Assembly (NCBI RefSeq): GCF_020510525.1
Contig: NZ_CP075188.1
Coordinates: 62,001 to 126,000, forward strand
Source of the DNA: Quatrionicoccus australiensis
Lineage (GTDB): Bacteria > Pseudomonadota > Gammaproteobacteria > Burkholderiales > Rhodocyclaceae
Length of the DNA: 64,000 nucleotides
Reading direction: 5' to 3'
Part shown: positions 1-64,000 of the stretch, one piece after another
Layout of the letters: every line of letters begins with the position of its first letter
Numbering within the stretch: the stretch's first letter is position 1
Translations under genes and position numbers: made by a program
The notes under the pieces: generated by a model
Told to the model about the DNA's origin: nothing
What the model saw: the letters and a program-made list of their open reading frames with translations, nothing else
The model's database searches: none

Positions 1-908
1 CACGTGCCCGGCGCCTGCATGGCGAAGCCAACAAGATCGTGCGCAACCTGATGGAAGACGTCCGTTTAGGGCAAAAAATCGAGGTCGACCGTCTGGCGCC
101 GCTGGTCGAGAGCACCGTCGAGTCCATCTTCCGCAACCAGGATGCCTTGCTGCCGCTGGCTCGCCTGAAGAACCACGACGATTACACCTTCGAACACTCG
201 GTCAGCGTCTGCGCGCTGCTCGTCGCTTTTGGCCGTGCCATGAAGCTGGGCAAGGAAGACATTCGCGAACTGGCGATGGGCGGTCTGCTGCACGATGTCG
301 GCAAGGCCTGCATCCCTGACGATATTCTCAACAAGCCGGGCAAGCTCGATGACGCCGAGTTCGCCAAGATGCAGTCGCATGTCGTGCAGGGTGTTGTCCT
401 GCTGCAGCAAAGCGGCGGTATCAGCAAGATTGCCTTGCAGGTGGTGGGCGAGCACCACGAACGTTTCGACAGCACCGGCTATCCGCGCCACCTGGGCAGC
501 GAAAAAATCTCGCTGTACGGCCAGATGGCGGCGATTGTCGATGTCTATGACGCCATTTCATCGGAGCGCGTCTATCACAAGGGCATGCCACCGCCGCAGG
601 CGCTGAAGAAGCTGCTCGAGTGGAGCAACCACCACTTCGACCCGCAGCTGGTCAAAACCTTCATCCGTGCCATCGGCGTCTATCCGACCGGTACCCTGGT
701 CCAGCTCGAAAGCAAGCGGCTCGGCGTCGTCGTCGAGCAGAATGAAGGTAACCTGCTCGAACCGGTGGTGCGCATTTTTTACCACGCCGGCCAGAAGCAC
801 TACATCCCGCCCGAAACCGTGGATATCTCCAAGGTTCAGGACAGCATCGCCAGTTTTGAGAATTACGAAAAATGGAATATCGATCCCTATCACTGGCTGC
901 CTGCCTGA
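1..908 (+). CDS. HD-GYP domain c-di-GMP phosphodiesterase (5' end outside window)
   Basis: The reading frame is open to the left edge of the window, so the N-terminus is missing. The visible part holds a canonical HD-GYP domain: the HD pair lies at bases 291-296 in the context LLHDVGK, and HHERFDSTGYP follows at about bases 454-486. HD-GYP proteins hydrolyse cyclic di-GMP, using a metal centre built from these His and Asp residues. The protein aligns throughout with the second HD-GYP protein downstream (1488-2708), including the C-terminal NYEKWNIDP / NYERWGLSP ending, so the two are paralogues. Its stop overlaps the start of the next gene by 37 bases. All catalytic landmarks in the visible part look intact, so activity is likely. 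Confidence 0.9.
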   Translation, partial: RARRLHGEANKIVRNLMEDVRLGQKIEVDRLAPLVESTVESIFRNQDALLPLARLKNHDDYTFEHSVSVCALLVAFGRAMKLGKEDIRELAMGGLLHDVGKACIPDDILNKPGKLDDAEFAKMQSHVVQGVVLLQQSGGISKIALQVVGEHHERFDSTGYPRHLGSEKISLYGQMAAIVDVYDAISSERVYHKGMPPPQALKKLLEWSNHHFDPQLVKTFIRAIGVYPTGTLVQLESKRLGVVVEQNEGNLLEPVVRIFYHAGQKHYIPPETVDISKVQDSIASFENYEKWNIDPYHWLPA

Positions 909-1474
909 TCAGCCTCGCTTGTCTGGCGACTCCAGCGCTGGCGGAAGAGGCGGTTGATCCGGCCTTGCAGCAGGACTGGAAGGCGCGTCTCGACAAGGCG
1001 GCTGCCCTGCAGGCCGAAGGCAAGCAGCGCCAGGCCGAGGCAGCGCGCGTGCAGGCGCAGAAAAATGCCGAGTGCGAGCACCGGTTTTTCGTTAATAGCT
1101 GCCTGAACGAAAGTCGTGAGGAGTACATGGCGGTATCCCGCCAGGCCCGCCTGCTGGAAAACGAAGGCAGCGCCATCGAACGTCAGGTCAAGAAAGAACA
1201 ATTGAGCGAACGCGACCGCCAGCAGCGTACCGAGGCGCCCAAACGTGCCGCTGAGCTGCAGGCACGTCAGGCAGAAACCGCCGCACTACGTGACGAAGCG
1301 GCAAGCCGCGAAACAGCAATCCGCGCCGACAAGGAAAAGAAGGCCGAGGAAGGTGCCCGGCGCAAGGCCGAAGACGCTGCCAAGCAGCGCCGCAAGCAGC
1401 AGGAGCATGCGGCCCGGGTTGCCGAAAAGATGGACAAGGCGGCGCGACGGGCGGCCGAAGCATCGGGGCAGTAG
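872..1474 (+). CDS. secreted coiled-coil protein of unknown function
   Basis: This is a 200-residue protein with a clear Sec signal peptide (hydrophobic stretch LAACLISLACLATPALA, cleavage after ALA near residue 24). The rest is Lys/Arg/Glu/Ala/Gln-rich and strongly helical, as expected for a periplasmic coiled coil, with only two Cys (in ECEHRFFVNSC, about residues 69-79) that could form a disulfide. I do not recognise a family beyond the general style of small periplasmic helical proteins. It overlaps the preceding HD-GYP gene by 37 bases and lies 13 bases before the second HD-GYP gene. The three are therefore probably one operon, which suggests but does not prove a role linked to c-di-GMP signalling or the envelope. 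Confidence 0.7.
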   Translation: MEYRSLSLAACLISLACLATPALAEEAVDPALQQDWKARLDKAAALQAEGKQRQAEAARVQAQKNAECEHRFFVNSCLNESREEYMAVSRQARLLENEGSAIERQVKKEQLSERDRQQRTEAPKRAAELQARQAETAALRDEAASRETAIRADKEKKAEEGARRKAEDAAKQRRKQQEHAARVAEKMDKAARRAAEASGQ

Positions 1475-1487
1475 GCGAGCCGCATTG

Positions 1488-2708
1488 ATGATCCGCAAAA
1501 TTCCGATCCGCCAGTTGTTGCCCGGCATGTATGTCGTGGATCTGCACAAGCATTGGCTGGAGCACAACATCTGGCAGCGCCGCTTCATGATCCGCGACGA
1601 AGCGCATGTCCAGAAGCTGGTCTACGAAGGCATCGAGGAAGTCAGTATCGATCTCGGCCGCGGCATCGATGTTCCGCCGCCGCCACCGCCGCCGGAACGG
1701 GGTTCGACGGAGTTCGAGCGCAAGTTCCTGTCGCTGGCCGAGCGCTTTGCCCCCGGGCCGCGCCAGGTCTCGCTGGGCGAAGAGCGGCGCCGCGCTGCAC
1801 GTTTGCTCAGCGACGCCGGCAGCATGCTCAACGAGCTGATGATTGCTGCCCAGATCGGTCGCGAGGTCGATGCGGCGCGCCTTGAGCCGCTGGTCGGCAA
1901 AATGATGGAGTCGATCCGGCGCAATCCCGATGCGCTGGTGCCGCTGGCCCGCCTGAAAACCCGTGATGCCTACGCTGCCGACCATGCCGTCGCCACCGCC
2001 GGCCTGATCATCGCGCTCGGCCTGCAGCAAGGCCTGCCCGACCCGGAAATCGAGAAGCTGGCGATCGGCACCATGCTCAAGGACATCGGCCAGGCGGCGC
2101 TCGACGAAACCCTGATCACCAAGCCCGGCATGCTGTCGCAGGCCGAGTATTCGACCGTCAAGAGCCATGTCGAGGAAGGCCTGGCCGTGCTCGAGGCGAC
2201 CTCGCGCCTGTCCGAGACCTCGGTCGCCGTCGTGCTTGAACACCACGAGCGCTACAACGGCTGCGGCTATCCCTATCGTATGGCCGGCGACGAAATTTCC
2301 GCCGCCGGGCGCATGGCGGCGATTGTCGATACCTACGACGCGATGACTTCGGATCGTCCCTATCGCCAGGCCATGTCGCCGGCGCTGGTGCTGCGCCAAC
2401 TCTTCGAACAGGGCGGCACGCAGTTCGACCCGACCCTGGTTTCCGCCTTTGTCCGCACGGTCGGCGTCTATCCGGTCGGAACGCTGGTCTTGCTGGAAAG
2501 CGGCCATCTCGCGGTGGTCGACGAGCTGCACCAGGACAATCTGCTCAGCCCGCTGGTCCGCGTCATCTTCCACGCCGGGCGCCGGCAGTATGTGGCGCCG
2601 GTCGAGGTCGACCTGTCGCGCAAGATCGGCAATCACTACGGCCAGATCGTGCGCGCCGAAAACTACGAGCGCTGGGGACTCAGTCCGCTGCGCTGGCAAC
2701 CTGCCTGA
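1488..2708 (+). CDS. DUF3391 / HD-GYP protein with degenerate HD motif
   Basis: The 406-residue protein starts at ATG 1488 (an in-frame TTG lies just before it) with MIRKIPIRQLLPGMYV, the typical opening of the DUF3391 domain that precedes many HD-GYP domains. A proline run (about residues 63-71) links it to the HD-GYP region. The GYP side is present (HHERYNGCGYP, about residues 251-261), but where the upstream paralogue has LLHDVGK this protein has MLKDIGQ (about residue 197). The metal-binding His of the HD pair is therefore Lys, and the following Lys is Gln. Loss of this His is expected to impair or abolish phosphodiesterase activity, so it may act as a c-di-GMP sensor or partner of its intact neighbour. 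It ends in a 29-base convergent overlap with mutY. Confidence 0.88.
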   Translation: MIRKIPIRQLLPGMYVVDLHKHWLEHNIWQRRFMIRDEAHVQKLVYEGIEEVSIDLGRGIDVPPPPPPPERGSTEFERKFLSLAERFAPGPRQVSLGEERRRAARLLSDAGSMLNELMIAAQIGREVDAARLEPLVGKMMESIRRNPDALVPLARLKTRDAYAADHAVATAGLIIALGLQQGLPDPEIEKLAIGTMLKDIGQAALDETLITKPGMLSQAEYSTVKSHVEEGLAVLEATSRLSETSVAVVLEHHERYNGCGYPYRMAGDEISAAGRMAAIVDTYDAMTSDRPYRQAMSPALVLRQLFEQGGTQFDPTLVSAFVRTVGVYPVGTLVLLESGHLAVVDELHQDNLLSPLVRVIFHAGRRQYVAPVEVDLSRKIGNHYGQIVRAENYERWGLSPLRWQPA

Positions 2709-3717
2709 TCAGCTTGCGGATCGGCGTCGGCACGCCGGCGTCGGCAGCCTTGGCGATTTCCACCCACTCCAGGCCCGGCTCGGCGCAGACCTGATTCGTC
2801 GCCACCTCGCACAGCACCGGCTGCAGCGTCAGGCGAAAATGCGTGAACACATGCTTGAACGGTGCCAGTTCGCGTTGCCCGGTAACTTGCAGACCTAGGC
2901 GGGCGAGCACGCCGGCCGGCTCGCCTTCGGGCGGCACCAGCAGGCCGCCCCACAAGCCGCTCGGCGGGCGTCTTTCGAGCAACAGGCGCTGGCCGTCGCT
3001 GATCAGTACGAAACTGCTGCTGCGCTCGGGCACGGCCTTGCGCGGCTTGGCCTGCGGCAGTTCGCCCTGACGCCCGTCGCGGCAGGCGACGCATTCGGCG
3101 GCAAGCGGGCAGTAGCCACAACGCGGCCGGCCGCGCGTGCATAGCGTCGCGCCGAGATCCATCAGGCCCTGCGTGTAGGCTTCGATATCAGTTTCCGGCA
3201 GCAGCGACTCGGCGAGTTGCCAGAGCGCACGGTCGACCGGCGCCACGCCGGGAAAACCGTCGATGCCGAAATGCCGGCACAGCACGCGCTTGACGTTGCC
3301 GTCGAGAATCGCGGCGCGCTGCCCGAAGGCAAAGGCGGCCACCGCCGCAGCGGTCGACCGGCCGATACCAGGCAATTCCACCAGTTGCTCGCTGGTTTTC
3401 GGGAATTTTCCGGCGTGGACCGCTACGATCTGCTGCGCACAGCGATGCAGGTTGCGCGCCCGGGCGTAATAACCCAGCCCGGCCCAGTGCTCGATCACCG
3501 CCTCGATCGGCGCGGCGGCGAGGGCGGCGACATCGGGAAAGCTGGCGAGAAAACGTTGGTAATAGGGAATCACCGTCGCCACCTGCGTCTGCTGCAGCAT
3601 GATCTCGGAAAGCCAGATGCGGTAAGGATCGCGCGTGTTCTGCCAGGGCAGGTCATGGCGCCCGGCGACTTTCTGCCAGGCGATCAGGCGGGTGGTGAAG
3701 GAATGCGGAACGGCCAA
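2680..3717 (-). CDS. mutY: A/G-specific adenine DNA glycosylase MutY
   Basis: MutY removes adenine mispaired with 8-oxoguanine. The 345-residue protein has the expected order: an N-terminal glycosylase domain with the helix-hairpin-helix ELPGIGRSTAAAV (about residues 114-126) and the catalytic Asp in ILDGNVKRVL. The four-Cys iron-sulfur motif C-x6-C-x2-C-x5-C follows near residues 193-209. A C-terminal NUDIX-like domain senses 8-oxoG (PPSGLWGGLLVPP). The best start is TTG at 3717, with an AGGCAG-like ribosome site just upstream and no better ATG nearby. It is convergent with the HD-GYP gene (29-base tail overlap) and divergent from the flavin reductase-like gene, the two sharing a 62-base promoter region. 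Length is normal for the family. Confidence 0.95.
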   Translation of the reverse strand: MAVPHSFTTRLIAWQKVAGRHDLPWQNTRDPYRIWLSEIMLQQTQVATVIPYYQRFLASFPDVAALAAAPIEAVIEHWAGLGYYARARNLHRCAQQIVAVHAGKFPKTSEQLVELPGIGRSTAAAVAAFAFGQRAAILDGNVKRVLCRHFGIDGFPGVAPVDRALWQLAESLLPETDIEAYTQGLMDLGATLCTRGRPRCGYCPLAAECVACRDGRQGELPQAKPRKAVPERSSSFVLISDGQRLLLERRPPSGLWGGLLVPPEGEPAGVLARLGLQVTGQRELAPFKHVFTHFRLTLQPVLCEVATNQVCAEPGLEWVEIAKAADAGVPTPIRKLIRQVASAAD

Positions 3718-3779
3718 TTCTGCCTCGACGTAGGGGGCGGGAGCACGGATAATACGGCCTTTTCCCGCCGGACCCCCCG

Positions 3780-4271
3780 ATGTCTCAAGCTCAAACCGAT
3801 ACCCGCGCCCTGCGCAACGCCCTCGGGCAATTTGCCACCGGTATCGCCATCGTTACCGCCATCGATCCGGATGGCCACCCCATCGGGCTGACCGTCAATT
3901 CCTTCTCCGCCGTCTCGCTCGACCCGGCGCTTGTCCTCTGGTGCCTCGACAACGGCTCGCACAACCTGGCCGCCTTCCAGCGCGCCAGCCATCACGCGAT
4001 CAACATCCTGTCGGTTGACCAGAAGGATCTCTCCAACCGTTTCGCCACTTGGCCGGCCGACCGCTTCGTCGGTATCGACTGGCAAGCCGGCGCTGGCGGC
4101 GCCCCGGTTTTCCCCGGCTGCTGCGCGACTTTCGAAGTTGCCAACGCAACGCAAACCGCCGGCGGCGACCACACCATCTTCATCGGTCGCGTCGAACGTT
4201 ACGCCCAGGCCAGCGAACTCGCCCCGCTGCTTTTCCACGCCGGCCAGTACCGCACGCTCGCCGACTCCTGA
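3780..4271 (+). CDS. flavin reductase-like FMN-binding protein
   Basis: This 163-residue protein matches the flavin reductase-like domain (FMN-binding split barrel). The signature opening ALGQFATGIAIVTA is followed by GLTVNSFSAVSLDPALVLWCLD, the flavin-contacting segment, and it ends with a typical HAGQYRTL tail. Members are small NAD(P)H:flavin oxidoreductases that supply reduced FMN to monooxygenases, or bind FMN for other redox work. No monooxygenase partner gene is adjacent, so the substrate is unknown. It is transcribed divergently from mutY. Six bases after its stop lies a good sigma70 promoter that belongs to the downstream tRNA rather than to this gene. Confidence 0.88.
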   Translation: MSQAQTDTRALRNALGQFATGIAIVTAIDPDGHPIGLTVNSFSAVSLDPALVLWCLDNGSHNLAAFQRASHHAINILSVDQKDLSNRFATWPADRFVGIDWQAGAGGAPVFPGCCATFEVANATQTAGGDHTIFIGRVERYAQASELAPLLFHAGQYRTLADS

Positions 4272-4277
4272 GAAAGA

Positions 4278-4306
4278 TTGAACCGACCGCCTTCTGCGCA
4301 TAGAAT
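4278..4306 (+). promoter_or_regulatory. sigma70 promoter of the split tRNA-Gly gene
   Basis: TTGAAC (4278-4283) and TAGAAT (4301-4306) are separated by exactly 17 bases. The first base of the tRNA is at 4325, about 12 bases beyond the expected transcription start. This is what a stable-RNA promoter should look like, and it would drive both the split tRNA and the intron inside it. Confidence 0.75.
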
Positions 4307-5188
4307 GGCGGCCAGTCACCCAGAGCGGGCGTCGTATAATGGTAATACCCTAGCTTCCCAAGCGTGCGATGCGAATCGCAAGGTTTACGAGTCCCCAGTC
4401 AGACGCTTAATTCTGACAAATCTTGACTCGCTATATCCACCCGCCCGGGTGGGTTCCTTGTCGGTGAATGCCGAACAAGTAATTGTGCTGCTATCTATAA
4501 GGGCCTGTGATCGTCCGTTGGAGACAATGGAGTAGCAGGGGCAAGAAAATAGACAGCACCGGGGTTTCAGCACCCCGTAGCCTAGGAGCAGTGCGTCACT
4601 GGTAACGGTGAGGTGCTAAGCGCTCTGACAATGTAGCCACCTTTAGGGGTACGCCATACCCCGCGAGGGGTTCTGGCGTGATATCGGAAGTTGCATCCGA
4701 TTGAGGCGCTAGGCTGGGCTGGATGGCCAACGTAAGTGAATCGCTGTTAAACACCGTCAAGCTTGATGAGCCAAAAGCAACTTGTTGTATCGGGCTCTGC
4801 CAAAAGGCACGTGATCGGTTGTCCTCCTGCTTGGTGGGGACACGCTGACATGGCATCACCGGTGGAAAAGCGGGGCCTTCCCAGTTCTGTTACTTGCTCG
4901 GAACGCAGTAAGCCTGATTAGGCGTTCTTTAACAATTAGGCAATCCATAACACCCCGGCCAGACGAGAGTCTGGTTTGGGAACGTTATCGCTTACGTGTT
5001 TGAGAACAAGACGCCCCGCAAGGGTCGTTTTACCTGAGCAGGTAGAGGAGGATGGAAAAAGCGAATGTCTGCCTGTAATGGGCAGGATAGGGGATGAAAC
5101 GATTGCCCTGACGTGAAAGCGTGCTGACTTCCATCTGGTGACTCTTCGTGAGAAGGGTCTGTGTAATCGCTAACCCGAGGGGGTTGAT

Positions 5189-5197
5189 GCTACAATC
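5189..5197 (+). promoter_or_regulatory. possible extended -10 promoter for the intronic tRNA
   Basis: TGCTACAAT at 5189-5197 matches an extended -10 element (TGn followed by TACAAT). No good -35 is visible 17 bases upstream. A start from here would be about 35 bases before the internal tRNA, so the tRNA and the intron ORF could be expressed independently of the host tRNA promoter. The call rests on one short motif. Confidence 0.35.
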
Positions 5198-5238
5198 CCC
5201 GACCGGGGAAAAGTTGCGTCTTCCTCCAAAGGTTCAGA

Positions 5239-5313
5239 GCGGGCGTCGTATAACGGCTATTACCCTTGCTTCCCAAGCAAGAGACGAGGGTTCGACTCCC
5301 TTCGCCCGCTCCA
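5239..5313 (+). tRNA. intact tRNA-Gly(CCC) inside the group II intron
   Basis: The sequence folds as a complete tRNA: acceptor GCGGGCG / CGCCCGC (5239-5245 with 5303-5309), D stem GTA/TAC with GG in the loop, anticodon stem CTTGC / GCAAG around loop TTCCCAA (anticodon CCC, 5272-5274), T arm with loop TTCGACT, discriminator T and an encoded CCA at 5311-5313. It decodes the same GGG codon as the interrupted tRNA. It differs by paired changes, such as the 29-41 pair (A-T there, T-A here) and a pair in the T stem, so it is a diverged functional copy rather than a fresh duplicate. The CCA ends six bases before the ribosome site of the intron ORF. The identical stretch with the split tRNA begins at CAGA, four bases before the tRNA 5' end. 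Confidence 0.93.
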
Positions 5314-5330
5314 TACAACCGGAGGTTGAT

Positions 5331-7001
5331 ATGGACGCAACGCAGTTCAATTGCGATGTCGCCTCTACGGCTTGGCAGTCTTGGCACGAGATTCAATGGG
5401 TCAAAGCTTATCAAGTTGTCGCGAGGTTACAGACACGTATTGCGAAGGCAGCAAAAGCAGGGGAGTGGCGGAAGGTTCGCACCTTGCAGAGACTCCTGAC
5501 TAAATCGAGCGGCGCAAAAGCGCTGGCAGTTCGGCGGGTCACGGAGAATCAAGGCCGGAAAACTCCAGGTGTGGATCAACAAACCTGGGATACGCCGGAA
5601 GCGAAGTGGAAAGCGGTCGTTGATCTTGGCAACAAGAGATACAAGCCGTTACCGCTACGTCGCATCTACATTCCGAAAGCAAACGGTGAAAAACGCCCTC
5701 TGGGCATACCCACCATGCGTGATCGGGCGATGCAAGCGCTGCATTTACTGGCGCTGGAGCCTGTCGCTGAAACAACTGGCGATCATCATTCCTACGGATT
5801 CCGACGTGAGCGTTCGACGGCAGATGCCATCGAACAAGTGCGAAACGTGCTGGGCCGGAAAGCTTCCCCGAAATGGGTGCTGGAAGGAGACATCAAAGGC
5901 TGTTTTGACAACATCAGTCATGACTGGCTGGTTGCCAATGTCTGCATGGACAAGGGCATCCTTCGGAAGTGGTTGAAAGCAGGTTTCATCGAAACGGGAA
6001 GGCTATTCCCAACGCAAGCAGGTACGCCACAGGGAGGCATCATTTCCCCGGTTTTGGCGAACTTGGCACTGGACGGCCTGCAGCATGAGTTGACCACACT
6101 GTTCCGAACAGTGCGGGATGCACGTGCGGCAAAGGTCAATCTGGTGCGTTATGCGGACGACTTCATCATTACGGGTAGCTCGAAAGAGTATCTGGAAGAG
6201 AAGGTCAAACCCTTGGTGGAGAAATTCCTAGCCACTCGGGGCCTCATCCTCTCGGAGAAGAAGACCAAAATCACGCATGTGACGGAGGGGTTCGACTTCT
6301 TGGGGTGGAATGTCAGGATGTTCAATCGAATGCTGGTCACTCAGCCGTCGAAAAAGAATATCAAGGCGTTTCTGGGGAAAATCCGCAGTCTGTTGCGGGA
6401 AAGAAAAGCTGCCAGACAGATTGAGGTGATCGAAAAGCTGACCCCGGTAATCAGGGGGTGGGCTAACTATCATCGAAGTCAAATGGCATCCCGGACGTTT
6501 GCAAGGTGCGACCATCAAATCTGGCAAGCATTGTGGCGCTGGGCGTGCCGCCGTCACCCGAACAAGGGAAAGCGGTGGATCAAACAGCGTTACTTCAAAT
6601 GCCTCAAGGGGCGTGACTGGCTTTTTGCGGATCAGGACAAGTTACTACCGGTCTTGGCGGGATACCTGAAAAGGCCCCATATCAAGATCATGGGGGAAGC
6701 AAATCCATATGATCCAGCGTACGACAGCTACTTTTCCAAACGGCTTGCAAAGCGAATGGACAAGACGCTCGAAGGACGACGCAAGCTTCGCTGGTTGTGG
6801 TGGTGGCAGGAAGGTGAATGCCCCATCTGCAATCAGAAGATCACGAGAGAAACTGGGTGGCATCTTCACCACATAATCAAACGATCTCAGCGAGGTTCGG
6901 ACAAGCTGACCAATCTGGTCCTGCTACATCCGAATTGCCATATGCAACACCACGTTCTGGAGAAAACCGGAGTTGCTGCCGGTGCCTCGATGTTCAAATA
7001 G
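5331..7001 (+). CDS. ltrA-like: group II intron reverse transcriptase/maturase with HNH endonuclease
   Basis: The 556-residue intron-encoded protein starts at ATG 5331, behind GGAGG at 5320-5324. The frame is open further upstream through the internal tRNA, but that part has no protein character. It contains the RT fingers and palm, with the catalytic VRYADDFIITG near residue 275 intact and IPTMRDRAMQALHLLALEPV upstream. The maturase domain X follows, and then a C-terminal HNH nuclease with CPIC and HHIIKRSQRG and a final CHMQHH (about residues 497-545). The family binds its own intron RNA, helps splicing, and copies the intron into DNA targets by reverse splicing. No frameshift or lost catalytic residue is visible, so the intron is probably mobile or was until recently. 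Confidence 0.95.
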   Translation: MDATQFNCDVASTAWQSWHEIQWVKAYQVVARLQTRIAKAAKAGEWRKVRTLQRLLTKSSGAKALAVRRVTENQGRKTPGVDQQTWDTPEAKWKAVVDLGNKRYKPLPLRRIYIPKANGEKRPLGIPTMRDRAMQALHLLALEPVAETTGDHHSYGFRRERSTADAIEQVRNVLGRKASPKWVLEGDIKGCFDNISHDWLVANVCMDKGILRKWLKAGFIETGRLFPTQAGTPQGGIISPVLANLALDGLQHELTTLFRTVRDARAAKVNLVRYADDFIITGSSKEYLEEKVKPLVEKFLATRGLILSEKKTKITHVTEGFDFLGWNVRMFNRMLVTQPSKKNIKAFLGKIRSLLRERKAARQIEVIEKLTPVIRGWANYHRSQMASRTFARCDHQIWQALWRWACRRHPNKGKRWIKQRYFKCLKGRDWLFADQDKLLPVLAGYLKRPHIKIMGEANPYDPAYDSYFSKRLAKRMDKTLEGRRKLRWLWWWQEGECPICNQKITRETGWHLHHIIKRSQRGSDKLTNLVLLHPNCHMQHHVLEKTGVAAGASMFK

Positions 7002-7020
7002 GGGTGCTTATGGGTTGCTT

Positions 7021-7095
7021 GAGCCGTATGCGGGGAAACTTGCACGTACGGTTCTTAGGGGAGGGGATTATCGTGAGATAATCCCCTTACCCGCC
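7021..7095 (+). ncRNA. group II intron domains V and VI
   Basis: Bases 7021-7054 form the 34-nt domain V hairpin: it opens GAGCCGTATG with the catalytic AGC triad, has a GAAA tetraloop (7034-7037) and closes with CGTACGGTTC. Domain VI is the next hairpin, with an upper stem (GGGGATTATC / GATAATCCCC) and a short basal stem pairing GGG with CCC at 7090-7092. A7089 is left bulged as the branch point. The layout matches functional introns, except that the final two bases are CC instead of an A followed by a pyrimidine. Confidence 0.88.
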
Positions 7096-7170
7096 TAGAG
7101 CCGTGGGTTCGATTCCCATCGCCCGCTCCACATAGAATTCTCGCAGGTCGTTGATCTGTTGACGGAAGCC

Positions 7171-7193
7171 AGCCAAACACGGTTGGCTTTTTT
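7171..7193 (+). terminator. intrinsic terminator after tRNA-Gly exon 2
   Basis: AGCCAA (7171-7176) pairs with TTGGCT (7183-7188) around a six-base loop, followed by five T. It lies 40 bases past the CCA of the split tRNA, the right place to end that transcript. Confidence 0.8.
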
Positions 7194-7608
7194 GTTTTCT
7201 GGTCGATTTCTGGTTTTGCTGAATAGGCTGAAAACAATAGGCAGCCGGTGGCGACCGTAAATGTGAGGATGAAGACTTTTCCGGCATTACTTGCAAGCGA
7301 GCCAGGTCAGGATGATTGCAAGAAGTTGAGTCACATGCGGTTGTTTTATCGCATCGATCAGGGCGAGGATAACGGGACTGGATTGCTTGTCTGTTTTCAT
7401 GCTGATCTCGTTAAAAAGAGAGAATTTGGAGAACCGTCCTGATTTAGAAATAGGGCGTAATTGCACATTTGAAAACTACCCACCTGTGTTCTGGTAAGCA
7501 GAGTTTGTCTTACTCTTTCTTCATCCCGCAGGGGGATGTCCTTCCCCAGCAGAAGGCGATATCTGCAACTTGGCCAGATCCAAAAAATGTGCTTAATCAT
7601 CACCGTTT

Positions 7609-7755
7609 CTATTCCTTGGTTACCTTTAGGCAAGCAATAACAATCCGGCTAATAATCCAAAGGATTCCAAGTATTTCAACCATTGCGGCAATATGCGGGG
7701 TCTTCAGTAGATCCAAAAATTGGGTGATCAGGGAGGTGTCAATGTCAAATTTCAT
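7609..7755 (-). CDS. small membrane protein, unknown function
   Basis: This 48-residue frame starts with ATG at 7755 behind a strong GAAAGGAAA ribosome site. It encodes a short polar N-terminus (MKFDIDTSLITQFLDLLKT), one long hydrophobic segment (about residues 22-43, including MVEILGILWIISRIVIACL) and a basic tail ending KVTKE. That is the pattern of a single-pass small membrane protein with its C-terminus inside. I know no family for it. A possible 97-codon frame (7777-8070) on the same strand ends just upstream. Evidence is the ribosome site and the membrane pattern only. Confidence 0.4.
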   Translation of the reverse strand: MKFDIDTSLITQFLDLLKTPHIAAMVEILGILWIISRIVIACLKVTKE

Positions 7756-8123
7756 GGTTGGATTTCCTTTCTTTGCTTAAGTGATTGCGATGATCTTGCC
7801 GTGTAAGCCAGCATTTTTATGGGCTGACCAAGTTGTTATTTTTGAAACCTTCCGATTCGCTAGAGAAGCCCTTGCAAACCGCAGGAAAGCGACGGTCCTT
7901 GGAATGTCTTTGCGGCTAACGTAACGCGTGAACACTGAGATACGCGCACCGTATTTCCTGGGGTGAGTCCCCCCAACATCTAGACGCTCGCAACCTTTAA
8001 ACTTAGGCAAAAAGGAGAAGTGATGAGCAGCAAGCGTTGTCACGTCAGGCAAGCCAAAGTAGTCGCTCATCCTCATCCAGGCATTTCCTCGTCTTTTCGC
8101 CCGTCGACCGCCCCGGAACCCGA

Positions 8124-9707
8124 ATGAACAACCCCTTTCTCGAAATTGCCGAGTTGCAGTTCCTGCAGGGCGACGATGCGGCGGTTTTGCGCACGGCGCG
8201 GATGGGGCTGGCCCTGGCGCCGACGCATCCCGAATTGCTTGAAATCGCCGCGACCTGTGCGGAGCGTCTGGGTGACGACGCTGATGCCGCCGATTGCTGG
8301 TCGGCACTGTTTGCCGCCAATCCGGCGGCGGTGCATGCGCTGAACAGTCTGGCCCTGGCGCGCGAGCGGCTTGGCCAACCGGAGGCGGCCGAGGTGGCTT
8401 ATCGCCAGGCGCTGGAACTGCTGCCGGACGATGCCAACCTGCATGCCAATCTCGGTTTGCTGCTGGAAAAATCCGGGCGTCTGGATGCGGCGGAGACTCA
8501 CCAGCGGCAGGCCATGGCGTTGGCACCCGATTCGGCCGAGATTCATTCCAACCTGGCCGCGCTGCTGGCCCGCACCGGGCGCGAGACGGAGGCGGAAAGT
8601 CTCTACCGGATGGCGATCCGGCTCGATCCGGCGTTTGCCACGGCGCATTCGAATCTTGGCGTACTGCTTGTCGATACCGGGCGCGAGGCAGAGGCCGAGG
8701 CGAGTTTTCGCGAGGCCTTGCGTCTGCAGCCGGACTATCTGCAGGGGCGGATGAATCTTGCCCAGTTGTTGCTCATGCAGGGGCGTCTGGCGGAGGGCTG
8801 GCCGCTTTACGAAAGCCGGCAGCAGGTCTATGTCGAGGCGGGCAGCGGCCCGGCCGTGCATTTGCCGCCTTGCCCGCAATGGCAGGGCGAGCCGCTGGCC
8901 GGCAAGTCCATCGTCGTGCTGCCGGAGCAGGGGATGGGCGACGAGATCCAGTTCGTGCGCTATCTCGCCTGGCTGAAGGACCAAGGGCCGGCGCGCCTGA
9001 CCCTGGTCTGCCGGGCGGCGCAGAAGGCCTTGCTGCAGACGCTGGCCGGGCCGGATGTCGTGCTTGAACTGGGCGAGGCGGCGCCGTATCTTGCCGCGCA
9101 CGATTACTGGGTCTTCCTGCTCAGTTTGCCCTTGCACGCCGGCACGACGCTGGCGACGCTACCTGCGACAACGCCCTACCTGTTCGCCGATCCGCAGCGG
9201 CACGAGCGCTTCGCGCCGCTGTTGGCAGGCGATGGCCTGCGCGTGGGGGTTGTCTGGCGCGGCAACCCGCTGCACAGCAACGATGCCGATCGCTCGTTGC
9301 CCGGTCTGGAGACGCTGGCGCCGTTGTGGGCGATTGCCGGCGTGCGCTTCTTCAGCCTGCAGAAGAGTCCGCTCGAATTGCCGCCGCTTCCCGCCGGCCA
9401 GCCGCTGGTTGATCTCGGGCCGCAGCTTGGCGATTTTGCCGATACGGCGGCGGCGCTGGCCGGGCTCGACCTCCTGGTCACGGTCGATACCTCGGTCGCC
9501 CATCTCGCCGGTGCGCTCGGTGTGCCGTGCTGGGTGCTGCTCCCCGCCTACAAGTCCGACTGGCGCTGGCAGAAAGGGCAGAGCGACAGCCCGTGGTATC
9601 CGTCCCTGCGCCTGTTCTGGCAGACGCAGCGCGGCGACTGGGCGAGTCCGGTGGCTGAGGTCGCGGCGGCCCTGCAGGATTTCTTGCGCGCGAGACAGAT
9701 CGCCTGA
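8124..9707 (+). CDS. TPR protein with C-terminal GT9-like glycosyltransferase domain
   Basis: The 527-residue protein has an N-terminal array of about six tetratricopeptide repeats (residues 1-230; for example NLHANLGLLLEKSGRLDAAE and AHSNLGVLLVDTGREAEAEA). A C-terminal domain of the heptosyltransferase/GT9 fold follows, with the helix LDLLVTVDTSVAHLAGALGVPCWVLLP near residue 460 as its nucleotide-sugar side signature. Such TPR-GT proteins are usually cytoplasmic and are thought to glycosylate proteins or surface polymers; the target here is unknown. I chose ATG 8124 because the protein family pattern begins at MNNPFLEIAELQF; a TTG at 8037 is an alternative. The gene ends at a bidirectional terminator shared with the convergent LON-domain gene. 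Confidence 0.82.
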   Translation: MNNPFLEIAELQFLQGDDAAVLRTARMGLALAPTHPELLEIAATCAERLGDDADAADCWSALFAANPAAVHALNSLALARERLGQPEAAEVAYRQALELLPDDANLHANLGLLLEKSGRLDAAETHQRQAMALAPDSAEIHSNLAALLARTGRETEAESLYRMAIRLDPAFATAHSNLGVLLVDTGREAEAEASFREALRLQPDYLQGRMNLAQLLLMQGRLAEGWPLYESRQQVYVEAGSGPAVHLPPCPQWQGEPLAGKSIVVLPEQGMGDEIQFVRYLAWLKDQGPARLTLVCRAAQKALLQTLAGPDVVLELGEAAPYLAAHDYWVFLLSLPLHAGTTLATLPATTPYLFADPQRHERFAPLLAGDGLRVGVVWRGNPLHSNDADRSLPGLETLAPLWAIAGVRFFSLQKSPLELPPLPAGQPLVDLGPQLGDFADTAAALAGLDLLVTVDTSVAHLAGALGVPCWVLLPAYKSDWRWQKGQSDSPWYPSLRLFWQTQRGDWASPVAEVAAALQDFLRARQIA

Positions 9708-9717
9708 AAATTGCCCG

Positions 9718-9741
9718 TTTTTAGCGGTCGACCGCTAAAAA
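9718..9741. terminator. bidirectional palindromic terminator
   Basis: A perfect 24-base palindrome consists of five T, AGCGGTCGACCGCT, then five A. It lies exactly between the convergent TPR-GT and LON-domain genes and has a T tract in both directions, so it should stop transcription from both sides. The same 14-base core recurs at 23461-23474 at the centre of a long inverted repeat. Confidence 0.85.
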
Positions 9742-9756
9742 GCAGCGATTTTGCTG

Positions 9757-10392
9757 TCAGCCGAGCAGCTTGCGCTGGTCGAGGAATTTTTCCAGGATTT
9801 CGAGACGGGCGAGCGGGTCTTCGAGTTCGAGCAGCTTCTGCTTGGCGAGGTTCTGGACGGGCAGGATCTCGGTGATGCGGTAGCCGACCCATTCTGCGTC
9901 ATCGAAATGATGCGGCTCCGGCATGCGCTCCGGACCGAGGTCGCCGACCACGCGGCGCAGCAGCGGCAGCAGGCGCTGGCGTTCGGCCGGCATGGCGAGC
10001 GGGCCGTTGTCGGCAATGATCTCGACGCGCGCTTCCTGCAACTGGGCAGCGCCCAGGCGTTTTTCCAGGATGCGGAAGCGGCGCCCGCCGCGCGCGGTGA
10101 TCTGCAGGATGCCGAGCTGTTCCATTTCCCAGTCGCCGATCTCGGCCAGCGTGCCGACCGGGTGCGGCTCGGCGGCCGGACCGGTTTCCTCGCCGCTGGC
10201 GATCAGGCAGATGCCGAAGGGCTTGTTTTCCTTCATGCAGGCGGCGGCCATGTCGAGATAGCGCTGCTCGAAAATCTTCAGCGGCAACACGCTGCCCGGG
10301 AAAAGCACGGTCTGCAGCGGGAAGAGCGGAATGTCCATGGTTTCGACGACGGGGCCGGACGGCGTGCGGGAAAAGTCAAACCAGCCCATCAT
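9757..10392 (-). CDS. LON peptidase N-terminal (substrate-binding) domain protein
   Basis: The 211-residue protein carries the LON N-terminal domain without ATPase or protease parts: [25 protein letters not shown] near residues 21-45 is the family signature, and a helical C-terminus ends the protein. Stand-alone LON-N proteins are widespread in proteobacteria; their function is unclear, with a substrate-binding or adaptor role assumed. ATG at 10392 overlaps the ubiX stop codon (ATGA), so translation is probably coupled to ubi[10 protein letters not shown] at 10335 is a possible shorter start. Confidence 0.85.
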
Positions 10393-10994
10393 TCGCCCCA
10401 GCGTTGCATCAAGGTGTGCGGCACGCCGATCTGGTCGAGGACGCGGGCGACGACGAAGTCGACGATGTCCTGCACGCTTTGCGGGTGATGGTAGAAGCCG
10501 GGGCTGGGCGGCAGGATGACGGCGCCGGCGCGTGACAGGCGCAGCATGTTTTCGAGGTGGATGGCCGAGAACGGCGTTTCACGTGGAACCAGCACCAGCT
10601 TGCGGCCTTCCTTCAGGACGACGTCGGCGGCGCGTTCGATCAGATTGTCGGCCAGGCCCTGGGCGATGGCGGCCAGCGTGCCCATCGAGCAGGGGCAGAC
10701 GACCATGGCGTCGGGCGGGTTGGAACCGGAGGCGACCGGCGCGAACCATTCCTCGCGGCCGAAAACGGCCAGTTTTTCGGCGTCGACCGCTGGAAAGCGG
10801 GCGAGCAGGGCAGCCTTGGCCTCGCTCGGTCGTGACGGCAGTTCGAAATCCAGTTCCTGCCGCGCGACGACCTGGGAGGCCTGCGAGTAGAGCAACTGCA
10901 CCTGGCAGCCGGCGTTGAGCAGGCATTCCAGCAGGCGCAGGCCGTAGGGCATGCCGGAGGCGCCGGTCAGGGCAAGGCAGATGGTCTTGGGCAT
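10389..10994 (-). CDS. ubiX: flavin prenyltransferase UbiX
   Basis: UbiX joins a dimethylallyl group to FMN, making the prenylated flavin cofactor needed by UbiD decarboxylase in ubiquinone synthesis. The 201-residue protein has the N-terminal flavoprotein fold ([17 protein letters not shown]), the conserved [20 protein letters not shown] segment and the [20 protein letters not shown] block with the Ser/Arg positions of the family, then [19 protein letters not shown]. It is translationally coupled on both sides: one base shared with the upstream Gx transporter (TAATG) and ATGA with the LON-domain gene downstream. UbiU/V/T for anaerobic ubiquinone synthesis are encoded elsewhere in the window (36.1-38.5 kb). 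Confidence 0.95.
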
Positions 10995-11512
10995 TAGCGG
11001 ACTTCCGGTGGGGCGGGTTCAGCCAGCAGTTTAGCCGCGATCAGGCCGTTGATGGTGCCGAAGACCAGCGCCGCGCCGGCAAAGACTGGGGTGAGCAGGA
11101 ATACGCCGTCGTGCGGGATCAGCCAGACGCGGGCGAGCAGCAGCTGGCCGCCGATATGCGCGAAGGCGGCAAGAATCGACAGGCTGACCGGGCCGAACCA
11201 GCGTTGCGGCAGGTGCCGGGCGAGGCCGAGCGTGAGCAGGCTGAGCGTCGTGCCGGTCAGCGACAGGAAGAAGCCGGGCGCGAGGAAGTAGCCGAGCAGC
11301 AGGCTGCCGGCCAGCACGCGCAGGCCGCTGACCCAGACCGCCGTACCCCAGCCGTAGCGCGCGAGCACGACAAGGGTGACGATATTGGCCAGGCCGGGCT
11401 TGACGCCGGGCAGCGGCGACGGGATCGCCGCATCGACCAGCGACAGGCCGACCGCCGCCGTGGCCAGCCAGGCGACACGACGGTCTTCGGCGGTGACCGC
11501 GATTTGAGTCAT
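10994..11512 (-). CDS. Gx transporter family / heptaprenyl diphosphate synthase component I-like membrane protein
   Basis: The 172-residue hydrophobic protein has about five membrane segments and the family motif [19 protein letters not shown] near residues 35-55. It belongs to the group named after component I of heptaprenyl diphosphate synthase, now often called Gx transporters. It is typically found next to a small NusG-domain II protein, as here. The biochemical role is not established; links to FMN/redox systems are inferred from context in other genomes. The chosen ATG (11512) starts [18 protein letters not shown]; upstream in-frame starts would give a low-complexity tail and overlap the NusG-II gene. 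Confidence 0.75.
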
Positions 11513-11618
11513 CCCGTGGCGTGGCCCGAGGTCTCCTTGCCACGCTGTACCTTGGCCGTGAGTATTGCCTGTCCCGCTCGCCTCGTCTTGAATGGCAGCG
11601 GCTGCGCCAGGCTCGCGC

Positions 11619-11993
11619 TCAGTAACTGATCGAGTCATAGACCTTGGTCCTGCCGGCAATCTGGACGCTGACGCGGTTCGGGGCGCAGATGGCGATTTCG
11701 CCGGGGCGCATCAGCCAGCCCTGCTTGACACAATATTGGCGCGGTCCGGGATCGGAAACAACGCGGGCACGGCCGGGTTCGACGGCGATCAGCGTCGTGC
11801 CGAGCGGGCCGCTGACCTCGAATTGTTTGCGGCTGCGCAGATCGACTTCGGCAAAGATCTGACCCTCCTGGCGAATGATCGCGCGCTCGGCCATGCCGCC
11901 CTGCCAGAAGAGCGGAATGCTGCCGCCGACGGCCACGGCGCCGAGCAGCATGACCAGCCAGTCGCCGGGGCGGAGCAGGTTCAGCCAGTGCAT
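11619..11993 (-). CDS. NusG domain II-containing protein
   Basis: The 124-residue protein has an N-terminal membrane anchor (RPGDWLVMLLGAVAVGGSIPLFW, about residues 7-29) and an extracytoplasmic beta-rich domain of the NusG-II type (KQFEVSGPLGTTLIAVEPGRARVVSDPGP, then CVKQGWLMRPGEIAICAPN). Such proteins commonly sit beside Gx transporters, as here. ATG 11993 gives a compact membrane anchor; the longer open frame would add an unrelated basic leader. Function is unknown; the pair may form an envelope complex. Confidence 0.75.
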   Translation of the reverse strand: MHWLNLLRPGDWLVMLLGAVAVGGSIPLFWQGGMAERAIIRQEGQIFAEVDLRSRKQFEVSGPLGTTLIAVEPGRARVVSDPGPRQYCVKQGWLMRPGEIAICAPNRVSVQIAGRTKVYDSISY

Positions 11994-12030
11994 GACGGCA
12001 GGTAAGGGCAGGCAGGCAAGGAAAGGCCGC

Positions 12031-12873
12031 TCAGCCGGCCAGCGTACGGTGGCGGACGAGGACGCGGGCCTGCCGGGCAAACTGGCGGCCCAGCCATTCG
12101 GCGATGTAGACCGAACGATGCTGGCCGCCGGTGCAGCCGATGGCCACGGTCAGGTAATTGCGGTTGTCGCGGATGTAGGCGGGCAGCCAGTTGCTGACGA
12201 AGCGGCTGATGTCGTCGCGCATGCGGCGGACTTCCGTTTCGCCCTCGAGAAAGTCGATGACCGGCTGGTCACGCCCGGTGAGCGGGCGCAGTTCGGTGTC
12301 GTAATGCGGGTTGGGCAGGCAGCGCACGTCGAAGACGAGATCGGCATCAAGGGGCAGGCCGTGCTTGAAACCGAAGGATTCGAACATCAGGGTCAGGCCC
12401 TGGCCGGGTTCGGCTTCGATGAACTGGCGCACCCATTCGCGCAGGGCATTGGCTTTCAGGCCGCTGGTGTCGATGCGGTGACCGAGATCGGAAATCGGCG
12501 TCAGCATGTCGCGCTCGGCGCGGATCGCTTCTTCCAGCGTCTGGTCGGCGGTGGCCAGCGGATGACGGCGGCGCGATTCGGAGTAGCGCTTGAGCAGCGT
12601 CTCCTGATTGGCGTGCAGGAACAGGAAATTGTGGCGCGTTCCGCTTTCGGTCAGCTTTTGCAGCTTTTCCGGCAGAAGTTCGATGCCATGCCCGGAGCGG
12701 GCATCGATGGCAACCGCCACCTTGGCGATCTGTTCTTCCTTGAGCATGCCGACCAAGACCGTCAGCATCGACACCGGCAGGTTGTCGACGCAGTAGTAGC
12801 CGGCATCTTCGAGCAGGTGCAGGGCGACCGACTTGCCGGAGCCGGAAAGGCCGCTGATGAGAATGAGTTCCAT
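12031..12873 (-). CDS. rapZ: RNase adapter protein RapZ
   Basis: RapZ is a P-loop protein that, in enterobacteria, guides RNase E to the small RNA GlmZ and so tunes glucosamine-6-phosphate synthesis. The 280-residue protein begins MELILISGLSGSGKS with the Walker A motif at residues 8-15, and carries the C-terminal domain (IGCTGGQHRSVYIAEWL) typical of the YvcJ/RapZ family. ATG 12873 was chosen because the Walker motif follows at the normal distance; two upstream in-frame ATGs would add only 4-12 residues. It is divergent from the M20 hydrolase gene. In betaproteobacteria the sRNA partner is not established. Confidence 0.93.
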   Translation of the reverse strand: MELILISGLSGSGKSVALHLLEDAGYYCVDNLPVSMLTVLVGMLKEEQIAKVAVAIDARSGHGIELLPEKLQKLTESGTRHNFLFLHANQETLLKRYSESRRRHPLATADQTLEEAIRAERDMLTPISDLGHRIDTSGLKANALREWVRQFIEAEPGQGLTLMFESFGFKHGLPLDADLVFDVRCLPNPHYDTELRPLTGRDQPVIDFLEGETEVRRMRDDISRFVSNWLPAYIRDNRNYLTVAIGCTGGQHRSVYIAEWLGRQFARQARVLVRHRTLAG

Positions 12874-12944
12874 CAGCCAGAGCATAATCAACGCGGCGCG
12901 GCCCGGCAACCCGCGGCATAATAGAAATAAACAAGGAGATGCTC

Positions 12945-14120
12945 ATGCCCCCGACCCTTCCCCTGCTCGAATTGCCCTTTCTTGCCGAGTTGACCGCCCA
13001 GCGGCGCGACATCCACGCCCATCCGGAGCTGGCCTTCGACGAGAATCGGACCTCCGAACTGGTCGCCCGCGAACTCGAACGTTACGGCCTGCTAGTGCAT
13101 CGCGGCATCGCCAGGACCGGCGTCGTCGGCGTATTGCGCGCCGGTACATCGGCCAGGATGATCGGCCTGCGTGCCGACATGGACGCACTGCCGCTCTGCG
13201 AACTCAACGAGTTTCCGCATCATTCGAAACACCAGGGCAAGATGCACGCCTGCGGCCACGACGGGCATACCGCGATGCTGCTCGGCGCGGCGCGCTATCT
13301 CGCAGCAAATCCCGACTTTGACGGCACCGCCGTGTTCATCTTCCAGCCGGCCGAGGAGTCGGAAGGCGGGGCTGCGGTGATGATCGAGGACGGCCTGTTC
13401 GAGCGTTTTCCGGTCGAGGCGGTGTTCGGCCTGCACAACTGGCCGGGCATTCCGGTCGGCGAGATGATGGCGATGCCGGGCCCGGTGATGGCCGGTACCT
13501 GTGCCTTCGAGATTTTCGTGCGCGGGCACGGTTGCCATGCCGCGATGCCGCATCAGGGGGTCGACTCCATCGTCGCCGGCGCGCAACTGGTGCAGGCGCT
13601 GCAGACCGTGGTCAGCCGCACGCTGCATCCCTGCGAGTCGGCCGTGGTCAGCGTCACGCAATTCCATGCCGGCGAGGCCTGGAACATCATTCCGGAAGAG
13701 GTGGTCCTGCGTGGCACCATCCGCAGTTTCAAGCCCGAGGTGCAGGAGGGTGTCGAGCGCGCCATCGAGCGCTTGTGCAGCGGCATTGCCGCAGCCAACG
13801 GCGCGCAGATCTCGGTGCATTTCGATCATCGCTATCCGCCGACGGTCAACAGTCCGGCCGAGGCAAAATTCTGTCAGGACGTTGCCCGATCTGTGTTTGG
13901 ACAAGAGCGTGTGCTCACTGACATCCTGCCATCGATGGGTGCCGAGGACTTCGCTTACATGCTGCGCGAAAAGCCGGGCTGCTACGTCTGGCTCGGCAAC
14001 GGGCCGGGCACCGGTGGCTGCACGCTGCACAATCCGCACTACGATTTCAACGACGAACTGCTGACGCTCGGGGTCAGCTACTGGGTGCGCCTGGTGCAAC
14101 AGGCCATGCCCAAGGCCTGA
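12945..14120 (+). CDS. M20 family amidohydrolase (hippurate hydrolase-like)
   Basis: The 391-residue enzyme belongs to the M20 aminoacylase/hippuricase group that cleaves N-acyl amino acids. Metal ligands are visible in HACGHDGHTAM (about residue 100), the catalytic/metal Glu pair in PAEESEGG (about residue 135) and His in GLHNWPG; the dimerisation domain starts around GHGCHAAMPHQG. ATG 12945 is preferred over ATG 12939, because the AAGGAG site (12933-12938) abuts the latter but is six bases from the former. Natural substrate cannot be told from sequence; auxin-conjugate, hippurate and peptide hydrolases share this family. Confidence 0.9.
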   Translation: MPPTLPLLELPFLAELTAQRRDIHAHPELAFDENRTSELVARELERYGLLVHRGIARTGVVGVLRAGTSARMIGLRADMDALPLCELNEFPHHSKHQGKMHACGHDGHTAMLLGAARYLAANPDFDGTAVFIFQPAEESEGGAAVMIEDGLFERFPVEAVFGLHNWPGIPVGEMMAMPGPVMAGTCAFEIFVRGHGCHAAMPHQGVDSIVAGAQLVQALQTVVSRTLHPCESAVVSVTQFHAGEAWNIIPEEVVLRGTIRSFKPEVQEGVERAIERLCSGIAAANGAQISVHFDHRYPPTVNSPAEAKFCQDVARSVFGQERVLTDILPSMGAEDFAYMLREKPGCYVWLGNGPGTGGCTLHNPHYDFNDELLTLGVSYWVRLVQQAMPKA

Positions 14121-14124
14121 AAAC

Positions 14125-14415
14125 ATGCATCCGGCGAAGGTCGACCGGTGCCGGCTCGGTCAACTGACCGATTTGCCCAATATTGGTCCGGCCTGCGCCG
14201 CCGATCTGCGCCTGATCGGCATCGCTGCGCCGGCTGATCTTGCCGGGCGCGACCCCTACGCCATGTATGCGCAGCTTTGCGCCGTGACCGGGCACCGACA
14301 CGACCCTTGCGTGATCGATGTCTTCATCTCGATCACGCGCTTCATGGCCGGCGAAGCGGCGCAGCCCTGGTGGGCATACAGCGCCGAGCGCAAGCGCCGC
14401 TTGGCTTCCGGTTAA
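14125..14415 (+). CDS. helix-hairpin-helix protein (Cdd1 / pathogenicity-locus family)
   Basis: The 96-residue protein has a helix-hairpin-helix element ([20 protein letters not shown], residues 14-33) and the [15 protein letters not shown] and [13 protein letters not shown] blocks typical of the small Cdd1-type family. These proteins are thought to bind nucleic acid non-specifically; no function is established. It starts four bases after the M20 hydrolase stop, so it is likely cotranscribed. It overlaps the convergent chemoreceptor gene by four bases at its end. Confidence 0.8.
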
Positions 14416-16025
14416 ACCCGGAAGCGGGCAACCGACTGGCCGAGGGCGCCCGAGACGTTTTTCAGGCGGCCGGCCGAGCCGACCACGTCGCGCATTGCCC
14501 GGTCGTTCTGCTCGATCAAAGCCTGCACCTGTTCGACATGCGACAGGATGGCTCGTTCGGTCTGACTTTCGACATCAATCGCCTGCGAAATGCGTTGCAC
14601 GACCTGGCTGACTTCGAGCGAGCTGGCGTTCATGCGATTGAAGGCCTCGCGCGCCTGATGCGACAGTTCGACGCTATGGCCGACCTGCAGCAATCCTGAT
14701 TCCATGCCTTCGACGGCGCGCTGGGTGCCGTTGCGGATGCGGTCGACCATGGCGGAAATTTCGGCGGTCGATTGCGTCGTGCGCTCGGCCAGCTTGCGCA
14801 CCTCATCGGCCACCACGGCAAAGCCGCGCCCCTGTTCGCCGGCGCGGGCGGCTTCAATGGCGGCATTGAGGGCGAGCAGGTTGGTCTGGCTGGCAATTTC
14901 GGAAATGACGCCGAGAATCGAGTTGATCTGCACCGACTGGGCGCCGAGTTCCTGGATATGGCTGGCGGTCGCGCGTACCGACTCGGCCATCGCTTCGGTT
15001 TCGAGCGCTGTTTTACCGGCCAGGGCGGCACCGCTGTCCGAGATGCTGCCCGATTCGGCAACGATGCGCTCGGCTTCGCTGACGGCGCTCATTACGTCGT
15101 GCAGGCTGCCGGTCAGGTTTTCTGTATTGCCGACCATGGCGCTGGCCAGTTGCAGTTGTTGCGTACTGCCGGCGGCGACCAGATCGGTGGCATCGGCGAC
15201 CTGGCGGGCGGTCTGGTCTACATCACGGGCGTGGCCGGACAGGGTGCCGACCAGCTGGCGCAGGTGTTCCTGCATGGCGGCGAGGGCGGCGAGCAGGCTG
15301 TCGCGGTCGTTGCCCAGCAGGCTGATCGGCTGGGTCAGGTCGCCGGTTGCCACGGCATTGGCTACCTGGCGGGCGTAAGCCGGCTCGCCCCCGAGTTCGC
15401 GGCGGACATAGGCGAGCGTCGTGACGACGCTGCCGATACCGATCGCCACGGCGAGCAGGGCAAGGCCGAGGATGATTTTCTGCTCGCGTTCGATCTGGCT
15501 GGTGACTTCGCTGCGATGGGTTTCGGTGAGCTTCTGCAGCGTCTCGATATCATCGAGCAGGGCTTTCTTGAGGGCGCGCCAGGCTGGCGTTTCCTTACTG
15601 TTGATCAGGGTTTTGGCTTCGTCAAGACGCCCACTCCTGAGCGCTTCCATGACCACTTTCTGGGCATCGGCCTGGGCGCTGGCGAGTGGTTCCAGACGGC
15701 TCACCGAACTGGCGAAGCCGTCGACGGTGGCGGCGGCCCGGCTGGCCGTATCGCGCGCCGCGGCGAAATCCTTGCGCGCCTTTTCGAGATTTTCGAAGGC
15801 TTTCGGATTGGCCGGGTCGAGCACGATATTGCGCAATGCCTGACCCATCTGCAGGCCTTGCGCATACATTTCGCGGTAACCCTGATTGAGGCTGCCGACC
15901 CCGTCGAGAAAGGCCCCGAACTGGGTGGAGGAGGAGCGCAGGCCGCCGTAGGCGACGACAATGGCAGTGATGAAGGCGGCCATGATCAGTGTCATGCCGA
16001 GCAGCAGCCGGTTACGGAAACTCAT
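14412..16025 (-). CDS. methyl-accepting chemotaxis protein
   Basis: The 537-residue chemoreceptor has a membrane segment at residues 7-27 and a roughly 165-residue helical periplasmic sensor region. A second membrane segment lies at about 190-210, followed by a HAMP region and a long cytoplasmic signalling coiled coil. The highly conserved tip [20 protein letters not shown] and the following [18 protein letters not shown] are intact, so it should couple to CheA/CheW. The sensor is helical and of the four-helix-bundle type with no ligand I can name. No CWxxF tether for CheR is seen at the C-terminus (ends QSVARFRV). The upstream region on the minus strand contains TATAAT, a possible -10. Confidence 0.93.
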
Positions 16026-16166
16026 GGCAAAACCCCTTTGTGGATTAGGATTTTATTATACTTATTTGGCAAGTTTTGGCGCAGATTGCTGATGTTTGAT
16101 ATTTTTGTTGTTTCAGGTTAGTCCCGTTTGCCTCGCAACAAGCGGCACAGGGCTTGGCGCTGGCAA

Positions 16167-16592
16167 TCACAAAAGGTAGGCGCTGCACGCGCGTCCAGCC
16201 AGCACCCTGGCCGCCGCGAGCAGTTGGGCGCCGTGGCAGATTGCGGCAATCGGCTTGTTGGTATTGGCAAAATGCTGCACGGCGGCGATCACCTGCGGGT
16301 TGAGGCGCAGGTATTCCGGGGCGCGGCCACCGGGAATGACCAGCGCGTCGTAGTCCTCGACCCTGATTTCGTCGAAGCTGGCATTGAGCGTGAAGTTGTG
16401 GCCCGGCTTCTCGGAATAGGTCTGGTCGCCCTCGAAGTCGTGGATCGCGGTGCGCACCTGCTGGCCGGCTTTTTTGCCCGGGCAGACGGCGTGGACCGTA
16501 TGGCCGACCATCAGTAGCGCCTGGAAGGGCACCATGGTTTCGTAGTCTTCGGTGTAGTCACCGGTGAGCATGAGGATTTTCTGCGCTGCCAT
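16167..16592 (-). pseudogene. DJ-1/PfpI family protein, C-terminally truncated
   Basis: The reading frame starts at ATG 16592 behind CAAGGAG and encodes the DJ-1/PfpI fold ([22 protein letters not shown]) with the nucleophile elbow [11 protein letters not shown], where Cys is the usual active residue. It stops after only 141 residues at GRACSAYLL. Relatives run to about 190 residues with a further strand-helix segment after this point, so the last quarter is missing. The family covers glyoxalases, chaperones and proteases, and the lost part contributes to the fold. I therefore list it as a likely damaged gene, though a shorter active form cannot be excluded. Confidence 0.6.
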
Positions 16593-16685
16593 GTTTGTCT
16601 CCTTGTGATTGATATTGCGGCAAGGGACATTCTCGGCATATCGCCGGACAGCGGGTAGCAGCCGGTTGCTACCGGCATGCAAAGC

Positions 16686-17600
16686 TCAGGCGGCGCTTAG
16701 CCAGCCGTCTTCGAGTTGCAGCGCGCCGACCAGCAGCAGCTCGCGCTCGAGGCGCTCGCACAGCAGGTCTTCCGGCAGGTCGAGGTAGCGTTGGTTCACG
16801 TCGACGGCAAAGGGCAGGCCGAGGATGAAGCCGGCAAAATCCGCCTCGCGCAGGCGGCGTTTCTCCATCATCGCGAAGGAGGTAATGACCTTGATCGCAT
16901 GCCAGGCCAGTTTGTCGATGCTGGCGGCGAAGCTGTCGAGGCGGCGGAAAGCGCGCTCGAAAGCGAGGTCGACCGTTGCGAACGGGCTGCCGTGGCCGGG
17001 AATGACGATGTCGATCGGCAGGCGGGCGAGCATTTCCAGCGTCGCCCGCGTGCTGGCGATACCGTCGGCCTCGCCGAGCAGTTCCGGGAAGATGACGCCG
17101 AAGCCGTTTTCCCAGAGCGCATCGCCGGAGATCAGGATGCGCCGTTCCGGGTTGTAGTAGGCGAGCGCTTCCATGTCGTGGCCGGGCACGGCCAGCGCTT
17201 GCCAGTTCAGGCCGCCCATGGCGAACCGGTCGCCCGGTGCGAGCAGGCTGTCGTGCTGGAAGCGGCCGCCTTGCTGCCCGAGCGGCGAGAGGAGCAGGGC
17301 GTTTTCGTCCCAGTCGGCAATCACCGCATGCAAGCCGGCCGGCACGACGATTTCGCAGCCATGGGCAACTTGCAGCGCCGCGTTGCCGCCGATGTGGTCG
17401 GAGTGCGAGTGGGTATTTATCAGTTTTTTCAGGCGTCGACCGGCCAGCGCCTGCCCGACCAGTTCGACCGTCTGCGCCGCATGCGTGACATAGCCGCTGT
17501 CGACCAGCGTCGCTTCCGGCCCGTCAAAACACAGGATGTTGTTGGCCGACAGCCAGCCGCGCTCGAGGACGAGCAGCGAGTCCGGCAGGCCGGGCTTCAT
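16686..17600 (-). CDS. MBL-fold metallo-hydrolase
   Basis: The 304-residue protein has the metallo-beta-lactamase metal site NTHSHSDHIGG (residues 61-71), a further His in VPGHDMEALAYY and an Asp in LISGDALW, so it should bind two metal ions. The length and the C-terminal helical extension resemble glyoxalase II-like hydrolases with an accessory domain. The substrate is unknown. Its ATG overlaps the stop of the upstream DUF1289 gene (ATGA), making a short coupled operon with the two DUF1289 genes and the 329-residue unknown protein. Confidence 0.88.
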   Translation of the reverse strand: MKPGLPDSLLVLERGWLSANNILCFDGPEATLVDSGYVTHAAQTVELVGQALAGRRLKKLINTHSHSDHIGGNAALQVAHGCEIVVPAGLHAVIADWDENALLLSPLGQQGGRFQHDSLLAPGDRFAMGGLNWQALAVPGHDMEALAYYNPERRILISGDALWENGFGVIFPELLGEADGIASTRATLEMLARLPIDIVIPGHGSPFATVDLAFERAFRRLDSFAASIDKLAWHAIKVITSFAMMEKRRLREADFAGFILGLPFAVDVNQRYLDLPEDLLCERLERELLLVGALQLEDGWLSAA

Positions 17601-17773
17601 GCCGGCGTATCCGGAGCGTGGTCGGCGGGAGAGGGGGTATCTACCGGCGAACTGCCGGCCGCATCGCTTTGCGGTTCGCCCAGCGGTGGCCGGCCGCAGC
17701 CCAGGCAGTAGCCGGAATCGGGGTCGAGCTCGCAGATGCCGACGCAGGGGTAGAGGTCTTCCAGGTTATCCAT
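17597..17773 (-). CDS. DUF1289 domain protein (short)
   Basis: The 58-residue protein begins MDNLEDLYPCVGICELDPDSG and continues with YCLGCGRPP, giving the four-Cys arrangement of DUF1289 (possible metal or Fe-S binding). A Pro/Ser/Asp-rich tail follows. It overlaps the preceding DUF1289 gene by eight bases and the MBL gene by four. Two adjacent DUF1289 genes suggest a tandem duplication followed by divergence. Function is unknown. Confidence 0.75.
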   Translation of the reverse strand: MDNLEDLYPCVGICELDPDSGYCLGCGRPPLGEPQSDAAGSSPVDTPSPADHAPDTPA

Positions 17774-17969
17774 GGGATTTCGTTGGGCAATGGTTGGTAG
17801 CGGCACCGGCTTGCTCGCGGCGGCGGGCGACGGCGGCCAGAATCAGCGCGCGACCGGCATCGTCGCTGCGCGACCAGCACGTGATTTCGTCGATGGTGCG
17901 GTGGCAGCCCAGACAGAGGCCGCTCTGCGCATCCATCTTGCAGAGGTTGATACAGGGGGAAGCAAGCAT
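17766..17969 (-). CDS. DUF1289 domain protein
   Basis: The 67-residue protein shows the family's four Cys in SPCINLCKMDAQSGLCLGCHRTIDEI, followed by a short Arg/Ala-rich tail. DUF1289 proteins are small, probably metal-binding and of unknown role. Its start shares one base with the stop of the upstream 329-residue gene, and its end overlaps the second DUF1289 gene by eight bases. Confidence 0.8.
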   Translation of the reverse strand: MLASPCINLCKMDAQSGLCLGCHRTIDEITCWSRSDDAGRALILAAVARRREQAGAATNHCPTKSHG

Positions 17970-18958
17970 CAGATCAGGATGTAACGGTGTTGCCGGTCGC
18001 GCACTTTTTCCAGGGCTGCCAGGGCGTCCTGGCGCGGAATCCGGACGAGCATGGCTATGTGCTGACGCCGGTCGCGGCTGATTAGTTCCGGAAAACTGAG
18101 CGTTTGCGCCGAGATGTCGTCGCCCGGTGTCTTTTGCACGACTCCCAGCCGGTCGACCGTAATGTTGACCGGACGCAGGAAGAGCGCGGTTTCCGGCGTG
18201 CGCAGGAAGTCGCAGAGTGAATCGACGAGATGTTCGGGCATCAGCAGCTCGGTATTCTGGCGCAGGCGGAAATCGAGTTCGGCCAGGTGCCGGGTGTGCG
18301 ATTCAGCCAGGTGCTGCTCCATGCTCTTGCCCTGGGCGGCGAACTGCGCGTGCTCGACCGAAGCATCGCTGCGCAGGCTCTGCCGTTCGCGGCGTAGCGC
18401 ATCGACGTGGGCATTGAAGGAATGGAGCAGGCTTTCCAGCGCCTTGGTACGCAGGCGTTCCCGGGTCAGTTCGGGATCGCTGCCCGGCTCGACCAGGGTC
18501 TGGTCGGAAAAATAGAGGATTTCCTGCGCCACGTCGTTGCGAATGATGTCGCCCTGCTGCGCCATGCCGAACTGTTTTTTCTGTTGCCGGCGGGCGGCCA
18601 GCATGGCGAAAAAATGTTCTTCGGCAAAGGAATCCGGCTGCTCGAGAAAATCCTGCAGCTTGTGGCAACGGCCGAGCATCTCGTCGATGTCCCCCGCCGT
18701 TGCGAACAGCGCATGGATCAGCGGGTCGGCACCGAAGGCGCGGCGGTCGATGTCGATCGGGCCGGGCAGTGCCGCAACCAGCCCGGCGCAATAGCCGAGT
18801 GCATGCTCGACGGCGGGGGCAAGCTGGCGTTCGAGGTTGGGCATGGCGCGCAGCAAGGGATCGACCATGCCGATGACGTGGTCGAGGGCGGCCTGCAGCC
18901 TGGCATCGGGCGGGGGAGACGGCTTCAGTAAATCAGCAACGGCAGAAAAAAAGCTCAC
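17969..18958 (-). CDS. protein of unknown function, 329 residues
   Basis: I do not recognise this protein. It is soluble, with no signal peptide or membrane segment. It is mainly helical, with a central charged heptad-like stretch (about residues 180-235) and a C-terminal alpha/beta part ([16 protein letters not shown], then [17 protein letters not shown]). The start ATG overlaps the liuE stop codon, so it is translated as part of the liuE transcript, and its stop shares a base with DUF1289. It lies at the downstream end of the leucine cluster, which does not by itself imply a role there. Confidence 0.65.
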
Positions 18959-19863
18959 TCGGCATTCTTGGCGCAGATGGCCCGGCCGGCCTTGGCACCG
19001 TTCGGGCGATTGATGGTGCTGGAAATCCAGTCACCGACAGCCGCCAGTGTAGCGAGATTGATGCCGGTTTCAATGCCCAGGCTGCTTAATAAATAGACAA
19101 CGTCTTCCGTTGCGACATTGCCGGAGGCACCTTTGGCGTAGGGACAACCACCCAGCCCGGCCAGCGAGCTGTCGAAAGTCGCCATGCCGAGCTGCAGCGA
19201 GGCGTAAATATTGGCAATCGCCATGCCGTAGGTGTCGTGGTAGTGCCCGGCGAGGTGCTCGACCGGAATTTTGCGCGCACAGGCCTCGATCATGCGGCTG
19301 ACACTGGCCGGGTTGCCGACGCCGATGGTATCGCCCAGCGACACTTCGTAGCAGCCCATGTCGAACAGGGTGCGGGCAACGCTGGCCGCCTGCTCGGGTG
19401 CGATGTCGCCCTCGTAGGGGCAGCCGACGACGCAGGAAACATAGCCGCGGACGCGGATTTCCAGGGCGCTGGCCGCAGAAACGATGGGTTCAAAGCGTTT
19501 CAGGCTCTCGGAAATCGAGCAATTGATGTTTTTCCGGGAAAAACTCTCGGAGGCGGCGCCAAAAATGGCGACTTCCGTAGCCCCCGCCTGCACGGCCGCA
19601 TCGAAACCCTGCAAATTAGGCGTCAAAACCGGGTAGACCGTACCGGGCCGGCGGCGGATGCCCTGCATCACTGCCGTGTTGTCGCCCATCTGCGGCACCC
19701 ATTTCGGCGACACGAAGGAAGTCGCCTCGATGACCGGCAGCCCGGCCTCGGCGAGACGCTCGATCAGCTCGATCTTGATTTCGGTCGGGACGACCTGCTT
19801 TTCATTCTGCAGCCCGTCGCGCGGGCCGACTTCGACGATTTTGACTTTGCCGGGGAGATTCAT
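18955..19863 (-). CDS. liuE: hydroxymethylglutaryl-CoA lyase
   Basis: This enzyme splits HMG-CoA into acetoacetate and acetyl-CoA, the last step of leucine and isovalerate breakdown. The 302-residue protein shows the TIM-barrel metal motif [13 protein letters not shown] (residues 10-22), the AHYHDTYG-type metal-His region ([12 protein letters not shown]) and the lyase signature [14 protein letters not shown] with its active Cys. Length is standard. Its ATG overlaps the stop of the DUF559 gene inserted upstream (ATGA), so the insertion kept or created translational coupling. It belongs to the liu cluster extending to 33.0 kb. Confidence 0.95.
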
Positions 19864-20282
19864 GGATGGACCTCTTGTATTCCCTCCCCTTCAAGGGGAG
19901 GGCCAGGGTGGGGATGGGGTGTGGCAAGTACGGCCATGATGCTTTCGATGACTGCTTCCGTTTCCTGAAAAACCTGATTGTTCCAAAAACGAAGCACCCG
20001 AAAGCCTGCTACTTGAAGGAAGCGCGTTCGCTCATTGTCTGCACTAGCTGTTTCCGCATGTTGCCCCCCATCAAGTTCGATGACCAGCTTTCGTTCCAGG
20101 CAGACAAAATCGAGAACATAGTTGCTGAAAGGATGTTGGCGGCGAAACTTCACGCCAAGCTGTTTATCGCGCAGGAATTGCCAGAGAAAGCGCTCGGCGT
20201 CAGTTGCTTCTTTCCGGAGTTCCTGAGGAATCCGGTTTTCTTGCAACCACGTGTTGTCTTGTCCTTGCATTCTCTGCCCCAT
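19860..20282 (-). CDS. DUF559 endonuclease-like protein inside a repeat-flanked cassette
   Basis: The 140-residue protein belongs to the DUF559 family (Vsr/PD-(D/E)XK-like nuclease fold). Visible family blocks are [18 protein letters not shown] and [10 protein letters not shown], then [21 protein letters not shown] with the putative catalytic Asp and Glu. Its last residues ([12 protein letters not shown]) are encoded by the left flanking repeat, and its first codons lie in the right repeat, so it is embedded in the repeat unit. It separates liuD from liuE, two genes normally adjacent. This supports insertion of a small selfish cassette. Real function is unknown; a nuclease activity is inferred from fold only. 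Confidence 0.8.
19882..19919 (+). repeat. left terminal inverted repeat of the DUF559 cassette
   Basis: The 38-base unit starts with the hairpin CCTCCCCTTCAAGGGGAGG and continues CCAGGGTGGGGATGGGG. The reverse complement recurs at 20277-20317 on the other side of the DUF559 gene, so the two copies point at each other. The unit resembles repetitive extragenic palindromes. Confidence 0.8.
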
Positions 20283-20317
20283 CCCCCACCCGGCCTCCCC
20301 CTTGAAGGGGGAGGGGC
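20277..20317 (-). repeat. right terminal inverted repeat of the DUF559 cassette
   Basis: CCCCATCCCCCACCCGGCC, followed by the hairpin CCTCCCCCTTGAAGGGGGAGG, mirrors the unit at 19882-19919 with few differences. It directly abuts the liuD stop codon. Confidence 0.8.
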
Positions 20318-22315
<1,998 letters not shown>

Positions 22316-22318
22316 GGC

Positions 22319-23107
22319 TTATTCCCCTATCCAGGCAGGCGAACGTTTATCAAGGAAGGCGGCGATGCCTTCGCGGGCTTCCGGCGTGGCGCGCAGGTGG
22401 GCGATGCGGTGGGCGGTTTCCTCGACCAGGGTCTCGTTGACCGGCTGGCCGGCGACGGCGCGGATCAGGTCCTTGGCCGCAGCTTGGGCGAGCGGGCCGC
22501 CCTGGAGCAGCGAGTCGGCGATTTCCCCGATCTTGGCATCGAGTTGTTCCACGTCTACGCATTCATGCACCAGGCCGATTTCGCGGGCGCGTTCGGCGCT
22601 GATGCGCTCAGCCGACTGGAAGTAGCGCGTCGCCTGACGGGCGCCGATGGCGCGCAGCACGTAGGGCGAAATGGCCGAGGGGATGATGCCGAACTTCACT
22701 TCCGAGGTGGCAAACACCGCCTTTGTCGCGGCGACGGCGATGTCGCAGGCGGCCGCCAGGCCCATGCCGCCGCCGAGTGCGGCGCCCTGGACGCGGGCGA
22801 TGGTCGGCTTTTTCATCTCGGCCAGCGTGCGCAGCATGCGGGCCAGGGCCCGCGCGTCGTTGAGATTGTCATCGAGCCCGTTGTTGGCGGCGCGCTTCAT
22901 CCAGTTCAGGTCGGCCCCGGCCGAAAAGCTTTTGCCGCGTCCGGCGAGGACGACGACGCGGACGTCCTTGTCCTCATCGAGGGCGATGCAGGCGGCGGTG
23001 AGTTCGGCAATCAGGAGTTCGTCGAAGGCGTTGTGCAGGTCGGGCCGGTTCATCCAGATCGTGGCGACCGGGCCGGTGAGTTCGATTTCCAGGGCTTGGA
23101 AGGGCAT
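22319..23107 (-). CDS. liuC: enoyl-CoA hydratase family, probable methylglutaconyl-CoA hydratase
   Basis: The 262-residue crotonase-fold protein has both oxyanion-hole segments, AGRGKSFSAGADLNWMK (about residue 55) and GAALGGGMGLAAACDIAVA (about residue 110), and the catalytic Glu region SEVKFGIIPSAISPYV. Position three bases upstream of liuD in the leucine cluster points to hydration of 3-methylglutaconyl-CoA to HMG-CoA. An unspecific short-chain enoyl-CoA hydratase is the alternative. The upstream neighbour on the strand is separated by a 680-base spacer with a long inverted repeat. Confidence 0.9.
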   Translation of the reverse strand: MPFQALEIELTGPVATIWMNRPDLHNAFDELLIAELTAACIALDEDKDVRVVVLAGRGKSFSAGADLNWMKRAANNGLDDNLNDARALARMLRTLAEMKKPTIARVQGAALGGGMGLAAACDIAVAATKAVFATSEVKFGIIPSAISPYVLRAIGARQATRYFQSAERISAERAREIGLVHECVDVEQLDAKIGEIADSLLQGGPLAQAAAKDLIRAVAGQPVNETLVEETAHRIAHLRATPEAREGIAAFLDKRSPAWIGE

Positions 23108-23192
23108 GGTTTGTCTCGTTTTGTTGTTTGGGTTTTGTTTAGGTGGTGGGGGTGTGCTTGGTCTCGACTACGGTGGGTGTAGCGCTTGTTTT

Positions 23193-23770
23193 ACGTTGGG
23201 GTTCCGCCTTGCGGGCGGGCGTACTTTCTTCTTGCTTCGCCAAGAAGAAAGTAGCCAAAGAAGAAGGCGACCCCCGGGTCGGCGCCGGGCGTTGCCCGGT
23301 CCCTTGCGCTACTCGGCTAGCCGGGCGGCTTGCTAAACTCGCCTGCGGCTCAGACAGACGCAAGCCGAAACCCCCGGCCAGCCTGCGTTGCTCAGCGCCT
23401 CCCAGGGGGACCCGAAAGGCGTCGCCGCCGAACCAGTGGAGATGGTTTTGGGTTGTTTTCAGCGGTCGACCGCTAAAAAATGAGGTTTTTCCTTTTTCCA
23501 GGGCAGAGCCGTTGCTCCGAGACGCCTTGCGGGGTCCCCCTGAGAGGCGCTGAGCAACGCAGAAAGCGGCGGAAAGAGGGCGAGGACTGTCTGAGGCCCG
23601 CAGGGCCGAGTTCCGCAGCCCCCGCCGATTTCGAGTAGCGCAAGGGACCCGCGCAGCGGGCGCCGACCCGGGGGTCGCCTTTTCTTTGGCTACTTTCTTT
23701 TGGCGAAGCAAAAGAAAGTACGCCCGCCCGCAAGGCGGAACCCCAAGCTCATTCAACGGAACCCCAACGC
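23193..23770. repeat. long imperfect inverted repeat, about 250-base arms
   Basis: The sequence from about 23193 is mirrored by that ending at about 23770: GGGGTTCCGCCTTGCGGGCG on the left has its complement near 23725-23743. Both sides then carry ACTTTCTT hairpins, CGACCCCCGGGTCGGCGCC-type blocks and GTTGCTCAGCGCCTC-type blocks, in mirrored order. The centre at 23461-23474 is the palindrome AGCGGTCGACCGCT with a following A tract. The open frames here (for example 23139-23789 minus, 23143-23553 plus) read alike because of the symmetry and show no protein family, so I treat them as non-coding. The spacer 23108-23785 therefore holds this element and nothing else I can support. Confidence 0.8.
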
Positions 23771-23785
23771 CAAATAAGTGAGATC

Positions 23786-24406
23786 TCATTTAAAAGAAGC
23801 CCCCTCCCGAATCAGCCCCGCCATCGGCTGCCCGTCCAGCGCCGCAATCAAACTCGCCTGATTAACCGCCGGCTGATTCTGGCTGACCTTCCACTTGCCG
23901 ATCAGGCGCTCAATGACGATCTCGATCCCGACAATCGCCCCAAGCATCTTCTCGATGTAATCAGCCGGTGCATCACCAACCGCCCAGGGCTTGGCCAACC
24001 CGGCCTCATGCTCAACGGTCAGCGCCGTCAATTGCGCCAAAAGCCAGTCGGCGTCGTCGACCAGTTGCAGGCGGCCATAGGCATGCACGGCGCAGTAGTT
24101 CCAGGTCGGCACGACCTTGCCGTGTTCGGCCTTGGTCGCGTAGCCGGATGGGCTGATGTAGCACTCGTCGCCCTGGAAAATCACCAGAATTTCGCTGTCG
24201 ACCGTCTGGCGCGCCAGCGGATTGGCGCGCGCGACATGGCCACGCAGCGTGCCGTGCGGGCCGGCTTCCGTATCGAGCAGCAGCGGCACATGATTGGCCT
24301 CCAGCCCGTCGGGTCCGTGCGTGACGATGGTGGCGAGCGGGAAGGCGCGCATCAGGTCATGCAGGCGGGCCGGGTCGCTGACTGCGAAGTGCTTGGGCAG
24401 GTACAT
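23786..24406 (-). CDS. paiB: PaiB-type FMN-binding negative transcriptional regulator
   Basis: The 206-residue protein starts MYLPKHFAVSDPARLHDLMRAFPLAT and contains the FMN split-barrel blocks ANHVPLLLD, GHVARANPLARQ and CYISPSGYATKAEHGKVVPTWNYCAVHAYG of the PaiB/FMN_bind_2 family. The family is named for a Bacillus regulator of sporulation and protease genes; in proteobacteria the role is undefined, and pyridoxamine-phosphate-oxidase-like activities are possible. It lies between liuB (three-base gap) and the long inverted repeat, inside a cluster where no such gene is expected. Confidence 0.85.
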   Translation of the reverse strand: MYLPKHFAVSDPARLHDLMRAFPLATIVTHGPDGLEANHVPLLLDTEAGPHGTLRGHVARANPLARQTVDSEILVIFQGDECYISPSGYATKAEHGKVVPTWNYCAVHAYGRLQLVDDADWLLAQLTALTVEHEAGLAKPWAVGDAPADYIEKMLGAIVGIEIVIERLIGKWKVSQNQPAVNQASLIAALDGQPMAGLIREGASFK

Positions 24407-24409
24407 CGC

Positions 24410-26017
24410 CTACATCCGGAAGATGCCGAATTTCGTTTCTTCGGCCGGCGCATTCATCGAGGCGGAAAGGCCAAGGCCGAGCACGCGGCGGGTGTCGGCC
24501 GGGTCGATGATGCCGTCGTCCCACAGTCGCGCCGAGGCGTAGTAAGGATGGCCCTGCGTCTCGTATTGCTCGCGGATCGGCGCCTTGAAGGCGGCTTCCT
24601 CTTCGGCGCTCCAGCTCTTGCCGGCCGCTTCGATGCCGTCGCGCTTGACGGTGGCGAGCACGCCGGCCGCCTGTTCGCCGCCCATCACCGAGATGCGGGC
24701 GTTCGGCCACATCCACAGGAAGCGCGGCGAGTAGGCGCGGCCGCACATGCCGTAGTTGCCAGCACCGAAGCTGCCGCCGATGACGACGGTGAATTTCGGC
24801 ACCTTGGCCGTGGCGACGGCGGTGACCATCTTGGCGCCATCGCGGGCGATGCCGCCGTTTTCGTACTTGCGGCCGACCATGAAGCCGGTGATGTTCTGCA
24901 GGAAGACGAGCGGAATGCCGCGCTGGGCGCAGAGTTCGATGAAGTGTGCACCCTTGAGGGCCGATTCGCTGAACAAAATGCCGTTGTTGGCGACAATGCC
25001 GACCGGGTAGCCGAAGATGCGGGCGAAGCCGCAGACCAGCGTCGTGCCGTAGCGCGCCTTGAATTCGTCGAAATCGGAGCCGTCGACGATGCGGGCGATG
25101 ATTTCGCGCACGTCGAAAGGCTTCTTGGCATCGGTCGGAATCACGCCGTACAGCTCTTCCGGGCTGAACAGCGGCTCGCTCGGGGCGGTCAACGTGACCG
25201 GCGGGGCCTTTTTCCAGTTCAGGTCCTTGACGATGCGCCGCGCGATGGCCAGCGCGTGCGCGTCGTTCTCGGCCAGGTGATCGACGACGCCGGAAATGCG
25301 CGTATGCACGTCGGCACCGCCGAGGTCTTCGGCCGAAACGACTTCACCGGTCGCCGCCTTGACCAGCGGCGGGCCACCCAAAAAGATCGTGCCCTGATTC
25401 TTGACGATGATCGACTCGTCGCACATCGCCGGTACATAGGCGCCGCCGGCCGTGCATGAACCCATCACAGCGGCGATCTGCGGGATGCCGGCGGCCGACA
25501 GATTGGCCTGGTTGAAGAAAATGCGGCCGAAATGTTCCTTGTCCGGGAAGACCTCGTCCTGCATGGGCAGGAAGGCGCCGCCGGAATCGACCAGGTAGAT
25601 GCAGGGCAGGCGGTTTTCCAGGGCGATTTCCTGGGCGCGCAGGTGCTTTTTGACGGTCAGCGGGTAATAGGTGCCGCCTTTCACCGTCGCGTCGTTGGCA
25701 ACGATCATGCACTCGATGCCCTCAACGCGGCCGATGCCGGCAATCACCGAGGCGGCTGGTACGTCGCCGCCGTACATGCCGTAGGCCGCGAACTGGCCGA
25801 TCTCAAGGAAGGGCGTGCCGGGATCGAGCAGGGCGCTGACCCGCTCGCGCGGCAGCAGCTTGCCGCGGGCGAGGTGCTTCTGGCGTGCTGCTTCCGGGCC
25901 GCCGAGGGCGATCTTCTCGACCTTCTCGTGCAGGTCGGCGACAACCGTGCTCATCGCGGCCGCGTTGGCCTGGAAGTCGGCGCTGCGCGGGTTGAGTTGG
26001 GATTTCAGGATGGTCAT
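24410..26017 (-). CDS. liuB: methylcrotonyl-CoA carboxylase carboxyltransferase beta subunit
   Basis: The 535-residue subunit transfers CO2 from carboxybiotin to 3-methylcrotonyl-CoA. Visible are the acyl-CoA binding region ([23 protein letters not shown]), [17 protein letters not shown] (oxyanion-hole glycines), and the C-terminal [20 protein letters not shown] and [20 protein letters not shown] blocks, characteristic of MCC beta subunits rather than propionyl-CoA carboxylase. It works with LiuD encoded downstream. A hairpin-forming spacer (26044-26094) separates it from the upstream LOG gene. Confidence 0.95.
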
Positions 26018-26043
26018 GTCTCTTCCTAGTTATTAGTTGCCTG

Positions 26044-26094
26044 GTTGCCCAGGGGTTTGAGTGGTTCTGCTAACAGCTCAAGCTCCTGGGCAAC
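26044..26094. repeat. intergenic inverted repeat upstream of liuB
   Basis: GTTGCCCAGGGGTTTGAG (26044-26061) and CTCAAGCTCCTGGGCAAC (26077-26094) pair at 16 of 18 positions around a 15-base loop. Related words, including AAGCTCCCGGGCAACTTGATCCT and CTCGATCCTCA, occur in the spacers near 32554 and 28660. Confidence 0.7.
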
Positions 26095-26110
26095 TCGATC
26101 CTCACAATCT

Positions 26111-26710
26111 TCACAACTGTTTTTCCTGCTTCAGCCAGTTGCTGACGGGTTCCGGCTGGAATGCCGCCATCGCGGCGAGCAGGCGTTCGCCATCGCTGTC
26201 GGCCAGTGCCATGGCGCGGTTCTGCGGGCGCAGGAAGCCTTCGCCGACGGCATGGTCGAACAGCGCCAGCAGCGGATCGTAGAAGCCGTTCACGTTGAGC
26301 AGGCCCATCGGTTTGACGTGAAAGCCGAGCTGGCCCCAGGTCAGGATTTCGCAGAATTCCTCGAAGGTGCCGAAGCCGCCGGGCATGGCGATGAAGCCGT
26401 CGGCGAGTTCGGCCATGCGCGCCTTGCGCGTGTGCATCGAATCGACGACTTCCAGGCGGTTCAAGGCGCGGTGTTCGACATGACGGCCATCGACCTCCTT
26501 GCCCATCAGCGCCTGCGGAATAACGCCGATGACGCTGCCGCCGGCACTCAGGCAGGCATCGGCAACGACGCCCATCAGCCCGACATTGCCGCCGCCATAA
26601 ACCAGCTCGATGCCGCGTGCAGCCAGCAGGCGGCCGAGCTTTTCGGCTTCGTTGCGGTAGAGCGGGTTATAGCCGGGGTTGGCGCCACAGAAGACACAGA
26701 TACGTTGCAT
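26111..26710 (-). CDS. LOG family protein (cytokinin riboside 5'-monophosphate phosphoribohydrolase-like)
   Basis: The 199-residue protein starts MQRICVFCGANPGYNPLY and has the LOG signature PGGFGTFEEFCEILTWGQLG and VYGGGNVGLMGVVADA. LOG proteins cleave the N-glycosidic bond of nucleoside monophosphates; the older label lysine decarboxylase is a misnomer. ATG 26710 fits the family start; the longer frame upstream is Arg-rich noise overlapping the isomerase gene. It lies within the acyl-CoA cluster with no obvious metabolic link. Confidence 0.9.
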   Translation of the reverse strand: MQRICVFCGANPGYNPLYRNEAEKLGRLLAARGIELVYGGGNVGLMGVVADACLSAGGSVIGVIPQALMGKEVDGRHVEHRALNRLEVVDSMHTRKARMAELADGFIAMPGGFGTFEEFCEILTWGQLGFHVKPMGLLNVNGFYDPLLALFDHAVGEGFLRPQNRAMALADSDGERLLAAMAAFQPEPVSNWLKQEKQL

Positions 26711-26730
26711 GTTGTTCTCGGTTGTTACTG

Positions 26731-27351
26731 TTAAAAGCCGCCGCTTTCCAGCCAGTGTTCGATTTGCGGCAGGCGGTCGGCGCCGAAGAAATGTTCGCCG
26801 TCGATGATCACGTGCGGCGAGCCGAAGACGCCGGCGGCCAGCGCCTGCGTGCATTCGTCCTTGAGCCTGGCCTTGATCTCCGGGCTTTGCAGCGCGGCGG
26901 CCAGCGCCGTACGGTCGACGCCCAGATTTGCGGCAATTTCCAGCACGGTGTCCGGCGATGAAATATCAAGGTCGGTGACGAAGAAGGCACGATAGACGGC
27001 ATGTGCGAACTGTCGGGCCAGCGCGCAGTCCTGGCCGTGCAGCCAGTAGTAGGCGCGGGCGGCATTCTGCGTCGGCAGCGGGAAGCGGCTCGGCGGGTTG
27101 TAGGGAATGCCCATGTGACGGGCCGAGCGGTGGAAGTCGCGCAGCATGTAGCTGCCCTTGCTGCTGGTGCCGTCGGCGGGCGGGCGCGAGCCGGTGGCCT
27201 GGAAGATGACCCCGAGCAGGATCGGGTGCCATTTGACCTTGCGCCCGTGCCGGGCGGCGACGTCGTCGATTTTCTCGGCCAGCAGGTAGCCATAGGGGCT
27301 GGAAAAATCGAACCAGAAGTCGAGCGGAGCCTTGTTCTCAGTTGCAGTCAT
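26731..27351 (-). CDS. 2-hydroxychromene-2-carboxylate isomerase-like DsbA-family protein
   Basis: The 206-residue protein has a thioredoxin fold of the DsbA/kappa-GST type: LDFWFDFSSPYGYLLAEKI near the N-terminus (Ser in place of the Cys pair) and GVFGSPHVIIDGEHFFGADRLPQIEHWL near the C-terminus. Family members are glutathione-dependent isomerases in aromatic degradation, but many occur outside such pathways, as here. It follows the acyl-CoA dehydrogenase after a spacer with a GACGGTC/GACCGTC inverted repeat (27366-27411). Confidence 0.85.
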   Translation of the reverse strand: MTATENKAPLDFWFDFSSPYGYLLAEKIDDVAARHGRKVKWHPILLGVIFQATGSRPPADGTSSKGSYMLRDFHRSARHMGIPYNPPSRFPLPTQNAARAYYWLHGQDCALARQFAHAVYRAFFVTDLDISSPDTVLEIAANLGVDRTALAAALQSPEIKARLKDECTQALAAGVFGSPHVIIDGEHFFGADRLPQIEHWLESGGF

Positions 27352-27365
27352 GTTTGTCTCCTCGT

Positions 27366-27411
27366 GCTGACGGTCGCGGGCATTTTTGCTGTTTTTTGCC
27401 CGTCGACCGTC
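27366..27411. repeat. inverted repeat with T tracts between acyl-CoA dehydrogenase and isomerase genes
   Basis: TGACGGTCGCGGGCA near 27369-27383 pairs imperfectly with TTGCCCGTCGACCGTC near 27396-27411, with T tracts in the loop. On either strand it could form a stable hairpin. It may act as a weak terminator or RNA-processing site between two same-strand genes. Confidence 0.4.
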
Positions 27412-27421
27412 CGGGTGCTGC

Positions 27422-28558
27422 TTATTCGGCGGCGATACTGCGCCCGATGACCAGGCGCTGGATATCGTTGGCGCCTTCGTAGATCTGGCAGATGCGCACG
27501 TCGCGGTAGATGCGCTCGACCGGGAAGTCGCTGGTGTAGCCGACGCCGCCGTGGATCTGGATGGCGTCGGAGGCGATCTTTTCGGCGGCTTCGGAAGCGA
27601 ACATCTTGGCCATCGAGGCTTCCTTCAGGCAGGGCTTGCCGGCATCCTTCAACTGGGCGGCGCGCCAGACCATCAGGCGGGCGGCGTCGAGCAGGGTGTT
27701 CATGTCGGCCAGTTTGAAGTTGACCGCCTGGTGGTCGATGATGGGCACGCCGAAGGTGACGCGTTCCTTGGCGTAGCGCACGGCGGCTTCAAAGGCGGCA
27801 CGCGCCATGCCGATGCTCTGCGCGGCAATGCCGATGCGGCCGGCTTCGAGGTTGGAGAGGGCGATCTTGTAGCCTTCGCCTTCCTTGCCGAGCAGCGCCG
27901 AGGTTGGTACGCGGCAGTTTTCCAGGATGATCTGCACGGTGTCGGAAGCGTGCTGGCCCATCTTGTCTTCGGTGCGGCCGACGATGAAACCCGGCGTCGC
28001 GGTCGGAATCAGGAAGCAGGAAATGCCCTTCTTGCCGGCGGCCTTGTCGGTGACCGCGAAGACGATGGCCATCTGGGCGTGCTTGCCGGTGGTGATGAAC
28101 TGCTTGACGCCATTGAGGACGAAGAAGTCGTCATCCTTGTCGGCGCGGGTGGTGATCGCCGCAGCATCGGAGCCGGTGTGCGGCTCGGTCAGGCAGAAGC
28201 AGCCGAGCTTTTCGCCGCGGGCGAGCGGCTTCAACCATTCTTCCTTCTGCGCATCGGTACCGTATTTCTGGGTGATGCCGCAGGCCAGCGAGTTCTGCAC
28301 CGAGACGATGGTCGAGGTGGCGCCATCGCCGGCGGCGATTTCTTCCAGGGTCAGGACCAGCGACATGTAATCCATGCCGGCACCGTCCCATTCTTCCGGC
28401 ACGACCATGCCGAGCGCGCCGAGTTCACCGAGTTCTTTCAGGGCCTGGGCCGGGAAGGTGTGGTTGCGGTCCCATTCGGCGGCGAAGGGGGCGAGGCGTT
28501 CCTGCGCAAAGCTGCGCATGGTGTCGCGGATCATTTCCTGTTCTTGGGTCAGTAGCAT
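27422..28558 (-). CDS. acyl-CoA dehydrogenase (short/branched-chain type)
   Basis: The 378-residue flavoenzyme starts MLLTQEQEMIRDTMRSFAQERL and has both family signatures: CFCLTEPHTGSDAAAITT (FAD/substrate) and QIHGGVGYTSDFPVERIYRDVRICQIYEGANDIQR, whose Glu (YEGAND) is the catalytic base position of short-chain enzymes. It oxidises an acyl-CoA to the 2-enoyl-CoA and passes electrons to ETF. It is distinct from LiuA (31.3 kb), whose catalytic Glu lies elsewhere. With the adjacent thiolase it suggests beta-oxidation of butyryl- or 2-methylbutyryl-CoA. Confidence 0.92.
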   Translation of the reverse strand: MLLTQEQEMIRDTMRSFAQERLAPFAAEWDRNHTFPAQALKELGELGALGMVVPEEWDGAGMDYMSLVLTLEEIAAGDGATSTIVSVQNSLACGITQKYGTDAQKEEWLKPLARGEKLGCFCLTEPHTGSDAAAITTRADKDDDFFVLNGVKQFITTGKHAQMAIVFAVTDKAAGKKGISCFLIPTATPGFIVGRTEDKMGQHASDTVQIILENCRVPTSALLGKEGEGYKIALSNLEAGRIGIAAQSIGMARAAFEAAVRYAKERVTFGVPIIDHQAVNFKLADMNTLLDAARLMVWRAAQLKDAGKPCLKEASMAKMFASEAAEKIASDAIQIHGGVGYTSDFPVERIYRDVRICQIYEGANDIQRLVIGRSIAAE

Positions 28559-28586
28559 TGGGTGTCTCCTTTTGGATCGAGTTATT

Positions 28587-28681
28587 AGGATCGAGGATCG
28601 AGGGGCGAGGATCGAGTGGATGTTTCCGCGCCTTGCGGCGCGCAAATTTTCGCTAACAGCTCGATCCTCAATCCTGGATCC
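28587..28681. repeat. GGATCGAG-rich inverted repeat spacer
   Basis: The spacer upstream of the acyl-CoA dehydrogenase has tandem GATCGAGG units (28587-28616) whose complement CTCGATCCTC appears at 28660-28669. A GC hairpin (GCGCC..GGCGC) lies in between. It could fold into a large hairpin on the transcript between thiolase and dehydrogenase. Confidence 0.55.
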
Positions 28682-29872
28682 TTACAGCATTTCCACCGCG
28701 AGGGCCGTGGCTTCGCCGCCGCCGATGCAGAGCGAGGCAACGCCGCGCTTCTTGCCGTATTTCTTCAGTGCACCGAGCAGCGAAACGACGATACGCGCGC
28801 CGGAGGCACCGATCGGATGGCCGAGCGCACAGGCGCCGCCGTGGACGTTGACCTTGGCCGGATCGAGCTTGAGGTCGTGCAGCGCGGCCATGGTGACGAC
28901 GGCGAAGGCTTCGTTGATTTCGTAGAGATCGACGCTCTCGGCGGTCCATCCGGTTTTTGCGAACAATTTCTGCATCGCGCCGACCGGAGCCGAAGGGAAC
29001 AGCGCCGGGACGCCGGCATGCGTGGTGTGCGCGACGATGCGGGCAACCGGGCTGAGGCCGAGCTTGGCAGCCTGCGATTCGCGCATCAGGATCATGGCGG
29101 CGGCGCCGTCGGAAATCGACGAGGAGTTGGCAGCGGTGACCGTGCCGTCCTTCTTGAAAGCCGGCTTCAAAGTCGGGATTTTTTCGACGTTGACCGCAAA
29201 CGGGCCTTCGTCCTTGTCGATGACGACATCGCCCTTGCGGCCGGCGACGGTGGTCGGGGCGATTTCCCAGGCGAAGGAGCCGTTGTTGCTGGCTTCGATG
29301 GCGCGGGTGGTCGAGCGGACGGCGAATTCATCCTGTGCTTCGCGGGTGAAACCGTAAGTGGTCGCACACTCTTCGGCAAAGGTGCCCATCAGGCGGCCGC
29401 GGGTTTCCTTGCTGTAGGAGTCTTCCAGACCATCGAGGAACATGTGGTCGAACATCTGGCCGTGGCCGAGGCGATAGCCGCCGCGTGCCTTGGCGAGCAG
29501 GTAGGGGGCATTGGTCATCGACTCCATGCCGCCGACTACGGCTGCGCCGTAGGAGCCGGCGAGAATGCCGTCGTGGCCGAGCATCGTGGCCTTCATGGCG
29601 GAACCACACACCTTGTGGATGGTGGCGCAGCCGGCGGAAAGCGGCAGACCGGCCTGCAGGGCGGCCTGGCGGGCCGGCGCCTGGCCCTGGCCGGCTTGCA
29701 GCACGCAGCCCATCAGCACTTCCTCGATCAGGTTGGCGTCGATGCCGGCGCGCTCGACGGCGGCCTTGATAGCGACGGCACCGAGGTTGGCGGCGGTCAG
29801 GCTGGCAAAGCCACCCTGGAATGCGCCCATGGCGGTACGGACGGCGGAAACGATGACAATCGGGTCGTTCAT
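28682..29872 (-). CDS. acetyl-CoA C-acyltransferase (thiolase)
   Basis: The 396-residue thiolase has the nucleophilic Cys in IHKVCGSAMKATMLG (about residue 88), the NEAFAVV block (about residue 347) and the C-terminal VHGGACALGHPIGASGARI with catalytic His and the second active Cys near CIGGGEATA. It can condense two acetyl-CoA or split acetoacetyl-CoA. It therefore links acetoacetate from leucine breakdown with central metabolism, and possibly with PHA precursors used by the phaC gene at 34 kb. It is in the same orientation as the acyl-CoA dehydrogenase downstream. Confidence 0.95.
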   Translation of the reverse strand: MNDPIVIVSAVRTAMGAFQGGFASLTAANLGAVAIKAAVERAGIDANLIEEVLMGCVLQAGQGQAPARQAALQAGLPLSAGCATIHKVCGSAMKATMLGHDGILAGSYGAAVVGGMESMTNAPYLLAKARGGYRLGHGQMFDHMFLDGLEDSYSKETRGRLMGTFAEECATTYGFTREAQDEFAVRSTTRAIEASNNGSFAWEIAPTTVAGRKGDVVIDKDEGPFAVNVEKIPTLKPAFKKDGTVTAANSSSISDGAAAMILMRESQAAKLGLSPVARIVAHTTHAGVPALFPSAPVGAMQKLFAKTGWTAESVDLYEINEAFAVVTMAALHDLKLDPAKVNVHGGACALGHPIGASGARIVVSLLGALKKYGKKRGVASLCIGGGEATALAVEML

Positions 29873-29902
29873 GCTGATTTCTCCTGCGTGCTTGTTATCA
29901 AA

Positions 29903-31066
29903 TCATGCTTCCAACGCCTTTAGTGCGGCGTCGTAGCGGGTGGGTAAATCTTCGGGACAATCGACGGTGATGCCGAGGTCGTGCATCAGGCCGTCCTTGA
30001 GGCCATACAGCCAGCCATGTACGGTGAGCTTCTGCTGGCGCATCCAGGCATCCTTGACGACCGGCGTGTGGCACAGATTGACGACCTGCTCGAGCACGTT
30101 CAGTTCGCACAGGCGATCATGGCGCTGCGCTTCAGGCAGGGCATTGATGTGGGCAAGGTGCTTGTTGTGGACTTCCTGCACGTTGTGCAACCAGAAATCG
30201 ACGATGCCGACGCGGTCGCGGCGCAAGGCGGCGCCGACGCCGCCGCAGCCGTAGTGGCCCACGACCATGATGTGCTTTACCTCCAGCACATCGACCGCGT
30301 ACTGGATCACCGACAGGCAGTTCATGTCGGTATGCAGCACCAGGTTGGCGACGTTGCGATGCACAAACACTTCGCCCGGCAGCAGGCCGACGATCTGGTT
30401 GGCCGGGACGCGCGAGTCGGAACAGCCGATCCACAGGAACTCCGGGGCCTGCAGCTTGGACAGCTTGTTGAAGTAGGTCGGATCGACCTCCTGCATGCGC
30501 TGCGCCCAGGCGCGGTTGAAGTCGAACAGGTGGGAAAGGTTTTCGTTGCGGATTTCTTCTTCCGACCAGTTGTCGAGGTCGAGTGCCAGGAACATCGTGC
30601 CTTCGACCGGCGTCTGGTAGTAGTTCGGTGCTTCGGTGAAGCCCAGTTCGCGGTAGAGCTTCACGGCCATGCGCATATTGGGCAGGGTATCGATGATCAG
30701 CTTGCGGTAGCCGATTTCCTTGGCCGCCTTGATTGCTGCCAGCGCCAGTGTCGAGCCGATGCCGTGGCCGCGTTGTTCCGGATCGACATAGAGGCGCTTC
30801 ATTTCGCAGACGCCATCGCTGTCGGAAAGCGGGCGCACCCCGACACAGCCGGCCGGCTGACCATTCACTTCGGCAAAAAACAGCCGGCCCTGCGGCGCGA
30901 CATAGGCGCCGGGCAGGGAGGCCATTTCCTGGTCGAAGTTCTGGTACGACAGGTCGACGCCCAGCCAGGCCGCATAGTTGCGGAAGTACTGGCGAACCTG
31001 CTCGATGGCTTCGCTGTCGCTGGCGGTAAGGGTGCGTAAGGTAACGGGCATGCTGTTCAGCTCCAT
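29903..31066 (-). CDS. GNAT acetyltransferase - beta-carbonic anhydrase fusion
   Basis: One uninterrupted 387-codon frame encodes two enzymes. Residues 1 to about 168 are a GNAT N-acetyltransferase, with the acetyl-CoA loop VDPEQRGHGIGSTLALAAI and the C-terminal LYRELGFTEAPNYY. From about residue 180 to the end is a complete beta-carbonic anhydrase: zinc ligands in LWIGCSDSRVPANQIVG (Cys and Asp) and VVGHYGCGGVGAA (His and Cys), with GEVFVHRNVANLV between. The joint (NWSEEEIRNENLSHLFDFNRAW) is where a normal enzyme begins, and no start codon lies there. Carbonic anhydrase supplies bicarbonate, which fits a cluster with the bicarbonate-using carboxylase LiuBD. The acetyltransferase substrate is unknown. 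Confidence 0.9.
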   Translation of the reverse strand: MELNSMPVTLRTLTASDSEAIEQVRQYFRNYAAWLGVDLSYQNFDQEMASLPGAYVAPQGRLFFAEVNGQPAGCVGVRPLSDSDGVCEMKRLYVDPEQRGHGIGSTLALAAIKAAKEIGYRKLIIDTLPNMRMAVKLYRELGFTEAPNYYQTPVEGTMFLALDLDNWSEEEIRNENLSHLFDFNRAWAQRMQEVDPTYFNKLSKLQAPEFLWIGCSDSRVPANQIVGLLPGEVFVHRNVANLVLHTDMNCLSVIQYAVDVLEVKHIMVVGHYGCGGVGAALRRDRVGIVDFWLHNVQEVHNKHLAHINALPEAQRHDRLCELNVLEQVVNLCHTPVVKDAWMRQQKLTVHGWLYGLKDGLMHDLGITVDCPEDLPTRYDAALKALEA

Positions 31067-31166
31067 GTGGCGATGCTCCTGTCCGGAGCATCGGCAGGAG
31101 CGTGTTATATGGTTTCCACGGAAAACCCGTGATTGATCAGCATTCTACCTTTGCTGCGGCGCATCA

Positions 31167-31232
31167 TCAGCGGGTCTCCGCCATCAGTTCGCGGCCGATC
31201 AGCATGCGGCGAATTTCGCTGGTACCGGCTGG
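31167..31232 (-). pseudogene. diverged duplicate of the liuA 3' end
   Basis: Reading on the minus strand, 31232-31167 encodes [20 protein letters not shown] followed by a stop, the same 20 residues as the end of LiuA (31315 onward). Third-position differences are spread through the copy, so it is an old duplicate rather than an assembly repeat. About 85 bases of GC-rich hairpin-forming sequence separate the two. No start or upstream coding sequence is left. Confidence 0.8.
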
Positions 31233-31314
31233 GGCAATTTGTCTCCGGCCGGCGCGTTGCGCCTTAACCCGCGCTGTGCGCGCGTTAGCCTGCGACGAAT
31301 TGTGGCCGGCCATC

Positions 31315-32487
31315 TCAGCGCGTCTCCGCCATCAACTCGCGGCCGATCAGCATCCGCCGAATTTCCGACGTGCCGGCCCCGATTTCATATAGCTTGGCAT
31401 CGCGCCACAAACGGCCGGTTGGGTACTCGTTGGTGTAGCCAACGCCGCCCAGGGTCTGGATTGCCTCGCCGGCCATCCAGGTTGCCTTCTCGGCGGAATA
31501 GAGGATGGCGCCGGCAGCGTCCTTGCGCAGGGTGCGCGAGTGGTCGCCGGCATCACAGGCGCGGCCGACGGCATAGACGTAGGCGCGGGTGGCCTGCCAG
31601 GTCGAATACAGGTCGGCGACCTTGCCCTGCATCAGCTGGAAATCGCCGATTGCCTGGCCGAACTGTTTGCGCTCGTGCAGATAGGGCACGACGACGTCCA
31701 TGCAGGCGGCCATGATGCCGAGCGGGCCGCCACAGAGCACGGCGCGTTCGTAATCGAGGCCGGACATCAGCACCTTGGTACCTTTGCCGACGCCGCCCAG
31801 CACGTTTTCTTCCGGTACTTCGCAGTCGTCGAAGAAGAGCGGGAAGGTGTTGGAGCCGCGCATGCCCAGCTTGTCGAGGTGCGTGCCGTGCGTGAAGCCC
31901 TTGAAACCCTTCTCGACGATGAAGGCGGTCATGCCCTTGGCGCCGGCGGCCGGGTCGGTCTTGGCGTAGACGACCAGGGTGTCGGCATCGCCACCGTTGG
32001 TGATCCACATCTTCGAACCGTTCAGCACGTAGCGGTCGCCCTTTTTCTCGGCCTTCAGCTTCATCGAGACCACATCGGAGCCGGCATTCGGCTCGGACAT
32101 GGCGAGTGCGCCGACGTGTTCGCCGGAGATCAGCTTGGGCAGGTATTTCTGGCGTTGGGCCTCGGTGCCGTTGCGGCGGATCTGGTTTACGCACAAATTC
32201 GAGTGTGCACCGTAGGACAGCCCGACCGAAGCGGAGGCGCGCGAGATTTCCTCGAGGGCGACAATGTGGGCGAGATAGCCCATGTTGGTGCCGCCGTATT
32301 CCTCGCCGGCAGTCATGCCGAGCAGGCCCATGTCGCCGAATTTTTTCCAGAGGTCGGCCGGGAATTCGTTAACGCGGTCGATTTCTGCGGCGCGCGGCGC
32401 GATTTCGGCGTCGGCAAAGGCTTTCACTGCATCGCGCAGCAGGTTGATGTCTTCGCCGAGGGCGAAGTCGAGGCTGGGAATGTTCAT
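31315..32487 (-). CDS. liuA: isovaleryl-CoA dehydrogenase
   Basis: LiuA oxidises isovaleryl-CoA to 3-methylcrotonyl-CoA, the first committed acyl-CoA step of leucine breakdown. The 390-residue protein starts [21 protein letters not shown] and contains [16 protein letters not shown] and the [17 protein letters not shown] segment, which holds the Glu base characteristic of isovaleryl-CoA dehydrogenases (near residue 250) rather than the C-terminal Glu of short-chain enzymes. The [19 protein letters not shown] ending agrees. It is the first enzyme gene after liuR, behind a perfect LiuR-type operator at 32610-32627. Confidence 0.95.
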
Positions 32488-32529
32488 GGGGTTTGTCTCC
32501 GTCTGGTTATGGATTGCCTGCTTGCTGCG

Positions 32530-32554
32530 CTGCCAGAGTGGGTTTCTCTGGCAG
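32530..32554. repeat. hairpin in the liuA leader
   Basis: CTGCCAGAG and CTCTGGCAG form a 9-bp perfect stem with a seven-base loop in the 120-base leader between the LiuR operator and the liuA start. It may modulate mRNA stability or translation; no T tract follows on the liuA-sense strand. Confidence 0.5.
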
Positions 32555-32609
32555 TTCAAGCTCCCGGGCAACTTGATCCTGAATTCTGCTTTCCCGCGAT
32601 TGTATTGAC

Positions 32610-32627
32610 GTTGACGTTAACGTCAAC
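32610..32627. promoter_or_regulatory. predicted LiuR operator
   Basis: GTTGACGTTAACGTCAAC is a perfect 18-base palindrome lying between liuR and liuA. It matches the TTGACGTTAACGTCAA-like sites reported for LiuR, the MerR-family regulator of leucine/isovalerate genes. MerR-type activators typically bind between promoter elements. No second copy was seen at the other liu genes. Confidence 0.8.
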
Positions 32628-32644
32628 TGCCTGGCAAAAAAATT

Positions 32645-33037
32645 TCAACTGGCGGCGCGGCGGTTCAGTTCCTGCTGGCATTGCAATTCAAACTGGGCAA
32701 TTTCGCCGAGCATGGCTTCGATGTCCTCGCGCTGCTGTTCGAGAGCTTCCCGCCGCTTCGACATGATGCGCAGGCATTCCTGCAGTTGTGGCGTTTCATC
32801 CTCGGTCGAGGCGTACATGCCGATCAGGTCTTTGATTTCGGCCAGCGACAGGCCAAGGCGTTTGCCGCGCAAGGCCATCTTGAGACGGGCGCGGTCGCGC
32901 CGGGTGAATACGCGCTTGCTGCCCTCGCGTTCGGGCGACAGGATGCCTTGGTCTTCCCAGAAGCGGATGGTGCGCGGGGTGATGCCGAATTCGCGGGCGA
33001 GATCGGAAATGGCGAAGGTAATGGCCGGCTGGCTCAA
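32645..33037 (-). CDS. liuR: MerR-family regulator LiuR
   Basis: The 130-residue protein has an N-terminal MerR winged helix-turn-helix (ISDLAREFGITPRTIRFWEDQGILSPEREGSKRVFTRRD) and a dimerisation coiled coil (about residues 75-120), and it ends without a metal-binding Cys loop. That pattern and the neighbouring liuA identify it as LiuR, whose effector is presumed to be a pathway acyl-CoA. It is divergent from the MBL hydrolase gene at 33140, and its own transcript would read directly across the operator into liuA. Confidence 0.92.
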   Translation of the reverse strand: MSQPAITFAISDLAREFGITPRTIRFWEDQGILSPEREGSKRVFTRRDRARLKMALRGKRLGLSLAEIKDLIGMYASTEDETPQLQECLRIMSKRREALEQQREDIEAMLGEIAQFELQCQQELNRRAAS

Positions 33038-33139
33038 GCGAGTCTCCTCAAAGTGCGCGTCAGTAAATCAGAAGAGGGGGGTTTTTTCAATTAGCCATGC
33101 CTATGGTAACTTGCTCCCTCAAATAAAAAGGTTCGTTTC

Positions 33140-34174
33140 ATGTCTCCCCAATATCCCCATGACCAGCCGCCGGCGGCTGGCGAACTCAAAGAGGTCGCGC
33201 CCGGTGTTTTCTGGTTGCGCATGCCCTTGCCGTTCCAGCTCGATCACATCAACCTCTGGCTGCTGCGTGACGGTGACGGCTGGACCATCATCGATACCGG
33301 TTTCCCTGATGACGGGGTGCGTGCCACCTGGTCGGCAATCATCGAGCGCCTTGACGGGCCGGTCCGGCGCCTGATCGTCACCCATTTTCATCCTGACCAT
33401 CTTGGTCTCGCCACCTGGCTGATGGAGAAAACCGGAGCGACGCTGCTGATGACCACCGGCGAGTTCCTGACTGCGCATGTAGTCTGGAACGAGGTCGGCG
33501 GCCACGGTGCCCGGTTCATGGTTGAACAGTTCCGCCAGCATGGCCTCGATGCCGAACGGCTGGCCAAATTCGAGAAGCGCGGCTCCGGTTATCGCAAGGC
33601 CGTGCCGGCCTTGCCCGAGTATTACCAGCGCATCAAGGCCGGTGATGTCGTGACGGTCAACGGCTTGAATTGGCAAATAATCATCGGCCACGGCCATGCA
33701 CCCGAGCATATGTCGCTTTACTGTCCCGAACTCGGCGTGTTAGTTTCCGGAGACATGCTTTTACCGAGAATTTCGACCAATGTCAGCGTGTTCGCGGCGA
33801 CGCCGGATGCCGATGCCCTGGGCTGGTATCTGGAGTCACTCGATGAACTGACAGGAAATATTCCGGAAAAGACCCTGGTGTTACCTTCGCACGGTCTGCC
33901 TTTCTTCGGAATAGGGGCCCGGGTGGAGGCGTTGCACGCGCACCATGAAGATCGATTGCGTGCATTGGAGAGCAGTTGTGAACAAGCGCCACAGAGCGCC
34001 GCAGACTTACTCGAGACCCTCTTCCAGCGGGCACTCGATACGCATCAAACCATGTTCGCCATGGGTGAGGCTATTGCTCACCTGAATTATCTTGAACAAG
34101 CCGGCCGGCTGTCGCGCAGCACCGACGCCGACGGGGTAATTCGCTACACGCGGTCGCCCAAAGCCGCGCACTGA
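33140..34174 (+). CDS. MBL-fold hydrolase with C-terminal winged helix
   Basis: The 344-residue protein has the metal site VTHFHPDHLGLATWL (about residue 82), a distal His in IGHGHAPEHMSLY and an Asp in LVSGDMLLPRI. A C-terminal BLACT_WH-type winged helix ends it (HLNYLEQAGRLSRSTDADGVIRY). This is the glyoxalase II-like group often annotated as acyl-CoA thioesterase- or lactonase-like. It is 17 bases upstream of phaC on the same strand, so a PHA or acyl-CoA connection is plausible but unproven. It is divergent from liuR. Confidence 0.88.
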   Translation: MSPQYPHDQPPAAGELKEVAPGVFWLRMPLPFQLDHINLWLLRDGDGWTIIDTGFPDDGVRATWSAIIERLDGPVRRLIVTHFHPDHLGLATWLMEKTGATLLMTTGEFLTAHVVWNEVGGHGARFMVEQFRQHGLDAERLAKFEKRGSGYRKAVPALPEYYQRIKAGDVVTVNGLNWQIIIGHGHAPEHMSLYCPELGVLVSGDMLLPRISTNVSVFAATPDADALGWYLESLDELTGNIPEKTLVLPSHGLPFFGIGARVEALHAHHEDRLRALESSCEQAPQSAADLLETLFQRALDTHQTMFAMGEAIAHLNYLEQAGRLSRSTDADGVIRYTRSPKAAH

Positions 34175-34191
34175 CAGAGGGAGTTTCAAGC

Positions 34192-36030
34192 ATGTCGCAG
34201 CAAACCGAAGACAAGGGTGCCAATCTGCCCAATCCGGCGGAAATCGCCAAGACCTACGCCGAAGTCGCCCAGCGCGCCTCGCGCCTGATCACCAGTTTCG
34301 TTGAAAAGAAGGCCAAGGATGGCGTCAGCGCGCCGACCGATGAACTCGGCGTCGCCAAGGCCTTCATGGACCTGTCGTCCCGTCTGCTGGCCAATCCGTA
34401 CAAGGTGGCCCAGACCCAGATGAACATGATGTGGGACTACTTCTCGCTGTGGCAGAACACTTCGATGAAGATGATGGGCATGCCGGTGCAGGCACCGGTT
34501 GCCTCGCCGAAGAAGGGTGACAACCGCTTCAAGGACGAAGAGTGGGAACAGCATTTCCTGTTCGACTTCGTCAAGCAGTCCTATCTGATCACTGCCCGTC
34601 ACCTGCATGACACTGTCGCCGATACCGAAGGTCTCGACGAAGCCACGCAGCAGAAGGTCAATTTCTTCACCCGCCAGTACATTGATGCGCTGTCGCCGTC
34701 GAACTTTGCCCTGACCAATCCGGAAGTCTTCCGCGAAACCGTCAAGAGCCACGGCCAGAACCTGATCAAGGGTCTCAACAACCTGCTGCACGACGTCGAG
34801 TCCGGTGACGGCCAGCTGCGCATCCGCATGACCGACACCTCGGCCTTCGAAATGGGCAAGAACGTTGCCACGACGCCGGGCAAGGTGATCTTCCAGAACG
34901 AACTGTTCCAGCTGATCCAGTACAACCCGAGCACGCCCGACCAGAACAAGAAGCCGTTCCTGATCGTGCCGCCGTGGATCAACAAGTACTACATCCTCGA
35001 CCTGCGCGAGAAGAACTCCATGGTCAAGTGGGCGACCGACCAGGGCCACACCACCTTCATCATGTCCTGGACCAACCCGGACGAGAAGCTGGCCAAGAAG
35101 TCCTTCGAGAACTATCTGCTCGAAGGTTCGCTCGAGGCGATCAACCAGGTCTGTGCCCACACCGGCGAAGACAGCGTCAATCTGGCCGGTTACTGCCTGG
35201 GCGGTACTTTGCTGATGACGACCCTGGCCTACATGACGGCCAAGAAGGACAAGCGTGCCAATTCCGCCACCTTCTTCACGACCATGCTCGACTTCTCCGA
35301 GCCGGGTGAACTGGGCATCTTCCTTGATGAAGGCGCCGTTTCCGGCCTCGAAAAGAAGATGGCCGAGCGCGGCTTCCTCGAAGGTTCCGAAATGGCCGGC
35401 ACCTTCAACATGCTGAAGGCCAACGACCTGATCTGGTCGTTCGTGGTCAATAACTACCTGATGGGCAAGGATCCGTTCCCGTTCGACCTGCTGTACTGGA
35501 ATTCCGACTCGACGCGCATGCCGGCCGCAATGCACAGCTATTACCTGCGCAACATGTATCTCGGCAACCTGCTCAAGGAACCGGGCGGCCTGACGTTGGG
35601 TGGTGTCAAGATCGACATCTCCAAGGTCAAGACCCCGTGCTACTTCATCTCGACCATCGAAGACCACATCGCACCGTGGAAGAGCACCTACATGGGGGCC
35701 CGCCTGCCGTCCGGCCCGACCAAGTTCGTGCTCGGCGGTTCCGGCCACATCGCCGGCATCGTCAATCCGCCGGTCGCCAACAAGTACGGCTACTGGACCA
35801 ATGACGCGACCGACAGCAATCTGCCGGAAAGCCCGGAAGATTTCCTGGCCGGTGCAACGCAGAATGCCGGTTCGTGGTGGACGCACTGGAACCAGTGGGT
35901 GACCAGCCTGCCGGGTGGTTCGACCAAGGTCAAGGCACGTCAGCCGGAAGACGGCGCGCTCAAGGTCATCGAGGATGCCCCGGGCAGCTACGTCAAGTTC
36001 CGTCTCGATACGCAGAAGAAGGAAAGCTGA
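34192..36030 (+). CDS. phaC: class I poly(3-hydroxyalkanoate) synthase
   Basis: PhaC polymerises 3-hydroxyacyl-CoA into storage granules. The 612-residue length and domain order fit class I. The N-terminal domain ends near FQNELFQLIQYNP, and the alpha/beta hydrolase core carries the modified lipase box LAGYCLGGTLL (nucleophile Cys near residue 330). An Asp in IEDHIAPWKS and a His in GGSGHIAGIVNPP complete the triad. The conserved MSWTNPDEK block is present. No phaA or phaB directly follows, but a thiolase lies 4 kb away. A strong terminator at 36052 ends the transcript. Confidence 0.96.
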   Translation: MSQQTEDKGANLPNPAEIAKTYAEVAQRASRLITSFVEKKAKDGVSAPTDELGVAKAFMDLSSRLLANPYKVAQTQMNMMWDYFSLWQNTSMKMMGMPVQAPVASPKKGDNRFKDEEWEQHFLFDFVKQSYLITARHLHDTVADTEGLDEATQQKVNFFTRQYIDALSPSNFALTNPEVFRETVKSHGQNLIKGLNNLLHDVESGDGQLRIRMTDTSAFEMGKNVATTPGKVIFQNELFQLIQYNPSTPDQNKKPFLIVPPWINKYYILDLREKNSMVKWATDQGHTTFIMSWTNPDEKLAKKSFENYLLEGSLEAINQVCAHTGEDSVNLAGYCLGGTLLMTTLAYMTAKKDKRANSATFFTTMLDFSEPGELGIFLDEGAVSGLEKKMAERGFLEGSEMAGTFNMLKANDLIWSFVVNNYLMGKDPFPFDLLYWNSDSTRMPAAMHSYYLRNMYLGNLLKEPGGLTLGGVKIDISKVKTPCYFISTIEDHIAPWKSTYMGARLPSGPTKFVLGGSGHIAGIVNPPVANKYGYWTNDATDSNLPESPEDFLAGATQNAGSWWTHWNQWVTSLPGGSTKVKARQPEDGALKVIEDAPGSYVKFRLDTQKKES

Positions 36031-36051
36031 TCCGGCAAGGGATCCAAGCAG

Positions 36052-36079
36052 AAAGGGAGGCCGCGGCCTCCCTTTTTTT
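36052..36079 (+). terminator. intrinsic terminator after phaC
   Basis: AAAGGGAGGCCGCGGCCTCCCTTT is a perfect palindrome (36052-36075), followed by more T. The near-symmetrical A/T flanks also allow weaker action on the opposite strand, toward ubiT. Confidence 0.9.
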
Positions 36080-36110
36080 GTCCTGAGTTTCGCCGCCGGA
36101 GCGACGGGGG

Positions 36111-36569
36111 TCAGCGGTGGAGCAAGGGAATGTGCGGCAGGCTGGGCCATTCGATGGCATCCAGCATGTTCTTGACGATCAGGCCCAGCTCCGTGTCGCC
36201 GGTGATTTCCAGTTCGCGGTTGAAAAACAGCGTATCCGGGTCTTCCTGGCGGGCGACCAGTTGCAGGAAGGCCGACAGGTTGGCGGCGAAAGCCAGGTCG
36301 GGTTCGCGCGTGACCTGGAATAGCGGCCGGAAAAGTCCGTCGCGATAGGTGAATGTTGCCTTGCCGCCGGTATCCAGGACATGGATGCTGAACAGTTTGT
36401 CTTCCAGGGCGGTCAACTCGCTTTCCGGCAGCAATTTCATTTTCAGCGCGACGTTGAGTCCGGCGATCAGGGTCAGCGTATGCGGCCATTGCGGCAGCCG
36501 CTTCCCGATCTCGCCGATGATGGCGGGCAGACGGAACTTCGGGATGGTGAAATTCTGGTCCATGCTCAT
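36111..36569 (-). CDS. ubiT: SCP2-domain protein UbiT
   Basis: UbiT is an SCP2 lipid-binding protein that works with UbiU and UbiV in oxygen-independent ubiquinone synthesis. The 152-residue protein begins [19 protein letters not shown] and contains [19 protein letters not shown] and [24 protein letters not shown], the family blocks. Its ATG overlaps the ubiV stop codon (ATGA), so translation is coupled. It is last in the ubiUVT operon. Confidence 0.92.
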
Positions 36570-37468
36570 GCTCCCAGTTGGGCGAGGGCTTGTGTGTGGT
36601 GGGCAACGATGCCGGCGTCGCCGAACCAGTAGCCGTCGACCAGGCCGCTGGCATTCCAGCCGGTGGTGTCGGGTTGCGGCGTCTCGCCGCGGCGGGCGGC
36701 GTCGAAGGCAGCGATGATGGCATTGATGTGCTGCTTCTGCGGGCTGATCCGGACGATGTCGATGCCCATGGCCAGCATCTGCGGGATTTCGTGCAGCAGG
36801 TTGTAGCTCTGCGCCGACATGGTCTGGATGCCGTTGATGCACAGGAAATCCTGGCCGTCGCGGGTGGTCAGGGTCAGACCCTCGGCGTGGTCGAGGCACT
36901 TGAACTGGCAGTCGTCCTTGTTCAGGTCGTAATGGCGGGCCGTGAAGCAGCGCGCCGAGAAGGCGAGCGGCAGCTTGCCGTACACGAAGACCTCGGTTTC
37001 GACACCGGCCGGCCGGCTGGCGTGCAGGGTTTCGATCAGCGCCCGGCTGGCTTCGAGCGGCGGCACCCAGCGCTTCAGGCCGTGTTTGGCGAAGGTGGCG
37101 AGCGTCGCCTCGTTGTAAATGTTGAGGTGCGGGCCGGCGACGAAATCCTGCCCGTGCACGAGGTTGACCGCGCCGAGATCGTTGGCTTCGAGCTTGCAGC
37201 CGGCTTCGTCGACCAGGCGGCGCAGTGCCTTGAGGTCGCTTTCCGATTCGAGCAGGGCCTGGGCCGAAACGACGACCTCCTTGCCGGCGTCGGTCAGATC
37301 GCGGGCAAGGCCGATCCAGTCGGCGGTGCGCAGTTGTTGTCGGCGCGAACAGACGACTTCGCCGACGTAGATGATGTCGAGCGCCGGGTTCTGTGCCATT
37401 TCGGCGTAGAACTCCATGACTTCGGCCTTGGGCCAGAAATAGAGCAGGGGTCCGAGGGAAAGCTTCAT
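36566..37468 (-). CDS. ubiV: U32 family protein UbiV
   Basis: UbiV is a U32-family Fe-S protein that, with UbiU, hydroxylates ubiquinone precursors without oxygen, using prephenate. The 300-residue protein starts [24 protein letters not shown] and shows the family [10 protein letters not shown] segment near residue 40 and a Cys cluster in [21 protein letters not shown] (about residues 170-190) that would hold the 4Fe-4S cluster. It starts three bases after the ubiU stop and is coupled to ubiT. Confidence 0.93.
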
Positions 37469-37470
37469 TC

Positions 37471-38478
37471 TTATCTCCACGGCCGGTTGTAGGCACCCAG
37501 CGTTGCCTGGCTGCCTTCGGAGACCTTGGCCAGCTCGGCCTGCCAGGCCGGTTTGACGTGGAAGCGCTCGCCGCCTTCGGCCAGCGTGTCGAGGGCGGCA
37601 CGCAGCGTGCGGGTGACCTGGGTAACGTAGGCCGGGCTGCGCTGGCGGCCTTCGACCTTGATCGCGCGCACGCCGATTTTCATGATCTCGGGCAGAATGG
37701 AGATGACATTCAGGCTGGTCGGTTCTTCCAGCGCGTAATAGGTTTCGCCCTGGACTTCGAAGCGGCCCTTGCACAGGGTTGGATAACCGGCCGGTTCATC
37801 GTCGCCGAAACGGTCGATGAGAATGCCGTTGAGGCGGGTTTCCATGGCTCCCGGTTGCTTGTCCCATTTCACGTACTTGGCCGGCGAGCAGGCGCCGACG
37901 GTATTCGGCGATTCGCCGCAGGCGTAGGAGGACAGCCAGCAGCGGCCCTCGTTCATGACGCACAGGCTGCCGAAACCGAAGACTTCGATTTCGACCGTGG
38001 TGTTCCTGATCACGTTTTCAACCTGGGCCAGCGTCAGCACGCGCGGCAGCACGGCACGCTTGATGCCGAATTCGCGCTGGCAGAAATTGATCGCCTCGTA
38101 GCTGGTTGCCGAGCCCTGCACCGAGAGGTGCAGACGCTGCTGCGGATGCTTGTTGCGGGCGTAATCGAGGAGGCCGACGTCGGCCAGGATAATCGCGTCT
38201 ACGCCCTGGTCGACCGCTGCGTCGACCGCCTTGTGCCATTCACCGACGCGTCCGGCCTGCGGGAAGGTATTGATCGCGAGCAGGATTTCGCGACCCTTGG
38301 CATGGGCGTAGCGGATGCCTTCTGCCATGTTCTTGGCGTCGAAATTGAGGCCGGCGAAATTGCGCGCGTTGGTGTCATTCTTGAAGCCGAGGTAAACCGC
38401 ATCGGCGCCGTTGTCGACCGCAGCCTTGAGCGCGGGCAGGCTGCCGGCCGGGCAGATCAGATCAGGCAGGGAACTCAT
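37471..38478 (-). CDS. ubiU: U32 family protein UbiU
   Basis: The 335-residue protein is the UbiU partner of UbiV. It starts [31 protein letters not shown] and carries the U32 signature [24 protein letters not shown] with Fe-S ligand Cys near residues 168-185, plus a further Cys in [11 protein letters not shown]. Together with UbiV and UbiT it lets the cell make ubiquinone in anoxic, nitrate-respiring conditions. It is first in the operon, behind an FNR-like box and a TATACT -10. Confidence 0.94.
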
Positions 38479-38508
38479 GGAATAGGGGACCGGAAGGATC
38501 AGCCGGGC

Positions 38509-38549
38509 AGTATAGCCAGCCAGTGCTGGCTGCCATTGATCCTGGTCAA
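38509..38549 (-). promoter_or_regulatory. FNR-type class II promoter of ubiUVT
   Basis: On the minus strand TTGACCAGGATCAA (38549-38536) matches the FNR consensus TTGAT-N4-ATCAA at 9 of 10 positions. A -10 element TATACT lies at 38514-38509. The box centre falls about 40 bases upstream of the expected transcription start, the class II activator position. This predicts induction of ubiUVT when oxygen is scarce. Confidence 0.8.
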
Positions 38550-38565
38550 AGAGCCGGTGTCTGGT

Positions 38566-39576
38566 TCAGCGGATCACGATGGTCGGCTTGTAGCCGAGGC
38601 TGCTGCGGATTTTTTCCGCGACCCTGTCAGCGTCGCCACGGTTGGCATAGGGCCCGATTTGCAGGCGATGGATGCCGGCGCTTGGATTGATCTGCATGCT
38701 TTCATTCAGCCAGTCGAGTTCGCGGCTCAAATGGTTTTTCAGGTTTTCTGCATTGTCGGCATTGGCAAAGGCACCCAACTGCAGATAGACGCCCTTGGCG
38801 ACGATCTTTTCACCCGTGCTGTCGCTGCTGCTGGCGGTTTGTACCGGGCGTTCTTCCTGGCGCATGCGCATGGCCATCTGCTCGATATCGTCTGCGCCGG
38901 TCGGGCTCGTGACGGGCTTTTGCGGCGCGACCTGGGCATAGGTGACGCCGGTCGCTTCACCCGGAATGATGGCTTCGACATCGACCAGGCCACTGCCGCC
39001 ATTGATCAGGCCGAGCTTGTAGGCGGCGGTATAGGACAGGTCGATGACGCGATCGGCGTGGAAGGGGCCGCGGTCAGTGATGCGGACAATGACCGACTTG
39101 CCGCTCTGGGCATGCGTCACACGGACATAGGACGGCAAGGCCAGGGTAGGGTGCGCTGCGGTCATTGCGAACATGTCGTAAGGCTCGCCGATCGATGTCT
39201 TCTGGCCGTGGAATTTCTTGCCGTACCAGCTGGCGATGCCGCGCGCCTTGTATGGCTTGACGGCGGTATTCGGTACATATTCCTTGCCGAGCACGACATA
39301 GGGGCGGGTGGCTGGCTTGTGCAGGGGTTCCCACCTGGGTTCGGCATCCGGGATGTCGTCCAGCCCATCCGGAATCTCGTCGGCCGGGCCGTCATCCTTG
39401 TAGAAACCGCCACCGCGCTTCAGTGTCACGCCGGGCTTGCGGGTCGGCGTTGGCGCTCTGGAAATCGGGCTTTTTGCCGTGTCGACCGTTGTTTCCCGTT
39501 CGGTGTGCAGCGGCGAACTGCCACAGGCAGAAAGTAGCGAGACGAGCAGCGCGGCAGGGAGCAGGCGGAGGATCAT
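38566..39576 (-). CDS. rlpA: septal ring lytic transglycosylase RlpA family lipoprotein
   Basis: The 336-residue protein starts MILRLLPAALLVSLLSACGSS with a lipobox (LSAC) at residues 15-18, so it is an outer-membrane lipoprotein. The double-psi beta-barrel domain follows (KARGIASWYGKKFHGQKTSIGEPYDMF and IVRITDRGPFHADRVIDLS), then a C-terminal SPOR domain (VYLQLGAFANADNAENL to the end), which binds denuded peptidoglycan at the septum. Its ATG overlaps the rodA stop (ATGA). It is the last gene of the mre/mrd operon. Confidence 0.93.
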   Translation of the reverse strand: MILRLLPAALLVSLLSACGSSPLHTERETTVDTAKSPISRAPTPTRKPGVTLKRGGGFYKDDGPADEIPDGLDDIPDAEPRWEPLHKPATRPYVVLGKEYVPNTAVKPYKARGIASWYGKKFHGQKTSIGEPYDMFAMTAAHPTLALPSYVRVTHAQSGKSVIVRITDRGPFHADRVIDLSYTAAYKLGLINGGSGLVDVEAIIPGEATGVTYAQVAPQKPVTSPTGADDIEQMAMRMRQEERPVQTASSSDSTGEKIVAKGVYLQLGAFANADNAENLKNHLSRELDWLNESMQINPSAGIHRLQIGPYANRGDADRVAEKIRSSLGYKPTIVIR

Positions 39577-40685
39577 TTCTTGACCAGCATGCGGTGCGTG
39601 TGGATCGACATCAGCATGCCAATCCCGAGAAACAGCGTCACCAGTGCCGTGCCGCCATAGCTCATGAAGGGCAGCGGGACACCGACGACCGGCAGGATGC
39701 CGCTGACCATGCCCATGTTGATGAAGGCGTAGGTGAAAAAGCCGAGCGTGATGGCGCCGGCGAGCAGGCGCGAGAACAGCGTCGGTGCCGCCGAGGCGAT
39801 CATCAGGCCGCGTCCGATCAGCATGGTGTAGAGGAAGAGCAGCAGAAGGTTGCCCATCAGTCCCCATTCTTCCGAGAAGACCGCAAAAATGAAGTCGGTG
39901 TGTTTTTCCGGAATGAATTCGAGGTGGGTCTGTGTGCCGTTCAGATAGCCTTTGCCGATGGCGCCACCGGAACCGATCGCGATGGTTGCCTGGATGATGT
40001 GATAGCCGGAGCCGAGCGGATCGGTGGTCGGGTCGATCAGGGTCAGGATGCGCTTCTTCTGGTAGTCATGCAGCATGCCCCAGAGGAAGGGCGCTGCGGA
40101 TGCCCCTGCGACGATCATGCCGACGATGATCTTCCAGGGCAGGCCGGCAAAGAAAATCACGTAGAAGCCGGCCGCGCCGACCAGCAGTGCGGTACCAAGA
40201 TCGGGTTGCTTGGCGATCAGGGCAAACGGAATAATCAGCAGCAGGGCAGCGATGACGTAATGCTTGAATTTCAGGGTGGCTTCGTATTTCTGGAAATACC
40301 AGGCCAGCATCAAGGGCATTGCGATCTTCATGATCTCGGATGGCTGGATGCGGGTGAAGCCGAGCGACAGCCAGCGGCGGGCACCGTTGATCTTGATGCC
40401 GAAAAGAAAGACCGCGACGAGCAGAACGAGGCCGAGCACATAGAGCGGAATGGCGAAGCTCATCAGTTTTTGCGGTGGCAGGCGGGAAACGAACCACATG
40501 ATGACCATTGCCACGCCCATGTTGCCGGCTTGCGACAAAACCCGCTGGTTGCCGTCAAAGGTTGCCGAATGTACGGTGGCCAGGCCGATTGCCATGATTG
40601 CCAGCGTGATGCAGAGCAGCGGAAAGTCGATATGGGCAATCAATTGTTGCCAACCGCGGCGCAAGGTACCGGCGACATCGATCAT
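39573..40685 (-). CDS. rodA: peptidoglycan glycosyltransferase RodA
   Basis: RodA is the SEDS glycan polymerase of the elongasome. The 370-residue protein is highly hydrophobic, with about ten membrane segments, and shows the SEDS signatures INGARRWLSLGFTRIQPSEIMKIAMPLMLAWY and GVPLPFMSYGGTALVTLFLGIGMLM. It acts with PBP2, encoded directly upstream (one-base overlap), and with MreBCD. Length and motifs are complete. Confidence 0.96.
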   Translation of the reverse strand: MIDVAGTLRRGWQQLIAHIDFPLLCITLAIMAIGLATVHSATFDGNQRVLSQAGNMGVAMVIMWFVSRLPPQKLMSFAIPLYVLGLVLLVAVFLFGIKINGARRWLSLGFTRIQPSEIMKIAMPLMLAWYFQKYEATLKFKHYVIAALLLIIPFALIAKQPDLGTALLVGAAGFYVIFFAGLPWKIIVGMIVAGASAAPFLWGMLHDYQKKRILTLIDPTTDPLGSGYHIIQATIAIGSGGAIGKGYLNGTQTHLEFIPEKHTDFIFAVFSEEWGLMGNLLLLFLYTMLIGRGLMIASAAPTLFSRLLAGAITLGFFTYAFINMGMVSGILPVVGVPLPFMSYGGTALVTLFLGIGMLMSIHTHRMLVKK

Positions 40686-42592
40686 TATTCGGCCTCCTCT
40701 TCGACGGCGGCGCTGTCTTCCGGCGCGGCGCCGGCCGGCAATTTGCCGAGCAGGTAGTAGTCGATGACCATGCGGGCGATCGGTGCCGCCGACTGGGCGC
40801 CAAAACCACCATTCTCGACCAGTACGGCGAGTGCAATTTTCGGATTCTCGGCTGGGGCAAAGGCGATGAACAGGGCGTGGTCGCGCAGTTCCTTCTTGAT
40901 GCCACCTTCTTTGTACTGCGCTCCCTTCAGCGAGAAGACCTGGGCCGTACCGGTCTTGCCGGCAGCTTCGTAAGGCGCACCGGCAAAAGCGCGGGCACCG
41001 GTACCTTCCTTGTTGACCCCGACCATGGCACGGCGGATGACCTCGACGTTTTCCGGCCTGAGATTGAGGTCGCGGATAGGCTGTCTTTCGATCAGACGCT
41101 TCTGGCCGGTCTTGGTGTCAATGATGTGATGCACGATGTGTGGCCGGAACATCACGCCATTATTGGCAATCGTTGCCGTTGCCTGGGCGAGCTGGATGGG
41201 GGTGTAAGCGTTGTAGCCCTGGCCGATCCCGATCGAGATGGTTTCGCCGGCATACCATTTCTGCTGTTCCGGCTTTTTGAAGCGCTGCCTTTTCCATTCC
41301 TGCGAGGGCAGCACGCCCTTCGACTCGCCGTATTCATCCTTGCCGAGGTCGATGCCGGTGCGTTGTCCCAGTCCGAGCTGACCCATGAACTTGGCGATGT
41401 TGTCGATCCCCATGTCGTTGGCCAGCATGTAGTAGTAGGTATCGCAGGAGTGGACGATCGATTTGTACATGTCGACGATGCCATGTCCGCCCTTTTTGTC
41501 GTCGCGGAACTGGTGATTGCCGAAATTGTAGTAACCGGGGTCGCTGATTGCCTGACTCGGCGTACGCTTGCCCATTTCCAGCGCAGCCAGTGCCATGAAA
41601 GGCTTGAAGGTGGAACCCGGAGGGTAGGCGCCGTTGATGGCGCGGTTGACCATGGGCTTGCTCGGGTGCTCGTTGAGCTCTTTCCAGTTGTCCGGCGTGA
41701 TGCCGTCCACGAAGAGATTGGGGTCGTAGGTCGGATTGGAAACCAGGGCCAGGATGCCGCCGGTCGAGGGTTCGATGGCGACCAGTGCGCCCTTGCGGTC
41801 ACCGAAAGCCTGCTCGGTAATTTCCTGCAGCTTGGCATCCAGGGTCAGGGCCAGATTGTTGCCGGAAACCGGCGGGATGCGCTTGAGGCTGCGTAGGGCG
41901 TGGCCGCCGGCGTCGATCTCGACTTCCTCGTAGCCGGTCTGGCCATGCAGTTCGAACTCGTAGTGCTGTTCCAGCCCGGTCTTGCCGATGTGGTCGGTGC
42001 CCTTGAACATGGCCTGCTGTTCGGCTTCTTCGATCCATTTCAGGTCGCGGTCGGTAATCCGGCCGATATAGCCGATCGCGTGCGAGGCAACCGTGCCGAG
42101 CGGATACTGGCGGAAAAGCCGGGCCTTGACCTCGATGCCGGGGAAACGATAGCGCTGGGCGGCGAACTTGGCGACTTCGGCATCGGTCAGGCGGGTCCGG
42201 ATCGGGATGGATTCGAAGTTCTTTGCTTCATCCATCAGGCGCTTGAAGCGCTTTCTGTCCTTGGGCTGGATATCAATGATGGCGGCCAGTTCGTCAATTG
42301 CCACATCCAGGTCGGCAACCCGCGATGGCGTGATTTCCAGCGTGAAAGCGGAGTAATTGCGGGCCAGTACGGTGCCGTTGCGGTCGGTGATGACGCCGCG
42401 GTTGGGTACGATGGGAATCAGTGCAATCCGGTTGTCTTCAGCCCGTGTCTGATAAAAGTCGTGCTGGATGACCTGCAGCCAGATGAAGCGACCGAGCAAT
42501 AGCGAAAAGGCGAGCAGGACGGCAATTGCGGCAAAGCCGGAACGGAAGCGAAAGCGGTCGAGGTCGGCTTCGGGATTGTGGAAATCACCCAC
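40685..42592 (-). CDS. mrdA: penicillin-binding protein 2
   Basis: PBP2 is the transpeptidase of lateral wall growth. The 635-residue protein has one N-terminal membrane anchor (about residues 19-40), the PBP dimer region, and the transpeptidase domain with SxxK in GAYPPGSTFKPF (about residue 320), SCD in IVHSCDTYYY, and KTG in YEAAGKTGTAQVF. A Pro/Ala/Glu-rich tail (PAGAAPEDSAAVEEEAE) ends it. It follows mreD by 14 bases and overlaps rodA by one base. Confidence 0.96.
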   Translation of the reverse strand: MGDFHNPEADLDRFRFRSGFAAIAVLLAFSLLLGRFIWLQVIQHDFYQTRAEDNRIALIPIVPNRGVITDRNGTVLARNYSAFTLEITPSRVADLDVAIDELAAIIDIQPKDRKRFKRLMDEAKNFESIPIRTRLTDAEVAKFAAQRYRFPGIEVKARLFRQYPLGTVASHAIGYIGRITDRDLKWIEEAEQQAMFKGTDHIGKTGLEQHYEFELHGQTGYEEVEIDAGGHALRSLKRIPPVSGNNLALTLDAKLQEITEQAFGDRKGALVAIEPSTGGILALVSNPTYDPNLFVDGITPDNWKELNEHPSKPMVNRAINGAYPPGSTFKPFMALAALEMGKRTPSQAISDPGYYNFGNHQFRDDKKGGHGIVDMYKSIVHSCDTYYYMLANDMGIDNIAKFMGQLGLGQRTGIDLGKDEYGESKGVLPSQEWKRQRFKKPEQQKWYAGETISIGIGQGYNAYTPIQLAQATATIANNGVMFRPHIVHHIIDTKTGQKRLIERQPIRDLNLRPENVEVIRRAMVGVNKEGTGARAFAGAPYEAAGKTGTAQVFSLKGAQYKEGGIKKELRDHALFIAFAPAENPKIALAVLVENGGFGAQSAAPIARMVIDYYLLGKLPAGAAPEDSAAVEEEAE

Positions 42593-42606
42593 GGGTTGCC
42601 ACCTGT

Positions 42607-43128
42607 TCAGATCGGTCGATCAGGATCCTGCTCGACCGGCTGATACTGCGGCAGGAGCAGGATGAAGGTGGCGGGAATCCAGAGCAGGGCTCCGATGAGC
42701 GGCCCGATGAAGTAGGTCAGTCCGGGGAATTCGGCGCCGACAGCCAGACGCATCAGCGCCTGGACAAGCTGGGTGCCGAGCAGCAGCGGCATGACCTGCA
42801 GTGCCTGCTGGGCGAGCGGGAACCAGAGCAGGCGCCGGGACGCGGCGGTTGAAACATAGGCGAGCAGGACATAGGCAAAACAGTGCTGGCCGAGTACCGA
42901 GCCATCCGCGACATCCATCAGCAGACCGAGAATGAAGGCCCAGCCCATGCCGACGCGACGGAATTCGCGCACGCTCCAGAAGCAGAGGACAAGTGCCACC
43001 CAGTCCGGCATGGCAGGCCAGTGGGCGGTCGGCAGAAAGTTGAGCAGAACGGCCGCAATCAGGCTCAGGAAAATGAACCATGGGCGGACCGGGAGCAGGA
43101 TGCGCGAAGAGGAGAAGGTTGGTTGCAT
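42607..43128 (-). CDS. mreD: rod shape-determining protein MreD
   Basis: The 173-residue inner-membrane protein has about five to six hydrophobic segments and the conserved region WVALVLCFWSVREFRRVGMGWAFILGLLMDVADGSVLGQHCFAYVL. MreD is a scaffold component that binds MreC in the elongasome. Its start shares one base with the mreC stop, and it precedes mrdA in the operon. Confidence 0.93.
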   Translation of the reverse strand: MQPTFSSSRILLPVRPWFIFLSLIAAVLLNFLPTAHWPAMPDWVALVLCFWSVREFRRVGMGWAFILGLLMDVADGSVLGQHCFAYVLLAYVSTAASRRLLWFPLAQQALQVMPLLLGTQLVQALMRLAVGAEFPGLTYFIGPLIGALLWIPATFILLLPQYQPVEQDPDRPI

Positions 43129-44060
43129 CAGTTGCTCTTTTTCGCGCGGTTCTTCTGGCGGACCGTCATCTTGTCGGTGCCGCTTTCCCGGCTGGTGGAC
43201 TCGGGCGGAGCCGGCGGCAAGGGCTGGCGTGGATCAAGAACCATGATTTCGCCGAAATTCTCGACGCCGGCCACCGGCACGCAAAAGATGCGGGCAAAGG
43301 AATAGGCACTGTCACGCTCGATATTGATCACCTTGGCGACCGGAAAACCCGGCAGGTAGATGCCGTCGAGGCCGGATGTCACCAGAATATCGCCTTCCTG
43401 AACGTCGGCATTGGCGGGCATGTAGCGCAGTTCAAGCTGGCCGTTGCCGAGGCCGAAGACGACCGAGCGCTGGCCGCTGCGGACGATCTGTACCGGTACC
43501 GCCTGATCCTTGTCGGTAATCAGCGTGATTTCTGCCGAGAAAGGGAATACGCGGGTGACCTGGCCAACGACACCGGCCTCGTCGATGGCCGGCTGGCCGG
43601 CGACGATACCCGACTGCTGGCCCTTGTCGACGATGACCTTGCGCGAAAACGGATCACGGGCGGTGTACAGAATCTGGGCAACCTGGCCATTGGCCTTTTC
43701 GCGTTCCTTGACGCTGAGCAATTTGCGCAGGCGCTCGTTTTCCACCTCAAGCTGGAGCAGGCGCTGCAGGTTGGGGGCGGTGTTGAGCTGGGCGTGCTTG
43801 AGCGCGTTGTTCTCTTGATGCAGCGCCTGCAGGCCTTGCAGGTAGTTGTTGGCGTAGTCGACCAGGCTGCCCGGCGTCTGGGCGACCCGTTGAACCGGGT
43901 CGACCAGTAATGCAATGCTCTGGCGCAGCAGGTTGAGGCTGCGAAAACGCAGGTCGAGCACGAACACCGCCAGTGAAATGGCGATGTAGAAAGTCAGAAG
44001 GGCCAGCGGTGCTGGCCCTCGCTTGAAGAACGGTGGCGGTGCGTGGTCGATGCCGGCCAT
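43128..44060 (-). CDS. mreC: rod shape-determining protein MreC
   Basis: The 310-residue protein has a short cytoplasmic N-terminus, one membrane segment (about residues 18-37) and a periplasmic coiled coil (QGLQALHQENNALKHAQLN, then LQLEVENERLRKLLSVKE). The beta-barrel domain follows (SGIVAGQPAIDEAGVVGQVTRVFPFSAEITLITDKDQAVPVQ), typical of MreC. The tail is Pro/Arg/Lys-rich. It links MreB to PBP2 and regulates it. It lies 29 bases after mreB. Confidence 0.94.
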   Translation of the reverse strand: MAGIDHAPPPFFKRGPAPLALLTFYIAISLAVFVLDLRFRSLNLLRQSIALLVDPVQRVAQTPGSLVDYANNYLQGLQALHQENNALKHAQLNTAPNLQRLLQLEVENERLRKLLSVKEREKANGQVAQILYTARDPFSRKVIVDKGQQSGIVAGQPAIDEAGVVGQVTRVFPFSAEITLITDKDQAVPVQIVRSGQRSVVFGLGNGQLELRYMPANADVQEGDILVTSGLDGIYLPGFPVAKVINIERDSAYSFARIFCVPVAGVENFGEIMVLDPRQPLPPAPPESTSRESGTDKMTVRQKNRAKKSN

Positions 44061-44089
44061 CGCTTAAGCTCGAATTGTGGCGATCAAGT

Positions 44090-45184
<1,095 letters not shown>

Positions 45185-45239
45185 TTATAACGCTTTCCAT
45201 TTTAAGACTTTGTGCGCCGCAATAAAGTCTTTGGCAGCC

Positions 45240-45527
45240 ATGTCGCTCACATTAGAACAGGTTCAGCGCATCGCCCACCTCGCCCGTATCGAGGTCAGCG
45301 AATCCGAAGCGCTCTCCACCCAAACCCACCTCAACGGCATCTTCGAGTTGATCGAACAGATGCAGGCCGTAGATACCTCCGGTGTCGAGCCGATGGCGCA
45401 TGCCCAGGATCTCAGCCAGCGCCTGCGCGCTGACGTGGTCAGTGAAGTCGATGGCCGGGCTGCTTTCCTGGCGATCGCTCCGGAAAGCGAAGCCGGTCTC
45501 TTCCTTGTGCCGAAGGTGATCGAATGA
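45240..45527 (+). CDS. gatC: aspartyl/glutamyl-tRNA(Asn/Gln) amidotransferase subunit C
   Basis: GatC stabilises the GatAB complex, which converts Glu-tRNA(Gln) and Asp-tRNA(Asn) to the amidated forms. The 95-residue protein starts [23 protein letters not shown] and has the [20 protein letters not shown] segment of the family. ATG 45240 fits the family start. Its stop overlaps gatA by four bases (ATGA). Confidence 0.94.
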
Positions 45528-46981
45528 TCAATGCCAGCCTCAAACAGCTGTCGCAGGCCCTGGCCGCGAAGCAGATTTCCAGTGTCGAGCTGACTCAACT
45601 GTTCCTTGATCGCATTGCGCGCCTCAATCCGACGCTGAATGCGTTTGTTACGGTCGACGCCGAAAAAAGTCTCAATTCCGCCCGCGCCGCCGATGCGCGT
45701 ATCGCGGCCGGTAATGCCGGCCTGCTGACCGGTATCCCGATCGCCCAGAAGGACATCTTCTGTGCCGAAGGCTGGCGCACGACCTGCGGTTCGAAGATGC
45801 TGGCCAATTTCGTTTCGCCCTACGATGCGACGGTGATTCGCAAGATGGAAAGCGAAGCCGGTCTCGTGTCGCTGGGCAAGACCAATATGGACGAATTCGC
45901 CATGGGCTCGTCGAACGAAACCTCGTTCTTCGGTCCGGTGCGCAATCCCTGGGATAGCGAACGCGTGCCCGGCGGTTCTTCGGGCGGTTCGGCCGCAGCC
46001 GTGGCCGCGCGTATGGCGCCAGCCGCAACCGGTACCGATACCGGCGGTTCGATCCGCCAGCCGGCGGCGCTGTGCAATCTGACCGGTCTCAAGCCGACCT
46101 ATGGTGTCGTTTCGCGTTACGGCATGATTGCCTTCGCCTCCTCGCTCGACCAGGCTGGCCCGATGGCGGCCAGCGCCGAAGACTGTGCGCTGCTGCTCAA
46201 CAGCATGGCCGGTTTCGACGAGCGCGACTCGACCTCGCTGGAGCGTCCGCGCGAAGACTACAGCCGGGATCTGGAAAAGCCGCTGGCCGGTCTGCGCATC
46301 GGCCTGCCCAGGGAGTTCTTCGGCGAAGGTTGTGATGCCGCCGTGATGGCCGCCGTGCGTGCCGCCATTGCCGAATACGAAAAGCTGGGTGCAACGACCG
46401 TCGAGGTTTCGCTGCCCAATTCGCACCTGTCGGTGCCGGCCTATTACGTTATTGCACCGGCCGAAGCCAGTTCCAACCTGTCGCGTTTCGACGGGGTGCG
46501 CTATGGCTTCCGCGCCGAGGATTACAGCAATCTCGACGATATGTACATGAAGAGCCGCGCCCAGGGCTTCGGTGCCGAGGTCAAGCGCCGCATCATGATC
46601 GGTGCCTACGTGCTGTCACACGGCTATTACGACGCCTACTACCTGCAGGCACAGCGTATCCGTCGCCTGATTGCCAACGACTTCGTCGAAGCCTTCAAGT
46701 CCTGCGACGTGATCATGGGGCCGACTTCGCCGTCCACCGCCTTCAAGCTTGGTGAAAAGGCGGCTGATCCGGTGCAGATGTACCTGTCGGACATCTACAC
46801 GATTGCGGTCAATCTGGCTGGTCTGCCCGGCATGTCGGTGCCTTGCGGTTTTGTCGGCGGTTTGCCGGTCGGGCTGCAGCTGGTCGGTAATTACTTTGCC
46901 GAGGCGCAGTTGCTCAACGTTGCGCATCGTTATCAGCAGGCAACGGACTGGCATCAGCGTCGGCCGGCCGGTCTGGTCTGA
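45524..46981 (+). CDS. gatA: aspartyl/glutamyl-tRNA(Asn/Gln) amidotransferase subunit A
   Basis: GatA is the amidase subunit that takes ammonia from glutamine. The 485-residue protein shows the Ser-cisSer-Lys triad: Lys in [15 protein letters not shown] (about residue 75), and the two Ser in [34 protein letters not shown] (about residues 145-180). Length is normal. It is coupled to gatC and followed by a lipoprotein gene that separates it from gatB. Confidence 0.97.
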
Positions 46982-46983
46982 GC

Positions 46984-47514
46984 ATGAGGGCTGGGTGGGC
47001 GCTGTTGCTGGTCTTGCTGGCGGCCGGTTGCGCCGAGGTCGAAAAGCAGCCGGAGCCGGTGGTTGCTGCCGAACCTGAGAAGGAAGCGCCGCCGGTCAGC
47101 AGCGAACCGAAATTCAAGAATTCGACGCTCAAGTACCTGGCCAACCGCAACCTGAAACCGCAGCCGACGCGGCCGCTCAACGTCAAGTCGAAGTGCTCGC
47201 ACAAGGACGCGATCGGCACGACAACCCAGCTCGACCTGCTGGTCAAGGAGTCGCTGATCAAGAGTTTCAGTGCCCAGGTGACGATGAAGGGTTATGGCGC
47301 CTGCCGTTTCAACCTGAAAGATTTCGAGCAGGTGGAAAAAATGCCGCAGCCGCTGCTTCGTCACAAGAAGGACGAAGGTTGCCAGGTGCGCATGTGGGAG
47401 CAGGGCGCGAAAATGACGATTGCTTTCAACAGTTGCCCGAAAGCCTGCGACGGGGATGCTTTCAGCTACCTCTGGCCGATCATGGTCGAGGCAAAATCGG
47501 GACGTTGTTTCTGA
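46984..47514 (+). CDS. lipoprotein of unknown function inserted between gatA and gatB
   Basis: The 176-residue protein has a lipoprotein signal (WALLLVLLAAGCAEVEK, lipobox AAGC at about residues 13-16) and a Pro/Glu/Ala/Val-rich linker. A C-terminal domain follows with five Cys (CSHKDAIGTT, GACRFNLKDF, GCQVRMWEQG, CPKACDGDAF) and a final RCF. I do not recognise a family. It starts two bases after the gatA stop and ends 12 bases before gatB, so it is cotranscribed, although nothing suggests a role in tRNA amidation. Confidence 0.75.
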   Translation: MRAGWALLLVLLAAGCAEVEKQPEPVVAAEPEKEAPPVSSEPKFKNSTLKYLANRNLKPQPTRPLNVKSKCSHKDAIGTTTQLDLLVKESLIKSFSAQVTMKGYGACRFNLKDFEQVEKMPQPLLRHKKDEGCQVRMWEQGAKMTIAFNSCPKACDGDAFSYLWPIMVEAKSGRCF

Positions 47515-47526
47515 ACGGATGACATT

Positions 47527-48981
47527 ATGAATCAGTGGGAAGTGGTGATTGGCATCGAAACGCACGCGCAACTGGCGACCGTTTCGAAAATTTTCTCCGG
47601 CGCCTCGACGGCTTTCGGTGCCGAACCCAATACGCAGGCCTGTGCGGTCGACCTCGCCTTGCCCGGCGTTTTGCCGGTGCTCAACAAGCAGGCCGTCGAA
47701 TGCGCCATCCGCTTCGGTCTGGCGATCGATGCTGAAGTCGCTCGCAAGTCGGTGTTTGCCCGCAAGAATTACTTCTACCCCGATCTGCCCAAGGGCTATC
47801 AGATCAGCCAGATGGACCTGCCGGTCGTCGTCGGCGGCCAGATTGCGGTGCAGGTTGGGCAGGGCGACAAGGCCTACGAAAAGGTCGTGCACCTGACCCG
47901 TGCCCATCTTGAAGAAGATGCCGGCAAGTCGCTGCACGAGGATTTTCACGGCAAGTCGGGTATCGACCTCAATCGTGCCGGCACGCCGCTGCTTGAAATC
48001 GTTACCGAGCCGGACATGCGCTCCTCCGACGAGGCTGTCGCCTACGCCAAGGCTCTGCACGCGCTGGTCCAGTGGATTGGCATCTGCGACGGTAACATGC
48101 AGGAAGGCTCGTTCCGTTGCGATGCCAATGTTTCGGTGCGCCCGAAAGGCCAGGCCGAATTTGGCACACGTCGTGAAATCAAGAACCTCAATTCCTTCCG
48201 TTTCCTCAAGGAAGCCATCGACTTCGAAGTCCAGTGGCAGATCAACGAGATCGAGGAAGGCCGCAAGATCCAGCAGGCGACCGTGCTGTTCGATCCGGAC
48301 AGTGGCGAGACGCGCATGATGCGCAGCAAGGAAGACGCGCACGACTACCGCTACTTCCCCGATCCCGACCTGCTGCCGCTGATCATTTCCGAGGAGTGGC
48401 TCGCCCGCGTTCGCAGCGAACTGCCGGAATTGCCGGTGCAGAAGCGTGAACGCTTCGTCAGTGAGTTCGGCCTCTCGATATACGACGCGACGACGCTGAC
48501 CGCCAGCCAGGAAATGGCCGCTTATTTCGAGTCGACCGTTACGGTTGCCGGCAAGGCCAATGCCAAGCCCTGCGCCAACTGGGTGATGGTTGATCTGGCC
48601 GCCCGGCTCAACAAGGAAGGCCAGGAAATCAGCACTTCGCCGGTCAGCGCCGAACAACTGGGTGGCTTGATCCAGCGTATCGCCGACAACACCATTTCCA
48701 ACAACATCGCGAAAAAGGTGTTCGATGGACTGTGGACCGGTGAGGGCAAGACGGCCGACGAGATCATCGAGAAACAGGGCCTGAAGCAGATCACCGACAC
48801 GGGTGCCATTGAAGCGCTGGTCGACGAAGTGCTTGCTGCGAATGCCGCCAATGTCGCCGAATTCCGCGCCGGCAAGGAAAAGGCATTCAACGCGCTGGTC
48901 GGTCAGGTCATGAAGGCGGCCAAGGGCAAGGCCAATCCGCAACAGGTCAACGATCTGCTGCGCGCCAAGCTGGCTGGCTGA
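47527..48981 (+). CDS. gatB: aspartyl/glutamyl-tRNA(Asn/Gln) amidotransferase subunit B
   Basis: GatB is the kinase-like subunit that activates the misacylated tRNA for amidation. The 484-residue protein shows [13 protein letters not shown] at the start, [17 protein letters not shown] (about residue 80), [19 protein letters not shown], and a C-terminal helical YqeY-like tail ([40 protein letters not shown]). Length and motifs are complete. Confidence 0.96.
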
Positions 48982-49629
48982 TCAGCGGACGACGGGCTTG
49001 GCCGGTGCGCCCGGGCTGCGCCGGCCGGTCAGTTCCTGGTAGCGCTTGCGATCCGCTTCGTACTTGTTGCGGATGGTTTCCATGTCGCGTTTCTTGACGT
49101 CGAGGAGTTCCTGCTCGACCTTGATCTCGTGCTCGACGGCCCGCAGGTTTTTTTCCAGCTCGGGTGGCAGGCGTTTCTTTTTGTAAAACTCTGCTTCGTC
49201 GGCCAGCTTCTTGCGATTTTTGGTCGCGTTGTCGATCTTGGCCTGGGTGGCGGCAATCGCCAGGTTGACGTCATTCTCGGCCTTGCGCTGGGCAAGATCG
49301 ATGTCCTGCGGTGTCGCATAGGTGTCGAGCAGTGCCTGGTCCTTGCGCTGCTGTTCGCGCGCCGCTTCTTCCAGCTGCTTTTTGCGCTGGTTTTCCAGTA
49401 CCTGCTGCGCCTTTTCTTCCGGCGTCAGCGGTGGACCGACTTCCTTGATGACGTTGCCGCCGCTGTCCAGCACGCGATAGGGGCGGCCCCGACACTGGTC
49501 CGGAAGCGTGTCGCCACATACCCGGCGGCCATTGCTGGCGTCCTGGCAGCAATAAAACTCACCGCCTGCCCTGGCTGGGATGGCCAGCAGGAGCAGCAGC
49601 GGCACGAGCAGGAATCTAGACGCTGACAC
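48982..49629 (-). CDS. secreted DUF4124-like coiled-coil protein
   Basis: The protein (215 residues from GTG 49629; a longer GTG start at 49662 is possible) has a signal peptide (FLLVPLLLLLAIPARA) and a short N-terminal domain with four Cys (GEFYCCQDASNGRRVCGDTLPDQCRGRPYRV), resembling DUF4124-type periplasmic proteins. A long charged coiled coil makes up the rest. It is convergent with gatB, with no spacer. The start overlaps the end of pyrE by 14 bases, so both may be in one transcript. Function is unknown. Confidence 0.65.
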   Translation of the reverse strand: MSASRFLLVPLLLLLAIPARAGGEFYCCQDASNGRRVCGDTLPDQCRGRPYRVLDSGGNVIKEVGPPLTPEEKAQQVLENQRKKQLEEAAREQQRKDQALLDTYATPQDIDLAQRKAENDVNLAIAATQAKIDNATKNRKKLADEAEFYKKKRLPPELEKNLRAVEHEIKVEQELLDVKKRDMETIRNKYEADRKRYQELTGRRSPGAPAKPVVR

Positions 49630-50257
49630 CGTACTGTTCACGGTAGTGAGCAACGGCACCACGATACGATGCGAACTCGGGATGGTGTTCCAGGAAGGCC
49701 ATCAGGTCTGCCAGGCCGGCAACGGCAATCACCGGGATGCCGTAATCGCGTTGAACTTCCTGGACTGCCGACAAATCGCCCAGACCACGCTCCTGCCGGT
49801 CGAGTGCGATCAGCACGCCGGCCGGGGTGGCGCCGGCGGCGCGGATCATTTCGACCGATTCGCGCACCGAGGTGCCGGCCGAGATCACGTCATCAACGAT
49901 CAGTACCTTGCCGCTCAGCGGCGCGCCGACGATGGTGCCGCCTTCGCCATGATCCTTGGCTTCCTTGCGGTTGTAGGCGAAGGGGAAGTTGCTGCCACGG
50001 CCGGCCAGGGCAACGGCGATCGCTGCGACCAGCGGGATGCCCTTGTAGGCCGGACCGAACAGCATGTCGAACTGGATGCCGCCGGTTTCAGCTGCTTTCG
50101 CGTAGAATTCGGCGAGGCGACCAAGCGAATTGCCATCGTTAAACAAACCGGCGTTGAAGAAATAAGGCGAGAGCCGTCCCGCCTTGGTCTTGAATTCGCC
50201 AAAGCGCAAAACCTTGCAGTCGACCGCGAATTCGATGAAATCCTGACGAAAGTCCAT
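49616..50257 (-). CDS. pyrE: orotate phosphoribosyltransferase
   Basis: PyrE makes orotidine monophosphate in pyrimidine synthesis. The 213-residue protein has the PRPP-binding motif VLIVDDVISAGTSVRES (about residue 120), the LFGPAYKGIPLVAAIAVALAG region and RKEAKDHGEGG. ATG 50257 (MDFRQDFIEFAV) fits the family start. It is divergent from xthA, with 48 bases between them. Confidence 0.94.
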   Translation of the reverse strand: MDFRQDFIEFAVDCKVLRFGEFKTKAGRLSPYFFNAGLFNDGNSLGRLAEFYAKAAETGGIQFDMLFGPAYKGIPLVAAIAVALAGRGSNFPFAYNRKEAKDHGEGGTIVGAPLSGKVLIVDDVISAGTSVRESVEMIRAAGATPAGVLIALDRQERGLGDLSAVQEVQRDYGIPVIAVAGLADLMAFLEHHPEFASYRGAVAHYREQYGVSV

Positions 50258-50305
50258 ATTTTTCCATTTCCTGTGGTCAGTCTGCGCTGACCGGTACATT
50301 GCCCA

Positions 50306-51079
50306 ATGTTACGCATCATCTCCCTGAATCTCAACGGTATACGCTCCGCCTGGAGTAAAAATGTGTTGTCCTGGGTGGTTGCCCAGCAGGCTGACATCAT
50401 CTGTCTGCAGGAACTGAAAGCACAATTGCCTGATCTTTCGCCCGAAATGCTGCAGCCCGATGGTATGCATGCGTACTACCACTGTGCTGAAAAGAAGGGT
50501 TACAGTGGTGTCGGTATCTGGAGCCGGAGCAAGCCGGATCGCGTCATCGAGGGTTTTGACGGTGGCGAGTTCGATGCCGAAGGGCGCTATATTCGCGCTG
50601 ACTTTGGCAATCTGTCGGTGATTTCGCTGTATTTGCCGTCCGGTTCCTCGTCACCCGAGCGCCAGGAAGCCAAATTCCGTTTTCTTGATCTGTTCTTTCC
50701 GCAAATGCTTGCCCTGCGGGCGGAAGGGCGGGAAATCGTGCTTTGTGGCGACTGGAATATCGCGCATCAGCAAATTGACCTGAAAAACTGGAAATCGAAC
50801 CAGAAAAACTCGGGTTTTCTGCCGGAGGAGCGTGCCTGGCTGAGCCGGGTATTCGACGAGCAGGGCTGGGTCGATGTCTATCGCCGACTCCATCCCGCGA
50901 CGACCGACGATTGCTACACTTGGTGGAGCAATCGTGGCCAGGCCTGGGCGAAGAATGTTGGTTGGCGTATCGATTACCAGATCGCTACTCCCGGGTTGGC
51001 TGCCCAGGCGAGGGCAGCCTCGGTGTACAAGGCCGAGCGCTTTTCCGATCACGCACCACTGGTCATTGATTACGATTAG
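50306..51079 (+). CDS. xthA: exodeoxyribonuclease III
   Basis: ExoIII is an AP endonuclease and 3'-5' exonuclease in base excision repair. The 257-residue protein shows RIISLNLNGIRSAWSK, DIICLQELKAQ (metal Glu near residue 35), LCGDWNIAHQQIDLKNWKSN (catalytic Asp/Asn) and WRIDYQIATPGL with FSDHAPLVIDYD (metal Asp and His). Length and motifs are complete. Confidence 0.95.
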   Translation: MLRIISLNLNGIRSAWSKNVLSWVVAQQADIICLQELKAQLPDLSPEMLQPDGMHAYYHCAEKKGYSGVGIWSRSKPDRVIEGFDGGEFDAEGRYIRADFGNLSVISLYLPSGSSSPERQEAKFRFLDLFFPQMLALRAEGREIVLCGDWNIAHQQIDLKNWKSNQKNSGFLPEERAWLSRVFDEQGWVDVYRRLHPATTDDCYTWWSNRGQAWAKNVGWRIDYQIATPGLAAQARAASVYKAERFSDHAPLVIDYD

Positions 51080-51165
51080 ATTAAAAGCCCGGATGCGAAT
51101 TGATTTCGCGAGACGGACGGGCTAACCTGTACTCCTTGCTTAACTGTCATCAACGAGGTTGAAAA

Positions 51166-51480
51166 ATGTCCCAAGAACTTAGCGCTGCCAACAAAGACAA
51201 GCTGGTCTCCGACCTGAAGGCTGTTGTTTCCGACGCCGAAGAAATCCTGCGTGCCACGGCCGGTGCTGCCGGTGAAAAAGTGGGCGAACTGCGCACCAAG
51301 ATCGAACTGCGTCTGCGTGATGCCAAGGAACGTCTGGCCGATGCCGAAGCCATCCTGGTTGACAAGACCAAGGCTGCAGCCCGTGCCACCGATGATTTCG
51401 TGCATGACCAGCCGTGGAAAGCCGTTGGCGTTGCCGCTGCACTGGGTCTCGCTCTCGGCGTCCTGATCGGTCGTCGCTAA
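51166..51480 (+). CDS. DUF883 family protein (ElaB/YqjD type)
   Basis: The 104-residue protein has a helical N-terminal region (LRTKIELRLRDAKERLADAEAILVDKTKAAARATDDFVHDQPWKAVGVAAALG) and a C-terminal membrane segment ending GLALGVLIGRR. DUF883 proteins such as YqjD and ElaB are inner-membrane proteins that can bind ribosomes in stationary phase. It is first of four genes in tandem here (DUF883, holin-like, YqjK-like, 102-residue protein). Confidence 0.85.
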   Translation: MSQELSAANKDKLVSDLKAVVSDAEEILRATAGAAGEKVGELRTKIELRLRDAKERLADAEAILVDKTKAAARATDDFVHDQPWKAVGVAAALGLALGVLIGRR

Positions 51481-51484
51481 GCGC

Positions 51485-51892
51485 ATGCTGCAGGATGCGG
51501 GCGGTGAAGGTGGCCGCGCAGGCCTCTTTGCCTCCCTGAAAAACATGATCGCGACGCTGGTCGCGATCGGCAAGACGCGCGCCGAGCTACTGGTTACCGA
51601 GCTTGAGGAGGAGAAAATCCGCCTCATGTCGATGTGGTCGAAGGCAATCGGCGCAGCGTTTTTGCTCGCCGTTGGCGTCATCATGGCGGTCTTCTGTCTG
51701 GCCCTGCTGTTCTGGGAACAGCGCGTACTTGTCTTTGGAATTTTTGCTGCATTGTTCATCGGTGGCGGACTGATGCTGGTTGCGTCGCTCAAGGCACAGG
51801 CGGCTCGCCCGAGCAAGCTTCTTCGCTCCAGCTTGTCCGAACTCGAAGCCGACATCGAGCAATTGCGTCGCTACGCACAAAAGCCGGAATGA
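51485..51892 (+). CDS. phage holin family / YqjE-like membrane protein
   Basis: The 135-residue protein has two membrane segments (about residues 52-74 and 79-101: AIGAAFLLAVGVIMAVFCLALLFW and VLVFGIFAALFIGGGLMLVASL) between basic helices. It matches the holin_3_6/YqjE type that follows DUF883 genes. It is host-encoded rather than phage, judging by the operon. It starts five bases after the DUF883 stop and overlaps the next gene by ATGA. Confidence 0.83.
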   Translation: MLQDAGGEGGRAGLFASLKNMIATLVAIGKTRAELLVTELEEEKIRLMSMWSKAIGAAFLLAVGVIMAVFCLALLFWEQRVLVFGIFAALFIGGGLMLVASLKAQAARPSKLLRSSLSELEADIEQLRRYAQKPE

Positions 51893-52182
51893 ACGAGAAG
51901 GCACTCGCTCTCGCCATGCGGCACGGTGCGCTCAAGGCACGCATCGATGAGCAACGGCGTTTGCTCGGCCAGCATGTGGCACCACTGGAGGCTGCTCTGG
52001 CGCGAGGTGATGCCGCGCTGCAAGGCGTTGACTGGCTGAAGCATCATCCGGCAGCCATCGTTGCCGCTGTTGCCGCAATTGTCGTCGTTCGGCCGCGGGC
52101 TGCCTGGCGTTGGGCAAAACGTGGCTTCTTTGTCTGGCGAGGCTGGCAGGCTATACGCAATACCTTGCTCGGGAGCGTCTAG
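51889..52182 (+). CDS. YqjK-like small membrane protein
   Basis: The 97-residue protein starts MNEKALALAMRHGALKARIDEQRRLLGQHV and has a C-terminal membrane segment (HHPAAIVAAVAAIVVVRPRAAWRW). It resembles YqjK of the yqjD-yqjE-yqjK operon. Its start overlaps the preceding gene (ATGA). Function is unknown. Confidence 0.7.
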   Translation: MNEKALALAMRHGALKARIDEQRRLLGQHVAPLEAALARGDAALQGVDWLKHHPAAIVAAVAAIVVVRPRAAWRWAKRGFFVWRGWQAIRNTLLGSV

Positions 52183-52183
52183 C

Positions 52184-52492
52184 GTGGCAGCAGGCGATCC
52201 GGTCGAGGCTGTCGTTCCTGCCTGGTGGCAGCAGATGCTCACGTCGCAGCGGCGCGAAGCTCAGCGCATATTGGCTGAACTGGTTGCCGTGCGCGGCCTG
52301 ATGCCCCTGCTGATGAAGGCGCGTAACGGCGGTCACTGGACGCCGGAAGAAAAGGAAGAAATCGTCAGTCATCTGCGCCGGATGGCGCATTTGTCTCCCT
52401 ATCTGATTGCGTTGATGTTGCCTGGCTCGGTCTTTCTGTTGCCCGCCTACGCCTGGTGGCTGGATAGACGCCGCCTCAATCGGCAAGACTGA
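52184..52492 (+). CDS. small protein with LETM1-like C-terminus
   Basis: The 102-residue frame starts with GTG at 52184, one base after the preceding stop and behind GGGAG. It contains a helical basic part and a C-terminal HLSPYLIALMLPGSVFLLPAYAWWLDRRR segment, which resembles the membrane-proximal part of LETM1-like domains. That likeness is tentative. It overlaps the convergent AmpG-like gene by 17 bases. It is last of the four-gene envelope operon. Confidence 0.6.
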   Translation: MAAGDPVEAVVPAWWQQMLTSQRREAQRILAELVAVRGLMPLLMKARNGGHWTPEEKEEIVSHLRRMAHLSPYLIALMLPGSVFLLPAYAWWLDRRRLNRQD

Positions 52493-53744
52493 GCGATTCG
52501 GCCCGCGTATTCCAGGGGGCCACTTTCAGCAGCAACAGCATGCCGGGGATGGCCAGTGCGGCACAGAACCAGAAGAAGTTGAACCAGCCCAGTGTTTCGA
52601 CCAGCCAGCCGGCAGACGCATTGATGAAGGTGCGCGGTACGGCAGCCAGGCTGGTGAACAAGGCCATCTGTGTTGCCGTGTAGGCCGGGTGCGTCGAGCG
52701 GGCAATGAAGGCGACGAAGGCCGCTGTACCCAGACCGACCCCGAGGGCTTCCAGACCGATAACGAAGGCCAGCGCGATGCGTTCGCTGCTGCCTATCATG
52801 TCGTAATGCCCCTGTGCTGCGAGCCAGGCAAAGCCGAATATCGACACCAGCTGGACTATCCCGAACAACCACAGTGCCCGGTTGATGCCCAGTTTGACCA
52901 TCCACAGACCGCCGAGCAGTGCGCCAATGACGGCCGGCCATAGCCCGGCATGCTTGGCGATCAGGCCGATGTCGGTCTTGCTGAAGCCCATGTCGAGATA
53001 GAACGGGGTGGCCAGCGCCGTGCACAGGCTGTCGCCAACCTTGTACAGAAAGATGAAGCCGAGAATCAGCAAAGCGCCGCGCCAGCCCTGGCGCCCCATG
53101 AATTCGTGGAAGGGTTCGCTGACCGCCTGGCGCAGGGTCTTCGGCGCACCCCTGACGAGCGGTTCGCTGACCAGCCAGGCCATGGCCATGCCGGGCAGCA
53201 TGAAGGCACTGGTGATCCAGAAAACTTCATTCCAGGGCAGGCGGTCGGCGAGGATCAGTGACAGCGAGCCGGGAATCAAACCGGCAATGCGATAGGCATT
53301 TACATGCACGGCATTGCCGAGGCCGAGTTCGTTGTCGCTCAAAATCTCGCGCCGGAAGGCGTCGACCGCAATGTCCTGGGTGCCGGACAGGAAGGCCAGC
53401 AGCGTGGCCAACCATAGGATGGGCCAGATGTTGTCCTTTGGGCTCAGCCCGCCCATGAATCCGATGGTCAGCAGCAGGCCGATCTGCGTCAGCAGCATCC
53501 AGCCGCGCCGCCGGCCGAAGCCGGGAATGCTGAAGCGGTCGAGCAACGGCGACCAGAGGAATTTCCAGGTGTAGGGAAACTGGATCAGCGCAAAGAAGCC
53601 GATCGTCTTGAGGTCGATGCCCTCGCTGCGCAGCCAGGCCGGCAGCAGGTTGAGCAACAGGTAGAGCGGCAGGCCGGAAGAAAAGCCGGTGAAGATGCAG
53701 ATCAGCATCTTCCGGGTCAGCAGCGCGGCGAGCCAGGCCGGCAT
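52476..53744 (-). CDS. ampG: AmpG-like MFS transporter
   Basis: The 422-residue protein has twelve predicted membrane segments and the AmpG-like region IFTGFSSGLPLYLLLNLLPAWLRSEGID, with SGTQDIAVDAFRREIL and GVGLGTAAFVAFIAR. AmpG imports anhydromuropeptides for cell wall recycling. ATG 53744 overlaps the metW stop by one base (TGATG). Linkage to metW/metX is conserved in position only, not in function. Confidence 0.88.
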   Translation of the reverse strand: MPAWLAALLTRKMLICIFTGFSSGLPLYLLLNLLPAWLRSEGIDLKTIGFFALIQFPYTWKFLWSPLLDRFSIPGFGRRRGWMLLTQIGLLLTIGFMGGLSPKDNIWPILWLATLLAFLSGTQDIAVDAFRREILSDNELGLGNAVHVNAYRIAGLIPGSLSLILADRLPWNEVFWITSAFMLPGMAMAWLVSEPLVRGAPKTLRQAVSEPFHEFMGRQGWRGALLILGFIFLYKVGDSLCTALATPFYLDMGFSKTDIGLIAKHAGLWPAVIGALLGGLWMVKLGINRALWLFGIVQLVSIFGFAWLAAQGHYDMIGSSERIALAFVIGLEALGVGLGTAAFVAFIARSTHPAYTATQMALFTSLAAVPRTFINASAGWLVETLGWFNFFWFCAALAIPGMLLLLKVAPWNTRAESLSLAD

Positions 53745-54355
53745 CAGCGCGGCTGGGTCAGGCGGTAGACCGCCAGGCTGCCGAGGAAATTGACATCGCG
53801 GTCGGCGCTGCAAGTGACCGGATTGCCTTCTTCATCGAGTACGCTGCGTTCGCGGATGATCAGGCCCATCCGGGCGCACAGCGCCTCGAAATCGAGCAGT
53901 GTGAAGAAACGCACGTTGGGCGAGTCGTACCACTGGTAGGGCAGGTCTTCGGAAACCGGCATGCGGCCGTCGAGCACCGAGCGCAGGTTCTTCCAGTAGG
54001 CGAAATTCGGGAAGGAGACAACGGCTTCGCGACCGACGCGCAGCATCTCGCGCAGGATGCCTTCGGTATGGCGGACGGTTTGCAGGGTACGCGACAGGAC
54101 GACATGGTCGAAGGCCTGGTCGGCAAATTCGTCGAGGCCCTTTTCCAGGTTGCCCTGGATGATGTTGATGCCGTTCTTGATCGCAGCCAGCACATTGGCG
54201 TCATCGATTTCGACGCCGACGCCATCGACGCCGCGTGTCTCGATCAGGTGCTTCAATAGCGTGCCGTCGCCGCAGCCGAGGTCGAGCACGCGGTGGCCGG
54301 GTTCGACCCAGCCGGCGATGACTTCGAAATCGGGGCGGCCCAGGGTATGCGTCAT
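53744..54355 (-). CDS. metW: methionine biosynthesis protein MetW
   Basis: The 203-residue protein has a methyltransferase-like fold with [19 protein letters not shown] near residue 22 and [38 protein letters not shown], the MetW signature. MetW partners MetX in homoserine acylation in proteobacteria. It overlaps metX by four bases and the AmpG-like gene by one. Confidence 0.94.
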
Positions 54356-55476
54356 AGCTTGATGTTCCGCAGATAGGCATCGACGACGCCGTGATACTGG
54401 GCGTCTTCCATCAGGAAGGAGTCGTGGCCGAAGTTGAGGTCGATTTCGGCGTAGGAAACGTTGCGCCGCGCCGCCAGCAGCGCCGCGACGATTTCCTTGG
54501 AGCGGGCCGGCGTGAAGCGCCAGTCGGTGGTGAAGGAGGCGATCAGGAAATTCGCCTTGGTGCGCGCCAGGGTTGCTTTCAGATCGCCGTTGTCTTCACG
54601 CGACGGATCGAAGTAGTCGAGCGCCTTGGTCATCAGCAGATAGGTATTGGCGTCGAAATAACCGGCGAACTTGTCGCCCTGGTAGCGCAAATACGACTCG
54701 ACCTCGAATTCGACATCGAAACCGAAGGAGAAGGCACTGTTGCGCAGTTCGCGGCCGAATTTTTCGCCCATCTGGTCGTCCGACAGATAGGTGATGTGGC
54801 CGAGCATGCGCGCCAGGCGCAGGCCGCGTACCGGTCGGGTGTTGTGTTCGTAGTAATTGCCGCCGTGGAAGTCCGGGTCGGTCAGGATGGCCTGGCGCGC
54901 GACGTCGTTGAAGGCGATATTCTGGGCCGATAGCTTGGGCGCGGCGGCAATCACGATGGCGTTGCGGACGCGCTCCGGGTAGGTGATGCTCCAGCGCAGC
55001 GCCTGCATGCCGCCCAGGCTGCCGCCCATGACGGCGGCCCAGCTGTCGATGCCGAGCAAATCGGCGAGGCGGGCCTGGGCATGCACCCAGTCATTGACCG
55101 CGACGATCGGAAAGTCGGCACCCCAGGGTTTGCCGGTCGCCGGGTTGAGGGATGATGGCCCGGTCGAGCCATGGCAGCCGCCAAGATTGTTCAGGCCGAC
55201 GACGAAGAATTTGTCGGTATCGAGCGGTCGACCGGGGCCGACGATGTTGTCCCACCAGCCGATGTTTTCCGGCTGGTCGGCGTAGTGGCCGGCGACATGA
55301 TGGTGGCCGGACAGCGCGTGACAGACGAGAATCGCGTTCGACTTGGCCGCGTTGAGCGTGCCGTAGGTCTCGTAGACCAGATCGTAGGCGGGCAACACCC
55401 CGCCGCTGCGCAGATGCAGCGGTTGGTCGAAATGGGCGCATTGTGATTGGACGGCGCCGACGGAATGTCCTGACAT
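54352..55476 (-). CDS. metX: homoserine O-acyltransferase MetX
   Basis: MetX acylates homoserine in methionine synthesis. The 374-residue alpha/beta hydrolase shows [23 protein letters not shown], the nucleophile elbow [13 protein letters not shown] (Ser near residue 150), a catalytic Asp in [15 protein letters not shown] and His in [11 protein letters not shown]. It could use acetyl- or succinyl-CoA; the choice cannot be made from motifs alone. A terminator-like hairpin lies 15 bases upstream in the leader. Confidence 0.93.
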
Positions 55477-55490
55477 ACTGTTCCTGAAAA

Positions 55491-55526
55491 CAAAAACCCA
55501 GTTGGCTGAAAAACGCGAACTGGGTG
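55491..55526 (-). terminator. terminator-like hairpin in the metX leader
   Basis: On the minus strand ACCCAGTT (55525-55518) pairs with AACTGGGT (55503-55496), followed by TTTTTG. It lies upstream of the metX start in the same direction, so it would stop transcription before metX unless antiterminated. A conditional attenuator is one reading; a plain end of an upstream transcript is the other. Confidence 0.6.
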
Positions 55527-55719
55527 GTTCCCGTTTTAGCTGTATTTAGAAGCGCCCGCAATCAGAGCTCAAATCGGCGCGGCTGGCGTGTTGCCAGCGT
55601 GTGGCAGACAATACCGAGCAGCCCGGCAAAAGTCAATGAAATGGCCGTCCCTGAGCAAATCGCGGCCGTCGGTGGAAGTTTTGTTAAGATGCAGCAAAGC
55701 GTCAGATATTGGGGGAACC

Positions 55720-56325
55720 GTGGCAACTAACCTGCTTGAACAACGGCGGCATCAGCGTATCCGTTTTGGCAACCCGCCGCCGATACAGATTGGTTACGGC
55801 GGAAGTATTGGCGAAGGTGTCATTGTCAATCTGTCGCTCTCCGGCTTGATGGTGCGGACCTCCCTGGAGCTGGAGATCGGTCATGTGGCCGGTTGCGAGT
55901 TTTCGCTGTTCGGGTCGCCCGTGATCGACGTGCCGGTAAGCGTGGTCAGTCGGGTTGGCGATCTGTTCGGTGCGCGTTTCCAGACCGGGCCGATCAACCA
56001 GATCATCATTGACGACGCGATCAGCGCAGCCCTGGCTTCCGGACAAGCTTCGATCCTGTCGGTCAACGACCTGGCCGGGCGCAAGGTGATGCGTATTTCC
56101 GGCGGTCTGAATGGCGCCCTGGAGAGCGATTTCATGCATGCCCTGACCCGGGTCGGCATTCACGAAATGGACCTTGCCGGCGTGACGACTGTCGATCAGG
56201 CTGGTCTGGCATTGTGCCGGGTGGCAACGAGCTTGCATGGTGTGACGATCGGTGCCCGATCGGATGCATTTTCCGGTGTCTGGAATCTGGCTCTGGCTGT
56301 TTCTGGTGAGGTGGAAGGTTCTTGA
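55720..56325 (+). CDS. PilZ domain protein with STAS-like C-terminus
   Basis: The 201-residue protein starts with GTG 55720 behind GGGGGAA. Residues 1-100 form a PilZ c-di-GMP-binding domain, with the RRHQRIRFGNPPPIQI opening (RxxxR motif), NLSLSGLMVRT (NxSxxG-like) and a beta-barrel core. The C-terminal part (KVMRISGGLNGALESDF, then IHEMDLAGVTTVDQAGLALCR) resembles a STAS domain, including the VDQAGL turn where regulators carry Ser or Asp. The fusion suggests a c-di-GMP input on a protein-interaction domain. Its stop overlaps the TonB receptor start. Confidence 0.8.
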   Translation: MATNLLEQRRHQRIRFGNPPPIQIGYGGSIGEGVIVNLSLSGLMVRTSLELEIGHVAGCEFSLFGSPVIDVPVSVVSRVGDLFGARFQTGPINQIIIDDAISAALASGQASILSVNDLAGRKVMRISGGLNGALESDFMHALTRVGIHEMDLAGVTTVDQAGLALCRVATSLHGVTIGARSDAFSGVWNLALAVSGEVEGS

Positions 56326-58406
56326 CGCCATTGTTTCCCGTAAAAACATTCGCTCCATCCACTTTGCGTTTTCTTCTGCCTCTGGGGGTGTTGTCTCTTG
56401 CAACAGCTGCCCAGGCGGAAGACGAAGCGATTTATTTCAGCGATCTGCCTGTCGTTGCTTCGGTGAGCCGTCTGCCGCAAAGACTGGCTGATGCACCGAC
56501 TGCAGTCACGGTGATTGATCGCGACATCATCAAGGCTTCCGGTGTACGCGATCTGAACGATATTTTTCGCCTGGTACCGGGTTTCCAGACTTACCCGAAT
56601 ACGACGGAGACGGCGCGGGTCAGCTATCACGGCATGGGTGAAGGCGATTACGCGCCTCGGGTGCAGGTTCTGGTCGACGGGCGTTCGATGTATTCGCCGC
56701 TGTTTGGGGGGGGCGTCAATTGGGCCGTCTTGCCGGTTGCGCTCGAGGATATCGAGCGCATCGAGGTCGTGCGCGGAACCAATGCGGTGTCTTACGGCAG
56801 CAATGCTTTTCTTGGCGTCATCAACATCATCACGGTTGATCCGGCGCTGACGCATGGTGTCTCGGTATCGACCAGCTATGGCAACCAGAACGTCCGTGAC
56901 TACAACTTGCGGGCCGGTGGAAAAATTGGTGAAGTCGGCGATTTTCGTTTTACGTTCAAGCAGCAAAATGACGATGGTTTGACCAACCAGTACAACTGGA
57001 TCGACTCCTATTTTTCGCGCCTGTTTGACTTGCGGGCGGATGTCGCCCTGAGTGACCGCGACAGCCTGCAGTTGAATCTGGGGCAGGCGGATGGAGTGAC
57101 TCAGGTTGGCCGCCTGAAAATGCCGGCCGCCCAACCTGATCCGGAGAATCCGATACGTGAGTTGATGCAGCGCAGCAGTTACCTGCAATTGTCCTGGCGG
57201 CGCGTCTTGTCACCGACTTCTGACCTGCAGGTGCGTTACTCCTATTCGGTTGATCAGTCCTCGGATGTGTTCGGTTTCCGGTTTATTGATGGGAAGACCT
57301 ACCACTTCAATCAGTCCGGTGATGTCGGCATGCGTAGCGAACTTGAGGTTCAGCACAGCCTGCGTCTTGCCGATGCCGCCCGCCTGGTGTGGGGCGCCAG
57401 CTGGCGCAATGACGGCATGCGTTCTGAATGGGCCTTGCCCGGGCAGGGCATGGTACATCGCGAGGTCAGTCGCCTGTTCGGCAATTTCGAGTGGAAGCCG
57501 GTCAGATGGTTCACCGGCAATTTTGGTTTGGCTGGTGAAGAGGATTCACTGGCGGGCTTCCATGTTTCACCGCGTCTCGGCACCAATTTTCACCTGAATT
57601 CCGAAAATACCTTGCGCCTTGGAGTTTCGCGAGGTTTTCGCACAGGCAGCACGGTCGATTATCTTGGAAACGAAAAGGTAAAGTTCGGCAATTTTCTTTA
57701 CCAGAATGTCTTCGTCGGCAACCCGAAGATGCCATCGGAGCGTCTTGATACGATGGAGATCGGATATCTCGGTGACTGGCGAGACTGGCAGGCGAGTCTC
57801 GATGTAAGGCTGTTCAGTGAAAAAATCTATGATCGTCTGTTCAGAATAGATCTGGGTGGTCAGACCGTACCGCCGAATCAGCCGGATAATACGCTTCCTG
57901 ATTCGACGGTTCCAATTCAGAACATTCATATCTACGGCGTTGAATACCAGTTCAAGTGGCAGCCGTTCGAAAATACCCGGTTGCTTGTGAATCAGGCCTT
58001 TGCGCGTATTGACGCCGATTATCTGGCTTCAGCCTTGGGCTTGTCGGGATCGACTCTTTCATCTGCAAAAAATGCCCATAAAATCGACGAATTTACCGAG
58101 CGCTCGATGCCGCGTCGTTCGAGCTCTTTGCTCTTGATGCAGAAATTGCCGCTGGGACTCGATTTCTCGATCGCCGGCTATTGGCAGGATATGATGAAGT
58201 GGTCTACCAATACCACTTCAGTCAGATATCACCGCTTTGACACCCGTCTCGGCTACCCTTTCCGATTCAACGGCTTGCGTGGCGAACTCGCGCTTACCGT
58301 ACAGTCGCTGAACGGCACCCACAGCGAGTACAAGTCCAGCATCAACAATCCTGACGGACGTCTCGTCGAACGGCGTCAGTGGCTGAGCCTGCGCCTGGAT
58401 TACTAG
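56322..58406 (+). CDS. TonB-dependent outer-membrane receptor
   Basis: The 694-residue protein starts with TTG 56322, overlapping the PilZ gene stop (TTGA), behind GGAAGG. It has a signal peptide (LRFLLPLGVLSLATAAQAEDE) and a plug domain (RLADAPTAVTVIDRDIIKASGVRDLNDIFRLVPGF and YGSNAFLGVINIIT). A 22-strand barrel follows, ending RRQWLSLRLDY with a terminal aromatic residue. The plug has no extra N-terminal signalling domain. The ligand is unknown; nearby cobalamin genes and an ABC_sub_bind protein allow guesses only. Confidence 0.92.
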   Translation: MTPLFPVKTFAPSTLRFLLPLGVLSLATAAQAEDEAIYFSDLPVVASVSRLPQRLADAPTAVTVIDRDIIKASGVRDLNDIFRLVPGFQTYPNTTETARVSYHGMGEGDYAPRVQVLVDGRSMYSPLFGGGVNWAVLPVALEDIERIEVVRGTNAVSYGSNAFLGVINIITVDPALTHGVSVSTSYGNQNVRDYNLRAGGKIGEVGDFRFTFKQQNDDGLTNQYNWIDSYFSRLFDLRADVALSDRDSLQLNLGQADGVTQVGRLKMPAAQPDPENPIRELMQRSSYLQLSWRRVLSPTSDLQVRYSYSVDQSSDVFGFRFIDGKTYHFNQSGDVGMRSELEVQHSLRLADAARLVWGASWRNDGMRSEWALPGQGMVHREVSRLFGNFEWKPVRWFTGNFGLAGEEDSLAGFHVSPRLGTNFHLNSENTLRLGVSRGFRTGSTVDYLGNEKVKFGNFLYQNVFVGNPKMPSERLDTMEIGYLGDWRDWQASLDVRLFSEKIYDRLFRIDLGGQTVPPNQPDNTLPDSTVPIQNIHIYGVEYQFKWQPFENTRLLVNQAFARIDADYLASALGLSGSTLSSAKNAHKIDEFTERSMPRRSSSLLLMQKLPLGLDFSIAGYWQDMMKWSTNTTSVRYHRFDTRLGYPFRFNGLRGELALTVQSLNGTHSEYKSSINNPDGRLVERRQWLSLRLDY

Positions 58407-58410
58407 CGCG

Positions 58411-60504
58411 TCAGGCGGACCGGATTACCGCCCCTTCCAGCCAGACTTCGAAGGGTTCGCAGGGGGCTACTGCCAGACCCTGGGCGTAACTGATGCCGAG
58501 TTCTTCGAGTTGCTGCAGTTTCGCCGGGTCGTTGATGTTGTCGGCGATCGAGTGAATTTCAAGGTCGGCGGTAATTTCCTGCACTGCACGCAGCAGTGCC
58601 GTCGAGGCGCGATTGCCACCGAGGTCGCGGGTCAGGCTGCGGCTCAGCTTGACGCAGGCCGGTGCAATGGCGCGCAGGTGGCTGAACGACGAGAGTCCGC
58701 CCCCGAAGTCATCGAGCCCGACCTGGCAACCCAGAGCACGGACCTGGCGCGAGAATTCGAGCGCCTGACTGTTGTGGTGCGTCGTCACATCTTCCGAAAA
58801 GATCAGGCAAAGCCCGTCGCCCGGCAGGTTGTGGCGGGCCAGGTTGCGTGCAATCAGGTCGATGATTGCGCGGCGGCCCAGTGAAGTGCGGGAGAGCGGG
58901 ATCAGGCAGTGCAGTTGCTTGTTGTGAAGGCGCGCGCGGTCGATGGCATTGATTGCGGTTTCAATGAAGCGCTGGTCAATGGCGGACGCCAGATCATAGC
59001 GTTCAGCCGCATCGATCAGAGCAGAGAGTGCAATCGGGGCTTGCCCGGGTTCATGCAGGCGGGCGCTCAGTTCGACATAGTGATAGCCGGGGGCGCTGTT
59101 TTGCAGCGCCTTGAGTGGCAGAGCCTCGATCAGCAGGCGGTCTTCGGCCAGCGCGCCAGCAATGCGTCCAGCCCAGTTGTTGCTCTCCTGGCGACGTTCC
59201 GGCACGTTGCTGGTTTCCTGTTCGCAGACCTGGTTGCGACCACTTTCCTTGGCGCGATAGCAGGCTGAATCACTGGCGGCGAGAACTTCATTGATGTTGC
59301 GTACCCGCCGGTTGACCGGGGTCAGACCGATACTGGCGCCAATCGCGAAGACCTTGTCCTGCCAGATGAAGCGGTAGGCACCCGCGAGGCCGCAGATGTC
59401 ATCTGCGACCTGGCGGGCACGGGCGCCGCTGCAGTTGGCAAGGATGATGCCGAATTCATCGCCGCCGAGGCGGGCCAGGGTGTCTTCCTCGCGCAGGCGG
59501 CCCTGGAAGAGTTGCGAAATCTGGCGCAGCAGCTCGTCGCCGGCCAGGTGGCCGCAGGTGTCATTGACTGGCTTGAAGCGGTCGAGGTCGAGCAGCAGGA
59601 CGCTGAATTCCTCGCCGCCGGCCTGGACGGCCGAGAGTGCCTTTTCCAGGCGGTTCTCGAACTCGCGCCGGTTGAGCAGGCCGGTCAGCGCATCATGGCG
59701 GGCCTGGAAGGCGAGTTGGGCAGTGGCTTCCTCGATCCGGCTCTGCATCGAGTGATGGACTTCTTCAAGGTGGTTGGCCATCTCGTTGAAGCCATGCTCG
59801 AGAATGCCGAGTTCGGCGCTGGAGTGCGTAGGGACGCGCGTGTCGAGGCGGCCCGAGGACATCTCGCGCACTGCCTGGACCAGACGCTTGAGCGGGCGGG
59901 CCAGGCTGTCGGCCATGGCAATCGCGAGCAGGGCAATGCCGATCAGACCGATGAAAACAATGACCAATCCACGCAGCAGCAGCTCGCGCTGCTGGTTGAT
60001 CAGTTCGGTCTTGTCGAATTCGATGAAGACATGACCAATCACCTCCGGCGGGGTTGGTTTTGTGTTGCTCGATACCGGCTCGAACAGCGCGTCACTCTCG
60101 TTCTGCGAGCGCAGCACGGGCGCGCCAAAGGCGATCCAGCTTTCGGTTTCGTTGACCATCGTCGGTCCGTCCAGCGATTGGCGAAGGATCTCGCTGGCCA
60201 GCGAAACCCGGCCGCCGACGGCAATCGCCCGGCCTTTCGGACTGACAATGATGGTTGCCTTGACGTCGGACTCCTGGATGGTGGTCTGGGCCAGCCCGTG
60301 CAGGCTCTCGATCTGCCCGGAAATGATGCCGTATTCACTGATTTGCGCGAGGTAACGCACCGTGGCAAGGGCCTTGGTGCGCAATTCGCCTTCCAGGGTC
60401 TGGATGCCGCTCAGCGTGAAATAGGAAACCAGGGTGATGGCGATGGCGGCACTCGGCAGGAGCGAGAGCAGCAAAAGTCGCTGGCGGAGATTGAGGCGAG
60501 TCAT
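58411..60504 (-). CDS. GGDEF and degenerate EAL protein with HAMP and periplasmic domain
   Basis: The 697-residue membrane protein has a first membrane segment (about residues 12-33), a periplasmic region to about 180, a second membrane segment (RGLVIVFIGLIGIALLAIAMADSL), a HAMP domain, a GGDEF domain with RLGGDEFGI intact (about residue 350), and a C-terminal EAL-type domain. The EAL glutamate is missing: where the motif is expected, the protein has YHYVELSARLHE. Later parts (VGLDDFGGGLSSF) are kept. This predicts diguanylate cyclase activity, or c-di-GMP binding, without phosphodiesterase activity, as in LapD-type sensors. It is convergent with the TonB receptor gene. Confidence 0.9.
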   Translation of the reverse strand: MTRLNLRQRLLLLSLLPSAAIAITLVSYFTLSGIQTLEGELRTKALATVRYLAQISEYGIISGQIESLHGLAQTTIQESDVKATIIVSPKGRAIAVGGRVSLASEILRQSLDGPTMVNETESWIAFGAPVLRSQNESDALFEPVSSNTKPTPPEVIGHVFIEFDKTELINQQRELLLRGLVIVFIGLIGIALLAIAMADSLARPLKRLVQAVREMSSGRLDTRVPTHSSAELGILEHGFNEMANHLEEVHHSMQSRIEEATAQLAFQARHDALTGLLNRREFENRLEKALSAVQAGGEEFSVLLLDLDRFKPVNDTCGHLAGDELLRQISQLFQGRLREEDTLARLGGDEFGIILANCSGARARQVADDICGLAGAYRFIWQDKVFAIGASIGLTPVNRRVRNINEVLAASDSACYRAKESGRNQVCEQETSNVPERRQESNNWAGRIAGALAEDRLLIEALPLKALQNSAPGYHYVELSARLHEPGQAPIALSALIDAAERYDLASAIDQRFIETAINAIDRARLHNKQLHCLIPLSRTSLGRRAIIDLIARNLARHNLPGDGLCLIFSEDVTTHHNSQALEFSRQVRALGCQVGLDDFGGGLSSFSHLRAIAPACVKLSRSLTRDLGGNRASTALLRAVQEITADLEIHSIADNINDPAKLQQLEELGISYAQGLAVAPCEPFEVWLEGAVIRSA

Positions 60505-61409
60505 CGGGCATCCTTGTCGGCGAGCATGGCGCGGCGGATATCGGCTTCGTCGGGGAGATTGAGGTTGAGCGCCTGGGCGACGTTGTGGTTGATCTGGACG
60601 GCAAATTGCCCGGGCGGCATTGGGGCCGGCAACGTGTTGTTGAACGCGAGGACAAGCTCGGCGCTCTGGCGGGCAATCTGGGCTGGCGTCGAGTAGAGCG
60701 CGGCGAGCGCGCCGGCATTGGCGAGGGCGGCGGAGAAGGCAACCATGGGGCGCTGGTAGCGGTAGGTGGTGACCAGAATGGCCTTGATGTTGTCGCGCTT
60801 GTAGATGCTGGTGTCAGGCGTGGCGAGCAGTACGTTGACCCGGGATAACAGCGTGGACAGTGCCGGCAGCAGGGTCCGGTCGGTATCGCTTTCCTCGCTG
60901 TCGAGAATCAGGCCGGCCGCGTTGAAGGCATGCTGAAACTGGCTGCTCTGGGCCCGGGTTTCGGCGCTGATCAGCATGCCGATGCGGTTTTTTCCCGGCA
61001 GTAACTGGCGCAGGAAGGATGCTTGCCGGGCTGGCGGCTGGTCGAGATAGATGGCGGTCAGGCGCCGGTTGCGGCTGCCGCTCTCGGCGACCAGCTTGTC
61101 GTAGGCCTGACGCGGAATCAATGTCGCGATGACTGGTGTGCTGCCGCCGCGGCTCAATAGCTGACGCAAGGCCGTGCTGCCGGCGGCGATGATCAGGTCG
61201 GCGCGTTCGGTGCCGTCTTCTGTCGCATCGAGTCCGACCGGGTAGCGGCTCAGTTTCCAGTTGCTGCCATCGAGGGCATCGCGCAGGGTGGTGCTGAATT
61301 CGGCATAGGGGCCGGTCGATTCGCTGAGTACCAGCGCGACGTTGCCGGCCCGCGCCAGAGGAACGACCAGAAGAAACACGAAGAGGAGGCGCAGGATGGC
61401 CAGAACCAT
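60501..61409 (-). CDS. ABC-type solute-binding protein (ABC_sub_bind family)
   Basis: The 302-residue secreted protein has a signal peptide (ILRLLFVFLLVVPLARAGNVALVLS) and two alpha/beta lobes of the ABC_sub_bind family (LIIAAGSTALRQLLSRG, PVIATLIPRQAYDKLVAE, KNRIGMLISAETRAQ, ALYSTPAQIARQSAELVLAFNNTLP). No permease or ATPase gene is adjacent. It is coupled to the downstream GGDEF/EAL gene (four-base overlap), which suggests it feeds a sensory signal to that protein's periplasmic domain rather than transport. Confidence 0.85.
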   Translation of the reverse strand: MVLAILRLLFVFLLVVPLARAGNVALVLSESTGPYAEFSTTLRDALDGSNWKLSRYPVGLDATEDGTERADLIIAAGSTALRQLLSRGGSTPVIATLIPRQAYDKLVAESGSRNRRLTAIYLDQPPARQASFLRQLLPGKNRIGMLISAETRAQSSQFQHAFNAAGLILDSEESDTDRTLLPALSTLLSRVNVLLATPDTSIYKRDNIKAILVTTYRYQRPMVAFSAALANAGALAALYSTPAQIARQSAELVLAFNNTLPAPMPPGQFAVQINHNVAQALNLNLPDEADIRRAMLADKDAR

Positions 61410-61568
61410 CGGTGCAATATAGCGGGTTGTCCTATGCCAAAGCAATGAGGGATGTCCGCAGGCTTGAGGCGCACATGGTGCCGGGGGCTTGGTCTGGCGG
61501 CATATCGGGTGTCCGTCCCCTGTCAATGCAGGCACAGGCCCAATGGTGCTGCGTTCCGGCACGACGGC
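61410..61568. other. spacer between two minus-strand genes
   Basis: This 159-base stretch separates the cobalamin-binding-protein gene from the ABC_sub_bind gene. It contains short GC-rich inverted words but no clear terminator or promoter that I can support. A cobalamin riboswitch was looked for and not recognised. Confidence 0.4.
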
Positions 61569-62393
61569 TCAGCGACCGGCCGGTGCTTCCGCGGGCGGAG
61601 CGAAATCGAACAGTTCGAGCAACAGGGGCAGGCCTTCGCTGATCGCGACCGGGCCTGGTGTCAGGATGATCGCCGACTTGATTTCATGCAGGCGGCCGTT
61701 TTGCACTGCCGCAACGGTCGACCAGCCGGGACGGGCAGAAATGCGTTCCGGCCGGAAGTGCTTGCCGCACCACGAGCCGATGATGACTTCCGGATCGCGC
61801 CGGACGATTTCCAGCGGCTCGGCCAGGATGCGGTCGCGCGCCAGCGGCGAACCGGCGCGTTCGGGAAAGATGTCGGCGCCGCCGGCGATCTCGATCAGTT
61901 CGGATACCCAGCGCACGGCGGTGATGTTTGGTTCGTCCCATTCCTCGAAATAGACGCGCGGCCGATGGCCGTTGCGCGCCAGTCGTTCGGCGGCGATGGC
62001 TCTGGCAGCCTCGATTTGCGCTTCCAGCTCGGCCACCAGTGCAGCCGCTTTCGCTTCGGCGCCGACCAGCCGGCCCAGGGTTTCGATCATGCCGAGGATG
62101 TCGTCCACGCTGCGCATGTTGAAGGCGTATACCGGCACGCCGGCCTTGATCAGGTCGCGTGCGATGTCGGCCTGCAGGTCGGAGAAGGTGAGCACCAGAT
62201 CGGGCTGCACGGCGAGGATCTTGTCGATGTCGCCGCTGGTGAAGGCATAGACCTTGGGCTTTTCCTTGCGCGCCTGCGGCGGGCGTACCGTGTAGCCGGA
62301 AATGCCGGCGATGCGGTCCTGCTCGCCGAGTGCGTAAAGCACTTCGACGGTTTCGGTGGTCAGGCAGACGATGCGTTGCGGCAGGCGGCTCAT
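61569..62393 (-). CDS. BtuF-like cobalamin-binding protein without signal peptide
   Basis: The 274-residue protein has the periplasmic-binding-protein fold of the BtuF/FepB type: RIVCLTTETVEVLYALGEQDRIAGISGYTVRPPQA at the start and KILAVQPDLVLTFSDLQADIARDLIKAGVPVYAF. It begins MSRLPQRIVCLTTE with no leader peptide, unlike the adjacent BtuF, so it may be cytoplasmic or exported otherwise. Upstream in-frame starts add only MAPRNFARISMSHVAVAQNE, which is not a signal. Proteins of this shape are usually annotated as cobalamin-binding. Confidence 0.8.
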   Translation of the reverse strand: MSRLPQRIVCLTTETVEVLYALGEQDRIAGISGYTVRPPQARKEKPKVYAFTSGDIDKILAVQPDLVLTFSDLQADIARDLIKAGVPVYAFNMRSVDDILGMIETLGRLVGAEAKAAALVAELEAQIEAARAIAAERLARNGHRPRVYFEEWDEPNITAVRWVSELIEIAGGADIFPERAGSPLARDRILAEPLEIVRRDPEVIIGSWCGKHFRPERISARPGWSTVAAVQNGRLHEIKSAIILTPGPVAISEGLPLLLELFDFAPPAEAPAGR

Positions 62394-62400
62394 GCGGGGT

Positions 62401-63288
62401 TCATTTTGGGCGACGGCTACGTGCGACATCGAGATGCGCGCAAAGTTTCTCGGCGCCATCGAGAATGCGCGGCGTGTGGCGCTGCATGATGTCCGGGTTG
62501 ATATGGAACAGGTTGCCGCGCTTGACCGCCGTCATGCGCGTCCATTTGTCCCAGTCATGCAGCCACTCCGGCCGGGCGTCACCCATGCCGGTGGCGACGA
62601 TGGCCTCGGGGTCGGCTTCGAGCACGGCTTCGATGCTGACCGTCGGTGCCATCTTCGACATTTGTCCGAAGACATTGTCGCCGCTGCACAGACGGATGGC
62701 ATCGGTGATGATCTGCTGGCCGCCGACGGTGACCAGCGGGTTTTTCCAGATCTGGTAGAAGACGCGCACCTTGGGCTTGCCGGCATTGGCGGCGCGCAGT
62801 TTTTCCATGCGCTGGCGGAAATTGGCGGCCGCCGCATCGGCAATGGCCTGCGTGCCGGCCAGCTGGCCGAGCTGTTCGAGCTGGACGGCGACATCGGCCA
62901 TCAGGTTGGGCTGGGTGATGAATACGGTCAGGCCGAGGGCGCGCAGCTTGTCGATCTGGACGGCAGCGTTGCCGCTCTGCCAGGCGATGACCAGATCAGG
63001 CTTGAGGGCGGCGATGGCTTCGAGGTCGAGGCGCGAATAACCGCCGACGCGGGTGACTTTCTTCGCCTCCGGCGGATAGTCGCTGTAATCGACAGTGCCG
63101 ACCAGATAAGCGCCGGCGCCAGCGGCATAGAGACTTTCCGCCGAATGCGGGGCGAGCGTGACGATGCGCCGGGCCGGCGCCTTGAGGCGGACATCCTGGC
63201 CGCTGTCGTCGCGCACCACGATATCGGCGTGCGCGGCGGATAAAGCGGCGAGCGTAGCGGTCAACACCGCAAAAAGGCGCATTTTCAT
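62401..63288 (-). CDS. btuF: periplasmic cobalamin-binding protein BtuF
   Basis: The 295-residue protein has a signal peptide (MKMRLFAVLTATLAALSAAHA, cleavage after AHA) and the BtuF/periplasmic binding fold (RIVTLAPHSAESLYAAGAGAYLVGTVDYSDYPPEA, then ALKPDLVIAWQSGNAAVQIDKLRALGLTVFI). It binds vitamin B12 for the BtuCD transporter. Its start overlaps the cobD stop (ATGA). Seven bases separate it from the second binding-protein gene. Confidence 0.9.
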   Translation of the reverse strand: MKMRLFAVLTATLAALSAAHADIVVRDDSGQDVRLKAPARRIVTLAPHSAESLYAAGAGAYLVGTVDYSDYPPEAKKVTRVGGYSRLDLEAIAALKPDLVIAWQSGNAAVQIDKLRALGLTVFITQPNLMADVAVQLEQLGQLAGTQAIADAAAANFRQRMEKLRAANAGKPKVRVFYQIWKNPLVTVGGQQIITDAIRLCSGDNVFGQMSKMAPTVSIEAVLEADPEAIVATGMGDARPEWLHDWDKWTRMTAVKRGNLFHINPDIMQRHTPRILDGAEKLCAHLDVARSRRPK

Positions 63289-64000
63289 GGCTGGCTCCAT
63301 TCGCCGAGGGCGGCGCCCAGGCGTTGCCAGGCGGTCTCGCTGTCGGGCAGACCAAAGCGCAGCAGCGCCTGTTGTTCGAAACGGCGCACCAGGATGCCGC
63401 GCCGGGCGAGAGATTCATGCAGTTCGGCCGGCTGGTCGCAGGTCAGCGTCGCGAACAGCGGCGTGCTCTTGACCTCGCCGTGCGCGCTCAGCAAGGCGTG
63501 CAGACGCTGGCTGGCGGCGTGCAGGCGCTCGCGTGCCGCGCTCTGCCAGGCCGTGTCCTGCAAGGCCAGACGTGCCGCGGCACGGGCCGGGCCGGCGATG
63601 GTCCATGGCCCCATCGCTTCCTGCATGCGGTTGAGCAAGTCGGATGCGGCAAAAACGAAGCCGACGCGGGCGCCGGCCAGGCCGAAGAACTTGCCGAGCG
63701 AACGCAGCACGATCAGGTTGGGCGCCTCCTCGGTGCCGGCCAGGCTGGCCAGGCTTTCCTCCGGCGTCGGATCGATGAAGGCTTCGTCGACGATCAGCCA
63801 GCCGCCACGCTTTTTGAGCTGTTGCGCGGCGTCGACCGCGACGGCGCGCGGATGCTGGTCGGCAGTCGGGTTGTTCGGATTGCACAGCAGCACGTAGGGC
63901 GTCGCGACGCCCAGGGCGCGGCTCAGCGTCGCGTTCTGCAGAAAGCGCAGGCGATGCCCGGCGCGTTGCCAGGCCTGCGGGTGTTCGGCATAGATCGGGC
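63285..64000 (-). CDS. cobD: threonine-phosphate decarboxylase CobD/CobC-like (5' end outside window)
   Basis: The frame continues open past the right edge, so the N-terminus is missing; 238 codons are visible. The protein is a PLP aminotransferase-fold enzyme: LLCNPNNPTADQHPR, WLIVDEAFIDPTPEESLA (Asp that binds the pyridine N), and LIVLRSLGKFFGLAGARVGFVFA with the PLP Lys in the SLGKFFGL motif. In cobalamin synthesis it makes aminopropanol phosphate from threonine phosphate. The position next to two cobalamin-binding proteins supports this over a histidinol-phosphate aminotransferase. Confidence 0.88.
   Translation of the reverse strand, partial: PIYAEHPQAWQRAGHRLRFLQNATLSRALGVATPYVLLCNPNNPTADQHPRAVAVDAAQQLKKRGGWLIVDEAFIDPTPEESLASLAGTEEAPNLIVLRSLGKFFGLAGARVGFVFAASDLLNRMQEAMGPWTIAGPARAAARLALQDTAWQSAARERLHAASQRLHALLSAHGEVKSTPLFATLTCDQPAELHESLARRGILVRRFEQQALLRFGLPDSETAWQRLGAALGEWSQP

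Follow-up and report, generated by a model that had tools for sequence, protein, structure and literature searches.

In the window, the whole stretch of 64,000 nucleotides analysed here, a group II intron interrupts the gene for tRNA-Gly(CCC) and carries inside itself a second, intact tRNA with the same anticodon, an arrangement that recurs across a clade of related introns. We consider it likely that this intron lineage carries a target-resistant replacement for the tRNA-Gly(CCC) that it invades, which would cut the cost to the host and create a dependence on the element.

Anatomy of the interrupted locus

An earlier note on this DNA had described a tRNA-Gly(CCC) gene split at 4363/7096. The coordinates hold, and ARAGORN calls the 74 nt obtained by joining 4325-4363 to 7096-7130 as tRNA-Gly(ccc). 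The features of the locus are the following.

4278..4306, + strand: promoter-like site of the interrupted tRNA gene, TTGAAC-N17-TAGAAT
4325..4363, + strand: 5' exon of tRNA-Gly(CCC), tRNA nt 1-40, terminating in the intron target ...TTCCCAAGC
4364..7095, + strand: group II intron, 2,732 nt, GTGCG at its 5' end
4559..4708, + strand: part of domain I (RF02012, 108.2 bits)
4829..4834, + strand: candidate EBS1 (GCTTGG) in a hairpin loop, complementary to the CCAAGC that closes the 5' exon, as read from the sequence
5137..5144, + strand: domain IV basal helix, 5' strand
5239..5313, + strand: internal intact tRNA-Gly(CCC), the cargo (ARAGORN; Rfam 58.4 bits)
5331..7001, + strand: intron-encoded reverse transcriptase (RT)/maturase with HNH domain, 556 aa from the ATG at 5331
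7012..7019, + strand: domain IV basal helix, 3' strand
7021..7054, + strand: domain V (RF00029)
7057..7095, + strand: domain VI (RF00029), with a candidate branch-point A at 7089, seven from the 3' end, placed by eye
7096..7130, + strand: 3' exon of tRNA-Gly(CCC), CCA encoded

The identification of the insert as a group II intron with a full RT/maturase/HNH protein, also proposed in that note, is supported by both RNA and protein models. In the window, RF02012 scores 108.2 bits (cut-off 34) and RF00029 scores 68.3 bits at 7019-7095 (cut-off 40), and both models were matched in all 15 relatives scanned (11 with cargo and 4 without). The protein at 5331-7001 matches RVT_N, RVT_1, GIIM, and HNH in Pfam and group_II_RT_mat in NCBIfam (378.4 bits), all above cut-off. 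The open reading frame list also holds a longer alternative RT frame, with a GTG start at 5148. The second intact tRNA with the same anticodon, placed by the note inside the intron just before the protein gene, is recovered by ARAGORN and by Rfam.

Upstream of the interrupted gene, the TTGAAC/TAGAAT site is weak taken alone (1 found versus 1.3 in shuffles); a comparable layout stands upstream of most of the intact same-genus tRNA-Gly(CCC) genes shown in the alignment. A scan of the full 64 kb by ARAGORN returned one tRNA, the internal tRNA-Gly(ccc), and the split gene appears only after joining. Annotation of tRNAs at such loci counts the cargo copy and misses the split gene.

A clade of introns in tRNA-Gly(CCC) genes

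The genome search for like arrangements that the earlier note had recommended was productive. The species genome scan gave 431 confirmed relatives, and among the best 80 of the 431, which were fetched, 52 loci (L053-L102, L121, L129) form a cargo group and 28 others lie outside it. Upstream of the RT gene, ARAGORN detects a tRNA-Gly(ccc) in the window and in 46 of the 52 cargo-group loci, and a tRNA or its pieces are present in 51 of the 52, the remaining one (L093) being truncated. In the 28 relatives outside the cargo group ARAGORN found no internal tRNA, and no joined-exon tRNA was seen among the matches listed. In a tree of 75 RT proteins built by a quick method, 46 cargo loci and the window are separated from the 28 others by one branch (SH-aLRT 99); L064, L077, L089, L093, L099, and L129 are outside the tree. 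Presence of cargo needs one change on this tree, which fits a single origin.

Hosts of the cargo clade are found in Rhodocyclales, Burkholderiales, Gallionellaceae, Methylocaldum, Rhodanobacteraceae/Lysobacterales, and Solimonas, and a long intron match occurs in 7 of 59 other same-genus genomes. The junction pattern had 5 matches in 369 class genomes: the window, L198, and L202 have a tRNA-Gly(ccc) downstream, and L200 and L201, without a tRNA downstream, were taken as chance. The plasmid collection gave 3 records among the matches listed and no relative above 60-80% identity, and the phage collection held no relative above 60% identity.

Loci without a readable internal tRNA (L065, L072, L087, L089, L093, L101) were left out of the counts. 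In L072 and L101 the tRNA is split by an inserted element and only its 3' piece precedes the RT; the 5' exon, domain I, and tRNA lie farther upstream on that contig, at 21.7 kb in L072 and 88.7 kb in L101. L087 has a 3' tRNA piece before the RT, and a matching tRNA adjoins an integrase on a different contig; we infer that these pieces belong together. The parts of another intron, the tRNA included, are spread over two contig ends of a single genome, L089 and L196. In L065 pieces of tRNA surround an N gap, and this is so in both tRNA copies. Such a gap, and the origin of many loci from metagenome-assembled genomes, would suit an assembly duplication of a tRNA repeat or contamination. We find this hardly credible, as the arrangement is present in a one-contig genome and in isolates, and the internal and exon alleles differ in all 43 loci where both can be read.

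Several of these disruptions are later insertions into the intron. In L101/L194, from Solimonas, the 3' end of the cargo tRNA is occupied by an integrated element that has a gene for a tyrosine integrase, and L087/L195 resembles it, with a partial integrase arm domain. Elements of the ICEclc type use tRNA-Gly. In Massilia (L068) domain V is split by a second RT-bearing, intron-like insert, so splicing of the outer intron would require removal of the inner one; the single Gly(CCC) match of this genome (G114) is the cargo.

The interrupted gene is the same throughout the clade. The exons join cleanly in 42 of the 52 cargo-group loci, every one a tRNA-Gly(CCC); with the window counted in, ARAGORN calls tRNA-Gly(ccc) from the joined exons of all 43 loci, and a tRNA from the 5' exon followed by the start of the intron in none of the 43. 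Acceptor stems are fully paired in all 43 exon tRNAs and in all 47 internal tRNAs. The junction script required TTCCCAAGC and an end of CCC[GT][AC]C and finds the target site by construction; an independent check on it is the freer exon joining, among the matches listed. The ten loci without joined exons (L064, L065, L068, L072, L082, L085, L087, L089, L093, L101), mostly at contig ends, gaps, or later insertions, were left out of the counts. At 20 of 22 same-genus sites (L141-L162) the uninterrupted gene has exactly the 74 nt that result from joining the window's exons; the site pattern matched 21 of the 22, L142 differs, and L141 is another allele, unmatched by the pattern. Since the joined exons are identical to the uninterrupted gene, the insertion is precise, between tRNA nt 40 and 41. 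Judged from sequence, the intron site is the 3' strand of the anticodon stem of tRNA-Gly(CCC).

The ends of the intron were compared with the group II criterion of GUGYG at the 5' end and AY at the 3' end. The 5' end is GTGCG in 41 of the 43 joined loci, with one GCGCG and one GTACG, and the 3' end is CC in 26, including the window, and AC in 17. GCTTGG is seen in rows of the domain I alignment, and a fixed-offset script found TGCTTGGT in 42 of 43 loci. The candidate EBS1 and the exon CCAAGC are both invariant. The base after the splice site is A instead of T in three interrupted genes (L058, L098, L121); no column of domain I covaries with it, so an EBS3/IBS3 role for this base is not supported and was dropped.

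The source genome, one contig of 4.17 Mb, contains the intron once. Its 63 tRNA genes (RF00005), all typed, include three Gly(GCC), one Gly(UCC), and one Gly(CCC), and the sole intact tRNA-Gly(CCC) is the cargo of the intron. The same holds widely among carriers. A strict tRNA-Gly(CCC) pattern, which Gly(CCC) genes of other sequence would escape, was sought in 58 handles representing 53 distinct invaded genomes, and had one match in 51, none in 1, and two in 1. Comparison by eye shows the single match to be the intron's own copy in 50 of the 53, among them G133, where the locus itself is split. The genome without a match (G111) carries the N-gapped L065, and in the genome with two (G138) the second match lacks the bases at and after the intron site. 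In G118, which carries L072, the internal tRNA is broken and the single match is an intact Gly(CCC) gene on the inserted DNA.

Position, exchange and allele bias of the cargo

Directly before domain V, a helix of 5137-5144 paired with 7012-7019 closes off a segment that contains the internal tRNA and the RT gene. Of the 39 loci in which one pair of this helix could be read (4 of the 43 loci were not readable), 23 have A-T and 16 have G-C, without exception. On the evidence of this helix and its A-T/G-C pair, the internal tRNA lies within domain IV, where group II introns tolerate inserts. A promoter scan of the window found none at threshold upstream of the internal tRNA. A TGnTAnnAT-like stretch stands some 50 nt upstream of this tRNA in many rows from Rhodocyclales and Gallionellales. 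As a conserved cargo promoter this stretch was rejected, being absent from the Burkholderiales and Lysobacterales rows, and it is kept as a lead only.

Between the end of the internal tRNA and the RT start lie 17 nt in the window; across the 47 loci the gap is 11-18 nt in 45, and 31 and 45 nt in the remaining two. This closeness in all 47 loci, together with exons that are tRNA-like in 43 of 43, is consistent with spliced exons making the tRNA-Gly(CCC) and an internal tRNA that serves the intron, for example as a processing signal, with RNase P and 3' processing setting the 5' end of the RT message or parting the RT mRNA from the ribozyme half. We regard this as unlikely. Any tRNA would do for such a signal, yet every internal tRNA found is Gly(CCC) despite repeated sequence swaps, and a shift away from target-like alleles would not be predicted.

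The swaps are evident from comparisons of cargo and surrounding intron. Seven Gallionellaceae loci have an identical internal tRNA, with the preceding 600 nt of the intron 85.8-99.3% identical, and this identity against a diverged intron was counted as selection on the cargo. The window and L053, L054, and L055 present the reverse case, as the first 600 nt of the RT gene are 96-97% identical and the internal tRNAs 75-79%, with flanks conserved up to the first tRNA base and again beyond the CCA. In two cases the cargo equals the interrupted gene of another locus: the window cargo equals the exons of L058, and the cargo of L090 equals those of L076. Cargo that has diverged between retained flanks, and that matches exons elsewhere, indicates replacement as a module, drawn from Gly(CCC) genes. 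The exchange may proceed by recombination through the conserved tRNA ends or by template switching to a mature tRNA.

The alleles carried as cargo differ in a consistent direction from those that are invaded. The intron target is CCAAGC followed by T, so that the target-like state is GC before the site and T after it. This state is found in 4 of 47 cargo tRNAs, 40 of 43 interrupted genes, and 50 of 60 ordinary genes, the last from a sample of 115 class genomes of which 60 had matches, own excluded from the count; the other genomes of the class sample contained no canonical exon-intron junction. The difference between internal and ordinary genes has a Fisher p of 1e-15, uncorrected for kinship, and among distinct sequences (3 of 27 internal versus 34 of 43 ordinary) of 2e-8, likewise uncorrected. 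In five cargo tRNAs the loop-adjacent pair is flipped, with CC for GC and A after, and a sixth has CC with T; such a flip would break the pairing with EBS1 yet keep the stem. Four target-like cargo tRNAs (L054, L061, L076, L090) speak against a simple rule. In the same-genus genome G041 the sole Gly(CCC) match is a flipped allele and a stretch of about 60 nt before it resembles intron domain IV, with no RT match in a search that had no positive control; this solo tRNA is perhaps cargo left behind.

Exchange and allele bias also bear on the idea of a cargo carried passively, captured a single time and retained as hosts lost the need for accurate exon splicing, with no gain to the intron. The single change on the RT tree fits a single capture, and in L077, L099, and L129 an intact tRNA accompanies an RT frame that is broken in the assembly. 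Neither repeated replacement by other Gly(CCC) alleles nor the allele bias would be predicted, however, and the exons are without decay, and we therefore hold this account to be quite improbable.

A probable replacement carried by the intron

The proposal of the earlier note that the internal tRNA is cargo replacing the broken gene is strengthened by its occurrence across the clade, always as the same isoacceptor and as the sole intact Gly(CCC). In the mechanism that we propose, EBS1 (GCUUGG) would pair with the tRNA gene at its loop-proximal CCAAGC, and retrohoming would place the intron in the 3' strand of the anticodon stem at tRNA nt 40/41. Insertion would take away the only Gly(CCC) gene until splicing occurs. 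The cargo in domain IV, if expressed and charged, would supply Gly(CCC) decoding whether splicing is efficient or not, and because this decoding would not depend on splicing, the cost to the host would be low and the host would then depend on the element. Cargo alleles would be drawn from ordinary tRNA-Gly(CCC) genes, favouring those unlike the intron target, which may spare the element from self-insertion. Several points weigh against replacement. With the exons intact in 43 of 43 loci, the spliced gene may suffice and the cargo be redundant, and excising the cargo from an unspliced transcript would sever the intron in domain IV. The four target-like cargo tRNAs, the three interrupted genes with A after the splice site, the lack of a promoter at threshold upstream of the internal tRNA in the window, and the broken internal tRNA of G118 count on the same side.

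The note had also called the site otherwise lethal, which goes too far, since a tRNA-Gly(UCC) is present and splicing, if it occurs, would restore the tRNA. GGG makes up 36 of 217 glycine codons across nine selected open reading frames of the window. We take glyU to be the CCC isoacceptor of E. coli. Deletion strains of glyU grow, slower in some media, according to the accessible part of PMC9981150. Given the UCC tRNA, the GGG share, and survival of E. coli without glyU, the site is probably costly rather than lethal. The premise that bacterial group II introns avoid essential genes was likewise too general. L103 and L108, outside the clade, have a Pseudomonas-type groES leader upstream, L108 being from Azotobacter vinelandii and lying in the sister group; this fits the group II intron known near the 3' end of Azotobacter groEL, as the accessible part of PMC4465626 describes it.

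A natural "home-and-rescue" retroelement is a more specific reading, to which we give slightly less than even weight. The element would carry an untargetable copy, make the host dependent, and renew the copy in new hosts by exchange with their tRNA genes or tRNAs, with an RT template switch onto mature tRNA as a possible route. Synthetic home-and-rescue or cleave-and-rescue gene drives break a host gene and carry a targeting-resistant copy of it. Those drives are engineered DNA for sexual populations, whereas the intron is natural and bacterial.

Bacterial mobile group II introns, including the one near the 3' end of Azotobacter groEL, share the RNA core, domains V and VI, and the RT/maturase/HNH protein. 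In contrast to them, the target here is a tRNA anticodon stem and domain IV holds a complete copy of the interrupted tRNA; neither feature turned up in the 28 relatives that lie outside the clade. Plastid tRNA genes also contain group II introns, for example trnK, which likewise has a maturase gene (matK) inside. Vogel and Hess 2001, cited in PMC4033280, reportedly deals with these plastid introns. We know of none with a second tRNA copy inside.

Self-splicing introns of bacterial tRNA genes, as covered in the accessible parts of PMC4033280 and PMC3984707, are mainly group I at position 37/38. They likewise break the anticodon arm and leave exons that rejoin to a tRNA; going by the same parts of these sources, the present intron differs in being group II, in its position after nt 40, and in its RT gene and internal tRNA. 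In the tRNA-dependent lysogeny of actinobacteriophages, an essential host tRNA is lost to a DNA phage with a tyrosine integrase (accessible part of PMC10865867). Here, by contrast, the element is a retroelement ribozyme, the gene would be restorable by splicing, and the alleles are biased toward resistance to targeting. As it encodes RT/maturase/HNH and no integrase (Pfam), the intron is likened to tRNA-dependent lysogeny and not classed there. In the open-access literature, most subscription journals aside, we found no bacterial group II intron in a tRNA gene that carries that tRNA.

Selfish elements are usually thought to limit their harm by splicing or by using harmless sites. This intron lineage in beta- and gammaproteobacteria seems to take a third way, bringing a replacement for what it breaks. 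It links ribozyme retroelements with the tRNA-dependent lysogeny of phages, is a natural counterpart of gene drives that carry a rescue copy, and allows cargo capture and renewal by a group II reverse transcriptase to be put to the test.

Nested and enlarged introns

The first intron at L068, a cargo-group locus in Massilia, holds a second group II-like intron in its domain V (5660-8200), and this second intron contains an RT-like frame of its own. The nested introns of L068 are a twintron. At another cargo-group locus, L102, about 650 nt of extra sequence separates domain V from the RT gene (5600-6320), and this intron, at 3326 nt, is the longest among the 43.

Uninterrupted tRNA-Gly(CCC) genes

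A solo tRNA-Gly(CCC) of a target-resistant allele is found at the same-genus site L141 (1500-1650), with intron-like sequence upstream. An RT was sought in the genome of L141 and none was found. It is possible that this solo gene is domesticated cargo. The genome that carries the L092 intron has a second tRNA-Gly(CCC) (L197, ~1206-1274), from which bases are deleted in the T arm as well as at the intron site. The deletions may come from faulty assembly, or the gene may be an empty site that decayed following loss.

Other DNA at the cargo tRNA

In Thauera propionica (L072/L193), the internal tRNA is broken at the T arm and is followed by a second tRNA-Gly, which adjoins ~21 kb of inserted DNA and whose 5' half is identical to the host's own exon. 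This second tRNA-Gly was either carried in by the insert or re-formed beside it. At two further loci (L101/L194 and, probably, L087/L195), integrase-bearing elements occupy the 3' end of the cargo tRNA, and the same tRNA-Gly(CCC) is therefore used by two kinds of mobile element.
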